Source: Bacteroidales bacterium (GTDB lineage Bacteria; Bacteroidota; Bacteroidia; Bacteroidales; UBA932). Taken from it: 41,895 nucleotides of DNA. The stretch spans positions 1 to 41,895 of the forward strand of contig JAFRVZ010000057.1 of NCBI GenBank assembly GCA_017438265.1. The letters run 5' to 3'. The position numbers were made by a program, and so were the translations under genes. The notes under the pieces were generated by a model. That model was not told where the DNA came from. It ran no database searches and was given only the letters and a program-made list of their open reading frames with translations. Below, piece after piece: positions 1 through 41,895 of the stretch. Numbering within the stretch: the stretch's first letter is position 1; the number at the start of each line of letters is the position of its first letter.

Positions 1-485
1 GGCTCCTGGTCGAATTCCTTCTGGTTCTTCGGACGGATGAACATGTTGGTCACGAAGTGGGCCTGCCAGGCGACTTCCATGATGAAGCGGATCTTCATGC
101 GGGTATCCTTGTGGGTGCCGCAGAAGCCGTCGACGACGAAGAGGCGCTTGCCGCTGAGCTGCTGCTGGGCCATCTTCTTGACTTCCTTCCAGACCTTCTC
201 GGACATCTTGTGGTTGTCGTTGTGGTAGGCTTCGGTATCCCACCAGATCTCACCCTTGGCGCCTTCCTTGGTCGTCTTGTCGTAGACGATGTACTTGTCC
301 TTGGGGGAGCGGCCGGTATAGACGCCGGTCATGACGTTGATGGCGCCGAGTTCGGTCACCTGGCCCTTGTCGTAACCTTCGAGGCCGGGCTTGGTCTCTT
401 CGTTGTAGAGAACTTCATAGGTCGGGTTGTAGAGGACTTCCTTTACACCCTTGATACCATACTTGCGAAAATCAATTTTAGCCAT
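1..485 (-). CDS. pckA: Phosphoenolpyruvate carboxykinase (ATP), N-terminal part
   Basis: Partial gene; the start is inside the window and the 3' part runs off the left edge. The 161 visible residues begin [10 protein letters not shown] and carry the TGRSPKDK motif at about residues 57-64, followed by the family segment [17 protein letters not shown]. These are typical of the ATP-dependent PEP carboxykinase family, which interconverts oxaloacetate plus ATP with PEP, CO2 and ADP in the cytoplasm. In fermentative Bacteroidota it often runs towards oxaloacetate to feed fumarate respiration, which would fit aspA elsewhere in the window. The catalytic P-loop (kinase-2 region) lies outside the window and cannot be checked. 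A good -33/-7 promoter sits upstream on the same strand and gives a leader of about 50 nt. Divergent from recQ. Confidence 0.93.
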
Positions 486-543
486 AAGTGATTGAGTTAT
501 ATTTTGTTAGATCCTTTGTTGAATTGCTCTTCAGGAAATCGGA

Positions 544-573
544 CAAAAATAGTGAAAATAAATGGCATGTCAA
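544..573 (-). promoter_or_regulatory. Bacteroidota-type promoter of pckA
   Basis: Read on the minus strand, TTTG (TTG at 573-571) is followed by a 19-bp spacer and TATTTTTG (551-544). This matches the TTG-N19-TAnnTTTG arrangement used by the Bacteroidota primary sigma factor. Expected transcript start is near 537-540. Confidence 0.7.
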
Positions 574-585
574 ACGATTAATCCG

Positions 586-594
586 TATTTTTGC
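586..594 (+). promoter_or_regulatory. Putative -7 box for recQ-folB
   Basis: TATTTTTGC matches TAnnTTTG and lies 19 nt before the recQ ATG. No TTG is seen at the expected -33 position, so this is a weaker prediction than the pckA promoter facing the other way. Confidence 0.5.
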
Positions 595-613
595 GTAAAA
601 GAACGAAAAGGAA

Positions 614-2497
614 ATGACTGCGCTGGAGGTACTTCGGGAGTATTGGGGCTACGAGTCCTTCCGTCCGATGCAGGAGGAGATCATCGCCTCCGCGCTGGAC
701 GGGCGGGACACGCTCGCGCTGCTGCCGACGGGTGGCGGCAAGTCTGTGTGCTTCCAGGTCCCCGCGCTCCTGCGGGACGGCGTCGCGCTCGTCGTGACCC
801 CGCTCGTCGCGCTGATGAAGGACCAGGTCCAGAACCTCGCCGCCCGCGGCATCAAGGCCCTCGCGATCCACGCCGGGATGTCCCGCCGGGAGGCCGACAA
901 CGCCCTGAACAACGCCGCTTACGGCGACTTCAAGTTCCTCTATGTCTCCCCGGAACGCCTGGGGACCGCGCTCTTCCAGTCCTACCTCGACATCCTCCCC
1001 GTCAGCTTCATCGTCGTGGACGAGGCCCACTGCATCTCCCAGTGGGGCTATGACTTCCGCCCGGACTACCTCGCGATCGGAGAGATCCGCAAGCGCATTT
1101 CCGCGCCCGTGATCGCCCTGACCGCGACGGCGACCCCGGAAGTCGCGGACGACATCATGGAGAAGCTCGCCTTCCGGGAGAAACACCTGCTGAAGACCAG
1201 TTTCGCCCGGAAGAACCTGACCTACATCGTCCGGCGGGCGGAGGACAAGCAGGGGCAGCTGCTCGACATCTGCCGCGGCGTCCCGGGCAGCGGCATCGTG
1301 TACCTGCGCAACCGCGCCCGCTGCGAGGAGACCGCCGCCTTCCTGTCCCGGAACGGCGTCAGCGCCGCCTATTACCACGCCGGGCTGGATACGGACTCGC
1401 GCAGCGCCCGCCAGGACGCCTGGAAGCGCGGCACGATCCGCGTGATGGTCTGTACCAACGCCTTCGGGATGGGTATCGACAAGCCGGACGTGCGCTTTGT
1501 CGTCCACGCCGACCTGCCGGACAGCGTCGAGTCCTATTTCCAGGAGGCCGGACGCGCCGGCCGCGACGGCGGGGACTCCTATGCCGTGCTGGTCTGGAAC
1601 GGGACCGACCTCCAGCGCGCGGAGCGCCTGCAGAAACTCTCCTTCCCGGGCCTGGACTTTATCGAAGACGTCTATCAGAAACTCCATATCTTCTACGGGA
1701 TTCCCTTCGAAGGGGGACAGGGCCGCCAGCTGAAATTCGACCTCCCGGCGTTCGCGAAGCATTTCTCGCTGGCCCGCCCCGGCGTCCACTATGCGCTGAA
1801 ATACCTGGAGCGCACCGGCCACCTGACCTATACCGAGGACGTCGAGATCGAGACGCGCATCCGCATCCTCGTGAGCCGGGACGCCCTGTACGACGTCGAG
1901 CTCCCGGACCCGGCGATGCCGGCCGTGCTGGAGCAGCTGATGCGCGACTGCGCCGGCATCTTCTCCTTTCCGGTCCCGGTCGACGAGGCGCGGACGGCCG
2001 CGCGCTGCGGCGTGACGGTCCCGGTGCTCCGGCAGCTCTTCTACGAGCTCGCCGTGCGCAAGGTCGTGGGGTACATCCCCGCCGACCGCTCCGGCGTCGT
2101 CTTCCTCCACCACGGCCGCCTGCGGGAGGGGAACCTCGACCTCTCCGCGGCACAGTACAGGCGGCTGCAGGAGGCGCATGCCGCCCGCAGCGAGGCGATC
2201 CGCCGCTACGCCACCGCGGAGGACCGCTGCCGCGCGCGGCAGCTGCTGGCCTATTTCGGCGAGGAGGCGGCGGAGGACTGCGGACGCTGCGACGTCTGCC
2301 GCCGCTGCGTTCCGCGCACGGCCGCCGTCCGGGAAAAATTGCGTAGCTTTGTACGGAACTGCGGCGGGACCTATACCCCGGAGGCGCTGAGTGCCTTCCT
2401 GGCCGATCCGGCGCAGGGGCTGGACCGTGATGCGGTCCGGGTCCTGCGGGAGATGATCGACCGGGGCGAAGTGCCGCCGCCCAAAACGGAACAGTGA
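614..2497 (+). CDS. recQ: RecQ family ATP-dependent DNA helicase
   Basis: A 627-residue superfamily 2 helicase that unwinds DNA 3'-5' in recombination and fork repair. Visible in order: the RecQ N-terminal motif (YWGYESFRPMQEEII), Walker A (LLPTGGGKS, about residues 36-44), Walker B DEAHCISQWG (about 138-147), motif III (ALTATATPEV), helicase C-terminal domain with motif VI (QEAGRAGRDG), then the zinc-binding region (CRARQLLAYFGEEAAEDCGRCDVC). The last roughly 60 residues may be an HRDC-like or unrelated helical tail; I cannot identify it. Length is normal for the family. The TGA stop overlaps the folB ATG by one base, so the two genes are probably translationally coupled. Confidence 0.95.
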   Translation: MTALEVLREYWGYESFRPMQEEIIASALDGRDTLALLPTGGGKSVCFQVPALLRDGVALVVTPLVALMKDQVQNLAARGIKALAIHAGMSRREADNALNNAAYGDFKFLYVSPERLGTALFQSYLDILPVSFIVVDEAHCISQWGYDFRPDYLAIGEIRKRISAPVIALTATATPEVADDIMEKLAFREKHLLKTSFARKNLTYIVRRAEDKQGQLLDICRGVPGSGIVYLRNRARCEETAAFLSRNGVSAAYYHAGLDTDSRSARQDAWKRGTIRVMVCTNAFGMGIDKPDVRFVVHADLPDSVESYFQEAGRAGRDGGDSYAVLVWNGTDLQRAERLQKLSFPGLDFIEDVYQKLHIFYGIPFEGGQGRQLKFDLPAFAKHFSLARPGVHYALKYLERTGHLTYTEDVEIETRIRILVSRDALYDVELPDPAMPAVLEQLMRDCAGIFSFPVPVDEARTAARCGVTVPVLRQLFYELAVRKVVGYIPADRSGVVFLHHGRLREGNLDLSAAQYRRLQEAHAARSEAIRRYATAEDRCRARQLLAYFGEEAAEDCGRCDVCRRCVPRTAAVREKLRSFVRNCGGTYTPEALSAFLADPAQGLDRDAVRVLREMIDRGEVPPPKTEQ

Positions 2498-2904
2498 TGG
2501 AAAAAGGACTGTTGGAACTGCGCGGGATGCGCTTCCGGGCCTATCACGGCTGCCTGGAGGAAGAAAGGCGCGACGGAAACGATTTCGTCGTGGACCTCAC
2601 CGCCGTCTATGACATCGAAGCGGCCGCGAAAAGCGACCGGCTCGCCGACGCCGCCGACTACAGCGGCATCTATGCCGTGGTCGCCGCCCAGATGGCGCAG
2701 CCGTCCGACCTGCTGGAAAACGTCGCCTGGCGGATCCGGGAGGCCGTTATCGACGGCTACCCGCAGCTGGAACACGTCCGCGTGCGGGTAGCGAAGCTGC
2801 ACCCTCCGGTCGGAGGGGATTGCGAAATGTCTGCGGTTACTTGCGGGCGTACCACTCCTGAAGGACGTAGAAGGCGGCTTTCTTCTCGCCGTTCTCGCCG
2901 ATGA
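2497..2904 (+). CDS. folB: Dihydroneopterin aldolase
   Basis: FolB-type pterin enzyme of folate synthesis: 7,8-dihydroneopterin to 6-hydroxymethyl-dihydropterin plus glycolaldehyde. Family features seen: FRAYHGCLEEER near residues 13-24 (contains the pterin-site Glu), the DYSGIY segment, LLENVAWRI with the conserved Glu, and VRVAKLHPPVGG with the catalytic Lys. I chose the ATG at 2497, which overlaps the recQ stop; a GTG just before it is less likely. The usual family end is near residue 118. Here the frame stays open for about 17 more residues, mostly Arg and Ser, which run antisense into the 3' end of the GH2 gene. That tail is probably non-functional and may reflect loss of the original stop. 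Confidence 0.85.
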   Translation: MEKGLLELRGMRFRAYHGCLEEERRDGNDFVVDLTAVYDIEAAAKSDRLADAADYSGIYAVVAAQMAQPSDLLENVAWRIREAVIDGYPQLEHVRVRVAKLHPPVGGDCEMSAVTCGRTTPEGRRRRLSSRRSRR

Positions 2905-4657
2905 CGCCCTTGCGGTTGAACTCGTCCTGGACGGTGTTCAGCATCCGCTTCGGGGAACGGAAATCCTTCAGGATCCACGGGGTCGTTCCGACCAGTCCGG
3001 GGATCCGGTCCAGCATTTCGATGTTCCTGCGGTAGAGTTCCGCCTGGTATTCTTCGGTAAAGCGCTCGGTCGCAAGGCCGTGCAGGCCCGCCTTCGCGCC
3101 GCCGCCCCATTCCGAGATCAGGACGGGCTTGTCCGTGTCGAAGGTCCAGCTGACGCGCCCGGCCTTCTCGGCGTCGCCGTCATACCAGCCGATGTACTGG
3201 TTGAAGCTGATGAGGTCCGTGAACTGGATCAGTTCGTCGCGGGTGGTCGCTGTGTTGGCGTCGATGTATTCCTTCTCCATCGCGGCGGTGACGAGGCGCG
3301 TGTTGTCGAGCGAACGGGTCTTGTTGATCAGGTTCAGCAGGAAGTTGAGGCGGTCGAGGCCGCGCGGGGTCTCGTTCGCGACGGACCAGATGATGACGTT
3401 CGCGCGGTTCTTGTCGCGGGCGATCATTTCCGCGAGCTGGTTCTCGGCGTTCGCGTAGGTCTCCGGGTTGTCGAACTGGATCGTCCAGTAGACCGGAATC
3501 TCGTCCCAGAGCATGATGCCCATCTCTTCCGCGGCGCGGACGAGGGCTTCGTTGTGGGGGTAGTGGGCGAGGCGGAGGAAGTTGCAGCCGAGCTCCTTCG
3601 CCCAGCCGAGCAGGATCCGGGCGTCCTGTTCCGTCGCGACGCGGCCGGAGGGGGCGAAGGGGGCCTCGTCGTGGAGGCAGATGCCCTTGAGGAAGATTTC
3701 CTTGCCGTTCAGCAGGAGCTGCTTGCCCTGGGTCTGGATGCTGCGGAAGCCGATCTTGTCGCGGACTTCGTCGCCGCTGATGGAGAGGACGATGTCGTAG
3801 CGCTTCGGATTCTCGGGGCTCCAGAGCTGGAGGCGTTTGAGGTGGTCGATGGAGAACTGGATGAAGCCGTTCTGGTCCGGGTGCATGCGCTTCTGGAACT
3901 TCAGTTCGGGGATTTCGAGCTTGACGGTGCTCTTGGGCTTGAGACCGGTCAGCTGGATCCAGCCTTCGATCGAGTCGAGGGAGCCTTTCTTGAGCTGGAT
4001 GAAGTAGTCGCGGATGAAGGTCTGGGGCGTGCGGATCAGGTAGACGCTGCGGGTGATGCCGCCGTAGTTCCACCAGTCGAAGTTGTGGGTCGGGACGCCT
4101 TCGCGGAAACGCTGGTTGTCGACCTTGACGATCAGGGTGTTGTATTCGTTCTCCTTCACGAGGTCCGTGATGTCGAAGTTGAAGGGGGTATAGCCGCCGA
4201 CGTGCTTGCCGAGGACGTGGCCGTTCAGGCCGACGACGGTCTCGTAGTTCGCCCCGTCGAAGCGCAGGTAGGTCCGCTTCCCGTCCTTGGGGACGTAGAA
4301 CTTGGTCCGGTACCAGATCGTCCCTTCATAATAGTACAGCTCGGGGCGCTGGGTGTTCCAGTCGCCCGGGACGCGGAGCGAGTCCGCCAGGTCGAAGTCG
4401 TATTCGACGAGCCGGGTCCGGTCGGCGGAGAAGCTGCGGTCCGCGAAGAAGGAGTTGTGCTCCGCGACGGGCTGGCGGCGGTAGTCGTAGTAGCCGGTCT
4501 CGTAGGGGTCGATGATGGCGTTCCAGCTGCCGTCGAGGGAAATGATCTCCCGGGAGGTCGTGCCTACCAGCGGTTCGTTCTGCGTCTGGGCCTGCAGGCC
4601 GGCAAGCGGGAGCAGGGCCAGGAGGAGGGGAAGAAGTCTTTTCATATGGGTTTTCAT
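2837..4657 (-). CDS. Secreted glycoside hydrolase family 2 (beta-glucuronidase/galactosidase-like)
   Basis: 606 residues with a signal peptide (KRLLPLLLALLPLAGLQAQ, residues 6-24), so probably periplasmic or surface-exposed. A jelly-roll sugar-binding domain (about 35-210, including LNGHVLGKHVGGYTPFNFDIT) precedes an immunoglobulin-like domain (210-305) and a TIM barrel (310-606). The GH2 acid/base is Glu429 in SVANETP and the nucleophile is Glu516 in ISEWGGG. The family cleaves beta-glucuronides, beta-galactosides or related glycans; the exact substrate cannot be read from sequence. Its ATG overlaps the stop of the upstream MBL gene (ATGA), so it ends the tamB operon rather than sitting in a polysaccharide utilisation locus. 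No SusC or SusD genes are nearby. Confidence 0.88.
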   Translation of the reverse strand: MKTHMKRLLPLLLALLPLAGLQAQTQNEPLVGTTSREIISLDGSWNAIIDPYETGYYDYRRQPVAEHNSFFADRSFSADRTRLVEYDFDLADSLRVPGDWNTQRPELYYYEGTIWYRTKFYVPKDGKRTYLRFDGANYETVVGLNGHVLGKHVGGYTPFNFDITDLVKENEYNTLIVKVDNQRFREGVPTHNFDWWNYGGITRSVYLIRTPQTFIRDYFIQLKKGSLDSIEGWIQLTGLKPKSTVKLEIPELKFQKRMHPDQNGFIQFSIDHLKRLQLWSPENPKRYDIVLSISGDEVRDKIGFRSIQTQGKQLLLNGKEIFLKGICLHDEAPFAPSGRVATEQDARILLGWAKELGCNFLRLAHYPHNEALVRAAEEMGIMLWDEIPVYWTIQFDNPETYANAENQLAEMIARDKNRANVIIWSVANETPRGLDRLNFLLNLINKTRSLDNTRLVTAAMEKEYIDANTATTRDELIQFTDLISFNQYIGWYDGDAEKAGRVSWTFDTDKPVLISEWGGGAKAGLHGLATERFTEEYQAELYRRNIEMLDRIPGLVGTTPWILKDFRSPKRMLNTVQDEFNRKGVIGENGEKKAAFYVLQEWYARK

Positions 4658-5520
4658 GCTTTTATTTCTAATCCGTCGTATGCCAGGTGGACCCCCTCGG
4701 GGAGCTCGGCTTCCAGGTCGGCGTGGCGGGGAAGCTGGTGGGAGAGGTGGGTGATGTAGGAGTTGCGGGCCCCGACCCTGGCAAAGAAGTCGAGGGCTTC
4801 CTGCAGCGAGAAGTGGGAGAAGTGGGGGCCGCGTTTCACGCAGTTGACCGTCACGGCCTCCAGCCCCCGCAGTTTTTCGAATTCTCCGTCTTCGATCAGA
4901 TTCATGTCCGTAAGATACGCAATTTTGCCGAAACGGAATCCCAGTACGGACAAGTCTTTTTTCTTCTGGTGCCAGCCCTGGATCGGAATCACCTCAATCT
5001 CAGGTACATCCTGGCCGGGCGCGGGCGCCACGTGGTGGTAGCCGTAGCCGGACTCCCAGACGAGGGTTTCCTCCGCGGCGTTGGACTGCACGCGGAAGGG
5101 GTGCTGCCCGTCGATGCGGTGGAGGTGCCACTCCGGGGCGCCCGGGTAGCGCGGCTCGGCGAAGGCGTAGGAATACTCCCGGCGGAGCGAACGCTCCACG
5201 TATTCCTCGCAGTAGATGTTGACGGGCTTGGCTTCGAGGAGGTTGAAGGAGCGGGTGTCGTCGATGCCGCCCGTATGGTCCTTGTGGTTGTGGGTCAGGA
5301 GGATGGCGTCGAGGTGGCGCACGCCGGCGCGCAGCATCTGGGTGCGGAAATCGGGGCCGGCGTCAATCAGGACGGTCAGCCCGCCCGTGCGCACCAGCGC
5401 GCTCGCCCGCAGGCGCTTGTCGCGCGGGTCGGCGGAGCGGCAGACCGGGCAGTCGCATCCGATCATCGGGACGCCCTGCGAGGTCCCGGTTCCGAGAAAA
5501 GTCAGCGTCGTTTCATTCAT
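4654..5520 (-). CDS. MBL-fold metal-dependent hydrolase, PhnP-like
   Basis: 288-residue cytoplasmic metallo-beta-lactamase-fold protein. The metal motif is LTHNHKDHTGG (His77, His79, Asp81, His82). An N-terminal CDCPVC (Cys22, 24, 27) resembles the structural zinc site of PhnP-type cyclic phosphodiesterases. The family includes phosphodiesterases acting on small cyclic phosphates and lipoate-related MBL proteins; no phn genes are near, so the substrate is unknown. The start overlaps mtaB by 8 bp and the stop overlaps the GH2 start by 4 bp, so it is firmly inside the operon. Confidence 0.88.
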   Translation of the reverse strand: MNETTLTFLGTGTSQGVPMIGCDCPVCRSADPRDKRLRASALVRTGGLTVLIDAGPDFRTQMLRAGVRHLDAILLTHNHKDHTGGIDDTRSFNLLEAKPVNIYCEEYVERSLRREYSYAFAEPRYPGAPEWHLHRIDGQHPFRVQSNAAEETLVWESGYGYHHVAPAPGQDVPEIEVIPIQGWHQKKKDLSVLGFRFGKIAYLTDMNLIEDGEFEKLRGLEAVTVNCVKRGPHFSHFSLQEALDFFARVGARNSYITHLSHQLPRHADLEAELPEGVHLAYDGLEIKA

Positions 5521-6808
5521 GGTCCGTTCCTATGATGACCGGGGCGGTCTTCCCGACCAGGTCCTTGTCGTATGGTACTGTGATGCGGATGTAGTTACGG
5601 GTGTAGCCCGACATCGTCCCGCCTTTCTCCCGGGATTCGAAGAGGACGGTCTCGGCGATGCCGCGGTTTTCCGCGAGGAAAGCCTCGGAGAGGCTGTCGC
5701 TCAGGGACTTGAGCTGTGCGACCCGTTCGGTCTTGATCCGTTCGGGAAGTTGTCCTTTCATCGTCGCGGCCCGGGTGCCGGGGCGGCGGGAATAGGGGAA
5801 GACGTGGATGAAGGCCGGGCGGACGCGGCGGATGAAGGCGCAGGTCTGCGCGAACAGCTCGTCCGTTTCGCCGGGCAGGCCGACCATCACGTCGATGCCG
5901 AAGAAGACCTTCGGCAGCCCCGGCCCCTCCATCCGGCGGCGGATGTAGTCCATCTTTTCCGCGAAGAGGGCCGTGTCGTAACGCCGTCCCATCCGGCGGA
6001 GCAGTTCGTCGCTGCCGGTCTGGAGCGGGATGTGGAAATGGGGGAGGAATTTCGTCCCGGAGGCGATCCAGTCGACCATTTCCTCCGTGATCAGGTTCGG
6101 CTCGATCGAGGAAATCCGGTAGCGCTCGATCCCCCCGACTTCGTTCAGCGCCTTCAGCAGGTCGAGGAAGCTTTCCCCGGTGCCGCGCCCGAAATCGCCC
6201 GTGTTCACCCCCGTCAGCACGATTTCCTTCATCCCCTTCGCGGCGATCTCGCGCGCCTGCGCCACCACTTCCGCGATCCGCAGGCTCCGGCTTTCGCCGC
6301 TGGCGTAGGGGACGGTGCAGTAGGCGCAGTAGTTGCTGCAGCCGTCCTGCACCTTTAGGAAGGCGCGCGTCCGCTCGCCGCTGCTGTAGGCCGGCATCAC
6401 CCCGGAGACGCGGAGCGCCTGCGGGGCGCCGTCGCCCGCGGGGGCGGGTTCCGGCGCGGGGAAGCCGTCGCGCAGCGCGGCGCGGACGGTCTGGAAGAGC
6501 GTGGTCTTCCCGGCGGCGCCGACGACGAGGGCGACCCCCTCCAGGGCGCGGACCTCCGCGGGGCGGAGCTGGGCGTAGCAGCCCGTCACGATGATCCGGG
6601 CGCCGGGGGCGACGCGGTGGGCGCGGCGGATGACGCCGCGGGCCTTCTGATTCGCGTGTTCGGTCACGGAGCAGGTGTTGACGAGGTACAGGTCCGCCGG
6701 TTTTCCCCAGGGGACGGTCTCGAAGCCCGCCGCGGCGAACTGTTTCTCCCAGGCGGAGGTTTCGGCGTAATTGAGCTTGCAGCCGAGCGTATGGTAGGCA
6801 ATCGTCAT
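5513..6808 (-). CDS. mtaB: tRNA t6A37 methylthiotransferase
   Basis: 431-residue radical SAM methylthiotransferase of the MiaB/RimO/MtaB family. It adds a methylthio group to N6-threonylcarbamoyladenosine at tRNA position 37. The N-terminal domain has the three auxiliary cluster cysteines (Cys10 in LGCKLN, Cys46 in NTCSVTE, Cys77 in TGCYAQ). The radical SAM triad is Cys157, 161, 164 in CSNYCAYC. The C-terminal end is TRAM-like. The LGCKLNYAET start is characteristic of MtaB rather than MiaB. Its substrate t6A is made with TsaD, which is encoded divergently at 12028, so the two steps of this modification sit in neighbouring operons. The gap from the upstream gene is 3 bp. Confidence 0.92.
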   Translation of the reverse strand: MTIAYHTLGCKLNYAETSAWEKQFAAAGFETVPWGKPADLYLVNTCSVTEHANQKARGVIRRAHRVAPGARIIVTGCYAQLRPAEVRALEGVALVVGAAGKTTLFQTVRAALRDGFPAPEPAPAGDGAPQALRVSGVMPAYSSGERTRAFLKVQDGCSNYCAYCTVPYASGESRSLRIAEVVAQAREIAAKGMKEIVLTGVNTGDFGRGTGESFLDLLKALNEVGGIERYRISSIEPNLITEEMVDWIASGTKFLPHFHIPLQTGSDELLRRMGRRYDTALFAEKMDYIRRRMEGPGLPKVFFGIDVMVGLPGETDELFAQTCAFIRRVRPAFIHVFPYSRRPGTRAATMKGQLPERIKTERVAQLKSLSDSLSEAFLAENRGIAETVLFESREKGGTMSGYTRNYIRITVPYDKDLVGKTAPVIIGTDHE

Positions 6809-6811
6809 CGG

Positions 6812-7522
6812 TCAGGCGGCAAGGAGGAGGAATACACAGGGTTTTTTCCCGATCGGGAGCGGGTCCTTGCGCCAGCGGGCCGCCGTGCGGGTCCGCACGA
6901 GGGCGTCCGGGAGGGTCAGGTCGGCGGCGATGCAGATCTGCGTGCCGTCCGCGCAGTATTTGACGAGGTCCGCCATCAGCGCGTCGTTGCGGTAGGGCGT
7001 CTCGATCAGGATCTGGGTCTGGCAGAGCGCCGCCGAGGTCTTTTCCAGGCGGCGGATGGCGTCGCGGCGCTCTTCCGTCTTCGCCGGCAGGTAGCCGCAG
7101 AAGGCGAAGGACTGTCCGTTCAGGCCGGAGGCCATCAGGGCGAGCATCAGGGAGGAGGGGCCGACGAGCGGGACGACCGGGATGCCGCGGCGGTGGCAGA
7201 GCGCCACCAGCTGCGCGCCGGGATCCGCGACCGCCGGGAGGCCGGCCTCGGAGACGAGGCCCACGTCCCCGTCCGCGAACAGCCCGGCCAGCTGCTCGAC
7301 CTCCTCCGGCCGGGTGTGCTCGTTCAAGACGGCGAAGCGGAGGCCGTCGATCCGCCCCTTCAGGCCCGCCCGCGAGAGGAAGCGGCGGACCGTGCGGAGC
7401 TCTTCGACGACGTAGGTCCGTATCGTCTGCAGGCGGTCCAGGACCGGCTGCGGCAACACCTCCGCCGGGTCGTTGTCTCCGAGCGGGGAGGGAATCAGGT
7501 AGAGTTTATTCTGTGTTTCCAT
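6812..7522 (-). CDS. SAM-dependent methyltransferase, RsmI-like paralogue
   Basis: 236 residues of the tetrapyrrole-methylase fold, related to RsmI (16S rRNA cytidine-1402 2'-O-methyltransferase). Visible family segments: YLIPSPLGDNDPAEVLP at the N-terminus, VGLVSEAGLPAVADPG (about residues 86-101) and VVPLVGPSSLMLALMASGLNGQSFAFCGYLP. Bacteroidota commonly carry this shorter paralogue beside a full-length RsmI, so its exact target is uncertain. The ATG lies 17 bp inside the end of tamB, and mtaB follows after 3 bp. Confidence 0.85.
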   Translation of the reverse strand: METQNKLYLIPSPLGDNDPAEVLPQPVLDRLQTIRTYVVEELRTVRRFLSRAGLKGRIDGLRFAVLNEHTRPEEVEQLAGLFADGDVGLVSEAGLPAVADPGAQLVALCHRRGIPVVPLVGPSSLMLALMASGLNGQSFAFCGYLPAKTEERRDAIRRLEKTSAALCQTQILIETPYRNDALMADLVKYCADGTQICIAADLTLPDALVRTRTAARWRKDPLPIGKKPCVFLLLAA

Positions 7523-10500
7523 CCGGGGTTCCGATGTTGATGACCGTGCGTTCCGTTTCCGCTTCCGCTTCCACCCTGCGCCAGGGGACCAGGGTGCGCA
7601 GCATCTCGCGGAAGGTGCTGAATTCCTTCTGGTAGGCGACGCCGACGCCGTTGCGCTGGAGGTTGTCGAGGAAGTTCGTGTATTCGTCGGCGGAGTGGGA
7701 GAACAGGCTCATGCGGACGGTGCCCGCGCGGTCCAGTTTGATTTCGATGTCCAGGTCCCCGACGACGTCCTGGGTCGCGGTGCGGTTGTACTGGCGGCTG
7801 CCTAGGGCGCCGTTGACGACGACCCGGTTGTTGAAGAGCTGGGTCGAGACGGCGACGTCGAAGATGTTCGTGCCGCCTTCGTAGGAGTGGTAGGACATAC
7901 CGAGGTCCACCGGGATGTCCAGTTGCTGGAAGACCTTGTTGACCTGGCCCGACAGGATGTCGGTCATGTTCGTGAGCAGGAAACTGTTGTTGTTCACGAT
8001 GCCGGAATTGTCCTCCGGCAGGAAGTTGTTCGTCACGAGCAGGGCGACCACCTGCTTCTGGACCTTTTCGTCCGTGTTCAGGGCGCCCTGGATCCGCGAA
8101 CGGACCGTCGGGTCGACGTCGGGGACGTTGATGGAGAAGGCGAACTGGGGGTTGCGGAGCTTGTCGTAGACGCGCAGGCCGCACTCGACCGTGCGGCGCG
8201 TAGCGACGGAAGTCGTGTCGGCGATCAGGGAGGCGAGGGAGGTCTTGGTCGTGTAGAGGGCCGTGATGTCGAGGTCGGTGTCCATGATGTCGCCGCCGAA
8301 CTTCAGGGAGCTGCCTTCCTGGATCGTGAAATCCTTCTGGGTGATGCCCATCGCCGAGAGGCGCAGGTTGCCGCTGCGGATGTTGTAGTCGCCGGCGAGG
8401 TTCAGGATGTCACGGGAGGGGCGGATGTCGATCGTGACGGCGCCGTTGCCGCGGACGTGGAGGGAACTCTCCGCCCCGCGGTCGATGTCGACGAAGGCTT
8501 CCGTCTCGGGGGAAACGGCGACCCGGGCGCGGATGGTCAGGTCGCCCGTCTGCTTCTCCTCGGTCCGGAGCCGGGCCATCATCTGCTCATAGGGGTCGAC
8601 CCAGGTGTAGCTTTCTTCTTCCTTGAAGGTCAGGATGCGGGTCCCGGCGCCGGAGGCCCCGATGCCGGACGCGGTCACGCGGGCGTAGCCCGCTCCCGCC
8701 GTCGCCGCGTCGACGTCGAGGACGAGGGCGTTCAGCGGGCCGGTCACGGAGACGCGGCCGCTGGCGGCCAGTTCGCCGCGGAGCGGCAGCGCTGGGGCGC
8801 TCTCCCGGCCGAGAATCTCGAGGCGGGAGAAGTCGAGGCGGCCGTTCATCGCGAGGTCGTGCAGGCCGCGGAGACGGATGCCGCCGCCGAGCGTGCCGGT
8901 GCCGCCTTGGCGGTCCTGGATGTTGATGCCGTCGAAGTGGATTCCCTCGTCGTCGAGGTGGAACGGACCGCTCAGCCAGTAGGGGACGCCGGTCATGTCG
9001 ACGCGGAAGCGGGCGCCGTCGATCCGGGCGTTGGCGCTGGAGAGCGCCAGCTCGTCGAGCGGACCGTAGGCGCGGAAATCACCGTTCAGCACGCCGCCGA
9101 GGTCGGACAGGACGCCGGCGAGGAGCGGCTGGACCATGGAGATGTCGAGGCTGCTCAGACGCAGGCGGGCGTCGAGCAGGTCGCTTTCCGGCGCATAGGT
9201 GCCGGCGAGGAAGAGGTTCTCCAGGCTGGCGTTGTCGTTGCGGGCTTCGAAGCGGATGTGCTCGTCGGAGCCGCTCCAGTTGCTGGCGAGCACGACGCGG
9301 CCGAGCCGGGTCCCGGAGACCTTCGTCGAGTCGGCGGAGAACTGCATCGACAGTTTCCGGAGGTTTTCCGGCGTCGAGAGCAGGGTCGCGTTGCCTGTGA
9401 GCAGGCCTTCGACCGGAATCCGGCCCTCCGTGAGTTCCGAGAGCATCGCGAGGTTGAATTTGCTGACTTCCAGGTGGAGGGTGTCGGCGGCGTGGAAGGA
9501 GAATCCGCCGTCTACGAAAACGGACTGCTCCGCGCTGGAGAGGTAGAGCGAATCGACCTGGAAGGTCTTCGCGTCCATCAGGAAACGGGCGGGCTGGATG
9601 ACCCAGGCGCTGCCGTCGTAATAGATGTTCGAGGTCAGGTTCTCCGCCTGGAGGTACAGTTCGCCGGCGGGATTGCGGAGGATGTCGCCCATCATCAGGA
9701 GCTCGCCCTTGTTCTCGTCTTCGTCCGCGTTGTACTGGAGGCCGATGCCGACGTGGTTGTCGTCGGAGAAGAGGACAAGGGAGTTGTTCTTTAGGCTGAT
9801 GCCGCCGGCGCGGGCTTCGGCGCTGGCGATGCGGCCGTTGAGGCTGCTGCCGCCGTTGTCGACCACGGCTTCCACGCCGCGGAGGTACTTGTCGCGGAAC
9901 GCGATGCGGGAGGAGGAGAGCCAGGCGTCCAGGTTGCCGCGGCCGTCGAGGCCGAGGTGGACGGCGGTGCTGTCCGCGATGTACAGCCCGGGGAGGAAGA
10001 AGGACAGCAGGTCGCGCGTATCGTGGAGCTGCACGTCGAGTTCATAGCTGCCGCTGTCCGCGTCCGCGTCTTTTTCCACGTCCTGGAAGAGGACCGGCAG
10101 CTCGCGGTGCAGGGACACGGCCTTGACCGCGTCGACAAGCGAGGTCAGCGATTTCGAGCCGACATAGGTTGCGTCGGCGAAATCGGCCTTGAGGTTGATG
10201 CGGTTGACTTCGTCGTTGGCGTGGGAGCCGATCGAGATGCTGCCGACTTCGTGGGGCCCGGAGTTGTTCTCCAGGACGAAATCCTGGACGGAGATGTTGC
10301 CGAGCAGTTCCTGCCCCCGGACGGCCAGCAGGTCGGCGTCCATCGAAAGGGAGGCCTTGGAGACCGGGCGCGGGTCGAGGCCGAGGGCGTGGAGGTCGGC
10401 ATAGCCGAGGTTGAAGAGGAAACGGTAGAGGCCGTTGTCGGTCTGGCCGGAGAGGTTGAAGATGCCCTGGAAGATGAAGTTCAGGTTCGGGTCGGTGCAG

Positions 10501-11972
10501 ACGATGCGGCCGTTGAAGGCGTCGTCGGAATAGGTCCCGGCGGCGTTGATGGCGGTGTAGTCGTAGTCCAGCAGGCGGAGCCGGTCGAGGCGGAGGGTGT
10601 CGACGCGCACGTAGTTGCGGCCCTTGCGGAGGGTCGCGCTCAGGGAGGAATGGACGCTGCACGGGCCGATGAAGTCCTTTCCCACGAGGGGGCCGAGGTC
10701 GAAGTCGCGGGTGTCGATGCGGCCGTCCAGGCCGATGGCGCTGCCGGACCGGATGAGGTTGCGGGCGCGGGCGACGAGCGTCGCGCTGCCGCCGCCGGAG
10801 CGGAGGGTCGCATCGACCGAAAGGTTGTTGAGCGGGCCGTTCGCCCGCCCGGAGAGCGCATAGGTGTGGCCGCGCCAGGGGACCTGGAGGCGGTCGACCC
10901 GCAGGACGCCGGAGGCATCCTGGATCTTCAGGATGTCCTTGAGGGCGAGGGAGAAGCGCCCGGCCCCGCCGCTGGCGTCGTGGCTGAAGTCGAAGACCGG
11001 GATAATCAGGTTGTTGACCGGGCCGTCCACGCGCGCTTCCCGGATATAAATCCGCTCGTCGATGCCCGCTTCCGCGAGGGCGGGGGCGAAGACGGCGATG
11101 GTCCGCAGGGACAGGTCGCTGTCCCGGACGATGCCCTCGAGCCCGACTTCGTCCGTGAAGCGGGCGTAGGATTTCGCGCTCTCGGAGTGCATCGCGTAGA
11201 GGGGGATGCGGAGGTGGCTCCAGTCGTCGCGGTATTCCAGGTCCTCGAGGCGGACGACGCCGCGGGCGGTCCGGATCCGGCCGGTCAGGTCGTGGATGTG
11301 GTAGCCGCAGTCCTCGACGACTTCCAGCCGGTCGGAGACGGCGCTGATGCGCTTGTCGTCCTGGATCCGGAAGTCGTGGGCCCGGGCGTTGACCCGGACG
11401 CGGATGTCGCCGAGGTCGATGCCGCCGGGGGAGGCGGGCATGTCCTGGTCGAAGAGGATCCGGGCCCGGACGTTCTCCAGGCTGGCGCGGCCGATGTGGA
11501 TGTCGAGGGGACCGGAGCTGTCGTTCTTCGCCGCCGGCAGCATCCGCTCGATGTTGACGAGTTCACCCTCGATCACGACGTTGACGACCGCGTCGGAGAC
11601 GACGGCGCGCTGGAGGAAGATCTTGTCCTTGTGGAAGAAATCCCGCAGGGCGAACTTGGCGATCACCTTGCCGGCGTAGAGAATCGTGTCCTGGGGCTCG
11701 AACCTGTCGGTCCGCAGGGGCGCGTCGTCCCGCAGGAGGAGACCGTCGAGGACGAGGGTGTTGAAGGGGTAGAGACGCATCCGTTCGACGGTGATCGCGC
11801 CGGGGAACCGCCCGTTCAGCCGGTCGAGGACGCGGGAGGCCAGTTTCGTCTGGACGGCGGGCTGCTGGAGAAGCAGGAAGGCGCTGATGAGGACCATCCC
11901 GATTCCGGTCAGGACCTTGACCAGGACACGCCCCCGTTTCCCTATGTTCGAAGACTTCAACACAACCTTCAA
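7506..11972 (-). CDS. tamB: Translocation/assembly module protein TamB
   Basis: A very long protein (up to 1488 residues) with one N-terminal membrane helix (about LVKVLTGIGMVLISAFLLLQ, residues 17-36), then a long beta-rich region of repeated short strands and the conserved C-terminal TamB domain (DUF490; e.g. GSSLKFGGDIMDTDLDITA and the DLGMSYHSYEGG end). TamB-like proteins span the periplasm as a hydrophobic groove and help outer-membrane protein insertion or lipid transport. First gene of a five-gene minus-strand operon. The start is uncertain: the longest frame begins with a TTG at 11972 that lies inside a TATATTTG promoter box. An in-frame GTG, TTG or the ATG at 11897 are alternatives, though starting at 11897 would cut the basic residues before the helix. 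Confidence 0.9.
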   Translation of the reverse strand: MKVVLKSSNIGKRGRVLVKVLTGIGMVLISAFLLLQQPAVQTKLASRVLDRLNGRFPGAITVERMRLYPFNTLVLDGLLLRDDAPLRTDRFEPQDTILYAGKVIAKFALRDFFHKDKIFLQRAVVSDAVVNVVIEGELVNIERMLPAAKNDSSGPLDIHIGRASLENVRARILFDQDMPASPGGIDLGDIRVRVNARAHDFRIQDDKRISAVSDRLEVVEDCGYHIHDLTGRIRTARGVVRLEDLEYRDDWSHLRIPLYAMHSESAKSYARFTDEVGLEGIVRDSDLSLRTIAVFAPALAEAGIDERIYIREARVDGPVNNLIIPVFDFSHDASGGAGRFSLALKDILKIQDASGVLRVDRLQVPWRGHTYALSGRANGPLNNLSVDATLRSGGGSATLVARARNLIRSGSAIGLDGRIDTRDFDLGPLVGKDFIGPCSVHSSLSATLRKGRNYVRVDTLRLDRLRLLDYDYTAINAAGTYSDDAFNGRIVCTDPNLNFIFQGIFNLSGQTDNGLYRFLFNLGYADLHALGLDPRPVSKASLSMDADLLAVRGQELLGNISVQDFVLENNSGPHEVGSISIGSHANDEVNRINLKADFADATYVGSKSLTSLVDAVKAVSLHRELPVLFQDVEKDADADSGSYELDVQLHDTRDLLSFFLPGLYIADSTAVHLGLDGRGNLDAWLSSSRIAFRDKYLRGVEAVVDNGGSSLNGRIASAEARAGGISLKNNSLVLFSDDNHVGIGLQYNADEDENKGELLMMGDILRNPAGELYLQAENLTSNIYYDGSAWVIQPARFLMDAKTFQVDSLYLSSAEQSVFVDGGFSFHAADTLHLEVSKFNLAMLSELTEGRIPVEGLLTGNATLLSTPENLRKLSMQFSADSTKVSGTRLGRVVLASNWSGSDEHIRFEARNDNASLENLFLAGTYAPESDLLDARLRLSSLDISMVQPLLAGVLSDLGGVLNGDFRAYGPLDELALSSANARIDGARFRVDMTGVPYWLSGPFHLDDEGIHFDGINIQDRQGGTGTLGGGIRLRGLHDLAMNGRLDFSRLEILGRESAPALPLRGELAASGRVSVTGPLNALVLDVDAATAGAGYARVTASGIGASGAGTRILTFKEEESYTWVDPYEQMMARLRTEEKQTGDLTIRARVAVSPETEAFVDIDRGAESSLHVRGNGAVTIDIRPSRDILNLAGDYNIRSGNLRLSAMGITQKDFTIQEGSSLKFGGDIMDTDLDITALYTTKTSLASLIADTTSVATRRTVECGLRVYDKLRNPQFAFSINVPDVDPTVRSRIQGALNTDEKVQKQVVALLVTNNFLPEDNSGIVNNNSFLLTNMTDILSGQVNKVFQQLDIPVDLGMSYHSYEGGTNIFDVAVSTQLFNNRVVVNGALGSRQYNRTATQDVVGDLDIEIKLDRAGTVRMSLFSHSADEYTNFLDNLQRNGVGVAYQKEFSTFREMLRTLVPWRRVEAEAETERTVINIGTPDGNTE

Positions 11973-11977
11973 ATATA
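11970..11977 (-). promoter_or_regulatory. -7 box for the tamB operon
   Basis: TATATTTG on the minus strand matches TAnnTTTG. It overlaps the TTG start of the longest tamB frame, so if it is used the true start must lie further in. No clear TTG at -33. Confidence 0.5.
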
Positions 11978-12000
11978 ACGATAATTCCCGTATTATTTGC

Positions 12001-12009
12001 TACCTTTGC
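12001..12009 (+). promoter_or_regulatory. -7 box for the tsaD operon
   Basis: TACCTTTGC, identical to the boxes of the SRP RNA and rRNA promoters in this window, 18 nt before the tsaD ATG. No TTG is seen at the expected -33 position. It lies back to back with the tamB promoter. Confidence 0.6.
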
Positions 12010-12027
12010 ACGGTTCAAAACGTTTTT

Positions 12028-13050
12028 ATGGCCTGCTGTATCCTCGGAATCGAGTCGTCCTGCGACGACACTTCCGCCGCCGTCCTGCGGGACGGGTGGC
12101 TGCTTTCGAACGTCATCGCGAGCCAGGACGTCCACAAGGCCTTCGGCGGCGTCGTCCCGGAGCTCGCATCGCGCGCCCACGAACAGAACATCGTCCCGGT
12201 CGTCAGCGAGGCGCTTTCCCGCGCCGGCATCGCCCGGGAGGATCTTTCGGCCATCGCCTTCACCCGCGGCCCCGGCCTGCTCGGCTCGCTGCTCGTCGGG
12301 TCTTCCTTCGCGAAGGCCCTGTCCCTTTCGCTCGACATCCCGATGGTGATGGTGAACCACCTCCAGGGCCACCTGCTGGCCAATTTCGTCAAGCAGGAGG
12401 GCGCGGAGAACCGGGCCCCGGCCTTCCCGTACCTGTGCCTGCTCGTTTCGGGCGGCAATTCCCAGATCGTCCGCGTGGACAGCCCGCTGGAATTCGAAAT
12501 CCTCGGCCAGACGATCGACGACGCCGTCGGGGAGGCGTTCGACAAGTGCTCGAAGATGCTCGGCCTGGGCTATCCCGGCGGTCCGGTGATCGACCGCCTC
12601 GCCCGCCAGGGCGACCCGGAGCGCTTCCACTTTGCAAAACCCCATCTCCCGGGCCTGGACTACAGTTTCAGCGGCATCAAGACCTCGCTTCTGTATTTCG
12701 TCCGCGACGAGATGGCGAAAGACCCCTCCTTCCTGGAGAACAACAAGGAAGACCTCTGCGCCTCCTTCCAGAAGACCCTGATCGACATCCTGATGGACAA
12801 GCTCGTCAAGGCCGCGCGCCAGACCGGCATCCGCGAGATTACAATCGGCGGCGGCGTGTCGGCCAACAGCGGCCTGCGCGAGCGCCTCGTCCGGGAAGGG
12901 GAGCGCCGCCGCTGGAACACGTACCTGCCCGAATTCAAGTTCACGACCGACAATGCCGCGATGATCGCCATCGCCGGTTATTACCGATACCTGGCCGGGG
13001 AGCGCTGTCCGATGGACATCGCCCCGGTCTCCCGAATGGCCGATTTCTGA
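12028..13050 (+). CDS. tsaD: tRNA N6-adenosine threonylcarbamoyltransferase
   Basis: 340 residues of the Kae1/TsaD family, which transfers the threonylcarbamoyl group from threonylcarbamoyl-AMP to A37 of ANN-decoding tRNAs, working with TsaB and TsaE. Family features: start ILGIESSCDDTSAAVL, the metal-binding histidines His111 and His115 in VNHLQGH, the nucleotide-binding LLVSGGNSQIV, and GGGVSANSGLR near residue 275. I use the ATG at 12028; upstream in-frame codons do not resemble the family and lie before the promoter box. The TGA stop overlaps the next gene's ATG (ATGA-type overlap at 13048-13052). Confidence 0.95.
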   Translation: MACCILGIESSCDDTSAAVLRDGWLLSNVIASQDVHKAFGGVVPELASRAHEQNIVPVVSEALSRAGIAREDLSAIAFTRGPGLLGSLLVGSSFAKALSLSLDIPMVMVNHLQGHLLANFVKQEGAENRAPAFPYLCLLVSGGNSQIVRVDSPLEFEILGQTIDDAVGEAFDKCSKMLGLGYPGGPVIDRLARQGDPERFHFAKPHLPGLDYSFSGIKTSLLYFVRDEMAKDPSFLENNKEDLCASFQKTLIDILMDKLVKAARQTGIREITIGGGVSANSGLRERLVREGERRRWNTYLPEFKFTTDNAAMIAIAGYYRYLAGERCPMDIAPVSRMADF

Positions 13051-14585
13051 TGAGAGCCGTGCAGATGAGTTTCCCGGCCGCCGAAGGCCTGTCCGTCGCC
13101 CGGATGGAGGCGGAGGCCTCCCGTGCGAACGGCGGGGCGCGCTGCGTCCTGGTGCGCCGCTCGCTCGACGCCCGCGGAACGCCCCTCTGGCGCTGCCAGT
13201 TCGAGGCTTACGGCCCCGCGGAGGCCTATGAGCCCTACCGGACCCCTGCGCTGCGCGACGCCTCCGGCGCGCCGGAAGTCCTCGTCGTCGGCGCCGGCCC
13301 CGCCGGGATGTTCGCCGCCCTGCGGCTCCTCTCCCTGGGCCTGAAGCCCGTCGTCCTGGAGCGCGGCAGGGATGTCCACGCGCGGAAAAAGGACATCGCC
13401 GTCCTCTCGCGCACGGGCAAGGTCGATCCCGATTCGAACTACTGCTTCGGCGAAGGCGGCGCGGGGACCTACTCCGACGGCAAGCTCTATACCCGCTCCT
13501 CGAAGCGCGGCGACAACCGCGAGGTGCTCGCGCGCCTCGTGGAATTCGGCGCGGACCCGACCGTCCTCACCGACGCCCACCCCCATATCGGCAGCGACCG
13601 CCTGCCCGCCGTCGTCGAGAACATCCGCAAGGCCATCCTCGCGCACGGCGGCGAATACCATTTCGGCAGCCGCGTGACCGGCATTTCCCGGTCGCCGGAG
13701 GGCATCATCGCAACCACGGCCGCGGGCGGCGAGTTCCGCGCCCGCGCCCTGATCCTCGCGACCGGCCACTCCGCCCGCGACGTCTACGCGCTCGCCGCGG
13801 CGGGCGGCTGGACGCTCGCGCCGAAAGGCTTCGCTCTCGGCGTCCGCGTCGAGCACCCCCAGGCGCTCATCGACCGCGCCCGCTACCGCTCTGCCGCCCG
13901 GAGCCTCCCGCCTGCGGAATACGCCTTTGCGGAGCAGGTCGACGGCCGCGGCGTCTTCTCCTTCTGCATGTGCCCCGGCGGCCTGCTGGTCCCGGCGGCG
14001 ACGGAGGCGGAGACCGTCGTGCTGAACGGGATGTCCAACGCCGCCCGCAGTTCCCGCTGGGCCAACGCCGGCGTCGTCGTCCAGATCGAACCCGAAGACG
14101 TGCCGGACCGCTTCCGCGGGGACGGCGTCTTCTCCCTGATGCATTTCCAGCAGGAAGCGGAGCGGGCGATGTTCCTGCGCGGTCCGCATCCGCTGGCCGC
14201 TCCAGGCCAGCGGATGACCGATTTCTGCCGCGGCCGTATCTCCGCCTCCCTCCCGGAGACTTCCTATTTCCCGGGCGCCGTTCCCGCGCCGCTCCATGCG
14301 ATGCTCCCGGAGGGCGTCGCGCAGCGCCTCCGGAAGGCTTTCCCGCTGCTCGACCGGAAGATCCGCGGCTACTGCAGTGCCGAGGCGCTGCTGCTGGGGG
14401 TCGAGTCCCGCACCTCCTCGCCCGTGCGCATCGTCCGCGACCCTGCAACGCTCCAGGCCCCCGGTTTACCGGGCCTGTATCCCTGCGGCGAGGGCGCCGG
14501 CTACGCCGGAGGCATCGTCTCCAGCGCGGTCGACGGCATCCGCTGCGCCGACGCCGCTTTCAGCTATCTAAATGAAAATCAATAA
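13050..14585 (+). CDS. FAD-dependent oxidoreductase of the COG2509 type
   Basis: 511 residues. About 70 N-terminal residues with no known motif precede a Rossmann FAD site (VLVVGAGPAGMFAALRL, GAGPAG at 81-86), then FGEGGAGTYSDGKLYTR, a second dinucleotide-type region (ALILATGHSARDVY) and the C-terminal FAD-closing segment LYPCGEGAGYAGGIVSSAVDG. This matches a widespread group of uncharacterised flavoproteins; the reaction and substrate are not known. Coupled to tsaD by a stop/start overlap, a pairing with no obvious functional reason. aspA follows after 25 bp and is probably on the same transcript. Confidence 0.85.
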   Translation: MRAVQMSFPAAEGLSVARMEAEASRANGGARCVLVRRSLDARGTPLWRCQFEAYGPAEAYEPYRTPALRDASGAPEVLVVGAGPAGMFAALRLLSLGLKPVVLERGRDVHARKKDIAVLSRTGKVDPDSNYCFGEGGAGTYSDGKLYTRSSKRGDNREVLARLVEFGADPTVLTDAHPHIGSDRLPAVVENIRKAILAHGGEYHFGSRVTGISRSPEGIIATTAAGGEFRARALILATGHSARDVYALAAAGGWTLAPKGFALGVRVEHPQALIDRARYRSAARSLPPAEYAFAEQVDGRGVFSFCMCPGGLLVPAATEAETVVLNGMSNAARSSRWANAGVVVQIEPEDVPDRFRGDGVFSLMHFQQEAERAMFLRGPHPLAAPGQRMTDFCRGRISASLPETSYFPGAVPAPLHAMLPEGVAQRLRKAFPLLDRKIRGYCSAEALLLGVESRTSSPVRIVRDPATLQAPGLPGLYPCGEGAGYAGGIVSSAVDGIRCADAAFSYLNENQ

Positions 14586-14610
14586 AATAGAATAAAAAAC
14601 CCAAGTAACC

Positions 14611-16023
14611 ATGGCAGAACAGAAATTCCGGGTCGAAAGCGACCTTCTCGGCGAACTCCAGGTTCCCGCGGACGCCTACTACGGCGTCCAGACGCAGCGC
14701 GCGCTCAACAATTACCAGATCTCCACCACCCGCATGTCCCACTATCCGGAGTACATCATCTCCATCGCCTATGTCAAGATGGCCGCCGCGGCCGCCAACA
14801 CGGAACTCGGCGTGCTGGACAAGACCATCGGCGAGGCGATTGTGGCCGCCTGCAAGGAGATCGTGGACGGCAAGTTCCACGACCAGTTCCCGGTCGACAT
14901 GATGCAGGGCGGCGCCGGCACCTCCGTCAACATGAACGCCAACGAGGTCATCGCCAACCGCGCCCTCGAACTGATGGGCCACAAGAAGGGGGAGTACCAG
15001 TACTGCTCGCCCAACGACCACGTCAACTGCGCCCAGTCGACCAACGACGCCTACCCGACCGCCTTCCGCTATACCTTCGTCCGCATGAACCGCCAGCTGG
15101 AGGCCGCCCTGAAGCGCCTGATCGCCTCCTTCCGCGCCAAGGGCGAGGAGTTCAAGGACATCATCAAGATGGGTCGCACCCAGCTCCAGGACGCCGTCCC
15201 GATGACCTCCGGCCAGGAATTCAACGCCTTCGCCAACAACCTCGAAGAGGAAGTGGCCAACCTGAACCGCAACGCGGTCCTGCTCAAGGAAATCAACATG
15301 GGCGGCACCGCCATCGGCACGGGCCTCAACGCCGTTCCCGGCTTCGCCGAGCTCTGCACGAAGCGCCTCAGCGAGTTCACCGGCGACACCTTCGAGAAGG
15401 CCTCCGACCTCGTCGAGGCGACCCCGGACACCGGCGCCTACGTCAGCTATTCCGCCGCGCTCAAGCGCCTCGCCATCAAGCTCTCCAAGATCTGCAACGA
15501 CCTCCGCCTGATGGCCTCCGGCCCCCGCTGCGGCCTCCACGAAATCAACCTTCCCCCGATGGCCCCCGGCTCATCCATCATGCCCGGCAAGGTCAACCCC
15601 GTCATCCCCGAGCTCACGAACCAGGTCTGCTTCAAGGTCATCGGCAACGACACCTGCGTCGCCTTCGCCGCCGAGGCCGGCCAGCTGCAGCTCAACGTGA
15701 TGGAGCCCGTGATCGCCCAGAGCATCCTGGAGAGCATCACTTGGCTCCGCAACGCGATGGACACGCTCCGCACGAAGTGCATCGACGGCATCACGGTGAA
15801 CGCCAAGCACTGCCGCGACATGGTCAAGCACTCCATCGGCATCGTCACCGCCCTGAATCCGTATATCGGCTACAAGGCGTCGACGAAGGTCGCGAAGGAG
15901 GCCCTCGAGACCGGCCTCAGCGTCTATAATCTCGTGCTGGGCCACGGGCTCATGACCAAAGAGAAGCTCGACGAGGCCCTCGACCCCCGCAACATGACCG
16001 CCTCCCACGAACTCCTGAAATAA
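14611..16023 (+). CDS. aspA: Aspartate ammonia-lyase
   Basis: 470 residues of the fumarase/aspartase superfamily; L-aspartate to fumarate plus ammonia. The signature loop GSSIMPGKVNP is at 320-330 and includes the catalytic serine. Other conserved regions are GAGTSVNMNANEVIANRA (101-118) and the segment containing SPNDHVNCAQSTND (133-146). The start RVESDLLGELQVPADAYYGVQT is typical of AspA rather than FumC. In Bacteroidota this enzyme can feed fumarate to fumarate reductase, consistent with pckA in the same window, though the two genes are not linked. The gene is followed by an intergenic palindrome that may terminate it. Confidence 0.94.
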   Translation: MAEQKFRVESDLLGELQVPADAYYGVQTQRALNNYQISTTRMSHYPEYIISIAYVKMAAAAANTELGVLDKTIGEAIVAACKEIVDGKFHDQFPVDMMQGGAGTSVNMNANEVIANRALELMGHKKGEYQYCSPNDHVNCAQSTNDAYPTAFRYTFVRMNRQLEAALKRLIASFRAKGEEFKDIIKMGRTQLQDAVPMTSGQEFNAFANNLEEEVANLNRNAVLLKEINMGGTAIGTGLNAVPGFAELCTKRLSEFTGDTFEKASDLVEATPDTGAYVSYSAALKRLAIKLSKICNDLRLMASGPRCGLHEINLPPMAPGSSIMPGKVNPVIPELTNQVCFKVIGNDTCVAFAAEAGQLQLNVMEPVIAQSILESITWLRNAMDTLRTKCIDGITVNAKHCRDMVKHSIGIVTALNPYIGYKASTKVAKEALETGLSVYNLVLGHGLMTKEKLDEALDPRNMTASHELLK

Positions 16024-16037
16024 CTATTAAGTTAAAC

Positions 16038-16104
16038 AGCAAAATAAACAGTTTTCCTGAGATCGTCGAAAAAACGCCGCCTCAGAAAAACTGTTTATTT
16101 TGCT
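16038..16104. repeat. Long near-perfect palindrome downstream of aspA
   Basis: Two 24-bp arms (16038-16061 and 16081-16104) are reverse complements with one mismatch and enclose a 19-nt loop (16062-16080). It lies between the convergent aspA and CDF genes, so it could terminate transcription from both sides. It is much longer than a usual terminator, and the arms are AT-rich at their outer part with a CTGAG/CTCAG core at the loop. Confidence 0.75.
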
Positions 16105-16142
16105 TACACGTAACCCGTCGAAAAAACGCCGCCTCAGAAAAA
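16064..16142. repeat. 27-bp direct repeat, two copies
   Basis: The unit starting CGTCGAAAAAACGCCGCC occurs identically at 16064-16090 and 16116-16142, a 52-bp period. The first copy spans the loop and the inner part of the right palindrome arm; the second copy leads into a separate small hairpin. This looks like a partial duplication of the palindrome. Confidence 0.8.
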
Positions 16143-16159
16143 TTGCTTTTTCTGTTTTT
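16135..16159 (+). terminator. Putative intrinsic terminator after aspA
   Basis: CAGAAAAA (16135-16142), loop TTGC, then TTTTTCTG (16147-16154) followed by TTTTT. The stem is only 8 bp and A/T-rich, so strength is doubtful, but the shape and trailing T-run fit a terminator for plus-strand transcription. The remaining bases up to 16230 hold two TTTCTCCGG copies and one CCGGAGAAA, which can pair; no gene is seen there. Confidence 0.45.
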
Positions 16160-16230
16160 ATGACAATCTATTTGTTTTCTCCGGTTTGTTTCTCCGGGCG
16201 GCGGTATGGTTGCAGGGCCGGAGAAAAAAA

Positions 16231-17334
16231 CTATTCCGTGTAATTGTGGTCGACGGTGACGAGGATGGCGGGGCCGGGGATGAGGGCGGTGAGTTCGCGG
16301 GTCAGGGACGCGCGGAGGGCGTCCTCGTCGCGGACGGAGAGGTCGGGGACGACGTCGACGGTCAGGAGGTTCTCCTTTTCGGAGAAGTAGAAGCCGTGGA
16401 TCTGGACGAGCTCGCGGTGGGCGGTCAGGGTGCGCATCACGAGGGTCTGGAGGTCTTTCCGCTGGTTGTCGCCGGTCGCGACGGCATAGACGCCGAGGGT
16501 CAGGATGATGCCGTGGTCGCGGAACATCCGGAGCGAGATCTTGCGCGAGAGGCCGTGGATGTCCTGGGCGGTCAGGGTGTCGTCGACGCTGATGTGGGCG
16601 GAGCCGATCATCACGTCGGGGCCGTAGCTGTGGAGGATGACGTCGTAGACGCCGTGGACCTCGTCGTATTCCATCATTTCCCGCTTCAGGGTTGCGACCA
16701 GTTCCGGGGAAACGCGTGAACCCAGCAGTTCGCCGACGGGCGAGGCGAGCATCCCGATGCCGGCCTTGATGATGAGGAGCGAGATGAGGGTGCCGAGGAT
16801 GCCGTCCAGGGAGACGCCCCAGAGCAGCATCACGCCGGCGGAGACGAGCGTCGCCAGCGTAATCACGGCGTCGAAGAGCGCGTCGGAACCGGAGGCGACG
16901 AGCGCGTCGCTGTCCAGCTTCGTTCCCTGGCGCTTCACGTATGCGCCCAGCACGAGTTTGGCGACAATCGCCACGCCGACGACGATGAGCGTGGCCGCCG
17001 TGTAGTCCGGCTGCGTCGGGGCGAAGATCTTCCTGACCGACTCGACGAGCGAGGTCACGCCGGCGGAGATGACGATCACGGCGATGACGATGGCGCTGAA
17101 GTACTCGACGCGGCCGTAGCCGAAGGGGTGCTCGCGGTCCGCGGGACGCCGGGAGAGTTTCGTGCCGATGATGGTGATGACGCTCGAAAGCGCGTCGCTG
17201 AGGTTGTTGACGGCGTCCATCACGATGGCGATGCTGCCGGAGACGATGCCCACGAGGGCTTTGAAGGCGGCCAGGAGGACATTGGCGGCGATGCCGATGA
17301 CGCTGGTGCGGATGATCTGTGCGCTGCGGTCCAT
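16231..17334 (-). CDS. Cation diffusion facilitator family transporter
   Basis: 367 residues of the CDF family, which exports divalent metals (Zn, Fe, Mn, Co) from the cytoplasm using proton antiport. About six membrane segments lie in residues 10-210. Metal-site motifs are MDAVNNLSDALSS (Asp40, Asp47) in helix 2 and the SDALVASGSDALFD segment in helix 5. A cytoplasmic C-terminal domain (about 220-367) contains HSYGPDVMIGSAHI, usual for the dimerising metal sensor of this family. The extended length comes from a longer C-terminal tail. Divergent from the SO_0444 permease, suggesting joint metal homeostasis. A -7 box lies only 3 nt before the ATG. Confidence 0.93.
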   Translation of the reverse strand: MDRSAQIIRTSVIGIAANVLLAAFKALVGIVSGSIAIVMDAVNNLSDALSSVITIIGTKLSRRPADREHPFGYGRVEYFSAIVIAVIVISAGVTSLVESVRKIFAPTQPDYTAATLIVVGVAIVAKLVLGAYVKRQGTKLDSDALVASGSDALFDAVITLATLVSAGVMLLWGVSLDGILGTLISLLIIKAGIGMLASPVGELLGSRVSPELVATLKREMMEYDEVHGVYDVILHSYGPDVMIGSAHISVDDTLTAQDIHGLSRKISLRMFRDHGIILTLGVYAVATGDNQRKDLQTLVMRTLTAHRELVQIHGFYFSEKENLLTVDVVPDLSVRDEDALRASLTRELTALIPGPAILVTVDHNYTE

Positions 17335-17337
17335 GCT

Positions 17338-17346
17338 GCAAAGATA
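17338..17346 (-). promoter_or_regulatory. -7 box for the CDF transporter gene
   Basis: TATCTTTGC on the minus strand, a full match to TAnnTTTGC. Only three bases separate it from the ATG, so the transcript would be leaderless or nearly so. No TTG at -33. Confidence 0.55.
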
Positions 17347-17382
17347 ACCATTTGTAGTGATATGCCGCTCCCGAAAAAACCG

Positions 17383-17391
17383 TATCTTTGC
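17383..17391 (+). promoter_or_regulatory. -7 box for the SO_0444-type permease gene
   Basis: TATCTTTGC, identical to the box of the divergent CDF gene, seven bases before the ATG. The two boxes are 36 bp apart and point away from each other. No TTG at -33, so an activator or weak basal use is possible. Confidence 0.55.
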
Positions 17392-17398
17392 TCCCGTT

Positions 17399-18637
17399 AT
17401 GCGTACCTATCTGTTATCCCTGCTGAATGTCGTCTGCGAGATGGGGCCCTATCTGCTGCTGGGCTTCCTGATCGCGGGACTGTTGCACGTCTTCGTGCCG
17501 CAGGGCTTCTATTCGAAATACCTGTCGAAAGACAACCGCTGGGCCGTCCTCTATGCGGCCCTGCTGGGGATTCCGCTGCCGCTGTGCTCCTGCGGGGTGA
17601 TCCCGACGGCCATCGGCCTGCGGCGGGAGAACGCCTCCAAGGGCGCCGTCGCCTCCTTCCTGATCGCGACGCCCCAGACCGGCATCGACTCCATCCTCGC
17701 GACCTATTCGCTGCTCGGCCTCGGTTTCGCCGTCGTCCGGCCGGTCGCGGCGCTGGTCACCGGCATCTGCGGCGGCCTGCTGGTCAACCGCTTCGTGCCG
17801 GAGGACGATGCACCGGGCGCCGCCGCCGGCAGTTGTCCGGTCGAGACCGGAAACCGCCTCTGGCGCGCGCTGAAGTATGCCTATTTCACGCTGATGCAGG
17901 ACATCGGCGGGCGCCTGCTCGTCGGTCTGCTGCTGGCTGCCCTGATCCAGGTCGCCGTGCCGGACGACTTCTTCCTGCACTTCGGGAAGCAGCCGCTGCT
18001 GCAGATGCTCGTAATCCTGCTCGTCGCGGTTCCGATGTACATCTGCTCGACGGGCAGCATCCCCGTGGCGATGGCCCTGATGATGAAGGGCCTGTCGCCG
18101 GGCGCCGCGCTCGTGATGCTGATGGCCGGCCCGGCCGTGAACCTGGCCTCCATCCTGGTCGTCCGGAAGTCCCTGGGGCGCCGGTTCACCTGGATCTACC
18201 TGCTGACCATTGTCGGCTTCTCCGTCCTGTTCGGGCTGCTCGTCAATGCCGTCGGGCTGGGCATCCCCGCGATGCACGGAGACCACGGCCACGTCCACGG
18301 CGAGGCGCTGCCGGGCACCTTCAAGCTCGTCTGCGCGGCCGTCCTGGTCCTGCTGCTGGCGTTCTCCCTGCTGGCGCGGCTGCTCGGGGGACATACCCAT
18401 TCCCACGACGCGCTGCCGGCGGAGCCGGATGCGACCGTCTACTGCGTGGACGGGATGAACTGCAGCCACTGCGAGGCCGCCGTCGCCGGCGCCGTCGGGG
18501 AGATTCCCGGCGTGACGTCCGCCCGGGCCAGCGCCGCTGCGGGCCGGCTGACCGTCCGGGGGACCGCCGACGACGAGGCGGTCCGCGCCGCCGTCGAGAA
18601 GGCCGGATTCAAGTTCCGGGGCCGGGAACAGCGCTAG
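17399..18637 (+). CDS. SO_0444 family Cu/Zn efflux permease with C-terminal HMA domain
   Basis: 412 residues. Two blocks of membrane helices form an ArsP-like permease (PF03773 type), with CSCGVIP (Cys63, Cys65) in the first half and ICSTGSIP (Cys216) in the second, the usual pseudo-repeat of this family. His-rich stretches follow (HGDHGHVHGE near 294-302 and GGHTHSHD near 330-337). The protein ends with a heavy-metal-associated domain containing DGMNCSHCEAAV (Cys355, Cys358). The family is linked to copper or zinc efflux. I chose the ATG at 17399; the upstream extension would run through the promoter box. Its TAG stop shares the CTAG tetranucleotide with the convergent SGNH gene. Confidence 0.9.
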   Translation: MRTYLLSLLNVVCEMGPYLLLGFLIAGLLHVFVPQGFYSKYLSKDNRWAVLYAALLGIPLPLCSCGVIPTAIGLRRENASKGAVASFLIATPQTGIDSILATYSLLGLGFAVVRPVAALVTGICGGLLVNRFVPEDDAPGAAAGSCPVETGNRLWRALKYAYFTLMQDIGGRLLVGLLLAALIQVAVPDDFFLHFGKQPLLQMLVILLVAVPMYICSTGSIPVAMALMMKGLSPGAALVMLMAGPAVNLASILVVRKSLGRRFTWIYLLTIVGFSVLFGLLVNAVGLGIPAMHGDHGHVHGEALPGTFKLVCAAVLVLLLAFSLLARLLGGHTHSHDALPAEPDATVYCVDGMNCSHCEAAVAGAVGEIPGVTSARASAAAGRLTVRGTADDEAVRAAVEKAGFKFRGREQR

Positions 18638-19386
18638 CGGCCGTTCGCGAGAAAATCGATCTGGAGGGGGGCTATCCTGCGGTAGCCCTCCTCGTTCATA
18701 TGGAGCTTGTCGCGCAGGTCGTAGCGCGCGTGGTTGTGGATGTTGATGCCCTCGAGGGCGAACTGGTCGAGGACGGGGATGCCGTAGTGGAGGCAGCACT
18801 GCTTCTGGGCTTCCACGTACTGGGCGAAGTTCCTGCCGGTCTGGTTGGTCTTTTCCGTGAAGGGGTTGTAGCCGTCCTCGCGGCCGAAGAAGCGCAGGGA
18901 GGTGAAGAAGTAGATCTTCGCGTCCGGGGCCTTTTCGAGGATGGTCTTGATGCAGTAGTTGATGCCGCCGCACTGGGTCGTGAGCTTGCTTTCGTCGTAG
19001 CCGTCGAATTCCGTGTAGTCGGTCCATTCGCCGCATTCACGGTTGTTCATGTAGTCGTTGGTCGAGGCCCAGAGGATGTAGATGTCGTGGACGCCGGCTT
19101 CGCGGACCTGCTGCTGAAGGGTATGGCCCTGCTCGGAGGAGAAGCCTGCGCCGCCGACGCCGTAGGTCGTCACGCTCATGCCGAGGAGGTTGGCCCAGAG
19201 CTGCTTGGCGGCGTTGGACTCCTTGTTGACGGAGAGGGAGCCGCCCATCACGGCGACGCTCTTGCCGTAGTTGCCGCAGCCGACGTAGGGGCTCAGGAAG
19301 CCGTCGTCCTGGGGCGTGAGGATGTTCTGGGAGAAGGCGGAGGCGCCGAACAGCGCGAGGATAAGGGTCAGAAGCAGGCGTTTCAT
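18634..19386 (-). CDS. Secreted SGNH/GDSL-type hydrolase
   Basis: 250 residues with a clear signal peptide (KRLLLTLILALFGASAFSQ). SGNH blocks: VAVMGGSLS (block I, Ser50 as nucleophile), Gly in VGGAGF (block II, about 78-80), Asn110 in ASTNDY (block III), and the C-terminal DKLHMNEEGYRRIA with the catalytic His (block V). The family are serine esterases or lipases, often deacetylating carbohydrates; the substrate here is unknown. The start is the ATG at 19386 rather than a TTG six bases upstream. It converges on the permease gene with a 4-bp overlap, leaving no room for a separate terminator. Confidence 0.88.
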   Translation of the reverse strand: MKRLLLTLILALFGASAFSQNILTPQDDGFLSPYVGCGNYGKSVAVMGGSLSVNKESNAAKQLWANLLGMSVTTYGVGGAGFSSEQGHTLQQQVREAGVHDIYILWASTNDYMNNRECGEWTDYTEFDGYDESKLTTQCGGINYCIKTILEKAPDAKIYFFTSLRFFGREDGYNPFTEKTNQTGRNFAQYVEAQKQCCLHYGIPVLDQFALEGINIHNHARYDLRDKLHMNEEGYRRIAPLQIDFLANGR

Positions 19387-19422
19387 AGGCAAATTTCGGT
19401 AGATTTGTACGAAGATAGCGAA

Positions 19423-19448
19423 TTGTCCGGGAATTATCGTTATTTTTG
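19423..19448 (+). promoter_or_regulatory. Promoter of the MBL lipoprotein gene
   Basis: TTG at 19423-19425 and TATTTTTG at 19441-19448, with a 15-bp spacer that is shorter than the 19 bp seen at the rRNA, SRP and tRNA promoters here. The leader to the ATG would be about 25 nt. A TAGATTTG at 19400-19407 is a second candidate. Confidence 0.45.
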
Positions 19449-19475
19449 TTTCCTGTGTATATAAAGTTCTTACCC

Positions 19476-20243
19476 ATGAAGAAATCCATCCTGCTGGGCG
19501 TTTCCGCCCTCCTGCTGCTTTCCGCCTGCGGCGCGAAGAGCACGCCCCTCGATACCCGCTACCCGGTCGAGACCTTCAAGACGAAAGGCGGCCACACCGT
19601 CCAGGTCGCGATGATCCACCACGGCTCCATCGCCGTCCAGTTCGACGAATTCTTTATCCAGATCGACCCGGTCCGCAGCCACGGCGGCCAGGAAATGGCC
19701 TACGAGGAGTTCCCGAAGGCCGATGTCGTCCTGATTACCCATGAGCACGGCGACCACCTGAACAAGGAGACCATCGAAATGGTGTCCAAGGAAGGCACGC
19801 GCGTGATCATGAACGAGAAGAGCACGAAGCAGGCCGGCTTCGGCGAGGTGATGGGCAACGGCGAAGAACGGGAGCTCGCGAAGCACGTCAAGCTCTGCTC
19901 CGTCCCCGCCTACAACATTACCCCCGGCCGCGAGCAGATGCACCCGCAGGGCAACGGCAACGGCTACATCCTCGACCTCGACGGCTTCCTCCTCTACGCG
20001 TCCGGCGACACGGAGGACATTCCCGACATGGCGGAATTCCCGAAGGGGATGGACATCGCCTTCCTCTCCGCCAACCAGCCGTACACGATGACCCCGGAGC
20101 AGTGCGTCCGCGCCGCCCAGGTCCTGAAACCGAAGGTGCTCGTCCCGTACCACCTCGGCAATACGGACATGGAGAAGATCAAGAAGGACCTGGACGCCGC
20201 CGCTTCCGGCATCGACGTCCACCTCTACGAGGAACTGCGCTAG
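19476..20243 (+). CDS. MBL-fold lipoprotein, UlaG-like
   Basis: 255 residues beginning with a lipoprotein signal (KKSILLGVSALLLLSACG; lipobox LSAC, Cys18), so membrane-anchored outside the cytoplasm. The metallo-beta-lactamase fold is shown by VLITHEHGDHLNKE, with later YASGDTEDIPDM and LVPYHLGN. This matches the UlaG-like, L-ascorbate-6-phosphate-lactonase-related group, but an exported lipoprotein is unlikely to act on a sugar phosphate in the cytoplasm, so no substrate is proposed. The start is the ATG at 19476; a TTG ten codons upstream would spoil the signal peptide. It converges on the SDR gene with a 6-bp gap. Confidence 0.88.
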   Translation: MKKSILLGVSALLLLSACGAKSTPLDTRYPVETFKTKGGHTVQVAMIHHGSIAVQFDEFFIQIDPVRSHGGQEMAYEEFPKADVVLITHEHGDHLNKETIEMVSKEGTRVIMNEKSTKQAGFGEVMGNGEERELAKHVKLCSVPAYNITPGREQMHPQGNGNGYILDLDGFLLYASGDTEDIPDMAEFPKGMDIAFLSANQPYTMTPEQCVRAAQVLKPKVLVPYHLGNTDMEKIKKDLDAAASGIDVHLYEELR

Positions 20244-20249
20244 GCGCGT

Positions 20250-21086
20250 TTATCCCAGGCTTTCCATCCGCGTCGCGGTGGCGTCCCAGAGGATGCCGTC
20301 GAGACGCGGATGGTCGTATCGCGGCGGGATGGGGCGGCTTCCCTTCCCGACGAAATAACGGAAACGTTCCGGGGATGCAAGTGCGCCCAGGGCGGGCCGT
20401 GCGCCCTTTTCCGGCGATTTGCAGAGGGGCTTGAAGAGGAGGTCGGACAGCGGGTCGAACCAGCGGCCGAGGTTGATCATCCCGGAGGCGACGATGCCGG
20501 GGTCGGAAACGTTTACGCGGAGGCGGGGCTGGCGGCGCGCCAGTTCCAGGGAGAACGAAAGGAGGGCGCGTTTGCCCGCGGCGTAGATGCCGAGCTGGCA
20601 GAAGTCCGCCGCTTCCGGCTGCAGGAAACGGGAGAGCTCCTCCCGTTCCGCAGGGATGGAGGCGAAGCGGCAGGCCAGCGAAACCATGTTCACGATGGCG
20701 CCGCCGTCGGGAATCTTGTTCGCCAGCAGGGTCGTGAGCAGCCAGGGGCCGTAGTAGTTGACGGCGAAGGAGCTTTCCAGGCCGTCGGGGGTCAGGGCGT
20801 AGCCGCGGGGGATGACGCCGGCGTTGTTGAAGAGGGCGGAGACGCTGCCGGGCGCGATGCCGTCCGCGAAGCGGCGGACGGAGGCGGCCGAGGCAAGGTC
20901 CAGGTCGCGGATGTCCAGCGCGGCGCCGGGGTGGCGGGCGAGGATCGCGCTGCGCAGCGTCTCCGCCTTGGCGCGGTTGCGGCAGGCCAGGACGACGGGC
21001 GTACCCCGGGCCGCCAGCGCCGCGACGGCCGCCGATCCGATCGCCCCCGTCGCGCCGGTGATGATGACAGGCCCGCTTATTTCCAT
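20250..21086 (-). CDS. SDR family dehydrogenase, last gene of the steroid-reductase-like block
   Basis: 278 residues of the short-chain dehydrogenase/reductase family. NAD(P) site TGATGAIG (10-17), NNAG at 87-90, catalytic Ser136 (NMVSLA), Tyr168 and Lys172 (IYAAGK). The layout, with a longer substrate loop before the Tyr, resembles retinol-dehydrogenase or protochlorophyllide-reductase-like SDRs. Given its neighbours (a 5-alpha-reductase family protein and an ene-reductase), I infer a hydroxysteroid dehydrogenase or similar ketone/alcohol interconversion on a lipid substrate, but sequence alone does not show the position or stereochemistry. Its ATG lies 10 bp inside the upstream gene. The frame is open far upstream, but that part is antisense-like shadow of the neighbour. 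Confidence 0.85.
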   Translation of the reverse strand: MEISGPVIITGATGAIGSAAVAALAARGTPVVLACRNRAKAETLRSAILARHPGAALDIRDLDLASAASVRRFADGIAPGSVSALFNNAGVIPRGYALTPDGLESSFAVNYYGPWLLTTLLANKIPDGGAIVNMVSLACRFASIPAEREELSRFLQPEAADFCQLGIYAAGKRALLSFSLELARRQPRLRVNVSDPGIVASGMINLGRWFDPLSDLLFKPLCKSPEKGARPALGALASPERFRYFVGKGSRPIPPRYDHPRLDGILWDATATRMESLG

Positions 21087-22324
21087 CGCTTTTCCGCTTG
21101 CGCGACCTCGCGGCGCAGCCGGTCCGGGAGTTGCGCGACGCAATGGTTGCATTTCATTTCCAGCGTGTACATGCGGCCGATGCAGTAATTCGAATGGCCG
21201 CAGTCGCTGCAGGTCACCTCGCCGCTCCGGAGCCTGTTGACGAAGTCCGTGTCGCGCACCAGCGCGCGGGCCATCTGGAGCCCCTGGAAGCCGGCCGCCA
21301 GGACGGTTTCCATGCCCTGCAGCGAGACGAGTCCGCCGACGTAGATCAGCGGCAGGGAGACCGCGGCGCGGAATTCCTTCGCATCTTCCAGGAAATAATC
21401 CTCCCGGTAAGGGACGGTCGGCACCATGAGGCGCCCGAAAATGCGGAGCAGGACCTTCAGCCACCAGAACTTGCGCGGGTCCATATAGTAGGCCATCGTG
21501 CGCAGCGGCATCGCTCCGCGCATCACTTCCATCGGCGCCTTGCTCACGAATCCGGCGGAAAGGACCAGGGCGTGCACGCCCAGCCGCTCCAGCTCGCGCG
21601 CCACCGCCAGGCATTCTTCCCGCTGCATGCCGCGGCGGAAGCCGTCGTGCATGTTCATCTTCACGACGACGGCCAGGTCGTCTCCGGCGTGCTCCAGCAC
21701 GCAGCGGATGACACGCTGCATCAGCCGCATCCGGTTCGCGAGGCTCCCGCCATACGCGTCGCGCCGGTGGTTGGTATACGGGGACAGGAACTGGCTGATC
21801 AGGTAGCCGTGGCCGGCGTGGATCTCGACGCAGTCGAAGCCCGCTTTCCGGGCCAGGTCCACCGCCCGGCCGAAATCTTCCACCAGCGCGTCGATCTCCG
21901 GAACGCTCATCCGCCGGACGAAGGTGGGCGAGTAGAGGTTGAATCCGCGGGAGGCGCCGACCGGCGTGCACCCGCAGGTCGCGCGGTGGGTCATGTTGCC
22001 GCAATGGCCCAGCTGGATGGCGCATTTCGCACCTTCGGCATGGACGGCGTCGGTGATGCGCTTCAGGCCGGGAACGATCTCTTCCCGCATCCAGAGCTGG
22101 CCGTCGAAGGACAGGCCGCTGCGGCAGACGGAGGCGTAGGCGAGGGTCGTCATCCCGACCCCGCCGCGGGCGACGGCGACGTGGTAGTCATAGAGGTCCT
22201 GCGACGGCGCGTTCCCGTAGGCCATGTTCTCGAAGGCAGCCGAGCGGATGACGCGGTTGCGCAGGGTGACGGGCCCGAGGGTGACCGGGGTGAAAACCGG
22301 GGATGTGATCTGTTTGTCAGCCAT
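21077..22324 (-). CDS. NADH:flavin oxidoreductase, old-yellow-enzyme family ene-reductase
   Basis: 415 residues with one FMN-binding TIM barrel. Family features: PVTLRNRVIRSA near the N-terminus, CAIQLGHCG (101-109), VEIHAGHGYLISQFLSP (166-182), YGGSLANRMR (191-200), and phosphate-binding VGGL plus ALVRD near 329-357. A Cys cluster follows (Cys372, 375, 381, 392, 395), resembling the Fe-S site of the 2,4-dienoyl-CoA reductase and BaiCD/BaiH group, but the FAD/NAD(P)H domain that normally follows in those about 650-residue proteins is missing. Enzymes of this class reduce activated C=C bonds, including the delta4 bond of 3-oxo steroids to 5-beta products. Here a 5-beta-reductase role is inferred from the adjacent 5-alpha-reductase family gene. 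Confidence 0.88.
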   Translation of the reverse strand: MADKQITSPVFTPVTLGPVTLRNRVIRSAAFENMAYGNAPSQDLYDYHVAVARGGVGMTTLAYASVCRSGLSFDGQLWMREEIVPGLKRITDAVHAEGAKCAIQLGHCGNMTHRATCGCTPVGASRGFNLYSPTFVRRMSVPEIDALVEDFGRAVDLARKAGFDCVEIHAGHGYLISQFLSPYTNHRRDAYGGSLANRMRLMQRVIRCVLEHAGDDLAVVVKMNMHDGFRRGMQREECLAVARELERLGVHALVLSAGFVSKAPMEVMRGAMPLRTMAYYMDPRKFWWLKVLLRIFGRLMVPTVPYREDYFLEDAKEFRAAVSLPLIYVGGLVSLQGMETVLAAGFQGLQMARALVRDTDFVNRLRSGEVTCSDCGHSNYCIGRMYTLEMKCNHCVAQLPDRLRREVAQAEKRWK

Positions 22325-22325
22325 A

Positions 22326-23105
22326 TCAGTAGATGAACGGGAGGATGCGTTTGACCTTGCGGGAGTCCAGCTCCCCGGGGAATTCCCGCCGGTACAGTCC
22401 GTGGATATGCGCCGCGCGCGGACCGAGGTTGGCGAACGTCCAGAGGGCGAAGACCGCGCCGGCCCGGGACCAGGTCAGGACGGCGAAGCCCACCCACTCC
22501 AGCCATTCCCCGAAGTAATTGGCGCTGGTGACATAGCGGAACATCCCGCCGCGGGGCAGGTAGTGGGCGGTGTCGCCCGGCTTCCGCAGGTTGCGGATGA
22601 TGTTGTCGGATTCGATGTTGATGTACATCCCGGCGAGGAACAGTGCGGTTCCGGCGAGGAAGGGGACGCTCCGCAGCCAGGAGACGGGATAGCGGTCCGC
22701 GGGGGAGACGTAGAAAATCCATCCGCCCTGGATCAGCGCGTTGAGGGTGTTGAAGAGGGCCCCCATCACGACGATGGACCAGGGCATCCGGCTGTGGCCG
22801 CGCAGCCGCTGCGGGAAGATGAAGGAACGGTGGAAGTAGTGGAGTTCGAACAGCGCCAGGAAGACCAGGCGGACGGGATCGGTCCGGCGTTCCGAGAACC
22901 ACCAGAGCACGAGCATCCCGGCAAAGACCGGGATTTCCATCAGGAACCAGCCCCGGTGGTTGTCCAGGGTCGGCCCCCACTTCGGGTTGTAGAACTTCCC
23001 GTACCCGGCATCCACCAGATACAGGGCGGCGAACACGAAGACGGACAGGACGGCCATCACGGCAAGCAGGGTGTTGAAAGCGGAAGGATTGTTTATCAGG
23101 GTCAT
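22326..23105 (-). CDS. Steroid 5-alpha-reductase (SRD5A) family membrane protein
   Basis: 259 residues, about seven hydrophobic segments. The match to the 3-oxo-5-alpha-steroid 4-dehydrogenase family is strong: FLMEIPVF (Glu57), LHYFHRSFIFP (Tyr90), then a conserved C-terminal part with GMFRYVTSANYFGEWLEW, NLGPRAAHIHGLYRREFP and a terminal ILPFIY. By motif, Glu57 and Tyr90 correspond to the catalytic Glu57 and Tyr91 of human SRD5A2, and the NYFGE segment to its NADPH-binding part. The family uses NADPH to reduce the delta4 double bond of 3-oxo steroids with 5-alpha stereochemistry. It overlaps the upstream SDR by 4 bp (ATGA) and precedes the OYE gene by 1 bp. Substrate (bile acid, hormone or dietary sterol) cannot be told from sequence. 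Confidence 0.9.
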   Translation of the reverse strand: MTLINNPSAFNTLLAVMAVLSVFVFAALYLVDAGYGKFYNPKWGPTLDNHRGWFLMEIPVFAGMLVLWWFSERRTDPVRLVFLALFELHYFHRSFIFPQRLRGHSRMPWSIVVMGALFNTLNALIQGGWIFYVSPADRYPVSWLRSVPFLAGTALFLAGMYINIESDNIIRNLRKPGDTAHYLPRGGMFRYVTSANYFGEWLEWVGFAVLTWSRAGAVFALWTFANLGPRAAHIHGLYRREFPGELDSRKVKRILPFIY

Positions 23106-23869
23106 TTCAGTTTTTTCCAGAGTGCGGCGATGACAAAGCCCGGCAGCAGGGCGATCAGCCGGGGGAAATAGACGTTCATGAAGGACGGACTGATCACGCG
23201 GCGGCCGCGGAACAGGGCCCGCAGGGTGCGACGGACCAGCCAGCGCGGCGTGCGGATCAGCCCCACGGCGACGCCGAGGCGCATTTTCTTTTCGCTCAGC
23301 CGGTAGAGCGGCGTCGCGACGGCCGCCGGGCAGAGGGTCGTGACGCCGACGCCGGCGGGTTTCAGTTCATACGAAAGCGACCGCCCGAAACTCCGCAGGT
23401 AGGCTTTCGAGGCGGAATAGACGGTGATTCCCGGCACCGGGATGCGCGCCGCCATCGAGGATACGATCAGCAGCCGGCCCGAACCGCGGCGCTTCATCGC
23501 CGCGCCGAACAGCAGGCAGCAGCGGGTGACGGTTGTGACGTGGAGGTTCAGCATCGCCTGGACACGGGGAAGGTCTTCCGGCGTCAGTTCCTTGAAGAAG
23601 AACATCCCGGCGTTGTTCACGAGCACATCGGGCAGGATGCCGCGCTCTCCGGTGCACCAGGCGTACAGGCGGTCGGCGGCATCCGGCTCCGCGAGGTCCT
23701 GGAAGTGCGTGGTGACGGCGACGGGATACTGCGCCGCCAGTTCCGTCCGGGCGGCGGCGAGCTCCTCCGCCCGGTTGCCGACCAGGATCAGGTCGTAGCC
23801 GCGCGCAGCGAGCTGCCGCGCGAATTCCAGCCCCAGTCCGGAGCTCCCGCCGGTAATCAGCGCCGTCAT
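23102..23869 (-). CDS. SDR family dehydrogenase, first gene of the steroid-reductase-like block
   Basis: 255 residues, classical SDR. NAD(P) site ITGGSSGLG (about 5-13), NNAG at 85-88, Ser137/138 (VSSMA), Tyr151 and Lys155 (YSASK). The hydrophobic and basic C-terminal tail (FPRLIALLPGFVIAALWKKLK region) suggests membrane association, as in 17-beta-hydroxysteroid dehydrogenase type 12-like and DltE-like SDRs. With the 5-alpha-reductase family gene following by a 4-bp overlap, a 3-alpha/3-beta or other hydroxysteroid dehydrogenase is a reasonable inference; a fatty-acyl or other lipid ketone is the alternative. mnmA ends only 3 bp upstream, so there is no space for its own promoter in the gap. 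Confidence 0.86.
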   Translation of the reverse strand: MTALITGGSSGLGLEFARQLAARGYDLILVGNRAEELAAARTELAAQYPVAVTTHFQDLAEPDAADRLYAWCTGERGILPDVLVNNAGMFFFKELTPEDLPRVQAMLNLHVTTVTRCCLLFGAAMKRRGSGRLLIVSSMAARIPVPGITVYSASKAYLRSFGRSLSYELKPAGVGVTTLCPAAVATPLYRLSEKKMRLGVAVGLIRTPRWLVRRTLRALFRGRRVISPSFMNVYFPRLIALLPGFVIAALWKKLK

Positions 23870-23872
23870 GGC

Positions 23873-25165
23873 TTACCGGGCGATCACGCCGGAGCCGGTC
23901 AGCTCGGCGTCGTTTTCGTACCAGGCGGCGAACTGGCCCGCGGTGATGCTCCGCTGCGGCCGGTCGAAGAAGAGGTAGAGGCCCGCGTCGCGCCGCAGCA
24001 GGACGGCGTCCTGGAGGGGCTGGCGGTAGCGGATGCGGGCGCGGACGCGGCGGGATTCCCCCGGCTGCAGGGCGCGGTCCGGACGGATCCAGTGGATCTC
24101 TTCCGGATCGATCCGCAGGCAGCTGCGGAAGAGGCCGCGGTGGGAGGCGCCCTCGCCGACGTAGATGCGGTTCGCGGCGATGTCGGTCGCGAGGACGAAG
24201 ACGGGCTCGCGATGGCCGCCGATGCCGAGGCCCTTGCGCTGGCCGACGGTCACGAACTGCGCGCCGTCGTGGGTTCCGATGATCTTCGCGAAGGGGTGCT
24301 CCTTGTAGCGGGTCTTTTTCTGGTGGTGGTTGCGGGAGCGGTAGGTCTCCGTCTCGAAGACGATGTCCCCGTAGCGGAGCGGCTCCGCGAGCGTTTCGAG
24401 CTGCGCGTCGTCCAGGGCCGCGGGATTGCTGCAGCCCTGCAGGATCGCCTGCTGCTCCCGCCAGGGGGCGCAGGCGTCGTAGTAGCGGTCGAAGACCTCG
24501 ACGACCGGGCCTTCGGCGGGCTTGAGCTGCTGCTGGAGGAAGACCGGCAGGTCGACCTTGCCGACGAAGCAGATGCCCTGGGAGTCCTTCCTGTCGGCGC
24601 TGGGGAGGTCGGCCTCGGCCGCCAGGCGGCGCACTTCGGGCTTGGTCAGCTCCCCGACGGGGAACAGCGCCGCGGCGAGCTGTTCCTGGGTCAGCTGGCA
24701 GAGGAAGTAGCTCTGGTCCTTGTTGCCGTCCACGCCGGCCAGCAGGCGGTAGACCGGCCCGTCCGGGCCCGGGACCACGTCCTTGCGGCAGTAATGGCCG
24801 GTCGCGACGAGGTCCGCGCCCATGTTCCGGGCGGCTTCGAGGAAGGCGTCGAACTTGATTTCGCGGTTGCAGAGCACGTCCGGGTTGGGCGTGCGGCCCT
24901 TCGCGTACTCGTCGAACATATAGTCTACCACGCGCGCGCGGTAGGTCTTGCTCAGGTCCACGAAGTAGAAGGGAATCCCGATCTTGCGGGCGACGAGTTC
25001 CGCGACGAAGCGTTCTTCCTCCCACTCGCAGTCACCGTGGAGCGTCCCTTCGGTGTCGTGCCAGTTCTGCATGAACATCGCGAAGACATCGTGGCCCTGC
25101 CGCTTCAGCAGCAGCGCCGCGACGCTGGAGTCCACGCCTCCCGAGAGTCCGACACAAATCTTCAT
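23873..25165 (-). CDS. mnmA: tRNA-specific 2-thiouridylase
   Basis: 430 residues; makes 2-thiouridine at the wobble position of tRNA for Lys, Glu and Gln. The PP-loop is LSGGVDSS (7-14), the first catalytic Cys is Cys99 in VLCNREIKF, and the second lies in SQGICFVGK. About 60-80 extra residues lie between the PP-loop domain and the central domain (the region CAPWREQQAILQGCS to RSRNHHQKKTRYKEHP), making the protein longer than the usual roughly 360; this insertion is common in Bacteroidota. The C-terminal beta-barrel ends ITAGQFAAWYEND. It follows cdd by 3 bp and precedes the SDR by 3 bp. Confidence 0.93.
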   Translation of the reverse strand: MKICVGLSGGVDSSVAALLLKRQGHDVFAMFMQNWHDTEGTLHGDCEWEEERFVAELVARKIGIPFYFVDLSKTYRARVVDYMFDEYAKGRTPNPDVLCNREIKFDAFLEAARNMGADLVATGHYCRKDVVPGPDGPVYRLLAGVDGNKDQSYFLCQLTQEQLAAALFPVGELTKPEVRRLAAEADLPSADRKDSQGICFVGKVDLPVFLQQQLKPAEGPVVEVFDRYYDACAPWREQQAILQGCSNPAALDDAQLETLAEPLRYGDIVFETETYRSRNHHQKKTRYKEHPFAKIIGTHDGAQFVTVGQRKGLGIGGHREPVFVLATDIAANRIYVGEGASHRGLFRSCLRIDPEEIHWIRPDRALQPGESRRVRARIRYRQPLQDAVLLRRDAGLYLFFDRPQRSITAGQFAAWYENDAELTGSGVIAR

Positions 25166-25168
25166 CGC

Positions 25169-25642
25169 CTAAATGCTGTCAAAAATGAAGGGAAGGATGC
25201 TGTCCACGTCCGGAAACTTCCAGATGCGCTTCGCTCCGGCCATGATGACGCTCATCGGACCGCCGCCCTTCGTCTGGTACTGGGCCATGACCTGGCGGCA
25301 GGCGCCGCAGGGCGTCGCCGGCGCGTCGGCCAGGCGGCCGTAGACCCCGCCGGCGACGGCGATGCTCTTCATCGCCTTGTCCGGCCACGCGGCCCCGGCG
25401 GAGAACAGCGCCGTCCGCTCGGCGCAGAGGCCGGACGGGAACGCGGCGTTCTCCTGGTTCGCACCCTTGACGATTTCGCCGTTCGACAGGCGGACGGCGG
25501 CCCCGACGTGGAAATGGGAATACGGGGCGTAGGCCCCCTTCATCGCGTCGATGGCGGCTTCCACGAGTTCGCGGTCCTCCGCGCTCATCTCGGCGGGGGA
25601 GGCGAATTCCTCGTAACGGATCTGGATTTCTTTCGGCGTCAT
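25169..25642 (-). CDS. cdd: Cytidine deaminase
   Basis: 157 residues; deaminates cytidine and deoxycytidine to the uridines in pyrimidine salvage. Zinc site and general acid/base: Cys73 and Glu75 in GLCAERTA, Cys112 and Cys115 in TPCGACRQV. The substrate-binding region is YSHFHVGAAV with NQENAAFPSG. I chose the ATG at 25642. A longer frame starting with a TTG at 25663 begins inside the TACATTTGC promoter box and cannot be translated from that promoter. First gene of a six-gene minus-strand run that continues into mnmA and the steroid-reductase-like genes. Confidence 0.92.
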   Translation of the reverse strand: MTPKEIQIRYEEFASPAEMSAEDRELVEAAIDAMKGAYAPYSHFHVGAAVRLSNGEIVKGANQENAAFPSGLCAERTALFSAGAAWPDKAMKSIAVAGGVYGRLADAPATPCGACRQVMAQYQTKGGGPMSVIMAGAKRIWKFPDVDSILPFIFDSI

Positions 25643-25659
25643 ATGGAATGGAGTGATAC

Positions 25660-25668
25660 GCAAATGTA
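25660..25668 (-). promoter_or_regulatory. -7 box for the cdd-mnmA-SDR-SRD5A-OYE-SDR operon
   Basis: TACATTTGC on the minus strand, 17 nt before the chosen cdd ATG. No clear TTG at -33. It is the only recognisable promoter upstream of the six packed genes, so it may drive all of them. Confidence 0.6.
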
Positions 25669-25686
25669 ACGATTTTTCACGAGCTT

Positions 25687-25717
25687 TTGCATTCCCGGAA
25701 AAAACTGCTACCTTTGC
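25687..25717 (+). promoter_or_regulatory. Promoter of SRP RNA
   Basis: TTG at 25687-25689, a 19-bp spacer, then TACCTTTGC at 25709-25717. Full match to the Bacteroidota primary-sigma consensus, directly before the SRP RNA. Confidence 0.8.
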
Positions 25718-25718
25718 G

Positions 25719-25818
25719 CTTGGGAAAGTCGTACACGACCAGCTCCCTCCGAACTCCCCCAGGGCAGGAATGCAGCAAGGGTAGGAGGTCGTAGCGGTGC
25801 GATGTGCTAAGCTTTCCC
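25719..25818 (+). ncRNA. ffs: Signal recognition particle RNA, small bacterial type
   Basis: About 100 nt folding into one long hairpin: the 5' GGGAAAG (from 25722) pairs with CTTTCCC at 25812-25818. The apical part has the conserved SRP54/Ffh-binding internal loops, seen as CCAGGGCAGGAATGCAGC and AAGGGTAGGAGGTC. It binds Ffh to target nascent membrane and secreted proteins. It has a consensus promoter and is followed by a T6 run. The exact 5' end is uncertain by a few bases. Confidence 0.9.
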
Positions 25819-25824
25819 TTTTTT
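25811..25824 (+). terminator. Terminator of SRP RNA
   Basis: The closing strand of the SRP hairpin (GCTTTCCC) is followed directly by TTTTTT at 25819-25824, so the RNA's own stem can act as the terminator stem. It also faces the end of the convergent flavoprotein gene at 25830. Confidence 0.6.
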
Positions 25825-25829
25825 CGTAT

Positions 25830-27200
25830 CTACAGCAGGGACGCGGCGGCGGAGATGCCGGCGAGGTTGCCGGTCGCGAAGGCGGACTGGAGGTTGTAGC
25901 CGCCGGTGTCGGCGTCGATGTCGAGGAGCTCGCCGGCGAAATAGAGGCCCCTGACGCGGCGGGATTCCATCGTCTTGGGGAGGACGTCTTCCGCGCAGAC
26001 GCCGCCGGCAGTCACGACCGCACGCTCGTACCCCACGTATCCGGCAATATCGAAACGCCATTCCTTCAGCGCTTTGGCGATGGTCGGCAGGTTGACCCAG
26101 ACCTTCGAGTCCGTGCGGCCGCGGCGCTCGAGCGTCAGGATTCCGGGGTTGCAGGCCCGGAAGCCCGGAATCAGCTCCCAGGGCATCAGCTTGCCCAGCA
26201 GGATGCGGCATTTCTCCTTCTCGCGGAGCCGCGCGCTCCGGGGATCCCGGTCCACTTCGGTCCACAGTTCCTTGACCCGCTGCGTCAGCTCCGGCAGCGC
26301 GACGCCCGGCTTCAGGTCCAGCACCAGCGCGACCCGGGAGCCGTTCACGAGCGACTTGACTGCCTTGCGGCTGAGCTGGAAGCCGATCGGGCCTTCGATG
26401 CCGCCGTCGGTGAAATCCAGGTCGCCGAACTCCGTGTCCGCGAGCGTGTCCCCGACGAAGAGGGAGACGCCGACATTCTTCAGCTTCACCCCGCAGAGGG
26501 CCTCTCCCGTCTCGGAGAGGGGCGTACTGCGGTCGATGTGCTTCGGCCCGTCCGGGCCGGGAGCGGCGTCGGCCTTGTAGCCGCGCGGGACGAGCGCCGT
26601 CAGGGAGGGGAAGAGCGGCGTCAGGCGGTGGCCGGTGCTTTCCGCCCAGCGGTAGCCGTCGCCGGTCGAGCCGGTGCCGGGGTAGGAGAGCCCGCCGGTC
26701 GCGAGGATGAGCCTGCGGCAGCGCCACGTGCTCCCGTCCGCGCAGTCCACGGCGAAGCCGTCCTGCTCCGCGCGCACGGCGGTCGCCGCGCAGTCGGCGA
26801 CGATCTTGACCCCGTAGCGGTGGCAGGCGCCGACGAGGGCGTCGACGATGTCCGTGGAGTGGTACGAGGCCGGGAAGGCCCGGTCGCCGCGCTCCACGAC
26901 GCTCTCGACGCCGTGCTCCGCGAAGAAGTCCACGACCGCCCGGGGCGGCAGCGCGTAGAAGGCGGATTTGACGAAGTTGGGATTGGTCCTGAGGTGGGGG
27001 GAGAAGGCGTTCCAGTCCTTGACGTTGGTGAAGTTGCAGCGGCCCTTTCCGGTAATCATGATCTTCCGTCCGGGGCGGGGCATCTTCTCGAGGACCGTGA
27101 CCTGCTCGGAGCGGTCCCGCGTAACAAGAAATTTGGCTGCGCCATACGCAGCCATTAAACCTGAGGCTCCTCCGCCTATGATCAGGACATCGGATTTCAT
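25830..27200 (-). CDS. NAD(P)/FAD-dependent oxidoreductase, HI0933/aminoacetone-oxidase-like
   Basis: 456 residues of the HI0933-like flavoprotein family. FAD site DVLIIGGGASGLMAAYGAA (GGGASG at 9-14), then the family hallmark GRKIMITGKGRCNFTN (about 44-59), LILATGGLSYPGTGSTGDGY (about 165-184), and the C-terminal FAD closure VTAGGVCAEDVLP to YFAGELLDIDADTGGYNLQSAFATG. The true reaction of most members is unknown; the aminoacetone oxidase name is by similarity only. Its ATG is just 4 bases after the 3' end of the tRNA-Thr gene on the same strand and no separate promoter fits between them, so the mRNA probably arises by cutting the tRNA from a joint transcript. Confidence 0.88.
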   Translation of the reverse strand: MKSDVLIIGGGASGLMAAYGAAKFLVTRDRSEQVTVLEKMPRPGRKIMITGKGRCNFTNVKDWNAFSPHLRTNPNFVKSAFYALPPRAVVDFFAEHGVESVVERGDRAFPASYHSTDIVDALVGACHRYGVKIVADCAATAVRAEQDGFAVDCADGSTWRCRRLILATGGLSYPGTGSTGDGYRWAESTGHRLTPLFPSLTALVPRGYKADAAPGPDGPKHIDRSTPLSETGEALCGVKLKNVGVSLFVGDTLADTEFGDLDFTDGGIEGPIGFQLSRKAVKSLVNGSRVALVLDLKPGVALPELTQRVKELWTEVDRDPRSARLREKEKCRILLGKLMPWELIPGFRACNPGILTLERRGRTDSKVWVNLPTIAKALKEWRFDIAGYVGYERAVVTAGGVCAEDVLPKTMESRRVRGLYFAGELLDIDADTGGYNLQSAFATGNLAGISAAASLL

Positions 27201-27204
27201 TCTG

Positions 27205-27277
27205 AGCCACTTGGCAGACTCGGACTGCCGACCTGCGCGTTACGAATGCGCTGCTCTACCGACTGAGCTAAAGTGGC
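27205..27277 (-). tRNA. tRNA-Thr (anticodon CGT)
   Basis: 73 nt on the minus strand: acceptor stem GCCACTT with AAGTGGC, D arm AGCTCAGTCGGTAGAGC, anticodon loop TTCGTAA giving CGT (reads ACG), variable loop, and T arm with the unusual-looking but pairable GGCAG/CTGCC stem and TCCGAGT loop. CCA is not encoded. The closing pair of the anticodon stem next to the loop is A-C. The sequence strongly resembles the proteobacterial threonine tRNA with the same anticodon. It has its own consensus promoter. Confidence 0.92.
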
Positions 27278-27285
27278 TTGGGGCT

Positions 27286-27316
27286 GCAAATATACGCAAA
27301 AAATCCGTTAAAACAA
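27286..27316 (-). promoter_or_regulatory. Promoter of tRNA-Thr and the downstream flavoprotein gene
   Basis: On the minus strand TTG (27316-27314), a 19-bp spacer, then TATATTTGC (27294-27286). A full consensus match, nine bases before the mature tRNA 5' end. Confidence 0.8.
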
Positions 27317-27325
27317 TAGGGCCCG

Positions 27326-28171
27326 CTAGAAGAGGCGCCCATTGAATTTCTCGGCGAGGCGCTCGCGGTCGAACTGCTCCTTGAGGAGGTTGAACTGGCG
27401 CTTCGTGTCGAGCGTGAATTCGCCCTGCTCGATCCAGGCGAAATACGACGGTTCGCTGAAATAGACTTCGCGCGCGGTCTTGCCCTTGTGCTTGCCGAAG
27501 CTGATCACGGGCTCGTCCTTCTCGTTCAGGACCAGCCGGCCCGCGTAGTCGACGTTGCGGCTTCGCCCGGAGAAGGCGGCCAGGAAATCGACGTCGTTCT
27601 TCAGCTTGTCGGGATACATATCCAGCTGGCCTTTCAGGACCGCGAGGGTCGCGACGGTGTCGGCCTCGGCCGTGTGGGCGTTGTCGAACTCCGCGCCGCC
27701 GCAGTAGAAGCGGTAGGCGGCCTTCAGGTTGCGGGGCTCCATCACGTGGTAGATGTTCTGGACGTCGACCATCTTCTTTTCGTGGAGGTTGAGCTCGACG
27801 CTGACGCCGCCGAACTGGCGGGCGCGCTCGATTTCCTCGGCGAGGAGGGGCAGGTCGAACTTGGCGGAGTTGAAACCGGCCAGGTCGCTGTCCTTCAGCC
27901 ATTCGGCGACCTCGCCGACGATCTCGACGAAGCGCGGGCAGTCGACGAGGTCCTCGTCGTGGACGCCGTTGACGGCGCTGGCGGACGGGTGGATCGGGCG
28001 CTGGCAGTTCCGGGCATAATCCCAGGGGCGGACCTTCCAGGTCTTGATACGCTGCTCTCCGCCGGGGAAGAGCTTGACGAAGCTGAGTTCGATGATGCCG
28101 TCCGCGGCGATGTTAAGGCCGGTGCTTTCGATGTCGAAGAAGAGCAGGGGCCTTTCCAGGTGGAGTTCCAT
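27326..28171 (-). CDS. DEDDh 3'-5' exonuclease (DnaQ-like) with C-terminal DUF3820-like domain
   Basis: 281 residues. Exonuclease motifs: FFDIESTGLN (Asp13, Glu15), AGFNSAKFD (Asp106) and NAHTAEADT (His166, Asp171), i.e. DEDDh with all acidic residues present. A C-terminal part from about residue 215 contains VISFGKHKGKTAREVYFSEPSY, a small domain often attached to such nucleases in Bacteroidota. It may act as a proofreading or repair nuclease; it is too different in layout to call the replicative epsilon subunit with certainty. It follows dnaN by 10 bp, which supports a replication or repair role. Confidence 0.88.
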   Translation of the reverse strand: MELHLERPLLFFDIESTGLNIAADGIIELSFVKLFPGGEQRIKTWKVRPWDYARNCQRPIHPSASAVNGVHDEDLVDCPRFVEIVGEVAEWLKDSDLAGFNSAKFDLPLLAEEIERARQFGGVSVELNLHEKKMVDVQNIYHVMEPRNLKAAYRFYCGGAEFDNAHTAEADTVATLAVLKGQLDMYPDKLKNDVDFLAAFSGRSRNVDYAGRLVLNEKDEPVISFGKHKGKTAREVYFSEPSYFAWIEQGEFTLDTKRQFNLLKEQFDRERLAEKFNGRLF

Positions 28172-28181
28172 AGGCCGGGAA

Positions 28182-29303
28182 TTAAATCATGATCGGCATC
28201 AGGATGCCGCAGATCTTCTCGCTTTCCTCTTCTTCCTCCGAAGGGACGATCAGGGCGGCCCTGCGGGAATCGAGGAACTTCATCACGACCGACTCGCAGG
28301 TCATGTTGCCGAGGATGTCGGAGAGGAACGAGGACTTGAAGCCGATCGTCAGGTCGTCGCCGCTGTAGTCGCAGCCGACTTTCTCGTAGGCGGCGAGGGC
28401 GAAGCCGAGGTCCTGGGCGGAGATTTCGAGCTGGCCGGGCTTGAGGTCGAGCTTGATATGGTTCGAAGCCTTGTTCGCGCAGACGGCGATGCGGCGCACG
28501 ACGTTGAGGAGCTGGACGCGGTCGATGCGCAGGACGTTCGAGTTGTTCTGCGGGATCACGTCGCGGTACTTGGGGAACTTGCCGACGACGAGGCGGCAGA
28601 TCATCGTGGTCTTGCCGAAGGTGAATTCGACGGTGTTGGCGTCGAAGCGGATCACGACGGCGTCGTCGTCCTTGCCGAGGATGGACTTGAGGACGGCGGC
28701 GGCCTTCTTGTGGAGGATGAAGGAGGACTTCTGCGCGCAGCGCACGCCGGCGGTCGTATAGCAGATCAGCTTATGGGAATCGGAGGCCACGAGGGTCGTC
28801 GAATCCACGTCGATGTCGAAGAAAATACCGTTCATCGCGGGACGCATCTCGTCGTCGGCGGTCGCATAGATCGTGCTGCCGATGCCGTCCAGCAGGTCCT
28901 GCGCGCCGAATTCGATCTGCTCGGCGTCGGCGGAGGCACCCTTGATCTCCGGGTAGTCCGCGGCGGGGAAGTAGGGGAGGGTCGAATTGCCGTTCGCCCA
29001 GGCGCACTCGAAGGAGGCGTTGCCGCCGAGGGTGCGGATGCTGATCGGCTGGTCCGGAAGGGCCTTGAGGAGGTCGGTCATGTGGCGCGCCGGCACGGCG
29101 ATGCTGCCTTCCTCTTCCGTGCCGTCGACGCGGACGGACGTCCGGAGCGTCAGCTCCGAATCGGAGGCCGTGATCTGCAGCTCATTGCCGCTGAGGACGA
29201 AAAGGAAGTTCTCGAGGATGGGTAATGCGGATTTCGCGGGGATGGCCTTCGACACATCCATTATGCCTTTGAGCAGTTCTGCGCTCGAAACGGTGAATTT
29301 CAT
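28182..29303 (-). CDS. dnaN: DNA polymerase III subunit beta (sliding clamp)
   Basis: 373 residues, normal length for the clamp. Starts MKFTVSSAELLKGIMDVSKAI; three clamp repeats are visible, with AIPAKSALPILENFLF, NGIFFDIDVDSTTLVASDSHKL, FPKYRDVIPQNNSN as family landmarks and the C-terminal ICGILMPIMI resembling the usual M-P-M-R-I/L-type end. It tethers polymerases to DNA as a dimeric ring. The frame is open far upstream, but that part is the shadow of degP; the ATG at 29303 gives the family N-terminus. dnaN is not next to dnaA here. Operon with the exonuclease. Confidence 0.95.
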   Translation of the reverse strand: MKFTVSSAELLKGIMDVSKAIPAKSALPILENFLFVLSGNELQITASDSELTLRTSVRVDGTEEEGSIAVPARHMTDLLKALPDQPISIRTLGGNASFECAWANGNSTLPYFPAADYPEIKGASADAEQIEFGAQDLLDGIGSTIYATADDEMRPAMNGIFFDIDVDSTTLVASDSHKLICYTTAGVRCAQKSSFILHKKAAAVLKSILGKDDDAVVIRFDANTVEFTFGKTTMICRLVVGKFPKYRDVIPQNNSNVLRIDRVQLLNVVRRIAVCANKASNHIKLDLKPGQLEISAQDLGFALAAYEKVGCDYSGDDLTIGFKSSFLSDILGNMTCESVVMKFLDSRRAALIVPSEEEEESEKICGILMPIMI

Positions 29304-29324
29304 ATCAAAAATCAATTTATCGCA

Positions 29325-29332
29325 CAAATATA
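29325..29332 (-). promoter_or_regulatory. -7 box for dnaN
   Basis: TATATTTG on the minus strand, 21 nt before the dnaN ATG. No TTG at the -33 distance. Confidence 0.55.
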
Positions 29333-29360
29333 ACAAAATTGCAGGAAACATTGGCACATA

Positions 29361-29388
29361 TTTTGACTTTTTACTCGCTCTGTCAAAA
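29361..29388. promoter_or_regulatory. Dyad in the degP upstream region, possible operator
   Basis: TTTTGAC (29361-29367) and GTCAAAA (29382-29388) are perfect inverted repeats with a 14-nt centre, 30 nt before the degP ATG. No TAnnTTTG box is visible for degP, so this symmetric site could bind a regulator or an alternative sigma factor's activator. Nothing confirms this. Confidence 0.35.
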
Positions 29389-29417
29389 CGTGAATCTAAA
29401 CTAAAAAGACAACGCAT

Positions 29418-30887
29418 ATGAAAAAGAATGCAATGACCGTGGTCCTCTCCGTGATCCTGAGCGCCCTTGCCGCCTACGGAATCGTCAGGACCGCCGTCCG
29501 TGCGAATGCTTCGCAGGACGTATCCTTCAACAGCAGTGACGCAGCCTCCTTCGACGGAGCCAGATACCGGACTGTCAATTTGGCACAGACTGACTATCCG
29601 GACTTCACCTATGCGGCGGAATCCGCCGTGGACGCCGTGGTCTATGTGGCCGTGACCGTCCGCCAGACCCAGAACTACCAGATCGACCCGTTCTACCGCT
29701 TCTTCTTCGGCGACGAGGCCCCGCAGTCGCGTGACCGGCTCACCCAGGGCAGCGGCTCCGGCGTCATCATCCGCTCCGACGGCTACATCGTTACGAACAA
29801 CCACGTCGTCGAGAACGCGACCGAGATCAACGTGACCCTGAACAACAACAAGACCTTCCCGGCCCACGTGATCGGTACCGACCCGGCGACCGACGTCGCC
29901 CTGATCAAGATCGAGGCGGACGGCCTCCCGACGATCCCCTTCGCGAATTCCGACAACCTGCGCCTCGGCGAATGGGTCCTCGCGATCGGCAGCCCGTATG
30001 ACCTGCGCTCCACCATCACCGCCGGCATCGTCAGCGCGAAAGGCCGCGCGATGGGCCAGCGCTCCGGCAGCGAACTCAAGATCGAATCCTTCATCCAGAC
30101 CGACGCGGCCGTCAACCCCGGCAACAGCGGCGGCGCCCTCGTCAACAAGGCCGGCGAGCTGGTCGGCGTCAACACGGCGATCATCTCCCAGACCGGCTCC
30201 TATTCCGGCTATTCCTTCGCGGTCCCTTCGAACATCGTCCGCAAGATTGCGGAAGACCTGATCGACTTCGGACAGGTCCGGCGCGTGATGCTCGGCATCA
30301 CCGGCGGAAACCTGACCGACGAAATTGCGAAAGAGTTGAAACTTTCTTCCCTGAACGGCGTATATATTAACGAAGTCCAGAAAGGAAGCACCGCCGACAA
30401 GGCCGGCCTGAAGAAAGACGACGTGATTCTGGAACTCGGCGGAGCCAAGGTCAACAACATGTCCGCCCTCCAGGAAAAGGTCAACAGTTTCCACCCCGGA
30501 GACAAGGCCGAGATCAAGTTTGTCCGCAGCGGCTCCGAGCGCACCGAGGAACTCGTGTTCCAGGAAGCGGCGGGTGAAGCGAAGAACGGTACGGTCGACG
30601 AGGACGGCGCAGTCGCCTTCTACGGCGCGAAACTCGCCCCGGCCTCGAAGGAGACCCTCTCCAGGCTCGGCCTGAAGAAAGGCGTCGAGATCGTCTCGCT
30701 CGGCTCGGGCAAGATGCGTGAGGCAGGCGCCAGCGAAGGGTTCGTGATCCAGTATGTCAACGACCAGCCCGTCGAGAATGCGAAACAGGTGGTCGACATC
30801 GCGAACAAGAGCAAGCGCGCCGTCTTCATCGAAGGCGTCAGCGCCAGCGGCAGAGCTTCCTACTTCGGCTTCGGCAAAGACGAATAG
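29418..30887 (+). CDS. degP: Do-family periplasmic serine protease (DegP/HtrA)
   Basis: 489 residues; ATP-independent protease/chaperone for damaged envelope proteins. An N-terminal signal or anchor helix (residues 7-28) is followed by a trypsin-like domain with the triad His129 (TNNHVV), Asp159 (ATDVALIKI) and Ser237 (NPGNSGGAL). Two PDZ domains follow, the first around 285-375 (MLGITGGNL to GSERTEELVF) and the second, poorly conserved one, around 395-485. The start ATG is preceded by an AT-rich leader. rpoD follows after 21 bp and is probably on the same transcript. Confidence 0.93.
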   Translation: MKKNAMTVVLSVILSALAAYGIVRTAVRANASQDVSFNSSDAASFDGARYRTVNLAQTDYPDFTYAAESAVDAVVYVAVTVRQTQNYQIDPFYRFFFGDEAPQSRDRLTQGSGSGVIIRSDGYIVTNNHVVENATEINVTLNNNKTFPAHVIGTDPATDVALIKIEADGLPTIPFANSDNLRLGEWVLAIGSPYDLRSTITAGIVSAKGRAMGQRSGSELKIESFIQTDAAVNPGNSGGALVNKAGELVGVNTAIISQTGSYSGYSFAVPSNIVRKIAEDLIDFGQVRRVMLGITGGNLTDEIAKELKLSSLNGVYINEVQKGSTADKAGLKKDDVILELGGAKVNNMSALQEKVNSFHPGDKAEIKFVRSGSERTEELVFQEAAGEAKNGTVDEDGAVAFYGAKLAPASKETLSRLGLKKGVEIVSLGSGKMREAGASEGFVIQYVNDQPVENAKQVVDIANKSKRAVFIEGVSASGRASYFGFGKDE

Positions 30888-30908
30888 GAAAACCGCTGAC
30901 TAGCAAAG

Positions 30909-31769
30909 ATGAGACAATTAAAGATTACCAAATCCATCACCAACCGTGAGAGCGCCGCGCTCGACAAGTATCTCCAGGAGATCGGTCGCGAAGAGCTCGT
31001 CTCTCCGGAGGAGGAAGTTGAACTGGCCCAGAAAATCCGCAAGGGCGACAAGGCCGCCCTGGACAAGTTGACAAGGGCGAACCTGCGCTTCGTGGTATCC
31101 GTTGCGAAACAGTACCAGAACCAGGGCCTCAGCCTCCCGGACCTGATCAACGAGGGCAACCTCGGCCTGATCAAGGCCGCCGAGAAATTCGACGAGACCC
31201 GCGGGTTCAAGTTTATCTCCTATGCCGTCTGGTGGATCCGCCAGTCGATCCTCCAGGCCCTTGCGGAGCAGAGCCGCATCGTCCGGCTTCCCCTGAACCA
31301 GGTGGGATCCCTGAATAAGATCAACAAGGCCCTCGGCCGCTTCGAGCAGGAGAACGAGCGCCAGCCCTCGAACGAGGAGCTCGCCGAGATGATCGAGGTC
31401 CCGAAGGACAAGATCGCCGACACGCTGCGCGTCTCCGGCCGCCATGTCTCCGTCGATGCGCCGTTCGTGGAAGGCGAGGACAACAGCCTGCTCGACATCC
31501 TGCCGAACGACGATTCCCCGATGGCCGACAAGGGCCTCGTGAGCGAGTCGCTCAGCACCGAGATCGAGCGCGCCCTCCAGATCCTGACGCCCCGTGAGCG
31601 GGAAATCATCAAGTCCTTCTTCGGCATCGGCTGCCAGGAGATGACCCTCGAGGAGATCGGCGAGCGGCTCGACCTGACCCGCGAGCGCGTCCGCCAGATC
31701 AAGGAGAAGGCGATCCGCAAGCTCAAGAAACCGAGCGCGAGCAAACTGTTGAAAACTTATCTGGGATAG
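30909..31769 (+). CDS. rpoD: RNA polymerase primary sigma factor
   Basis: 286 residues. Region 1.2 ([26 protein letters not shown]), region 2 ([56 protein letters not shown], about 59-114), region 3 and region 4 ([16 protein letters not shown] to [18 protein letters not shown], about 226-272). No region 1.1, as in the Bacteroidota primary sigma factor, which recognises TTG-N19-TAnnTTTG rather than the usual -35/-10; that promoter type is found all through this window. It lies between degP and argS with short gaps (21 bp and 1 bp). Confidence 0.94.
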
Positions 31770-31770
31770 C

Positions 31771-33501
31771 ATGACACCCGAATCATTCCTTGCGTCCAGG
31801 GCCGCCGAGGCCATCCGGACCTTATATGGCGCGGACATGGACGCCGCGACCCTGCAGGTCGCGCCGACCCGCAAAGAATTCGAAGGCGACTATACTCTGG
31901 TCGTCTTCCCGCTTTTACGCGTCTCCCACAGCTCGCCGGAAGTCACCGGCGCCGCGATCGGCGGCTGGCTGCAGGAGAACGTCCCGGAAGTGGACGGCTT
32001 CAACGTCGTCAAGGGCTTCCTGAACATCAGCCTGTCGAACCTGTTCTGGACGGAGCTCTTCGGCGCCATCGCCGCCGACCCGGACTTCGGCCAGCTGCCT
32101 CCCACGGGCCGCAACGTGATGGTCGAGTTCTCGTCCCCGAACACGAACAAGCCCCTCCACCTCGGCCACATCCGCAACAACCTCCTCGGCGACTCCGTCT
32201 CCCGGCTCCTTGCGGCCAGCGGCGAGCACGTCATCAGGACGACCCTCGTCAACGACCGCGGCGTCCACATCTGCAAGTCGATGTACGCCTGGCAGAAGCG
32301 CTTCAACGGCGCGACGCCCGAGAGCACGGGCAAGAAGGGCGACCACCTCGTCGGCGACTGCTACGTCGCCTATGCCCAGATGGAGAAGGAAGATCCCTCC
32401 GTGCTCGACGACGTCCACGCGATGCTCGTCAAGTGGGAGGAAGGGGACCCGGAGGTCCGCGCCCTGTGGCAGAAGATGAACGGCTGGGTCTTCGACGGCT
32501 TCGAGCAGACCTACAAGGCCCTCGGCATCACGTTCGACAAGGTTTACTATGAATCCCAGACGTACCTGCTCGGCAAGGAACTGGTGCAGAAGGGCCTCGA
32601 TATGGGCGTCTTCGTGCGCGAGGCGGACGGCTCCGTCTGGTGCGACCTGACCGCCGACGGGCTGGACCGCAAGCTCCTGCTCCGCTCCGACGGGACCTCG
32701 GTCTACATCACCCAGGACCTCGGCACGGCCGAGCGCCGATTCTCCGAGTACAAGCTCGATTCCCACGTCTATGTCGTCGGCGACGAGCAGAACTACCACT
32801 TCCAGGTGCTCAAGCTGATCCTCGGCAAGCTCGGCTTCGCCTGGGCGGACCAGATCTACCACCTCTCCTACGGCATGGTGGAGCTCCCGGAAGGCAAGAT
32901 GAAGTCCCGCGAGGGCACGGTCGTGGACGCCGACGACCTGATCGAGAAGATGTACGAGGAAGCGAAGGCGACTTCCGAGGAAGCCGGCAAGCTGGACGGC
33001 CTGACCGAAGCGGAAAAAGACAGCCTCTACCGCATGGTCGGCCTCGGCGCGCTGAAGTATTTCATCATCAAGGTGGACCCGAAGAAGAAGATGCTCTTCA
33101 ATCCCAAGGAGTCCATCGACTTCAACGGCAACACCGGCCCCTTCATCCAGTACACCCACGCCCGCATCAAGAGCATCCTCCGCAAGGCGGAAGAGCGCGG
33201 CATCACCCCGCGTATCGCGGAAGGCATCGCGCTGAACCCCAAGGAGATGCGCCTGCTGAAGATCCTGAATGCCTATCCGCGGAAGATCGCGGAGGGCGCC
33301 GCCGCCTTCTCGCCCGCCGTCATCGCGAACTTCGCCTACGACCTGGCCAAGGAATTCAACCAGTACTACCACGAGACCCCGATCCTGGGCGAGGAAGACC
33401 GCGCCCTGCTCGAGGCCCGGCTCGTGCTGATCGGGACGGTCGCCTGCGTGCTCCGCAAGGCGATGGGCATCCTCGGCATCCAGCTGCCTGACAGAATGTA
33501 A
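31771..33501 (+). CDS. argS: Arginine--tRNA ligase
   Basis: 576 residues, class I synthetase charging tRNA-Arg. An N-terminal Add-1 domain (about 1-105) binds the tRNA D-loop. HIGH motif: HLGHIRNN (130-137) after FSSPNTNKPL. KMSKS equivalent: KMKSREG near 376-382. The C-terminal DALR anticodon-binding domain contains FAYDLAKEFNQYYHETPIL. The start ATG is one base after the rpoD stop, so translation is probably coupled. Confidence 0.95.
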   Translation: MTPESFLASRAAEAIRTLYGADMDAATLQVAPTRKEFEGDYTLVVFPLLRVSHSSPEVTGAAIGGWLQENVPEVDGFNVVKGFLNISLSNLFWTELFGAIAADPDFGQLPPTGRNVMVEFSSPNTNKPLHLGHIRNNLLGDSVSRLLAASGEHVIRTTLVNDRGVHICKSMYAWQKRFNGATPESTGKKGDHLVGDCYVAYAQMEKEDPSVLDDVHAMLVKWEEGDPEVRALWQKMNGWVFDGFEQTYKALGITFDKVYYESQTYLLGKELVQKGLDMGVFVREADGSVWCDLTADGLDRKLLLRSDGTSVYITQDLGTAERRFSEYKLDSHVYVVGDEQNYHFQVLKLILGKLGFAWADQIYHLSYGMVELPEGKMKSREGTVVDADDLIEKMYEEAKATSEEAGKLDGLTEAEKDSLYRMVGLGALKYFIIKVDPKKKMLFNPKESIDFNGNTGPFIQYTHARIKSILRKAEERGITPRIAEGIALNPKEMRLLKILNAYPRKIAEGAAAFSPAVIANFAYDLAKEFNQYYHETPILGEEDRALLEARLVLIGTVACVLRKAMGILGIQLPDRM

Positions 33502-33502
33502 T

Positions 33503-35221
33503 ATGGATTATATGTTCCCGACTTCCGTGAAGGAAGTCGAGGCGCTCGGGTGGGATTACATCGACATCATTTTCTTCACCGGAGACGCCTTCGTCGACCA
33601 TCCGTCCTTCGGAACGGCGTGCATTTCGCGGTACCTGCAGAAATTCGGGTACCGCATCGCCGTCGTACCCCAGCCCAACTGGCGCGACGACCTGCGTGAC
33701 TTCCGGAAGCTCGGGCGCCCGCGCCTGTATTTCGCCGTCAATTCCGGCGCGATGGATTCGATGGTGAACCACTACACGGCGTCGAAGCGCCTGCGGCACG
33801 ACGACGCCTACACGCCCGACGGGCGGGCCGGCCAGCGGCCGGACTACGCCGTCACGGTTTACAGCAACATCCTGAAGAAGCTCTACCCGGATGTCCCGGT
33901 CGTCATCGGCGGCATCGAGGCCTCGCTGCGCCGCGTGACCCATTACGACTACTGGCAGGACCGGCTGATGCCCTCGATCCTGGTCGCGAGCAAGGCGGAC
34001 TGGCTCTGCTACGGGATGGGGGAGCGCCCGATGCTGGAGCTGACGCGCGCGATCGAGGCCGGCAGGAATGCCTCCGACATCCGCAGAATCCCGCAGCTCG
34101 CCTTCCTGATGAGCGGGAAAAGCCGGCTCCGGGACGCGCTGTTCCTCCATTCCTTCGAGGAATGCCTCCGCAGCAAGGAAGCCTTCGCGCGCAACTTCCA
34201 CGAGATCGAGACCCACGCCAACATGATGCACCCCCAGACCATCATCGAGCCCGTGGGCGACGGCTACGTCCAGATCAACCCGCCCTATCCGCCCGCCAGC
34301 GAGCAGGAGATGGATTCCTTCTGGGACCTGCCGTTCACCAAACTCCCGCACCCCCGCTACAAGGGCAAGCGCATCCCGGCCTACGACATGATCAAGTATT
34401 CGATCAACACCCACCGCGGGTGCTTCGGCGGCTGTAATTTCTGCACGATCGCGGCCCACCAGGGCAAGTTCATCCAGAACCGCAGCGAGGCGTCGATCGT
34501 GAAGGAGGCGAAAGCGCTCTGCTCCCTGCCCGGCTTCGCCGGCAACATCTCCGACCTCGGCGCGCCGACGGCCAACATGTACGGGATGAAAGGAAAGGAT
34601 CCGGCGCTGTGCGACGTGTGCCGCCGCAAGTCCTGCCTCTTCCCCTCGCCCTGCCGCAACCTCGACCGCTCCCACAAGCGCGTGCGGGAGCTGTACCACA
34701 AGGTCCTCGGCGTCAAGGGAATCCGCCACGCCTACATCGGCAGCGGCATCCGCTACGACCTCTTCCTCGACGAGAAGACCGGCTTCGTGGACGAGAGTTC
34801 GTACCCGTATTTCAGGGAGCTGGTCCTGGAACATACGTCCGGGCGCCTGAAGGTCGCGCCGGAGCACACGGAGGACAAGGTTCTCCGGTACATGGCGAAG
34901 CCTTCGTTCCGGCTATTCGAGCGGCTGCGCCGCGAGTTCGACAAGGTCAACCGGGAGGCGGGCACCCACGTGGGCCTCGTGCCCTACTTCATCTCCTCCC
35001 ATCCGGGCTGCACGATGCACGACATGGAGAACCTCGCCCACCATCCGGCCCTGAAGGGGATCTGGATGGACCAGGTGCAGGATTTCACGCCGACGCCGAT
35101 GACGACTTCCTCCGTGATGTTCTATACGGGCATCGACCCGCGGACGATGGAACCGGTCTTCGTGGAACGCGATCCGGAGCGGAAAAAAATGCAGAAATCA
35201 TTTTTCTTCAAAAAAAAGTAG
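33503..35221 (+). CDS. YgiQ family radical SAM protein
   Basis: 572 residues. An N-terminal B12-binding-like region of the UPF0313/YgiQ family (WDYIDIIFFTGDAFVDHPSFGTA, VVIGGIEASLRRVTHYDYW) precedes the radical SAM triad in HRGCFGGCNFCTIAAHQG (cysteines near 308, 312, 315). The C-terminal part includes LKVAPEHTEDKVL and VQDFTPTPMTTSSVMFYTG. The family's substrate is not established. Shorter than the proteobacterial form mainly at the C-terminus. The start is one base after the argS stop; last gene of the degP-rpoD-argS-ygiQ run. Confidence 0.92.
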   Translation: MDYMFPTSVKEVEALGWDYIDIIFFTGDAFVDHPSFGTACISRYLQKFGYRIAVVPQPNWRDDLRDFRKLGRPRLYFAVNSGAMDSMVNHYTASKRLRHDDAYTPDGRAGQRPDYAVTVYSNILKKLYPDVPVVIGGIEASLRRVTHYDYWQDRLMPSILVASKADWLCYGMGERPMLELTRAIEAGRNASDIRRIPQLAFLMSGKSRLRDALFLHSFEECLRSKEAFARNFHEIETHANMMHPQTIIEPVGDGYVQINPPYPPASEQEMDSFWDLPFTKLPHPRYKGKRIPAYDMIKYSINTHRGCFGGCNFCTIAAHQGKFIQNRSEASIVKEAKALCSLPGFAGNISDLGAPTANMYGMKGKDPALCDVCRRKSCLFPSPCRNLDRSHKRVRELYHKVLGVKGIRHAYIGSGIRYDLFLDEKTGFVDESSYPYFRELVLEHTSGRLKVAPEHTEDKVLRYMAKPSFRLFERLRREFDKVNREAGTHVGLVPYFISSHPGCTMHDMENLAHHPALKGIWMDQVQDFTPTPMTTSSVMFYTGIDPRTMEPVFVERDPERKKMQKSFFFKKK

Positions 35222-35227
35222 GAAAGA

Positions 35228-35258
35228 TTGTAGCATTACCAAAAATGTCCTATTATTG
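35228..35258 (+). promoter_or_regulatory. Putative promoter of the acidic protein-ClC-tex run
   Basis: TTG at 35228-35230, a 20-bp spacer, then TATTATTG at 35251-35258, one mismatch from TAnnTTTG. Located 33 nt before the ATG of the small acidic protein. Confidence 0.5.
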
Positions 35259-35290
35259 CAGAGCAAATCTAACCTGCAAACTATCTGTGT

Positions 35291-35656
35291 ATGGCACCTG
35301 ATCAGAAAAAACGTCACGTTGTAAGTTTTGAGAACATGTCCGAAGAACTGGCCGCGGCTTTCGACGAGAAATACCCGAAGGGCTTCAGCGACTACCTTCC
35401 CGAACTTGTCAAGTACACCAAACCTGACGGAACGCCATTCTATGCGGTAACCGTGGAGATTCCCGACGCCATCTACCTGGTCAAGATCAAGGTCAAGACC
35501 GACGACATCGACGACATCGAGAAGTGGCTCGAAGGCGAAGAGGAAGCCGAGAACGAGCAGGTGGCCGGCGCCGGCAACAGCGACTCCGAAAACGAGACGC
35601 TCCCGGACGACAATATCTCCCAGTATGGCGGCGACGACGATTCCAGCGAGGTTTAG
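35291..35656 (+). CDS. Conserved-looking small acidic protein of unknown function
   Basis: 121 residues; I do not recognise the family. The N-terminal two thirds (about 1-85) has a mixed alpha/beta pattern with MSEELAAAFDEKYPKGFSDYLPELVKYTKPDGTPFYAV followed by a YLVKIKVKTDD strand. The C-terminal third is strongly acidic and low-complexity (EGEEEAENEQ to DDDSSEV), so probably disordered. No signal peptide or membrane segment. Good codon use, a plausible promoter and an AT-rich leader support a real gene. Its last 32 bases overlap the start of the ClC gene in another frame, which suggests translational coupling. Confidence 0.75.
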   Translation: MAPDQKKRHVVSFENMSEELAAAFDEKYPKGFSDYLPELVKYTKPDGTPFYAVTVEIPDAIYLVKIKVKTDDIDDIEKWLEGEEEAENEQVAGAGNSDSENETLPDDNISQYGGDDDSSEV

Positions 35657-37409
35657 AGCGTTCCTCACTGGTCTCCCGGAGCGCAACAAGCTGCTCATCC
35701 TTTCCCTGGCAGTCGGCCTGGCGTCCGGCCTCTCGGCCGTCGTCCTGACCAAGTTGATCGCGCTGGTCCGCGCCTTCGTGGATGGCCTGCCGACCTCCTC
35801 CTACAACTGGCAGTATCTCATTTCCCCGGGCGTCGGCATGCTCCTGTCGCTGCTGCTCGTCCGCTACGTCATCCGCGACCGGATCGGCCACGGCGTGACC
35901 CGCGTCCTCGTCGCCGTCTCGAAGAACGAATCCCGGATCAAGCCCCACAACATGTGGTCGTCGATGGCGGCCAGCGCGGTGACGATCGGCTTCGGCGGCT
36001 CAGTCGGCGCCGAGGCGCCGATCGTCCTGACCGGCGCGGCGATCGGCTCCAACTTCGCGAGCTTCATGAAGCTGTCCTACCGGGACATCACGCTGATGCT
36101 GGGCTGCGGCGCGGCGGGCGCGATCGCGGGGATCTTCAAGGCCCCGCTGGCCGGCGTGCTCTTCACGATGGAGATCCTGCTCTTCAACATTTCGATGACT
36201 TCGCTGCTGCCGCTGCTGCTCTCGACGGTTTCCGCGACCGTGGTCGCCTACCTGTTCAACGGGCAGGCCGCCGTGTTCCAGTGCAACATCACGCCTTTCT
36301 CGATGGGGAACATCCCGTTCTATATCGTGCTGGGCATCATGGCGGGCTTCGGCTCGCTCTACTTTACGCGGGTCACGCTCTGGCTCGAAGACCGGGTCGC
36401 GCATTTCAAGGCCGGGGTTTACTGGAAGTGGCTCATCTGTGCGGTGGCGCTCGGACTGCTGCTGTTCCTGTTCCCGAGCCTGTACGGAGAGGGGTATGAC
36501 AGCCTGGTGGGGCTGCTGAAAGAGGGGTATGAGCCTTCGAAGGACGCTTCCTCGTTCCTGGCGGTCGCGCTGGGGCGGGGCTGGGCGATTCCGCTGTTTT
36601 TCCTGCTGGTGTTCCTGCTGAAGGTGTTTGCGATGACGCTGACCAACGCGGGCGGGGGCGTCGGCGGTACTTTCGGACCGACCCTGTTCGAGGGCGCTGT
36701 CCTGGGCTTTCTGGTCGCACGGGCGCTGAACCTGCTGCTGGGCGGCGCCGGGATTTCGGTGCCGGAACAGAACTTTACGCTGGTGGGGATGGCCGCGCTG
36801 ATGGCGGGGGTGATGCAGGCGCCGATGACGGCGATCTTCCTGATCGCGGAGACGACGGGCGGCTACGGGCTGCTGGTCCCGCTGATCATCGCGGCGACGA
36901 TCTCCTATGGCACGACGCGGATTTTTGAGAAGTATTCGATTTATACCAAGCGGATTGCGAAGACGGGCGAGCTGCTGACGCACGACAGCGACCAGGCGGT
37001 CCTGACGCTGCTGAAGACGGCCGACCTGGTGCGGGACAAGTATCCCCGGATTCCGGTGGACGCCTCGCTGCGGGAGGTGATTCCCGTCATTTCGCAGAGC
37101 AACGCCGCCGTGTTCCCGGTGCTGGACGCGGAGGGGCGGTTCCAGGGACTCATCGACATCGATTCCGTCCGGAAAATCATGTTCCGGAGTGACCTGTATG
37201 ACAAACTCCGCGTGCGCAACATCATGGAGCAGCCGGCCGCGTATGTCTATGTGGACGAGAAGATCGAGGACGTGCTGAAGAAGTTCGAGCGCACGGATGC
37301 GTGGCGCCTGCCGGTCGTGACCGACGGGATGAAATACCTGGGCTTTATGTCCAAATCCCGGATTTTGCTGGCCTACCGGGAAGAGTTGAAGGCCATCTCT
37401 CAAGACTGA
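35625..37409 (+). CDS. ClC-family chloride channel/antiporter with two CBS domains
   Basis: 594 residues. The membrane part (about 20-430) has ClC signatures: GFGGSVGAEAPIV near 121-133 with the gating glutamate (GAEAP, about Glu129), GCGAAGAIAGIFKAPLAG, and GGVGGTFGPTLFEG near 344-357. The presence of the gating Glu allows either channel or H+/Cl- antiporter activity. Two C-terminal CBS domains follow (about 455-515 and 525-590; e.g. IPVDASLREVIPVISQSNAAVFPV), which usually bind adenine nucleotides. I chose the ATG at 35625 inside the preceding gene, because the FRAFLTGLPERNKL segment before helix 1 is family-like. The stop overlaps the tex ATG by one base. Confidence 0.9.
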   Translation: MAATTIPARFRAFLTGLPERNKLLILSLAVGLASGLSAVVLTKLIALVRAFVDGLPTSSYNWQYLISPGVGMLLSLLLVRYVIRDRIGHGVTRVLVAVSKNESRIKPHNMWSSMAASAVTIGFGGSVGAEAPIVLTGAAIGSNFASFMKLSYRDITLMLGCGAAGAIAGIFKAPLAGVLFTMEILLFNISMTSLLPLLLSTVSATVVAYLFNGQAAVFQCNITPFSMGNIPFYIVLGIMAGFGSLYFTRVTLWLEDRVAHFKAGVYWKWLICAVALGLLLFLFPSLYGEGYDSLVGLLKEGYEPSKDASSFLAVALGRGWAIPLFFLLVFLLKVFAMTLTNAGGGVGGTFGPTLFEGAVLGFLVARALNLLLGGAGISVPEQNFTLVGMAALMAGVMQAPMTAIFLIAETTGGYGLLVPLIIAATISYGTTRIFEKYSIYTKRIAKTGELLTHDSDQAVLTLLKTADLVRDKYPRIPVDASLREVIPVISQSNAAVFPVLDAEGRFQGLIDIDSVRKIMFRSDLYDKLRVRNIMEQPAAYVYVDEKIEDVLKKFERTDAWRLPVVTDGMKYLGFMSKSRILLAYREELKAISQD

Positions 37410-39547
37410 TGAAAGACATCTATATCAGGCACATCGCAGAGCGGCTGCAGGTCAAGGACTGGCAGGTCGAGAATTGCGTCCATATGTTCGAGGAGGGGGA
37501 TACGATTCCCTTCATCAGCCGGTACCGCAAGGAGAAGACGGGCGGGCTGGACGACGCCAGCGTGGCAGAGATCAAGCACTACGCCGACGTCTTCGCGGAA
37601 ATGGAGAAGCGCAAGGCGACTGTGCTCGGGAACATCGAGGCGGCGGGGGCGCTGACGGAGGAACTCCGCGCGCAGATCGGGCGCTGCGTCGATGCGCGGG
37701 AGCTGGAAGACCTGTACCTGCCGTACCGGCCGAAGCGGCGCACGCGGGCGACCGCGGCGAAGGAGGCGGGGCTGGAGCCGCTGGCGGACAAGATGTTCCG
37801 CGTCGAGACGGCCAGCCCGCACCGCGAGGCGGAACGCTACCTGTCCGACAAGGTCGGGAGCGTCGAGGAGGCGCTGGCGGGCGCGCGCGACATCATCGCC
37901 GAGCGCCTGAGCGAGACCGCCTCCGTCCGCGAGACCCTGCGCGGCATCTTCCGCAGCCGCCGCATCGTCTCCCGGCAGACCCGCGCGGCCGCGGACAAGC
38001 CGGAGGCCGGCAAATACCGCAGCTATTTCAACTTCACGATGCCCCTGCAGCGCATTCCTTCCCACAACCTGCTCGCGATCCTGCGCGCGGAAGGGGAGGG
38101 GATCCTCTCCGTCAGCATCGACGCCGACCCGGAGCGCTGCACCCGGAAAATGTACTATGACTTCTGCCAGGAGCATGCGTATCCGTCGAAGGAGCTCGCG
38201 GAGCAGATCAACCTGGCCGTGGAGGACGCCTACAAGCGGCTGCTCGAGCCGTCCATCGCGGGGGAGGTGCTGCGCGAGGCGAAGGAGAAGGCGGACGTCG
38301 AGTCCATCCGCGTCTTCGGCGAGAACCTGACGCAGCTGCTGCTGTCCGCGCCCGTGGGCCAGAAGCGGACCCTGGCAATCGATCCGGGCTTCCGGAACGG
38401 CTGCAAGCTCGCCGTGCTGGATGAGCAGGGGAACCTGCTGCACCATGAAATCATTTATCCCCATCCGCCGCAGAACGAGAAGGTCAAGTCGATCGTCGCG
38501 GTTTCGGGGCTGCTGGAGAAATACGGCGTGCAGGCGGTCGCCATCGGCAACGGGACCGCTTCGCGCGAGACGGAGGAGTTCATGAAGAAGGTCGCGCTCC
38601 CGGAGGGCTGCCGCGTCTGGACGGTCAGTGAGGACGGCGCGTCGATCTATTCCGCGTCCGACGTCGCCCGGGAGGAATTCCCGGACGAGGACGTGACCGT
38701 GCGCGGCGCCGTCTCGATCGGCCGGCGCCTGATGGACCCGCTCGCCGAGCTCGTGAAGATCGACCCGAAGAACCTGGGCGTCGGGCAGTACCAGCACGAC
38801 GTGGACCAGGCGCTGCTGCGGGAGAAACTGGACAACGTCGTCGAATCCTGCGTGAACCGGGTCGGCGTGAACCTGAATACGGCGAGTCCGTACCTGCTGC
38901 GCTATGTTGCGGGCATCGGGCCGGCGCTCGCGGGCAACATCGTCGCCTGGCGTACGCAGAACGGCGCCTTCCGCTCGCGGGAGGAGCTGCGGAAAGTGCC
39001 GCGCCTCGGGGCGAAGGCCTTCGAGCAGTGCGCGGGCTTCCTGCGCGTGCGGGACGGACTGAATCCGCTCGACAACTCCGCGGTCCATCCCGAAGCGTAT
39101 CCGCTCGTGGACCGGATGGCGGCGGACCTCGGTGTTCCGACGCGGGAGCTGGTCGGCAATGCTGCCCTGTGCGAAAAGATTGACCCGCAGCGGTACGTCG
39201 GCGGGGATTTCGGCCTCCCGACGGTGCAGGACATCCTGGCGGAGCTGCGGAAACCGGGGCTGGACCCGCGCGAAGAGGCGCAGGCCTTCGCTTTCTCGGA
39301 CGACGTCCATTCGATCGAGGACCTGAAGGTCGGGATGGAACTGCCCGGCATCGTGACGAACCTGACGGCCTTCGGTGCGTTCGTGGACATCGGCGTCCAC
39401 GACGATGGCCTGATCCACGTCTCCCAGATGGGTGTCCCGCGCCTGCAGGATCCCTCCAAGGTGCTCAAACTCCACCAGAAGATCCGCGTCAGCGTGACTG
39501 CCGTGGATCTGGAACGGGGCAGGATTTCCCTGCGGCTGGTCAAATAG
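37409..39547 (+). CDS. tex: Tex-like RNA-binding transcription accessory protein
   Basis: 712 residues. Tex N-terminal helical domain (FEEGDTIPFISRYRKEKTGGLD near 29-50, YLPYRPKRRTRATAAKEAGLEPLA), YqgF/RNase H-like domain (LAIDPGFRNGCKLAVLD, about 326-342), helix-hairpin-helix region (NTASPYLLRYVAGIGPALAGNIV, FRSREELRKVPRLGAKAFEQCAGFLR) and a C-terminal S1 RNA-binding domain (VGMELPGIVTNLTAFGAFVDIGV to SLRLVK). The family binds nucleic acid and affects transcription and RNA processing. The ATG overlaps the ClC stop; the 3' end overlaps the convergent glycosyltransferase by 8 bp. Confidence 0.93.
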   Translation: MKDIYIRHIAERLQVKDWQVENCVHMFEEGDTIPFISRYRKEKTGGLDDASVAEIKHYADVFAEMEKRKATVLGNIEAAGALTEELRAQIGRCVDARELEDLYLPYRPKRRTRATAAKEAGLEPLADKMFRVETASPHREAERYLSDKVGSVEEALAGARDIIAERLSETASVRETLRGIFRSRRIVSRQTRAAADKPEAGKYRSYFNFTMPLQRIPSHNLLAILRAEGEGILSVSIDADPERCTRKMYYDFCQEHAYPSKELAEQINLAVEDAYKRLLEPSIAGEVLREAKEKADVESIRVFGENLTQLLLSAPVGQKRTLAIDPGFRNGCKLAVLDEQGNLLHHEIIYPHPPQNEKVKSIVAVSGLLEKYGVQAVAIGNGTASRETEEFMKKVALPEGCRVWTVSEDGASIYSASDVAREEFPDEDVTVRGAVSIGRRLMDPLAELVKIDPKNLGVGQYQHDVDQALLREKLDNVVESCVNRVGVNLNTASPYLLRYVAGIGPALAGNIVAWRTQNGAFRSREELRKVPRLGAKAFEQCAGFLRVRDGLNPLDNSAVHPEAYPLVDRMAADLGVPTRELVGNAALCEKIDPQRYVGGDFGLPTVQDILAELRKPGLDPREEAQAFAFSDDVHSIEDLKVGMELPGIVTNLTAFGAFVDIGVHDDGLIHVSQMGVPRLQDPSKVLKLHQKIRVSVTAVDLERGRISLRLVK

Positions 39548-40271
39548 CTTTTTTCGGCTGGAACTGGCGGAAACGCAGTTTCAGGACGCCCCAGAAGGCT
39601 TCGCCGAAGATGCCGCTCGACATCTTCGAGGTGCCGACCTGCCGGTCGATGAAGATGACGGGGACTTCGGCGATCTGGAAGCCAAGGCGGTGGGCCGTGT
39701 ATTTCATCTCGATCTGGAAGCCGTAGCCCTTCATCCGGATGGCGTCCAGGTCGATGGTCTCCAGGACCCGGCGGCGGTAGCACAGGAAGCCGGCGGTGCT
39801 GTCGAAAATCTTGAAACGCAAGATCTTACGGACATAGACGGACGCAAAGTAGGAAATCAGGATGCGCCCGATCGGCCAGTTTACGACGCTGACGCCCTTG
39901 CAGTAGCGGGAGCCGATTGCGAGGTCGGCGCCGCCTTCCGCACAGGCCGCATACAGCCGCGGCAGGTCGTCCGGGTCGTGGGAGAAGTCCGCGTCCATCT
40001 CGAAGGTGTAGTCATAGCCGTGTTCCAGGCTCCAGCGGAAACCCTGGATGTAGGCGGTTCCGAGGCCGAGCTTGCCCGGGCGGCACACGAGGTGCAGGCG
40101 GCCGGGGAACTCCTCTCGGAGCGCGCGGACCTTGTCCGCGGTCCCGTCCGGGGAGTTGTCGTCGATGACGAGGACGTCGAAGCCGCCTTCGAGGGAAAGG
40201 ACCCTCCGGAGGATGGCTTCGATGTTCTCGATCTCGTTGTACGTCGGAATGATGACCAGTTTGCTGTCCAT
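39540..40271 (-). CDS. GT2 polyprenol-phosphate mannosyltransferase-like (Dpm1 type)
   Basis: 243 residues, one soluble GT-A domain: VIIPTYNEIENIEAI at the start, VIDDNSPDGTADKVRAL (DDNS at 37-40), EMDADFSHDPDD (metal-binding DAD about 92-95), and the C-terminal QIEMKYTAHRLGFQIAEVPVIFIDRQVGTSKMSSGI, all characteristic of Dpm1-like synthases that load mannose or another sugar onto polyprenyl phosphate. No C-terminal membrane helices. In Bacteroidota such donors serve O-glycosylation or lipid/glycan modification. The start is the ATG at 40271; a longer frame begins upstream of the promoter box. Divergent from another GT2. Confidence 0.88.
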   Translation of the reverse strand: MDSKLVIIPTYNEIENIEAILRRVLSLEGGFDVLVIDDNSPDGTADKVRALREEFPGRLHLVCRPGKLGLGTAYIQGFRWSLEHGYDYTFEMDADFSHDPDDLPRLYAACAEGGADLAIGSRYCKGVSVVNWPIGRILISYFASVYVRKILRFKIFDSTAGFLCYRRRVLETIDLDAIRMKGYGFQIEMKYTAHRLGFQIAEVPVIFIDRQVGTSKMSSGIFGEAFWGVLKLRFRQFQPKKAI

Positions 40272-40277
40272 AGGTCT

Positions 40278-40286
40278 GCAAATATA
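40278..40286 (-). promoter_or_regulatory. -7 box for the Dpm1-type gene
   Basis: TATATTTGC on the minus strand, six bases before the ATG, implying a very short leader. No TTG at -33. Confidence 0.5.
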
Positions 40287-40329
40287 TGAAATAATATCGT
40301 TATATTGCAGAAAATATCCTTGATCCGCC

Positions 40330-41652
40330 ATGACTGACTTTTTCCAGATCCCCCTCCTCTGCCCGACGTCGCGGCTGCGGGAGGTGGCCGCCGCTGCGAC
40401 GGCTCCCTATGTGATGCTCCATACCAAGGAATCGGACCTCCGCTGGGTCGTTTCCGCCGAAGGGCGGATGGAGCAGGTCGCCCGCGACACCGGCGCCGTG
40501 CTGGTCTACGCGGACCATTTCGACCTCATCGGCGGCGCCGTCTCGGAAGCGCCTGTGATCGATTACCAGGAGGGGTCGCTGCGGGACGACTTCGATTTCG
40601 GGACCGTGCTGCTCTTCCGGACGGACGCGCTGCAGACGGCGGTCGCGCAGATGGACGCAGAGTACCGCTTCGCGGGCCTCTACGACCTGCGCCTCCGCGT
40701 CTCCCGCCTCGGCCGCTTCGAGCACATCAACGAATACCTATATTATGACGTGCAGACCGACACGCGGAAATCCGGCGAGAAGCAGTTCGACTACGTCAAC
40801 CCGCGCAACCGCGAGGTCCAGATCGAAATGGAGCAGGCCTGCACGGCCCACCTGAAAGCCATCGGCGGCTACCTGCCGCCCGTTTTCAAGCCCGTCACCT
40901 TCGACGGGGGCGATTTTGCATACGAGGCCTCCGTCATCATCCCCTGCAAGAACCGCGTCAGGACCATCGGCGACGCCATCGCCTCCGCGCTGTCCCAGGA
41001 AGCGGATTTCCCCTTCAACGTCATCGTCGTGGACGACAATTCGACCGACGGGACGGTCGACGTAATCCGCCGCTTCACCTCCGATCCCCGGCTGGTCTAC
41101 ATCGCCCAGGACCCGACCTACCACGCCATCGGCGGCAACTGGAACGCCGCGCTCCACCATCCCTGCTGCGGCCGCTTCGCCCTCCAGCTTGATTCGGACG
41201 ACACCTATTCCGATACCCATACCGTCGCGCGCTTTGTCGCCGCCTTCCGCGAGCAGCGGTGCGCGATGGTCGTCGGGACCTATCAGATGACCGATTTCGA
41301 CGGGAATCCGCTGCCGCCGGGCGTCATCGACCACCGCGAATGGACCCCGGAGAACGGGCGCAACAACGCGCTCCGCATCAACGGCCTCGGCGCCCCGCGC
41401 GGATTCTACGTCCCGCTGCTGCGCGAACTGAACTTCCCCGTGACCAAATACGGCGAGGATTATGCCGTCGGACTGCGGGTTTCCCGGGAGTACCGGATCG
41501 GCCGGATCTACGAGGTGATGTACAACTGCCGCCGCTGGGACGGCAACTCCGATGCGGCGCTTTCCCCGGAGAAGGTGAATGCCAATAACTTATACAAGGA
41601 TAAGATCCGTACCTGGGAGCTCCGTGCCCGGATGGCCCTAAAAAAAGAGTAA
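40330..41652 (+). CDS. GT2 glycosyltransferase with an unassigned N-terminal domain
   Basis: 440 residues. The first roughly 190 residues have no motif I know (they include [14 protein letters not shown] and [12 protein letters not shown], which look like a degenerate GT-A-like fold). From about 198 a standard GT-A domain begins: [34 protein letters not shown] (about 233-246) and [10 protein letters not shown] (DSDD near 289-292), with an acceptor-side [13 protein letters not shown] near 376-388. A sugar transferase with unknown donor and acceptor. No membrane helix, so cytoplasmic. The last codons lie in an A-rich stretch that belongs to the upstream region of the rRNA promoter. Confidence 0.85.
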
Positions 41653-41680
41653 AATTCCCTAAAAAAAAGTACGGTTTCTT

Positions 41681-41711
41681 TTGCAGGTTTAAAAAATAGG
41701 TGTACCTTTGC
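41681..41711 (+). promoter_or_regulatory. rRNA operon promoter
   Basis: TTG at 41681-41683, a 19-bp spacer, then TACCTTTGC at 41703-41711, preceded by A-tracts at about 41641-41646 and 41661-41668 that could act as an UP-like or curved element. This is the best promoter in the window and sits about 155 bp before 16S rRNA. Confidence 0.85.
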
Positions 41712-41712
41712 A

Positions 41713-41741
41713 ATCCCGCTTGGACAACGAGCGGGATTTTC
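41713..41741 (+). terminator. Terminator-like hairpin at the start of the rRNA leader
   Basis: ATCCCGCT (41713-41720), loop TGGACAACG, AGCGGGAT (41730-41737), followed by TTTC. A perfect 8-bp GC-rich stem with a short T-run, beginning about two to five bases after the expected transcript start. It could be an attenuator or a protective 5' stem. The rest of the leader to 41866 holds a possible boxA-like stretch (ATCATTGACAAG at 41750-41761) and a GTAC-AACAA-GTAC dyad. Confidence 0.55.
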
Positions 41742-41866
41742 TTACGAAGATCATTGACAAGACTGGAAAGAACAAGTACAACAAGTACCGAGAACAAATG
41801 AATCGAGAGCGTTGATTTCTTTGGAAATTGAAAGCGTCAGGACAAGCTTAGTGAAATAAAAATTAT

Positions 41867-41895
41867 ACAAAGAAGAGTTTGATCCTGGCTCAGGA
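41867..41895 (+). rRNA. 16S ribosomal RNA, 5' end only
   Basis: The universal 5' sequence AGAGTTTGATCCTGGCTCAG begins at 41874 and the window ends 2 bases after it. Placing it on E. coli numbering puts the mature 5' end near 41867. Only about 29 bases are present, so nothing can be said on species. Confidence 0.93.

Follow-up and report, generated by a model that had tools for sequence, protein, structure and literature searches.

The window, the whole stretch of 41,895 nucleotides from a Bacteroidales bacterium that was analysed here, carries four tightly packed genes on its minus strand, arranged in the direction of that strand as SDR1, 5AR, OYE and SDR2. SDR1 (positions 23102-23869, 255 aa) and SDR2 (20250-21086, 278 aa) encode proteins that match the Pfam profile adh_short with 131.9 and 72.0 bits, respectively, while 5AR (22326-23105, 259 aa), of the SRD5A 5-alpha-reductase type, matches Steroid_dh (PF02544) with 139.6 bits against a cut-off of 22.6, and OYE (21077-22324, 415 aa), an old-yellow-enzyme protein, matches Oxidored_FMN (PF00724) with 175.1 bits. 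SDR1 and 5AR overlap by 4 bp, a 1-bp gap separates 5AR from OYE, and OYE overlaps SDR2 by 10 bp. Thus, the initial annotation, which had described four minus-strand genes overlapping or at most 1 bp apart, holds in its coordinates and gene calls, and the enzyme classes that it had assigned are borne out by the profile matches. A single gene filling the long frame 20250-22025 was rejected, since the start of SDR2 was placed at the ATG at 21086 and not at 22025. No saponin glycosidase or delta5-isomerase was recognised within the cluster, and the window lacks a gene for a PCMD-domain protein.

The block begins 3 bp behind mnmA (23873-25165, NF001138, 391 bits), a gene for a tRNA 2-thiouridylase on the same strand, which is perhaps co-transcribed with the cassette. 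A functional tie between them is not favoured, since no mnmA match occurs in the named related loci L022-L101 (up to 6 kb on either side of 5AR) and steroid genes are absent from all seven mnmA regions of 12.5-13 kb taken from other genomes, four of which have 5AR elsewhere. In these regions, mnmA is accompanied by a CDA match in 7/7 cases and a FAD-oxidoreductase match in four.

The four encoded enzymes

The solved structures nearest to 5AR are PDB 7c83 (E 2.8e-48), which we take to be a bacterial member of the SRD5A family, and human SRD5A2 (7bw1, E 2.6e-44), both aligning over nearly the full length of the protein. The catalytic residues Glu57 and Tyr90 lie at the positions initially assigned to them, align with their counterparts in SRD5A2 and 7c83, and are kept in 121/121 relatives, a set that, like the 110- and 98-row sets below, includes some duplicates (e.g., L085 and L122 from the same genome). 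This identity also survives the challenge named beforehand, namely that 5AR might be a DUF1295-type protein or an enoyl-CoA reductase: PF06966 reaches only 25.9 bits, far below PF02544, and the enoyl-CoA reductase 22of reaches 29.3 bits compared with 167.8 for 7c83, so that both assignments were rejected. On these alignments, 5AR is to be regarded as a genuine SRD5A-family protein, set apart from 7c83 and SRD5A2 by its place in an operon with an ene-reductase partner.

Judged by length and profile match, OYE is a single-barrel flavin ene-reductase that lacks the FAD/NAD half, and a candidate 5-beta-reductase or delta4-dehydrogenase. It carries the motif HAGHGY at residues 169-174 and a Cys-rich tail. 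An iron-sulfur cluster was considered; the only invariant Cys residues are Cys108 and three in the tail (Cys375, Cys381 and Cys392), kept in 98/98 rows, and the tail spacing C-x5-C-x10-C differs from the C-x2-C-x3-C-x11-C of FadH-type enzymes, the latter spacing being taken partly from an alignment with 1ps9. An FMN-type barrel followed by a Cys-rich segment is likewise found in BaiCD and in the Clostridium innocuum 5-beta-reductase ci2350, from which OYE differs in its 415 aa and missing FAD/NAD half. OYE is not BaiCD proper, as it scores 174.8 bits against the curated cut-off of 825 (NF041087), with a match spanning positions 4-257 of 642 and, thus, without the full multi-domain length.

SDR1 is a classical short-chain dehydrogenase and a candidate hydroxysteroid dehydrogenase, with the nucleotide motif TGGSSGLG, a hydrophobic tail (judged by eye) and the residues Ser137, Ser138, Tyr151 and Lys155, each conserved in 97% or more of 71 rows. 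SDR2, the other short-chain dehydrogenase, is protochlorophyllide-reductase-like, its nearest matches being NCBIfam PRK06197 and PDB 3rd5, and its motif residues Ser136, Tyr168 and Lys172 are conserved in 97% or more of 57 rows. In SDR proteins, residues following the second strand are linked to a preference for NADPH, and the ACRN found at this place in SDR2 suggests the use of that cofactor.

Conservation of the cassette among relatives

The grouping of the four genes is not due to chance: across 80 named 5AR loci, OYE is found on the same strand in 79, SDR1 occurs in 69, SDR2 in 55 and all four in 50, where they share one strand in varying order. A PCMD-domain gene is present in 43 of these loci. 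The window's genus is represented by 19 genomes in the family sample, of which 12 contain both 5AR and OYE and seven contain neither, and OYE also occurs in 10/10 further genomes picked for having 5AR. In the clade labelled "gut-type" in this analysis, OYE adjoins 5AR in 105/110 genes (duplicates included; 6 of the 105 are cut by contig ends), in contrast to 0/12 in the sister clade ("sister" or "env"), the split between both clades having an SH-aLRT of 100; these names are labels and not habitat records. In six of the 12 sister-clade genes, an extended SDR precedes 5AR (by eye), and the two that were scanned have Epimerase as their top match, followed by 3Beta_HSD (103.9 and 87.9 bits), in keeping with 3-hydroxy/3-oxo steroid chemistry across the wider family.

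No residue above the cut separates the window type of 5AR from the other type, and five do so for OYE; hence, the substrate ranges of both 5AR types may be alike. SDR content was rejected as a clean marker of the window type, since SDR matches recur in other-type regions (5/19 of the family and 5/7 of the order, L136-L142). PCMD matches are also found in the other-type regions L108 and L137. The window OYE is 80-86% identical to that of seven genomes of genera g15 and g16, compared with 58-61% for 10 congeners and 78% for the congener G129, while for the N-terminal part of MnmA the identity is 76-82% with 17 congeners and 76-79% with the seven g15/g16 genomes (65% over the full length for the congener G157). 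This pattern is only suggestive of horizontal transfer.

Function and likely substrates

Gene content, conservation, family membership, co-occurrence, the labels of the relatives and the lack of strong bile-salt-hydrolase matches were established directly, and we infer the enzyme activity, direction, stereochemistry, cofactor and substrate of the cassette and, from those labels, the habitat of the organism. We propose a ring-A reductase cassette for 3-oxo-delta4 steroids, with plant sterols or sapogenins as likelier substrates than bile acids (probability about 0.5). Its four enzymes would probably be driven by NADPH. The membrane-bound 5AR would hydrogenate the C4-C5 bond to give a 5-alpha (flat) product, while OYE would act on the same bond, either forming the bent 5-beta product or regenerating the delta4 bond by the opposite reaction. 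The two SDRs would interconvert 3-keto and 3-hydroxy groups, and one of them may start the pathway by oxidation of a 3-hydroxyl.

This enzyme set is already known from gut Bacteroidota, the window cluster being a variant with a second SDR. According to the review PMC10382948, a cluster of these bacteria that makes allo bile acids combines 5AR, a predicted 3-beta-HSDH and a BaiCD-like NADH:flavin oxidoreductase; this isoallo-bile-acid gene set was reported by Sato et al. (2021) for Parabacteroides merdae, among other species. The resemblance to such a set, noted in the initial annotation, was recovered here by gene class as defined in that review: SRD5A-type 5AR, flavin oxidoreductase and HSDH-type enzyme are clustered in Bacteroidales in both cases, whereas the window differs in its two SDRs, in the PCMD protein of many relatives and in relatives that come largely from ruminant stomachs and lack a strong bile-salt-hydrolase match. 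The nearest named isolate, Phocaeicola massiliensis, carries 5AR-OYE-SDR at 58, 62 and 32% identity to the window. These likenesses, together with the few residues that set the two 5AR types apart and the strong bile-salt-hydrolase matches that track the other 5AR type of the family, speak for an isoallo-bile-acid pathway as in P. merdae, where OYE would convert a 3-oxo-5-beta bile acid to the delta4 compound, 5AR would yield the 5-alpha form and an SDR the 3-beta-hydroxyl.

Bile acids as substrates of the window copy, as initially suggested, are nevertheless poorly supported. The names of the 80 relatives refer to the rumen, reticulum or omasum in 37 cases, to the abomasum in three and to RUG or RUI, presumably rumen genome series, in 21, while 15 titles are uninformative on habitat; window-type genomes thus come largely from stomach samples upstream of the bile duct. 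As a proxy for a cell meeting bile acids, strong matches to choloylglycine hydrolase (CBAH, bile-salt-hydrolase-type; PF02275, E <= 1e-40) occur in only one of these 80 genomes and are absent from the window's own genome, which is 88% complete, so that genes scored absent could have been missed. In the family, they are found in 0/18 genomes with window-type 5AR, 45/65 with the other type and 7/116 without 5AR, thus tracking the other type, a contrast weakened by the relatedness of genomes. Counted by genus, with groups assigned by eye, it is weak (CBAH majority in 7/11 genera versus 0/3, P 0.19); within genus g1 it amounts to 10/10 versus 0/2 (P 0.015), and in g16 CBAH is mostly absent in the other type also (1/5 versus 0/8 for the window type). 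The isoallo-bile-acid route is a rather unlikely account of the window copy.

Less probable again are cholesterol-derived or hormone steroids of host, protozoal or fungal origin (e.g., cholestenone converted to coprostanone and cholestanone): a gut OYE does reduce progesterone (PMC12238238), but the OYE 5-beta-reductase clade concerned is mainly from Bacillota, and the OYE of the window is both short and well below the score required for BaiCD. A sphingoid base, polyprenol, sulfonolipid or other lipid of the cell itself is a very improbable substrate. SDR1, a classical SDR with a hydrophobic tail, would then be an enzyme of the 3-ketosphinganine reductase type, an activity shown by the Bacteroides SDR BT_0972, which needed detergent (PMC9278070). 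That gene, however, is estimated essential in the same source, whereas 5AR is closely paired with an ene-reductase and patchy (83/199 family, 12/19 genus, 96/393 order and 10/395 phylum genomes, the window's own genome and weak matches included).

Plant steroids and the forestomach

The preferred reading of plant steroids follows from the nearest named relatives, largely from ruminant stomachs, before bile entry. The window copy would belong to a branch of the gut Bacteroidota cassette in which ruminant stomachs are strongly represented, and would in nature more probably act on plant sterols or saponin-derived sapogenins encountered in the forestomach than on bile acids. That sapogenins and phytosterols are saturated and epimerised in the rumen has long been known, and this chemistry is implicated in the hepatogenous photosensitisation of grazing animals. 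Diosgenin is described as undergoing both steps in the rumen to give epismilagenin (PMC5535167), and sheep form smilagenone, smilagenin, epismilagenin and tigogenin (PMC10385484), although the latter source also names the caecum and colon as sites of sapogenin epimerisation, which counts against a forestomach reading. The titles and abstract openings of the literature searched name no rumen enzymes for these steps. More tentatively, a dedicated forestomach cassette (5AR, single-barrel OYE, two SDRs and often PCMD) might carry them out in the rumen, having diverged from a bile-acid version in gut relatives that bear bile-salt hydrolase.

If the proposed substrates are correct, the cassette would provide candidate genes and bacteria for the steps by which saponin aglycones and plant sterols are saturated and epimerised in the rumen, and a foregut plant-steroid cassette would stand apart from its bile-acid counterpart in gut Bacteroidota. 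In that case, 5AR genes should not be taken as bile-acid genes by default, and a genome's possession of a bile-salt-hydrolase gene may offer an inexpensive marker of the bile-acid-type cassette.

A compact four-gene block and its enzymes

Four genes on the minus strand, at the positions proposed in the initial annotation, form a compact block: the short-chain dehydrogenase SDR1 (23102-23869), the SRD5A-type 5-alpha-reductase 5AR (22326-23105), the old-yellow-enzyme OYE (21077-22324, 415 aa), and a second short-chain dehydrogenase, SDR2 (20250-21086). SDR1 overlaps 5AR by 4 bp, a 1-bp gap separates 5AR from OYE, and OYE overlaps SDR2 by 10 bp. The gene mnmA (23873-25165, minus) lies 3 bp upstream of SDR1, with a cytidine deaminase gene 3 bp before it. 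The host genome (1.74 Mb, 75 contigs, the window being contig C31) contains a single PF02544 gene in its 88% complete assembly. Elsewhere in the window (16231-18637), a CDF cation efflux protein (minus) stands back to back with an SO_0444-type Cu/Zn efflux permease (plus) that ends in a C-terminal HMA domain, likely a metal-efflux pair.

The enzyme classes initially assigned are right for all four genes. 5AR matches the Pfam profile Steroid_dh (PF02544) with 139.6 bits vs 25.9 bits for DUF1295, and among solved structures it is closest to 7c83 (167.8 bits), then to human SRD5A2 (7bw1, 154.8 bits), the next PDB match being an enoyl-CoA reductase at 29.3 bits. Both alternative assignments are far weaker than the SRD5A-type one. 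The noted Glu57 and Tyr90 are kept in 121/121 relatives. OYE, which comprises an FMN barrel and a Cys-rich tail, matches Oxidored_FMN (175.1 bits), while its top NCBIfam models, mycofactocin OYE-2 (198.4 bits, cut-off 793) and BaiCD (174.8 bits, cut-off 825), score far below cut-off; unlike BaiCD, it does not have the second half of that protein. Among its 13 Cys residues, 108, 375, 381, and 392 are invariant in 98/98 relatives, and positions 395 and 372 are Cys in 74/98 and 29/98, respectively. SDR1 and SDR2 retain the classical SDR residues in the alignment of relatives, and their PDB neighbours give no pointer to substrate.

Conservation and distribution of the cassette

One genome scan detected 335 relatives of 5AR, and the loci of the 80 best matches were examined. 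OYE accompanies 5AR in 79 of them, SDR1 in 69, and SDR2 in 55, with all four genes on one strand in 50; these counts are lower bounds, since contig ends cut some loci. Gene order is variable, the commonest being 5AR-OYE-SDR1-PCMD-SDR2 (16/80), while the order of the window, without PCMD, occurs in 8/80, and the surroundings of the cassette vary from relative to relative. The PCMD-domain protein (PF13201; e.g., L043:8736-9662 and L048:8811-9560, with equivalents elsewhere) recurs with the cassette in 43 of the same 80 loci, as a first form in 37 and a second in 6; the two forms tested score 78.8 and 106.9 bits, and a signal-peptide-like start is seen by eye. A profile search of the window's genome gave no PCMD match, nor did its controls anywhere, and a protein-query search of that genome also gave none, the same query being positive in 3/4 relatives. 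To our knowledge, the PCMD domain has no known function; steroid or steroid-glycoside binding would be a candidate role. In 4/80 loci (L041, L042, L047, and L048) the second form is followed, downstream of the cassette, by a DUF1295-like membrane protein (by eye), perhaps a further reductase.

In a tree of 66 of the 122 5AR proteins, built by a quick method and with 32/63 inner branches below 80, 54 proteins that we call gut-type are split from 12 of a sister clade at SH-aLRT 100. OYE adjoins 105/110 gut-type 5AR genes (cut by a contig end in 6 of these 105), the exceptions being L062, L109, L113, L120, and L142, vs 0/12 in the sister clade (L123-L134). There, an extended SDR precedes 5AR in 6/12 loci (by eye); both of those scanned score highest against Epimerase (119.0 and 115.5 bits), followed by 3Beta_HSD (103.9 and 87.9 bits). 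START or polyketide-cyclase-type lipid-binding proteins lie near 5AR in three sister-clade loci. In L102 (OY726067.1, Phocaeicola massiliensis), isocitrate-dehydrogenase-like and citrate-synthase-like genes (by eye) are followed by 5AR-OYE-SDR; this record is labelled plasmid, its gene table holds one feature, and it may be a chromosomal contig.

5AR is an accessory trait, since it is present in 83/199 family, 96/393 order, and 10/395 phylum genomes (own genome and weak matches included); it was earlier reported in most chicken-caecum Bacteroidetes isolates (PMC6069880). The window's genus is represented by 19 genomes, of which 12 carry both 5AR and OYE and 7 carry neither. The window's OYE, but not its MnmA, resembles proteins of other genera more closely than those of most congeners, a sequence pattern that hints at horizontal spread. 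In loci that are not of the window's type, the cassette frequently consists of just a 5AR and OYE pair: of 20 family regions retrieved (one window-type), 17 contain OYE and 6 an SDR match.

Bile-salt hydrolases and habitat

Exposure of the bacteria to bile was gauged by strong choloylglycine-hydrolase matches (PF02275, E <=1e-40), near full length in all genomes except G154; weaker matches, mostly half-profile and found in many window-type genomes, were left out of the count. Among the 199 family genomes, strong matches occur in 0/18 with window-type 5AR (our cut, >=65% identity), 45/65 with other 5AR, and 7/116 with none (Fisher P = 4e-8 for window-type vs other and 1e-19 for other vs none, relatedness ignored). 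Relatedness is a real confounder here: by genus, with groups read by eye, the contrast is smaller (7/11 other-5AR vs 0/3 window-type genera, P 0.19). Within genera, also grouped by eye, strong matches amount to 10/10 vs 0/2 in g1 (P 0.015) and 1/5 vs 0/8 in g16. In the genomes behind the 80 best loci of 335, which partly overlap the family set, carriers of the window-type branch are without a strong match save one (L091), and 44 others have weak matches alone. Subject to that confounder, the contrast favours a bile-acid role for the other 5AR type and weakens it for the window's type, for which it was initially proposed.

Judged by record titles, with labels copied by hand, 37 of these 80 nearest relatives come from rumen, reticulum, or omasum and 3 from abomasum; 21 bear the RUG or RUI labels of rumen genome series, 4 name deer or reindeer without compartment, and 15 are uninformative. 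The title of the L091 genome, whose choloylglycine-hydrolase match is near full-length, names no ruminant compartment.

Possible steroid substrates in the forestomach

By gene class, the likeness to a known gut set stands: PMC10382948 describes a Bacteroidota cluster in which 5AR is joined by a predicted 3-beta-HSDH and a flavin oxidoreductase, and reports that P. merdae no longer forms allo products once its 5AR is disrupted. By analogy, the window's cassette would act on the A ring of 3-oxo-delta4 steroids. In the forestomach, such steroids could plausibly derive from plant sterols and saponin aglycones. Tigogenin has the 5-alpha and smilagenin the 5-beta configuration, and together they would be the product pair expected of 5AR and a 5-beta-reductase. 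According to PMC5535167, protodioscin is hydrolyzed to diosgenin, which undergoes saturation and epimerisation in the rumen to yield epismilagenin. For sheep, PMC10385484 reports smilagenone, smilagenin, epismilagenin, and tigogenin, with epimerisation continuing in caecum and colon. Bacteroides sp. D8 shows that Bacteroidales are able to process cholesterol by way of 4-cholestenone and coprostanone (PMC12667688). What is new here is a branch of the cassette in which genomes from ruminant stomachs abound; most of its members have two SDRs, and a PCMD protein is often present.
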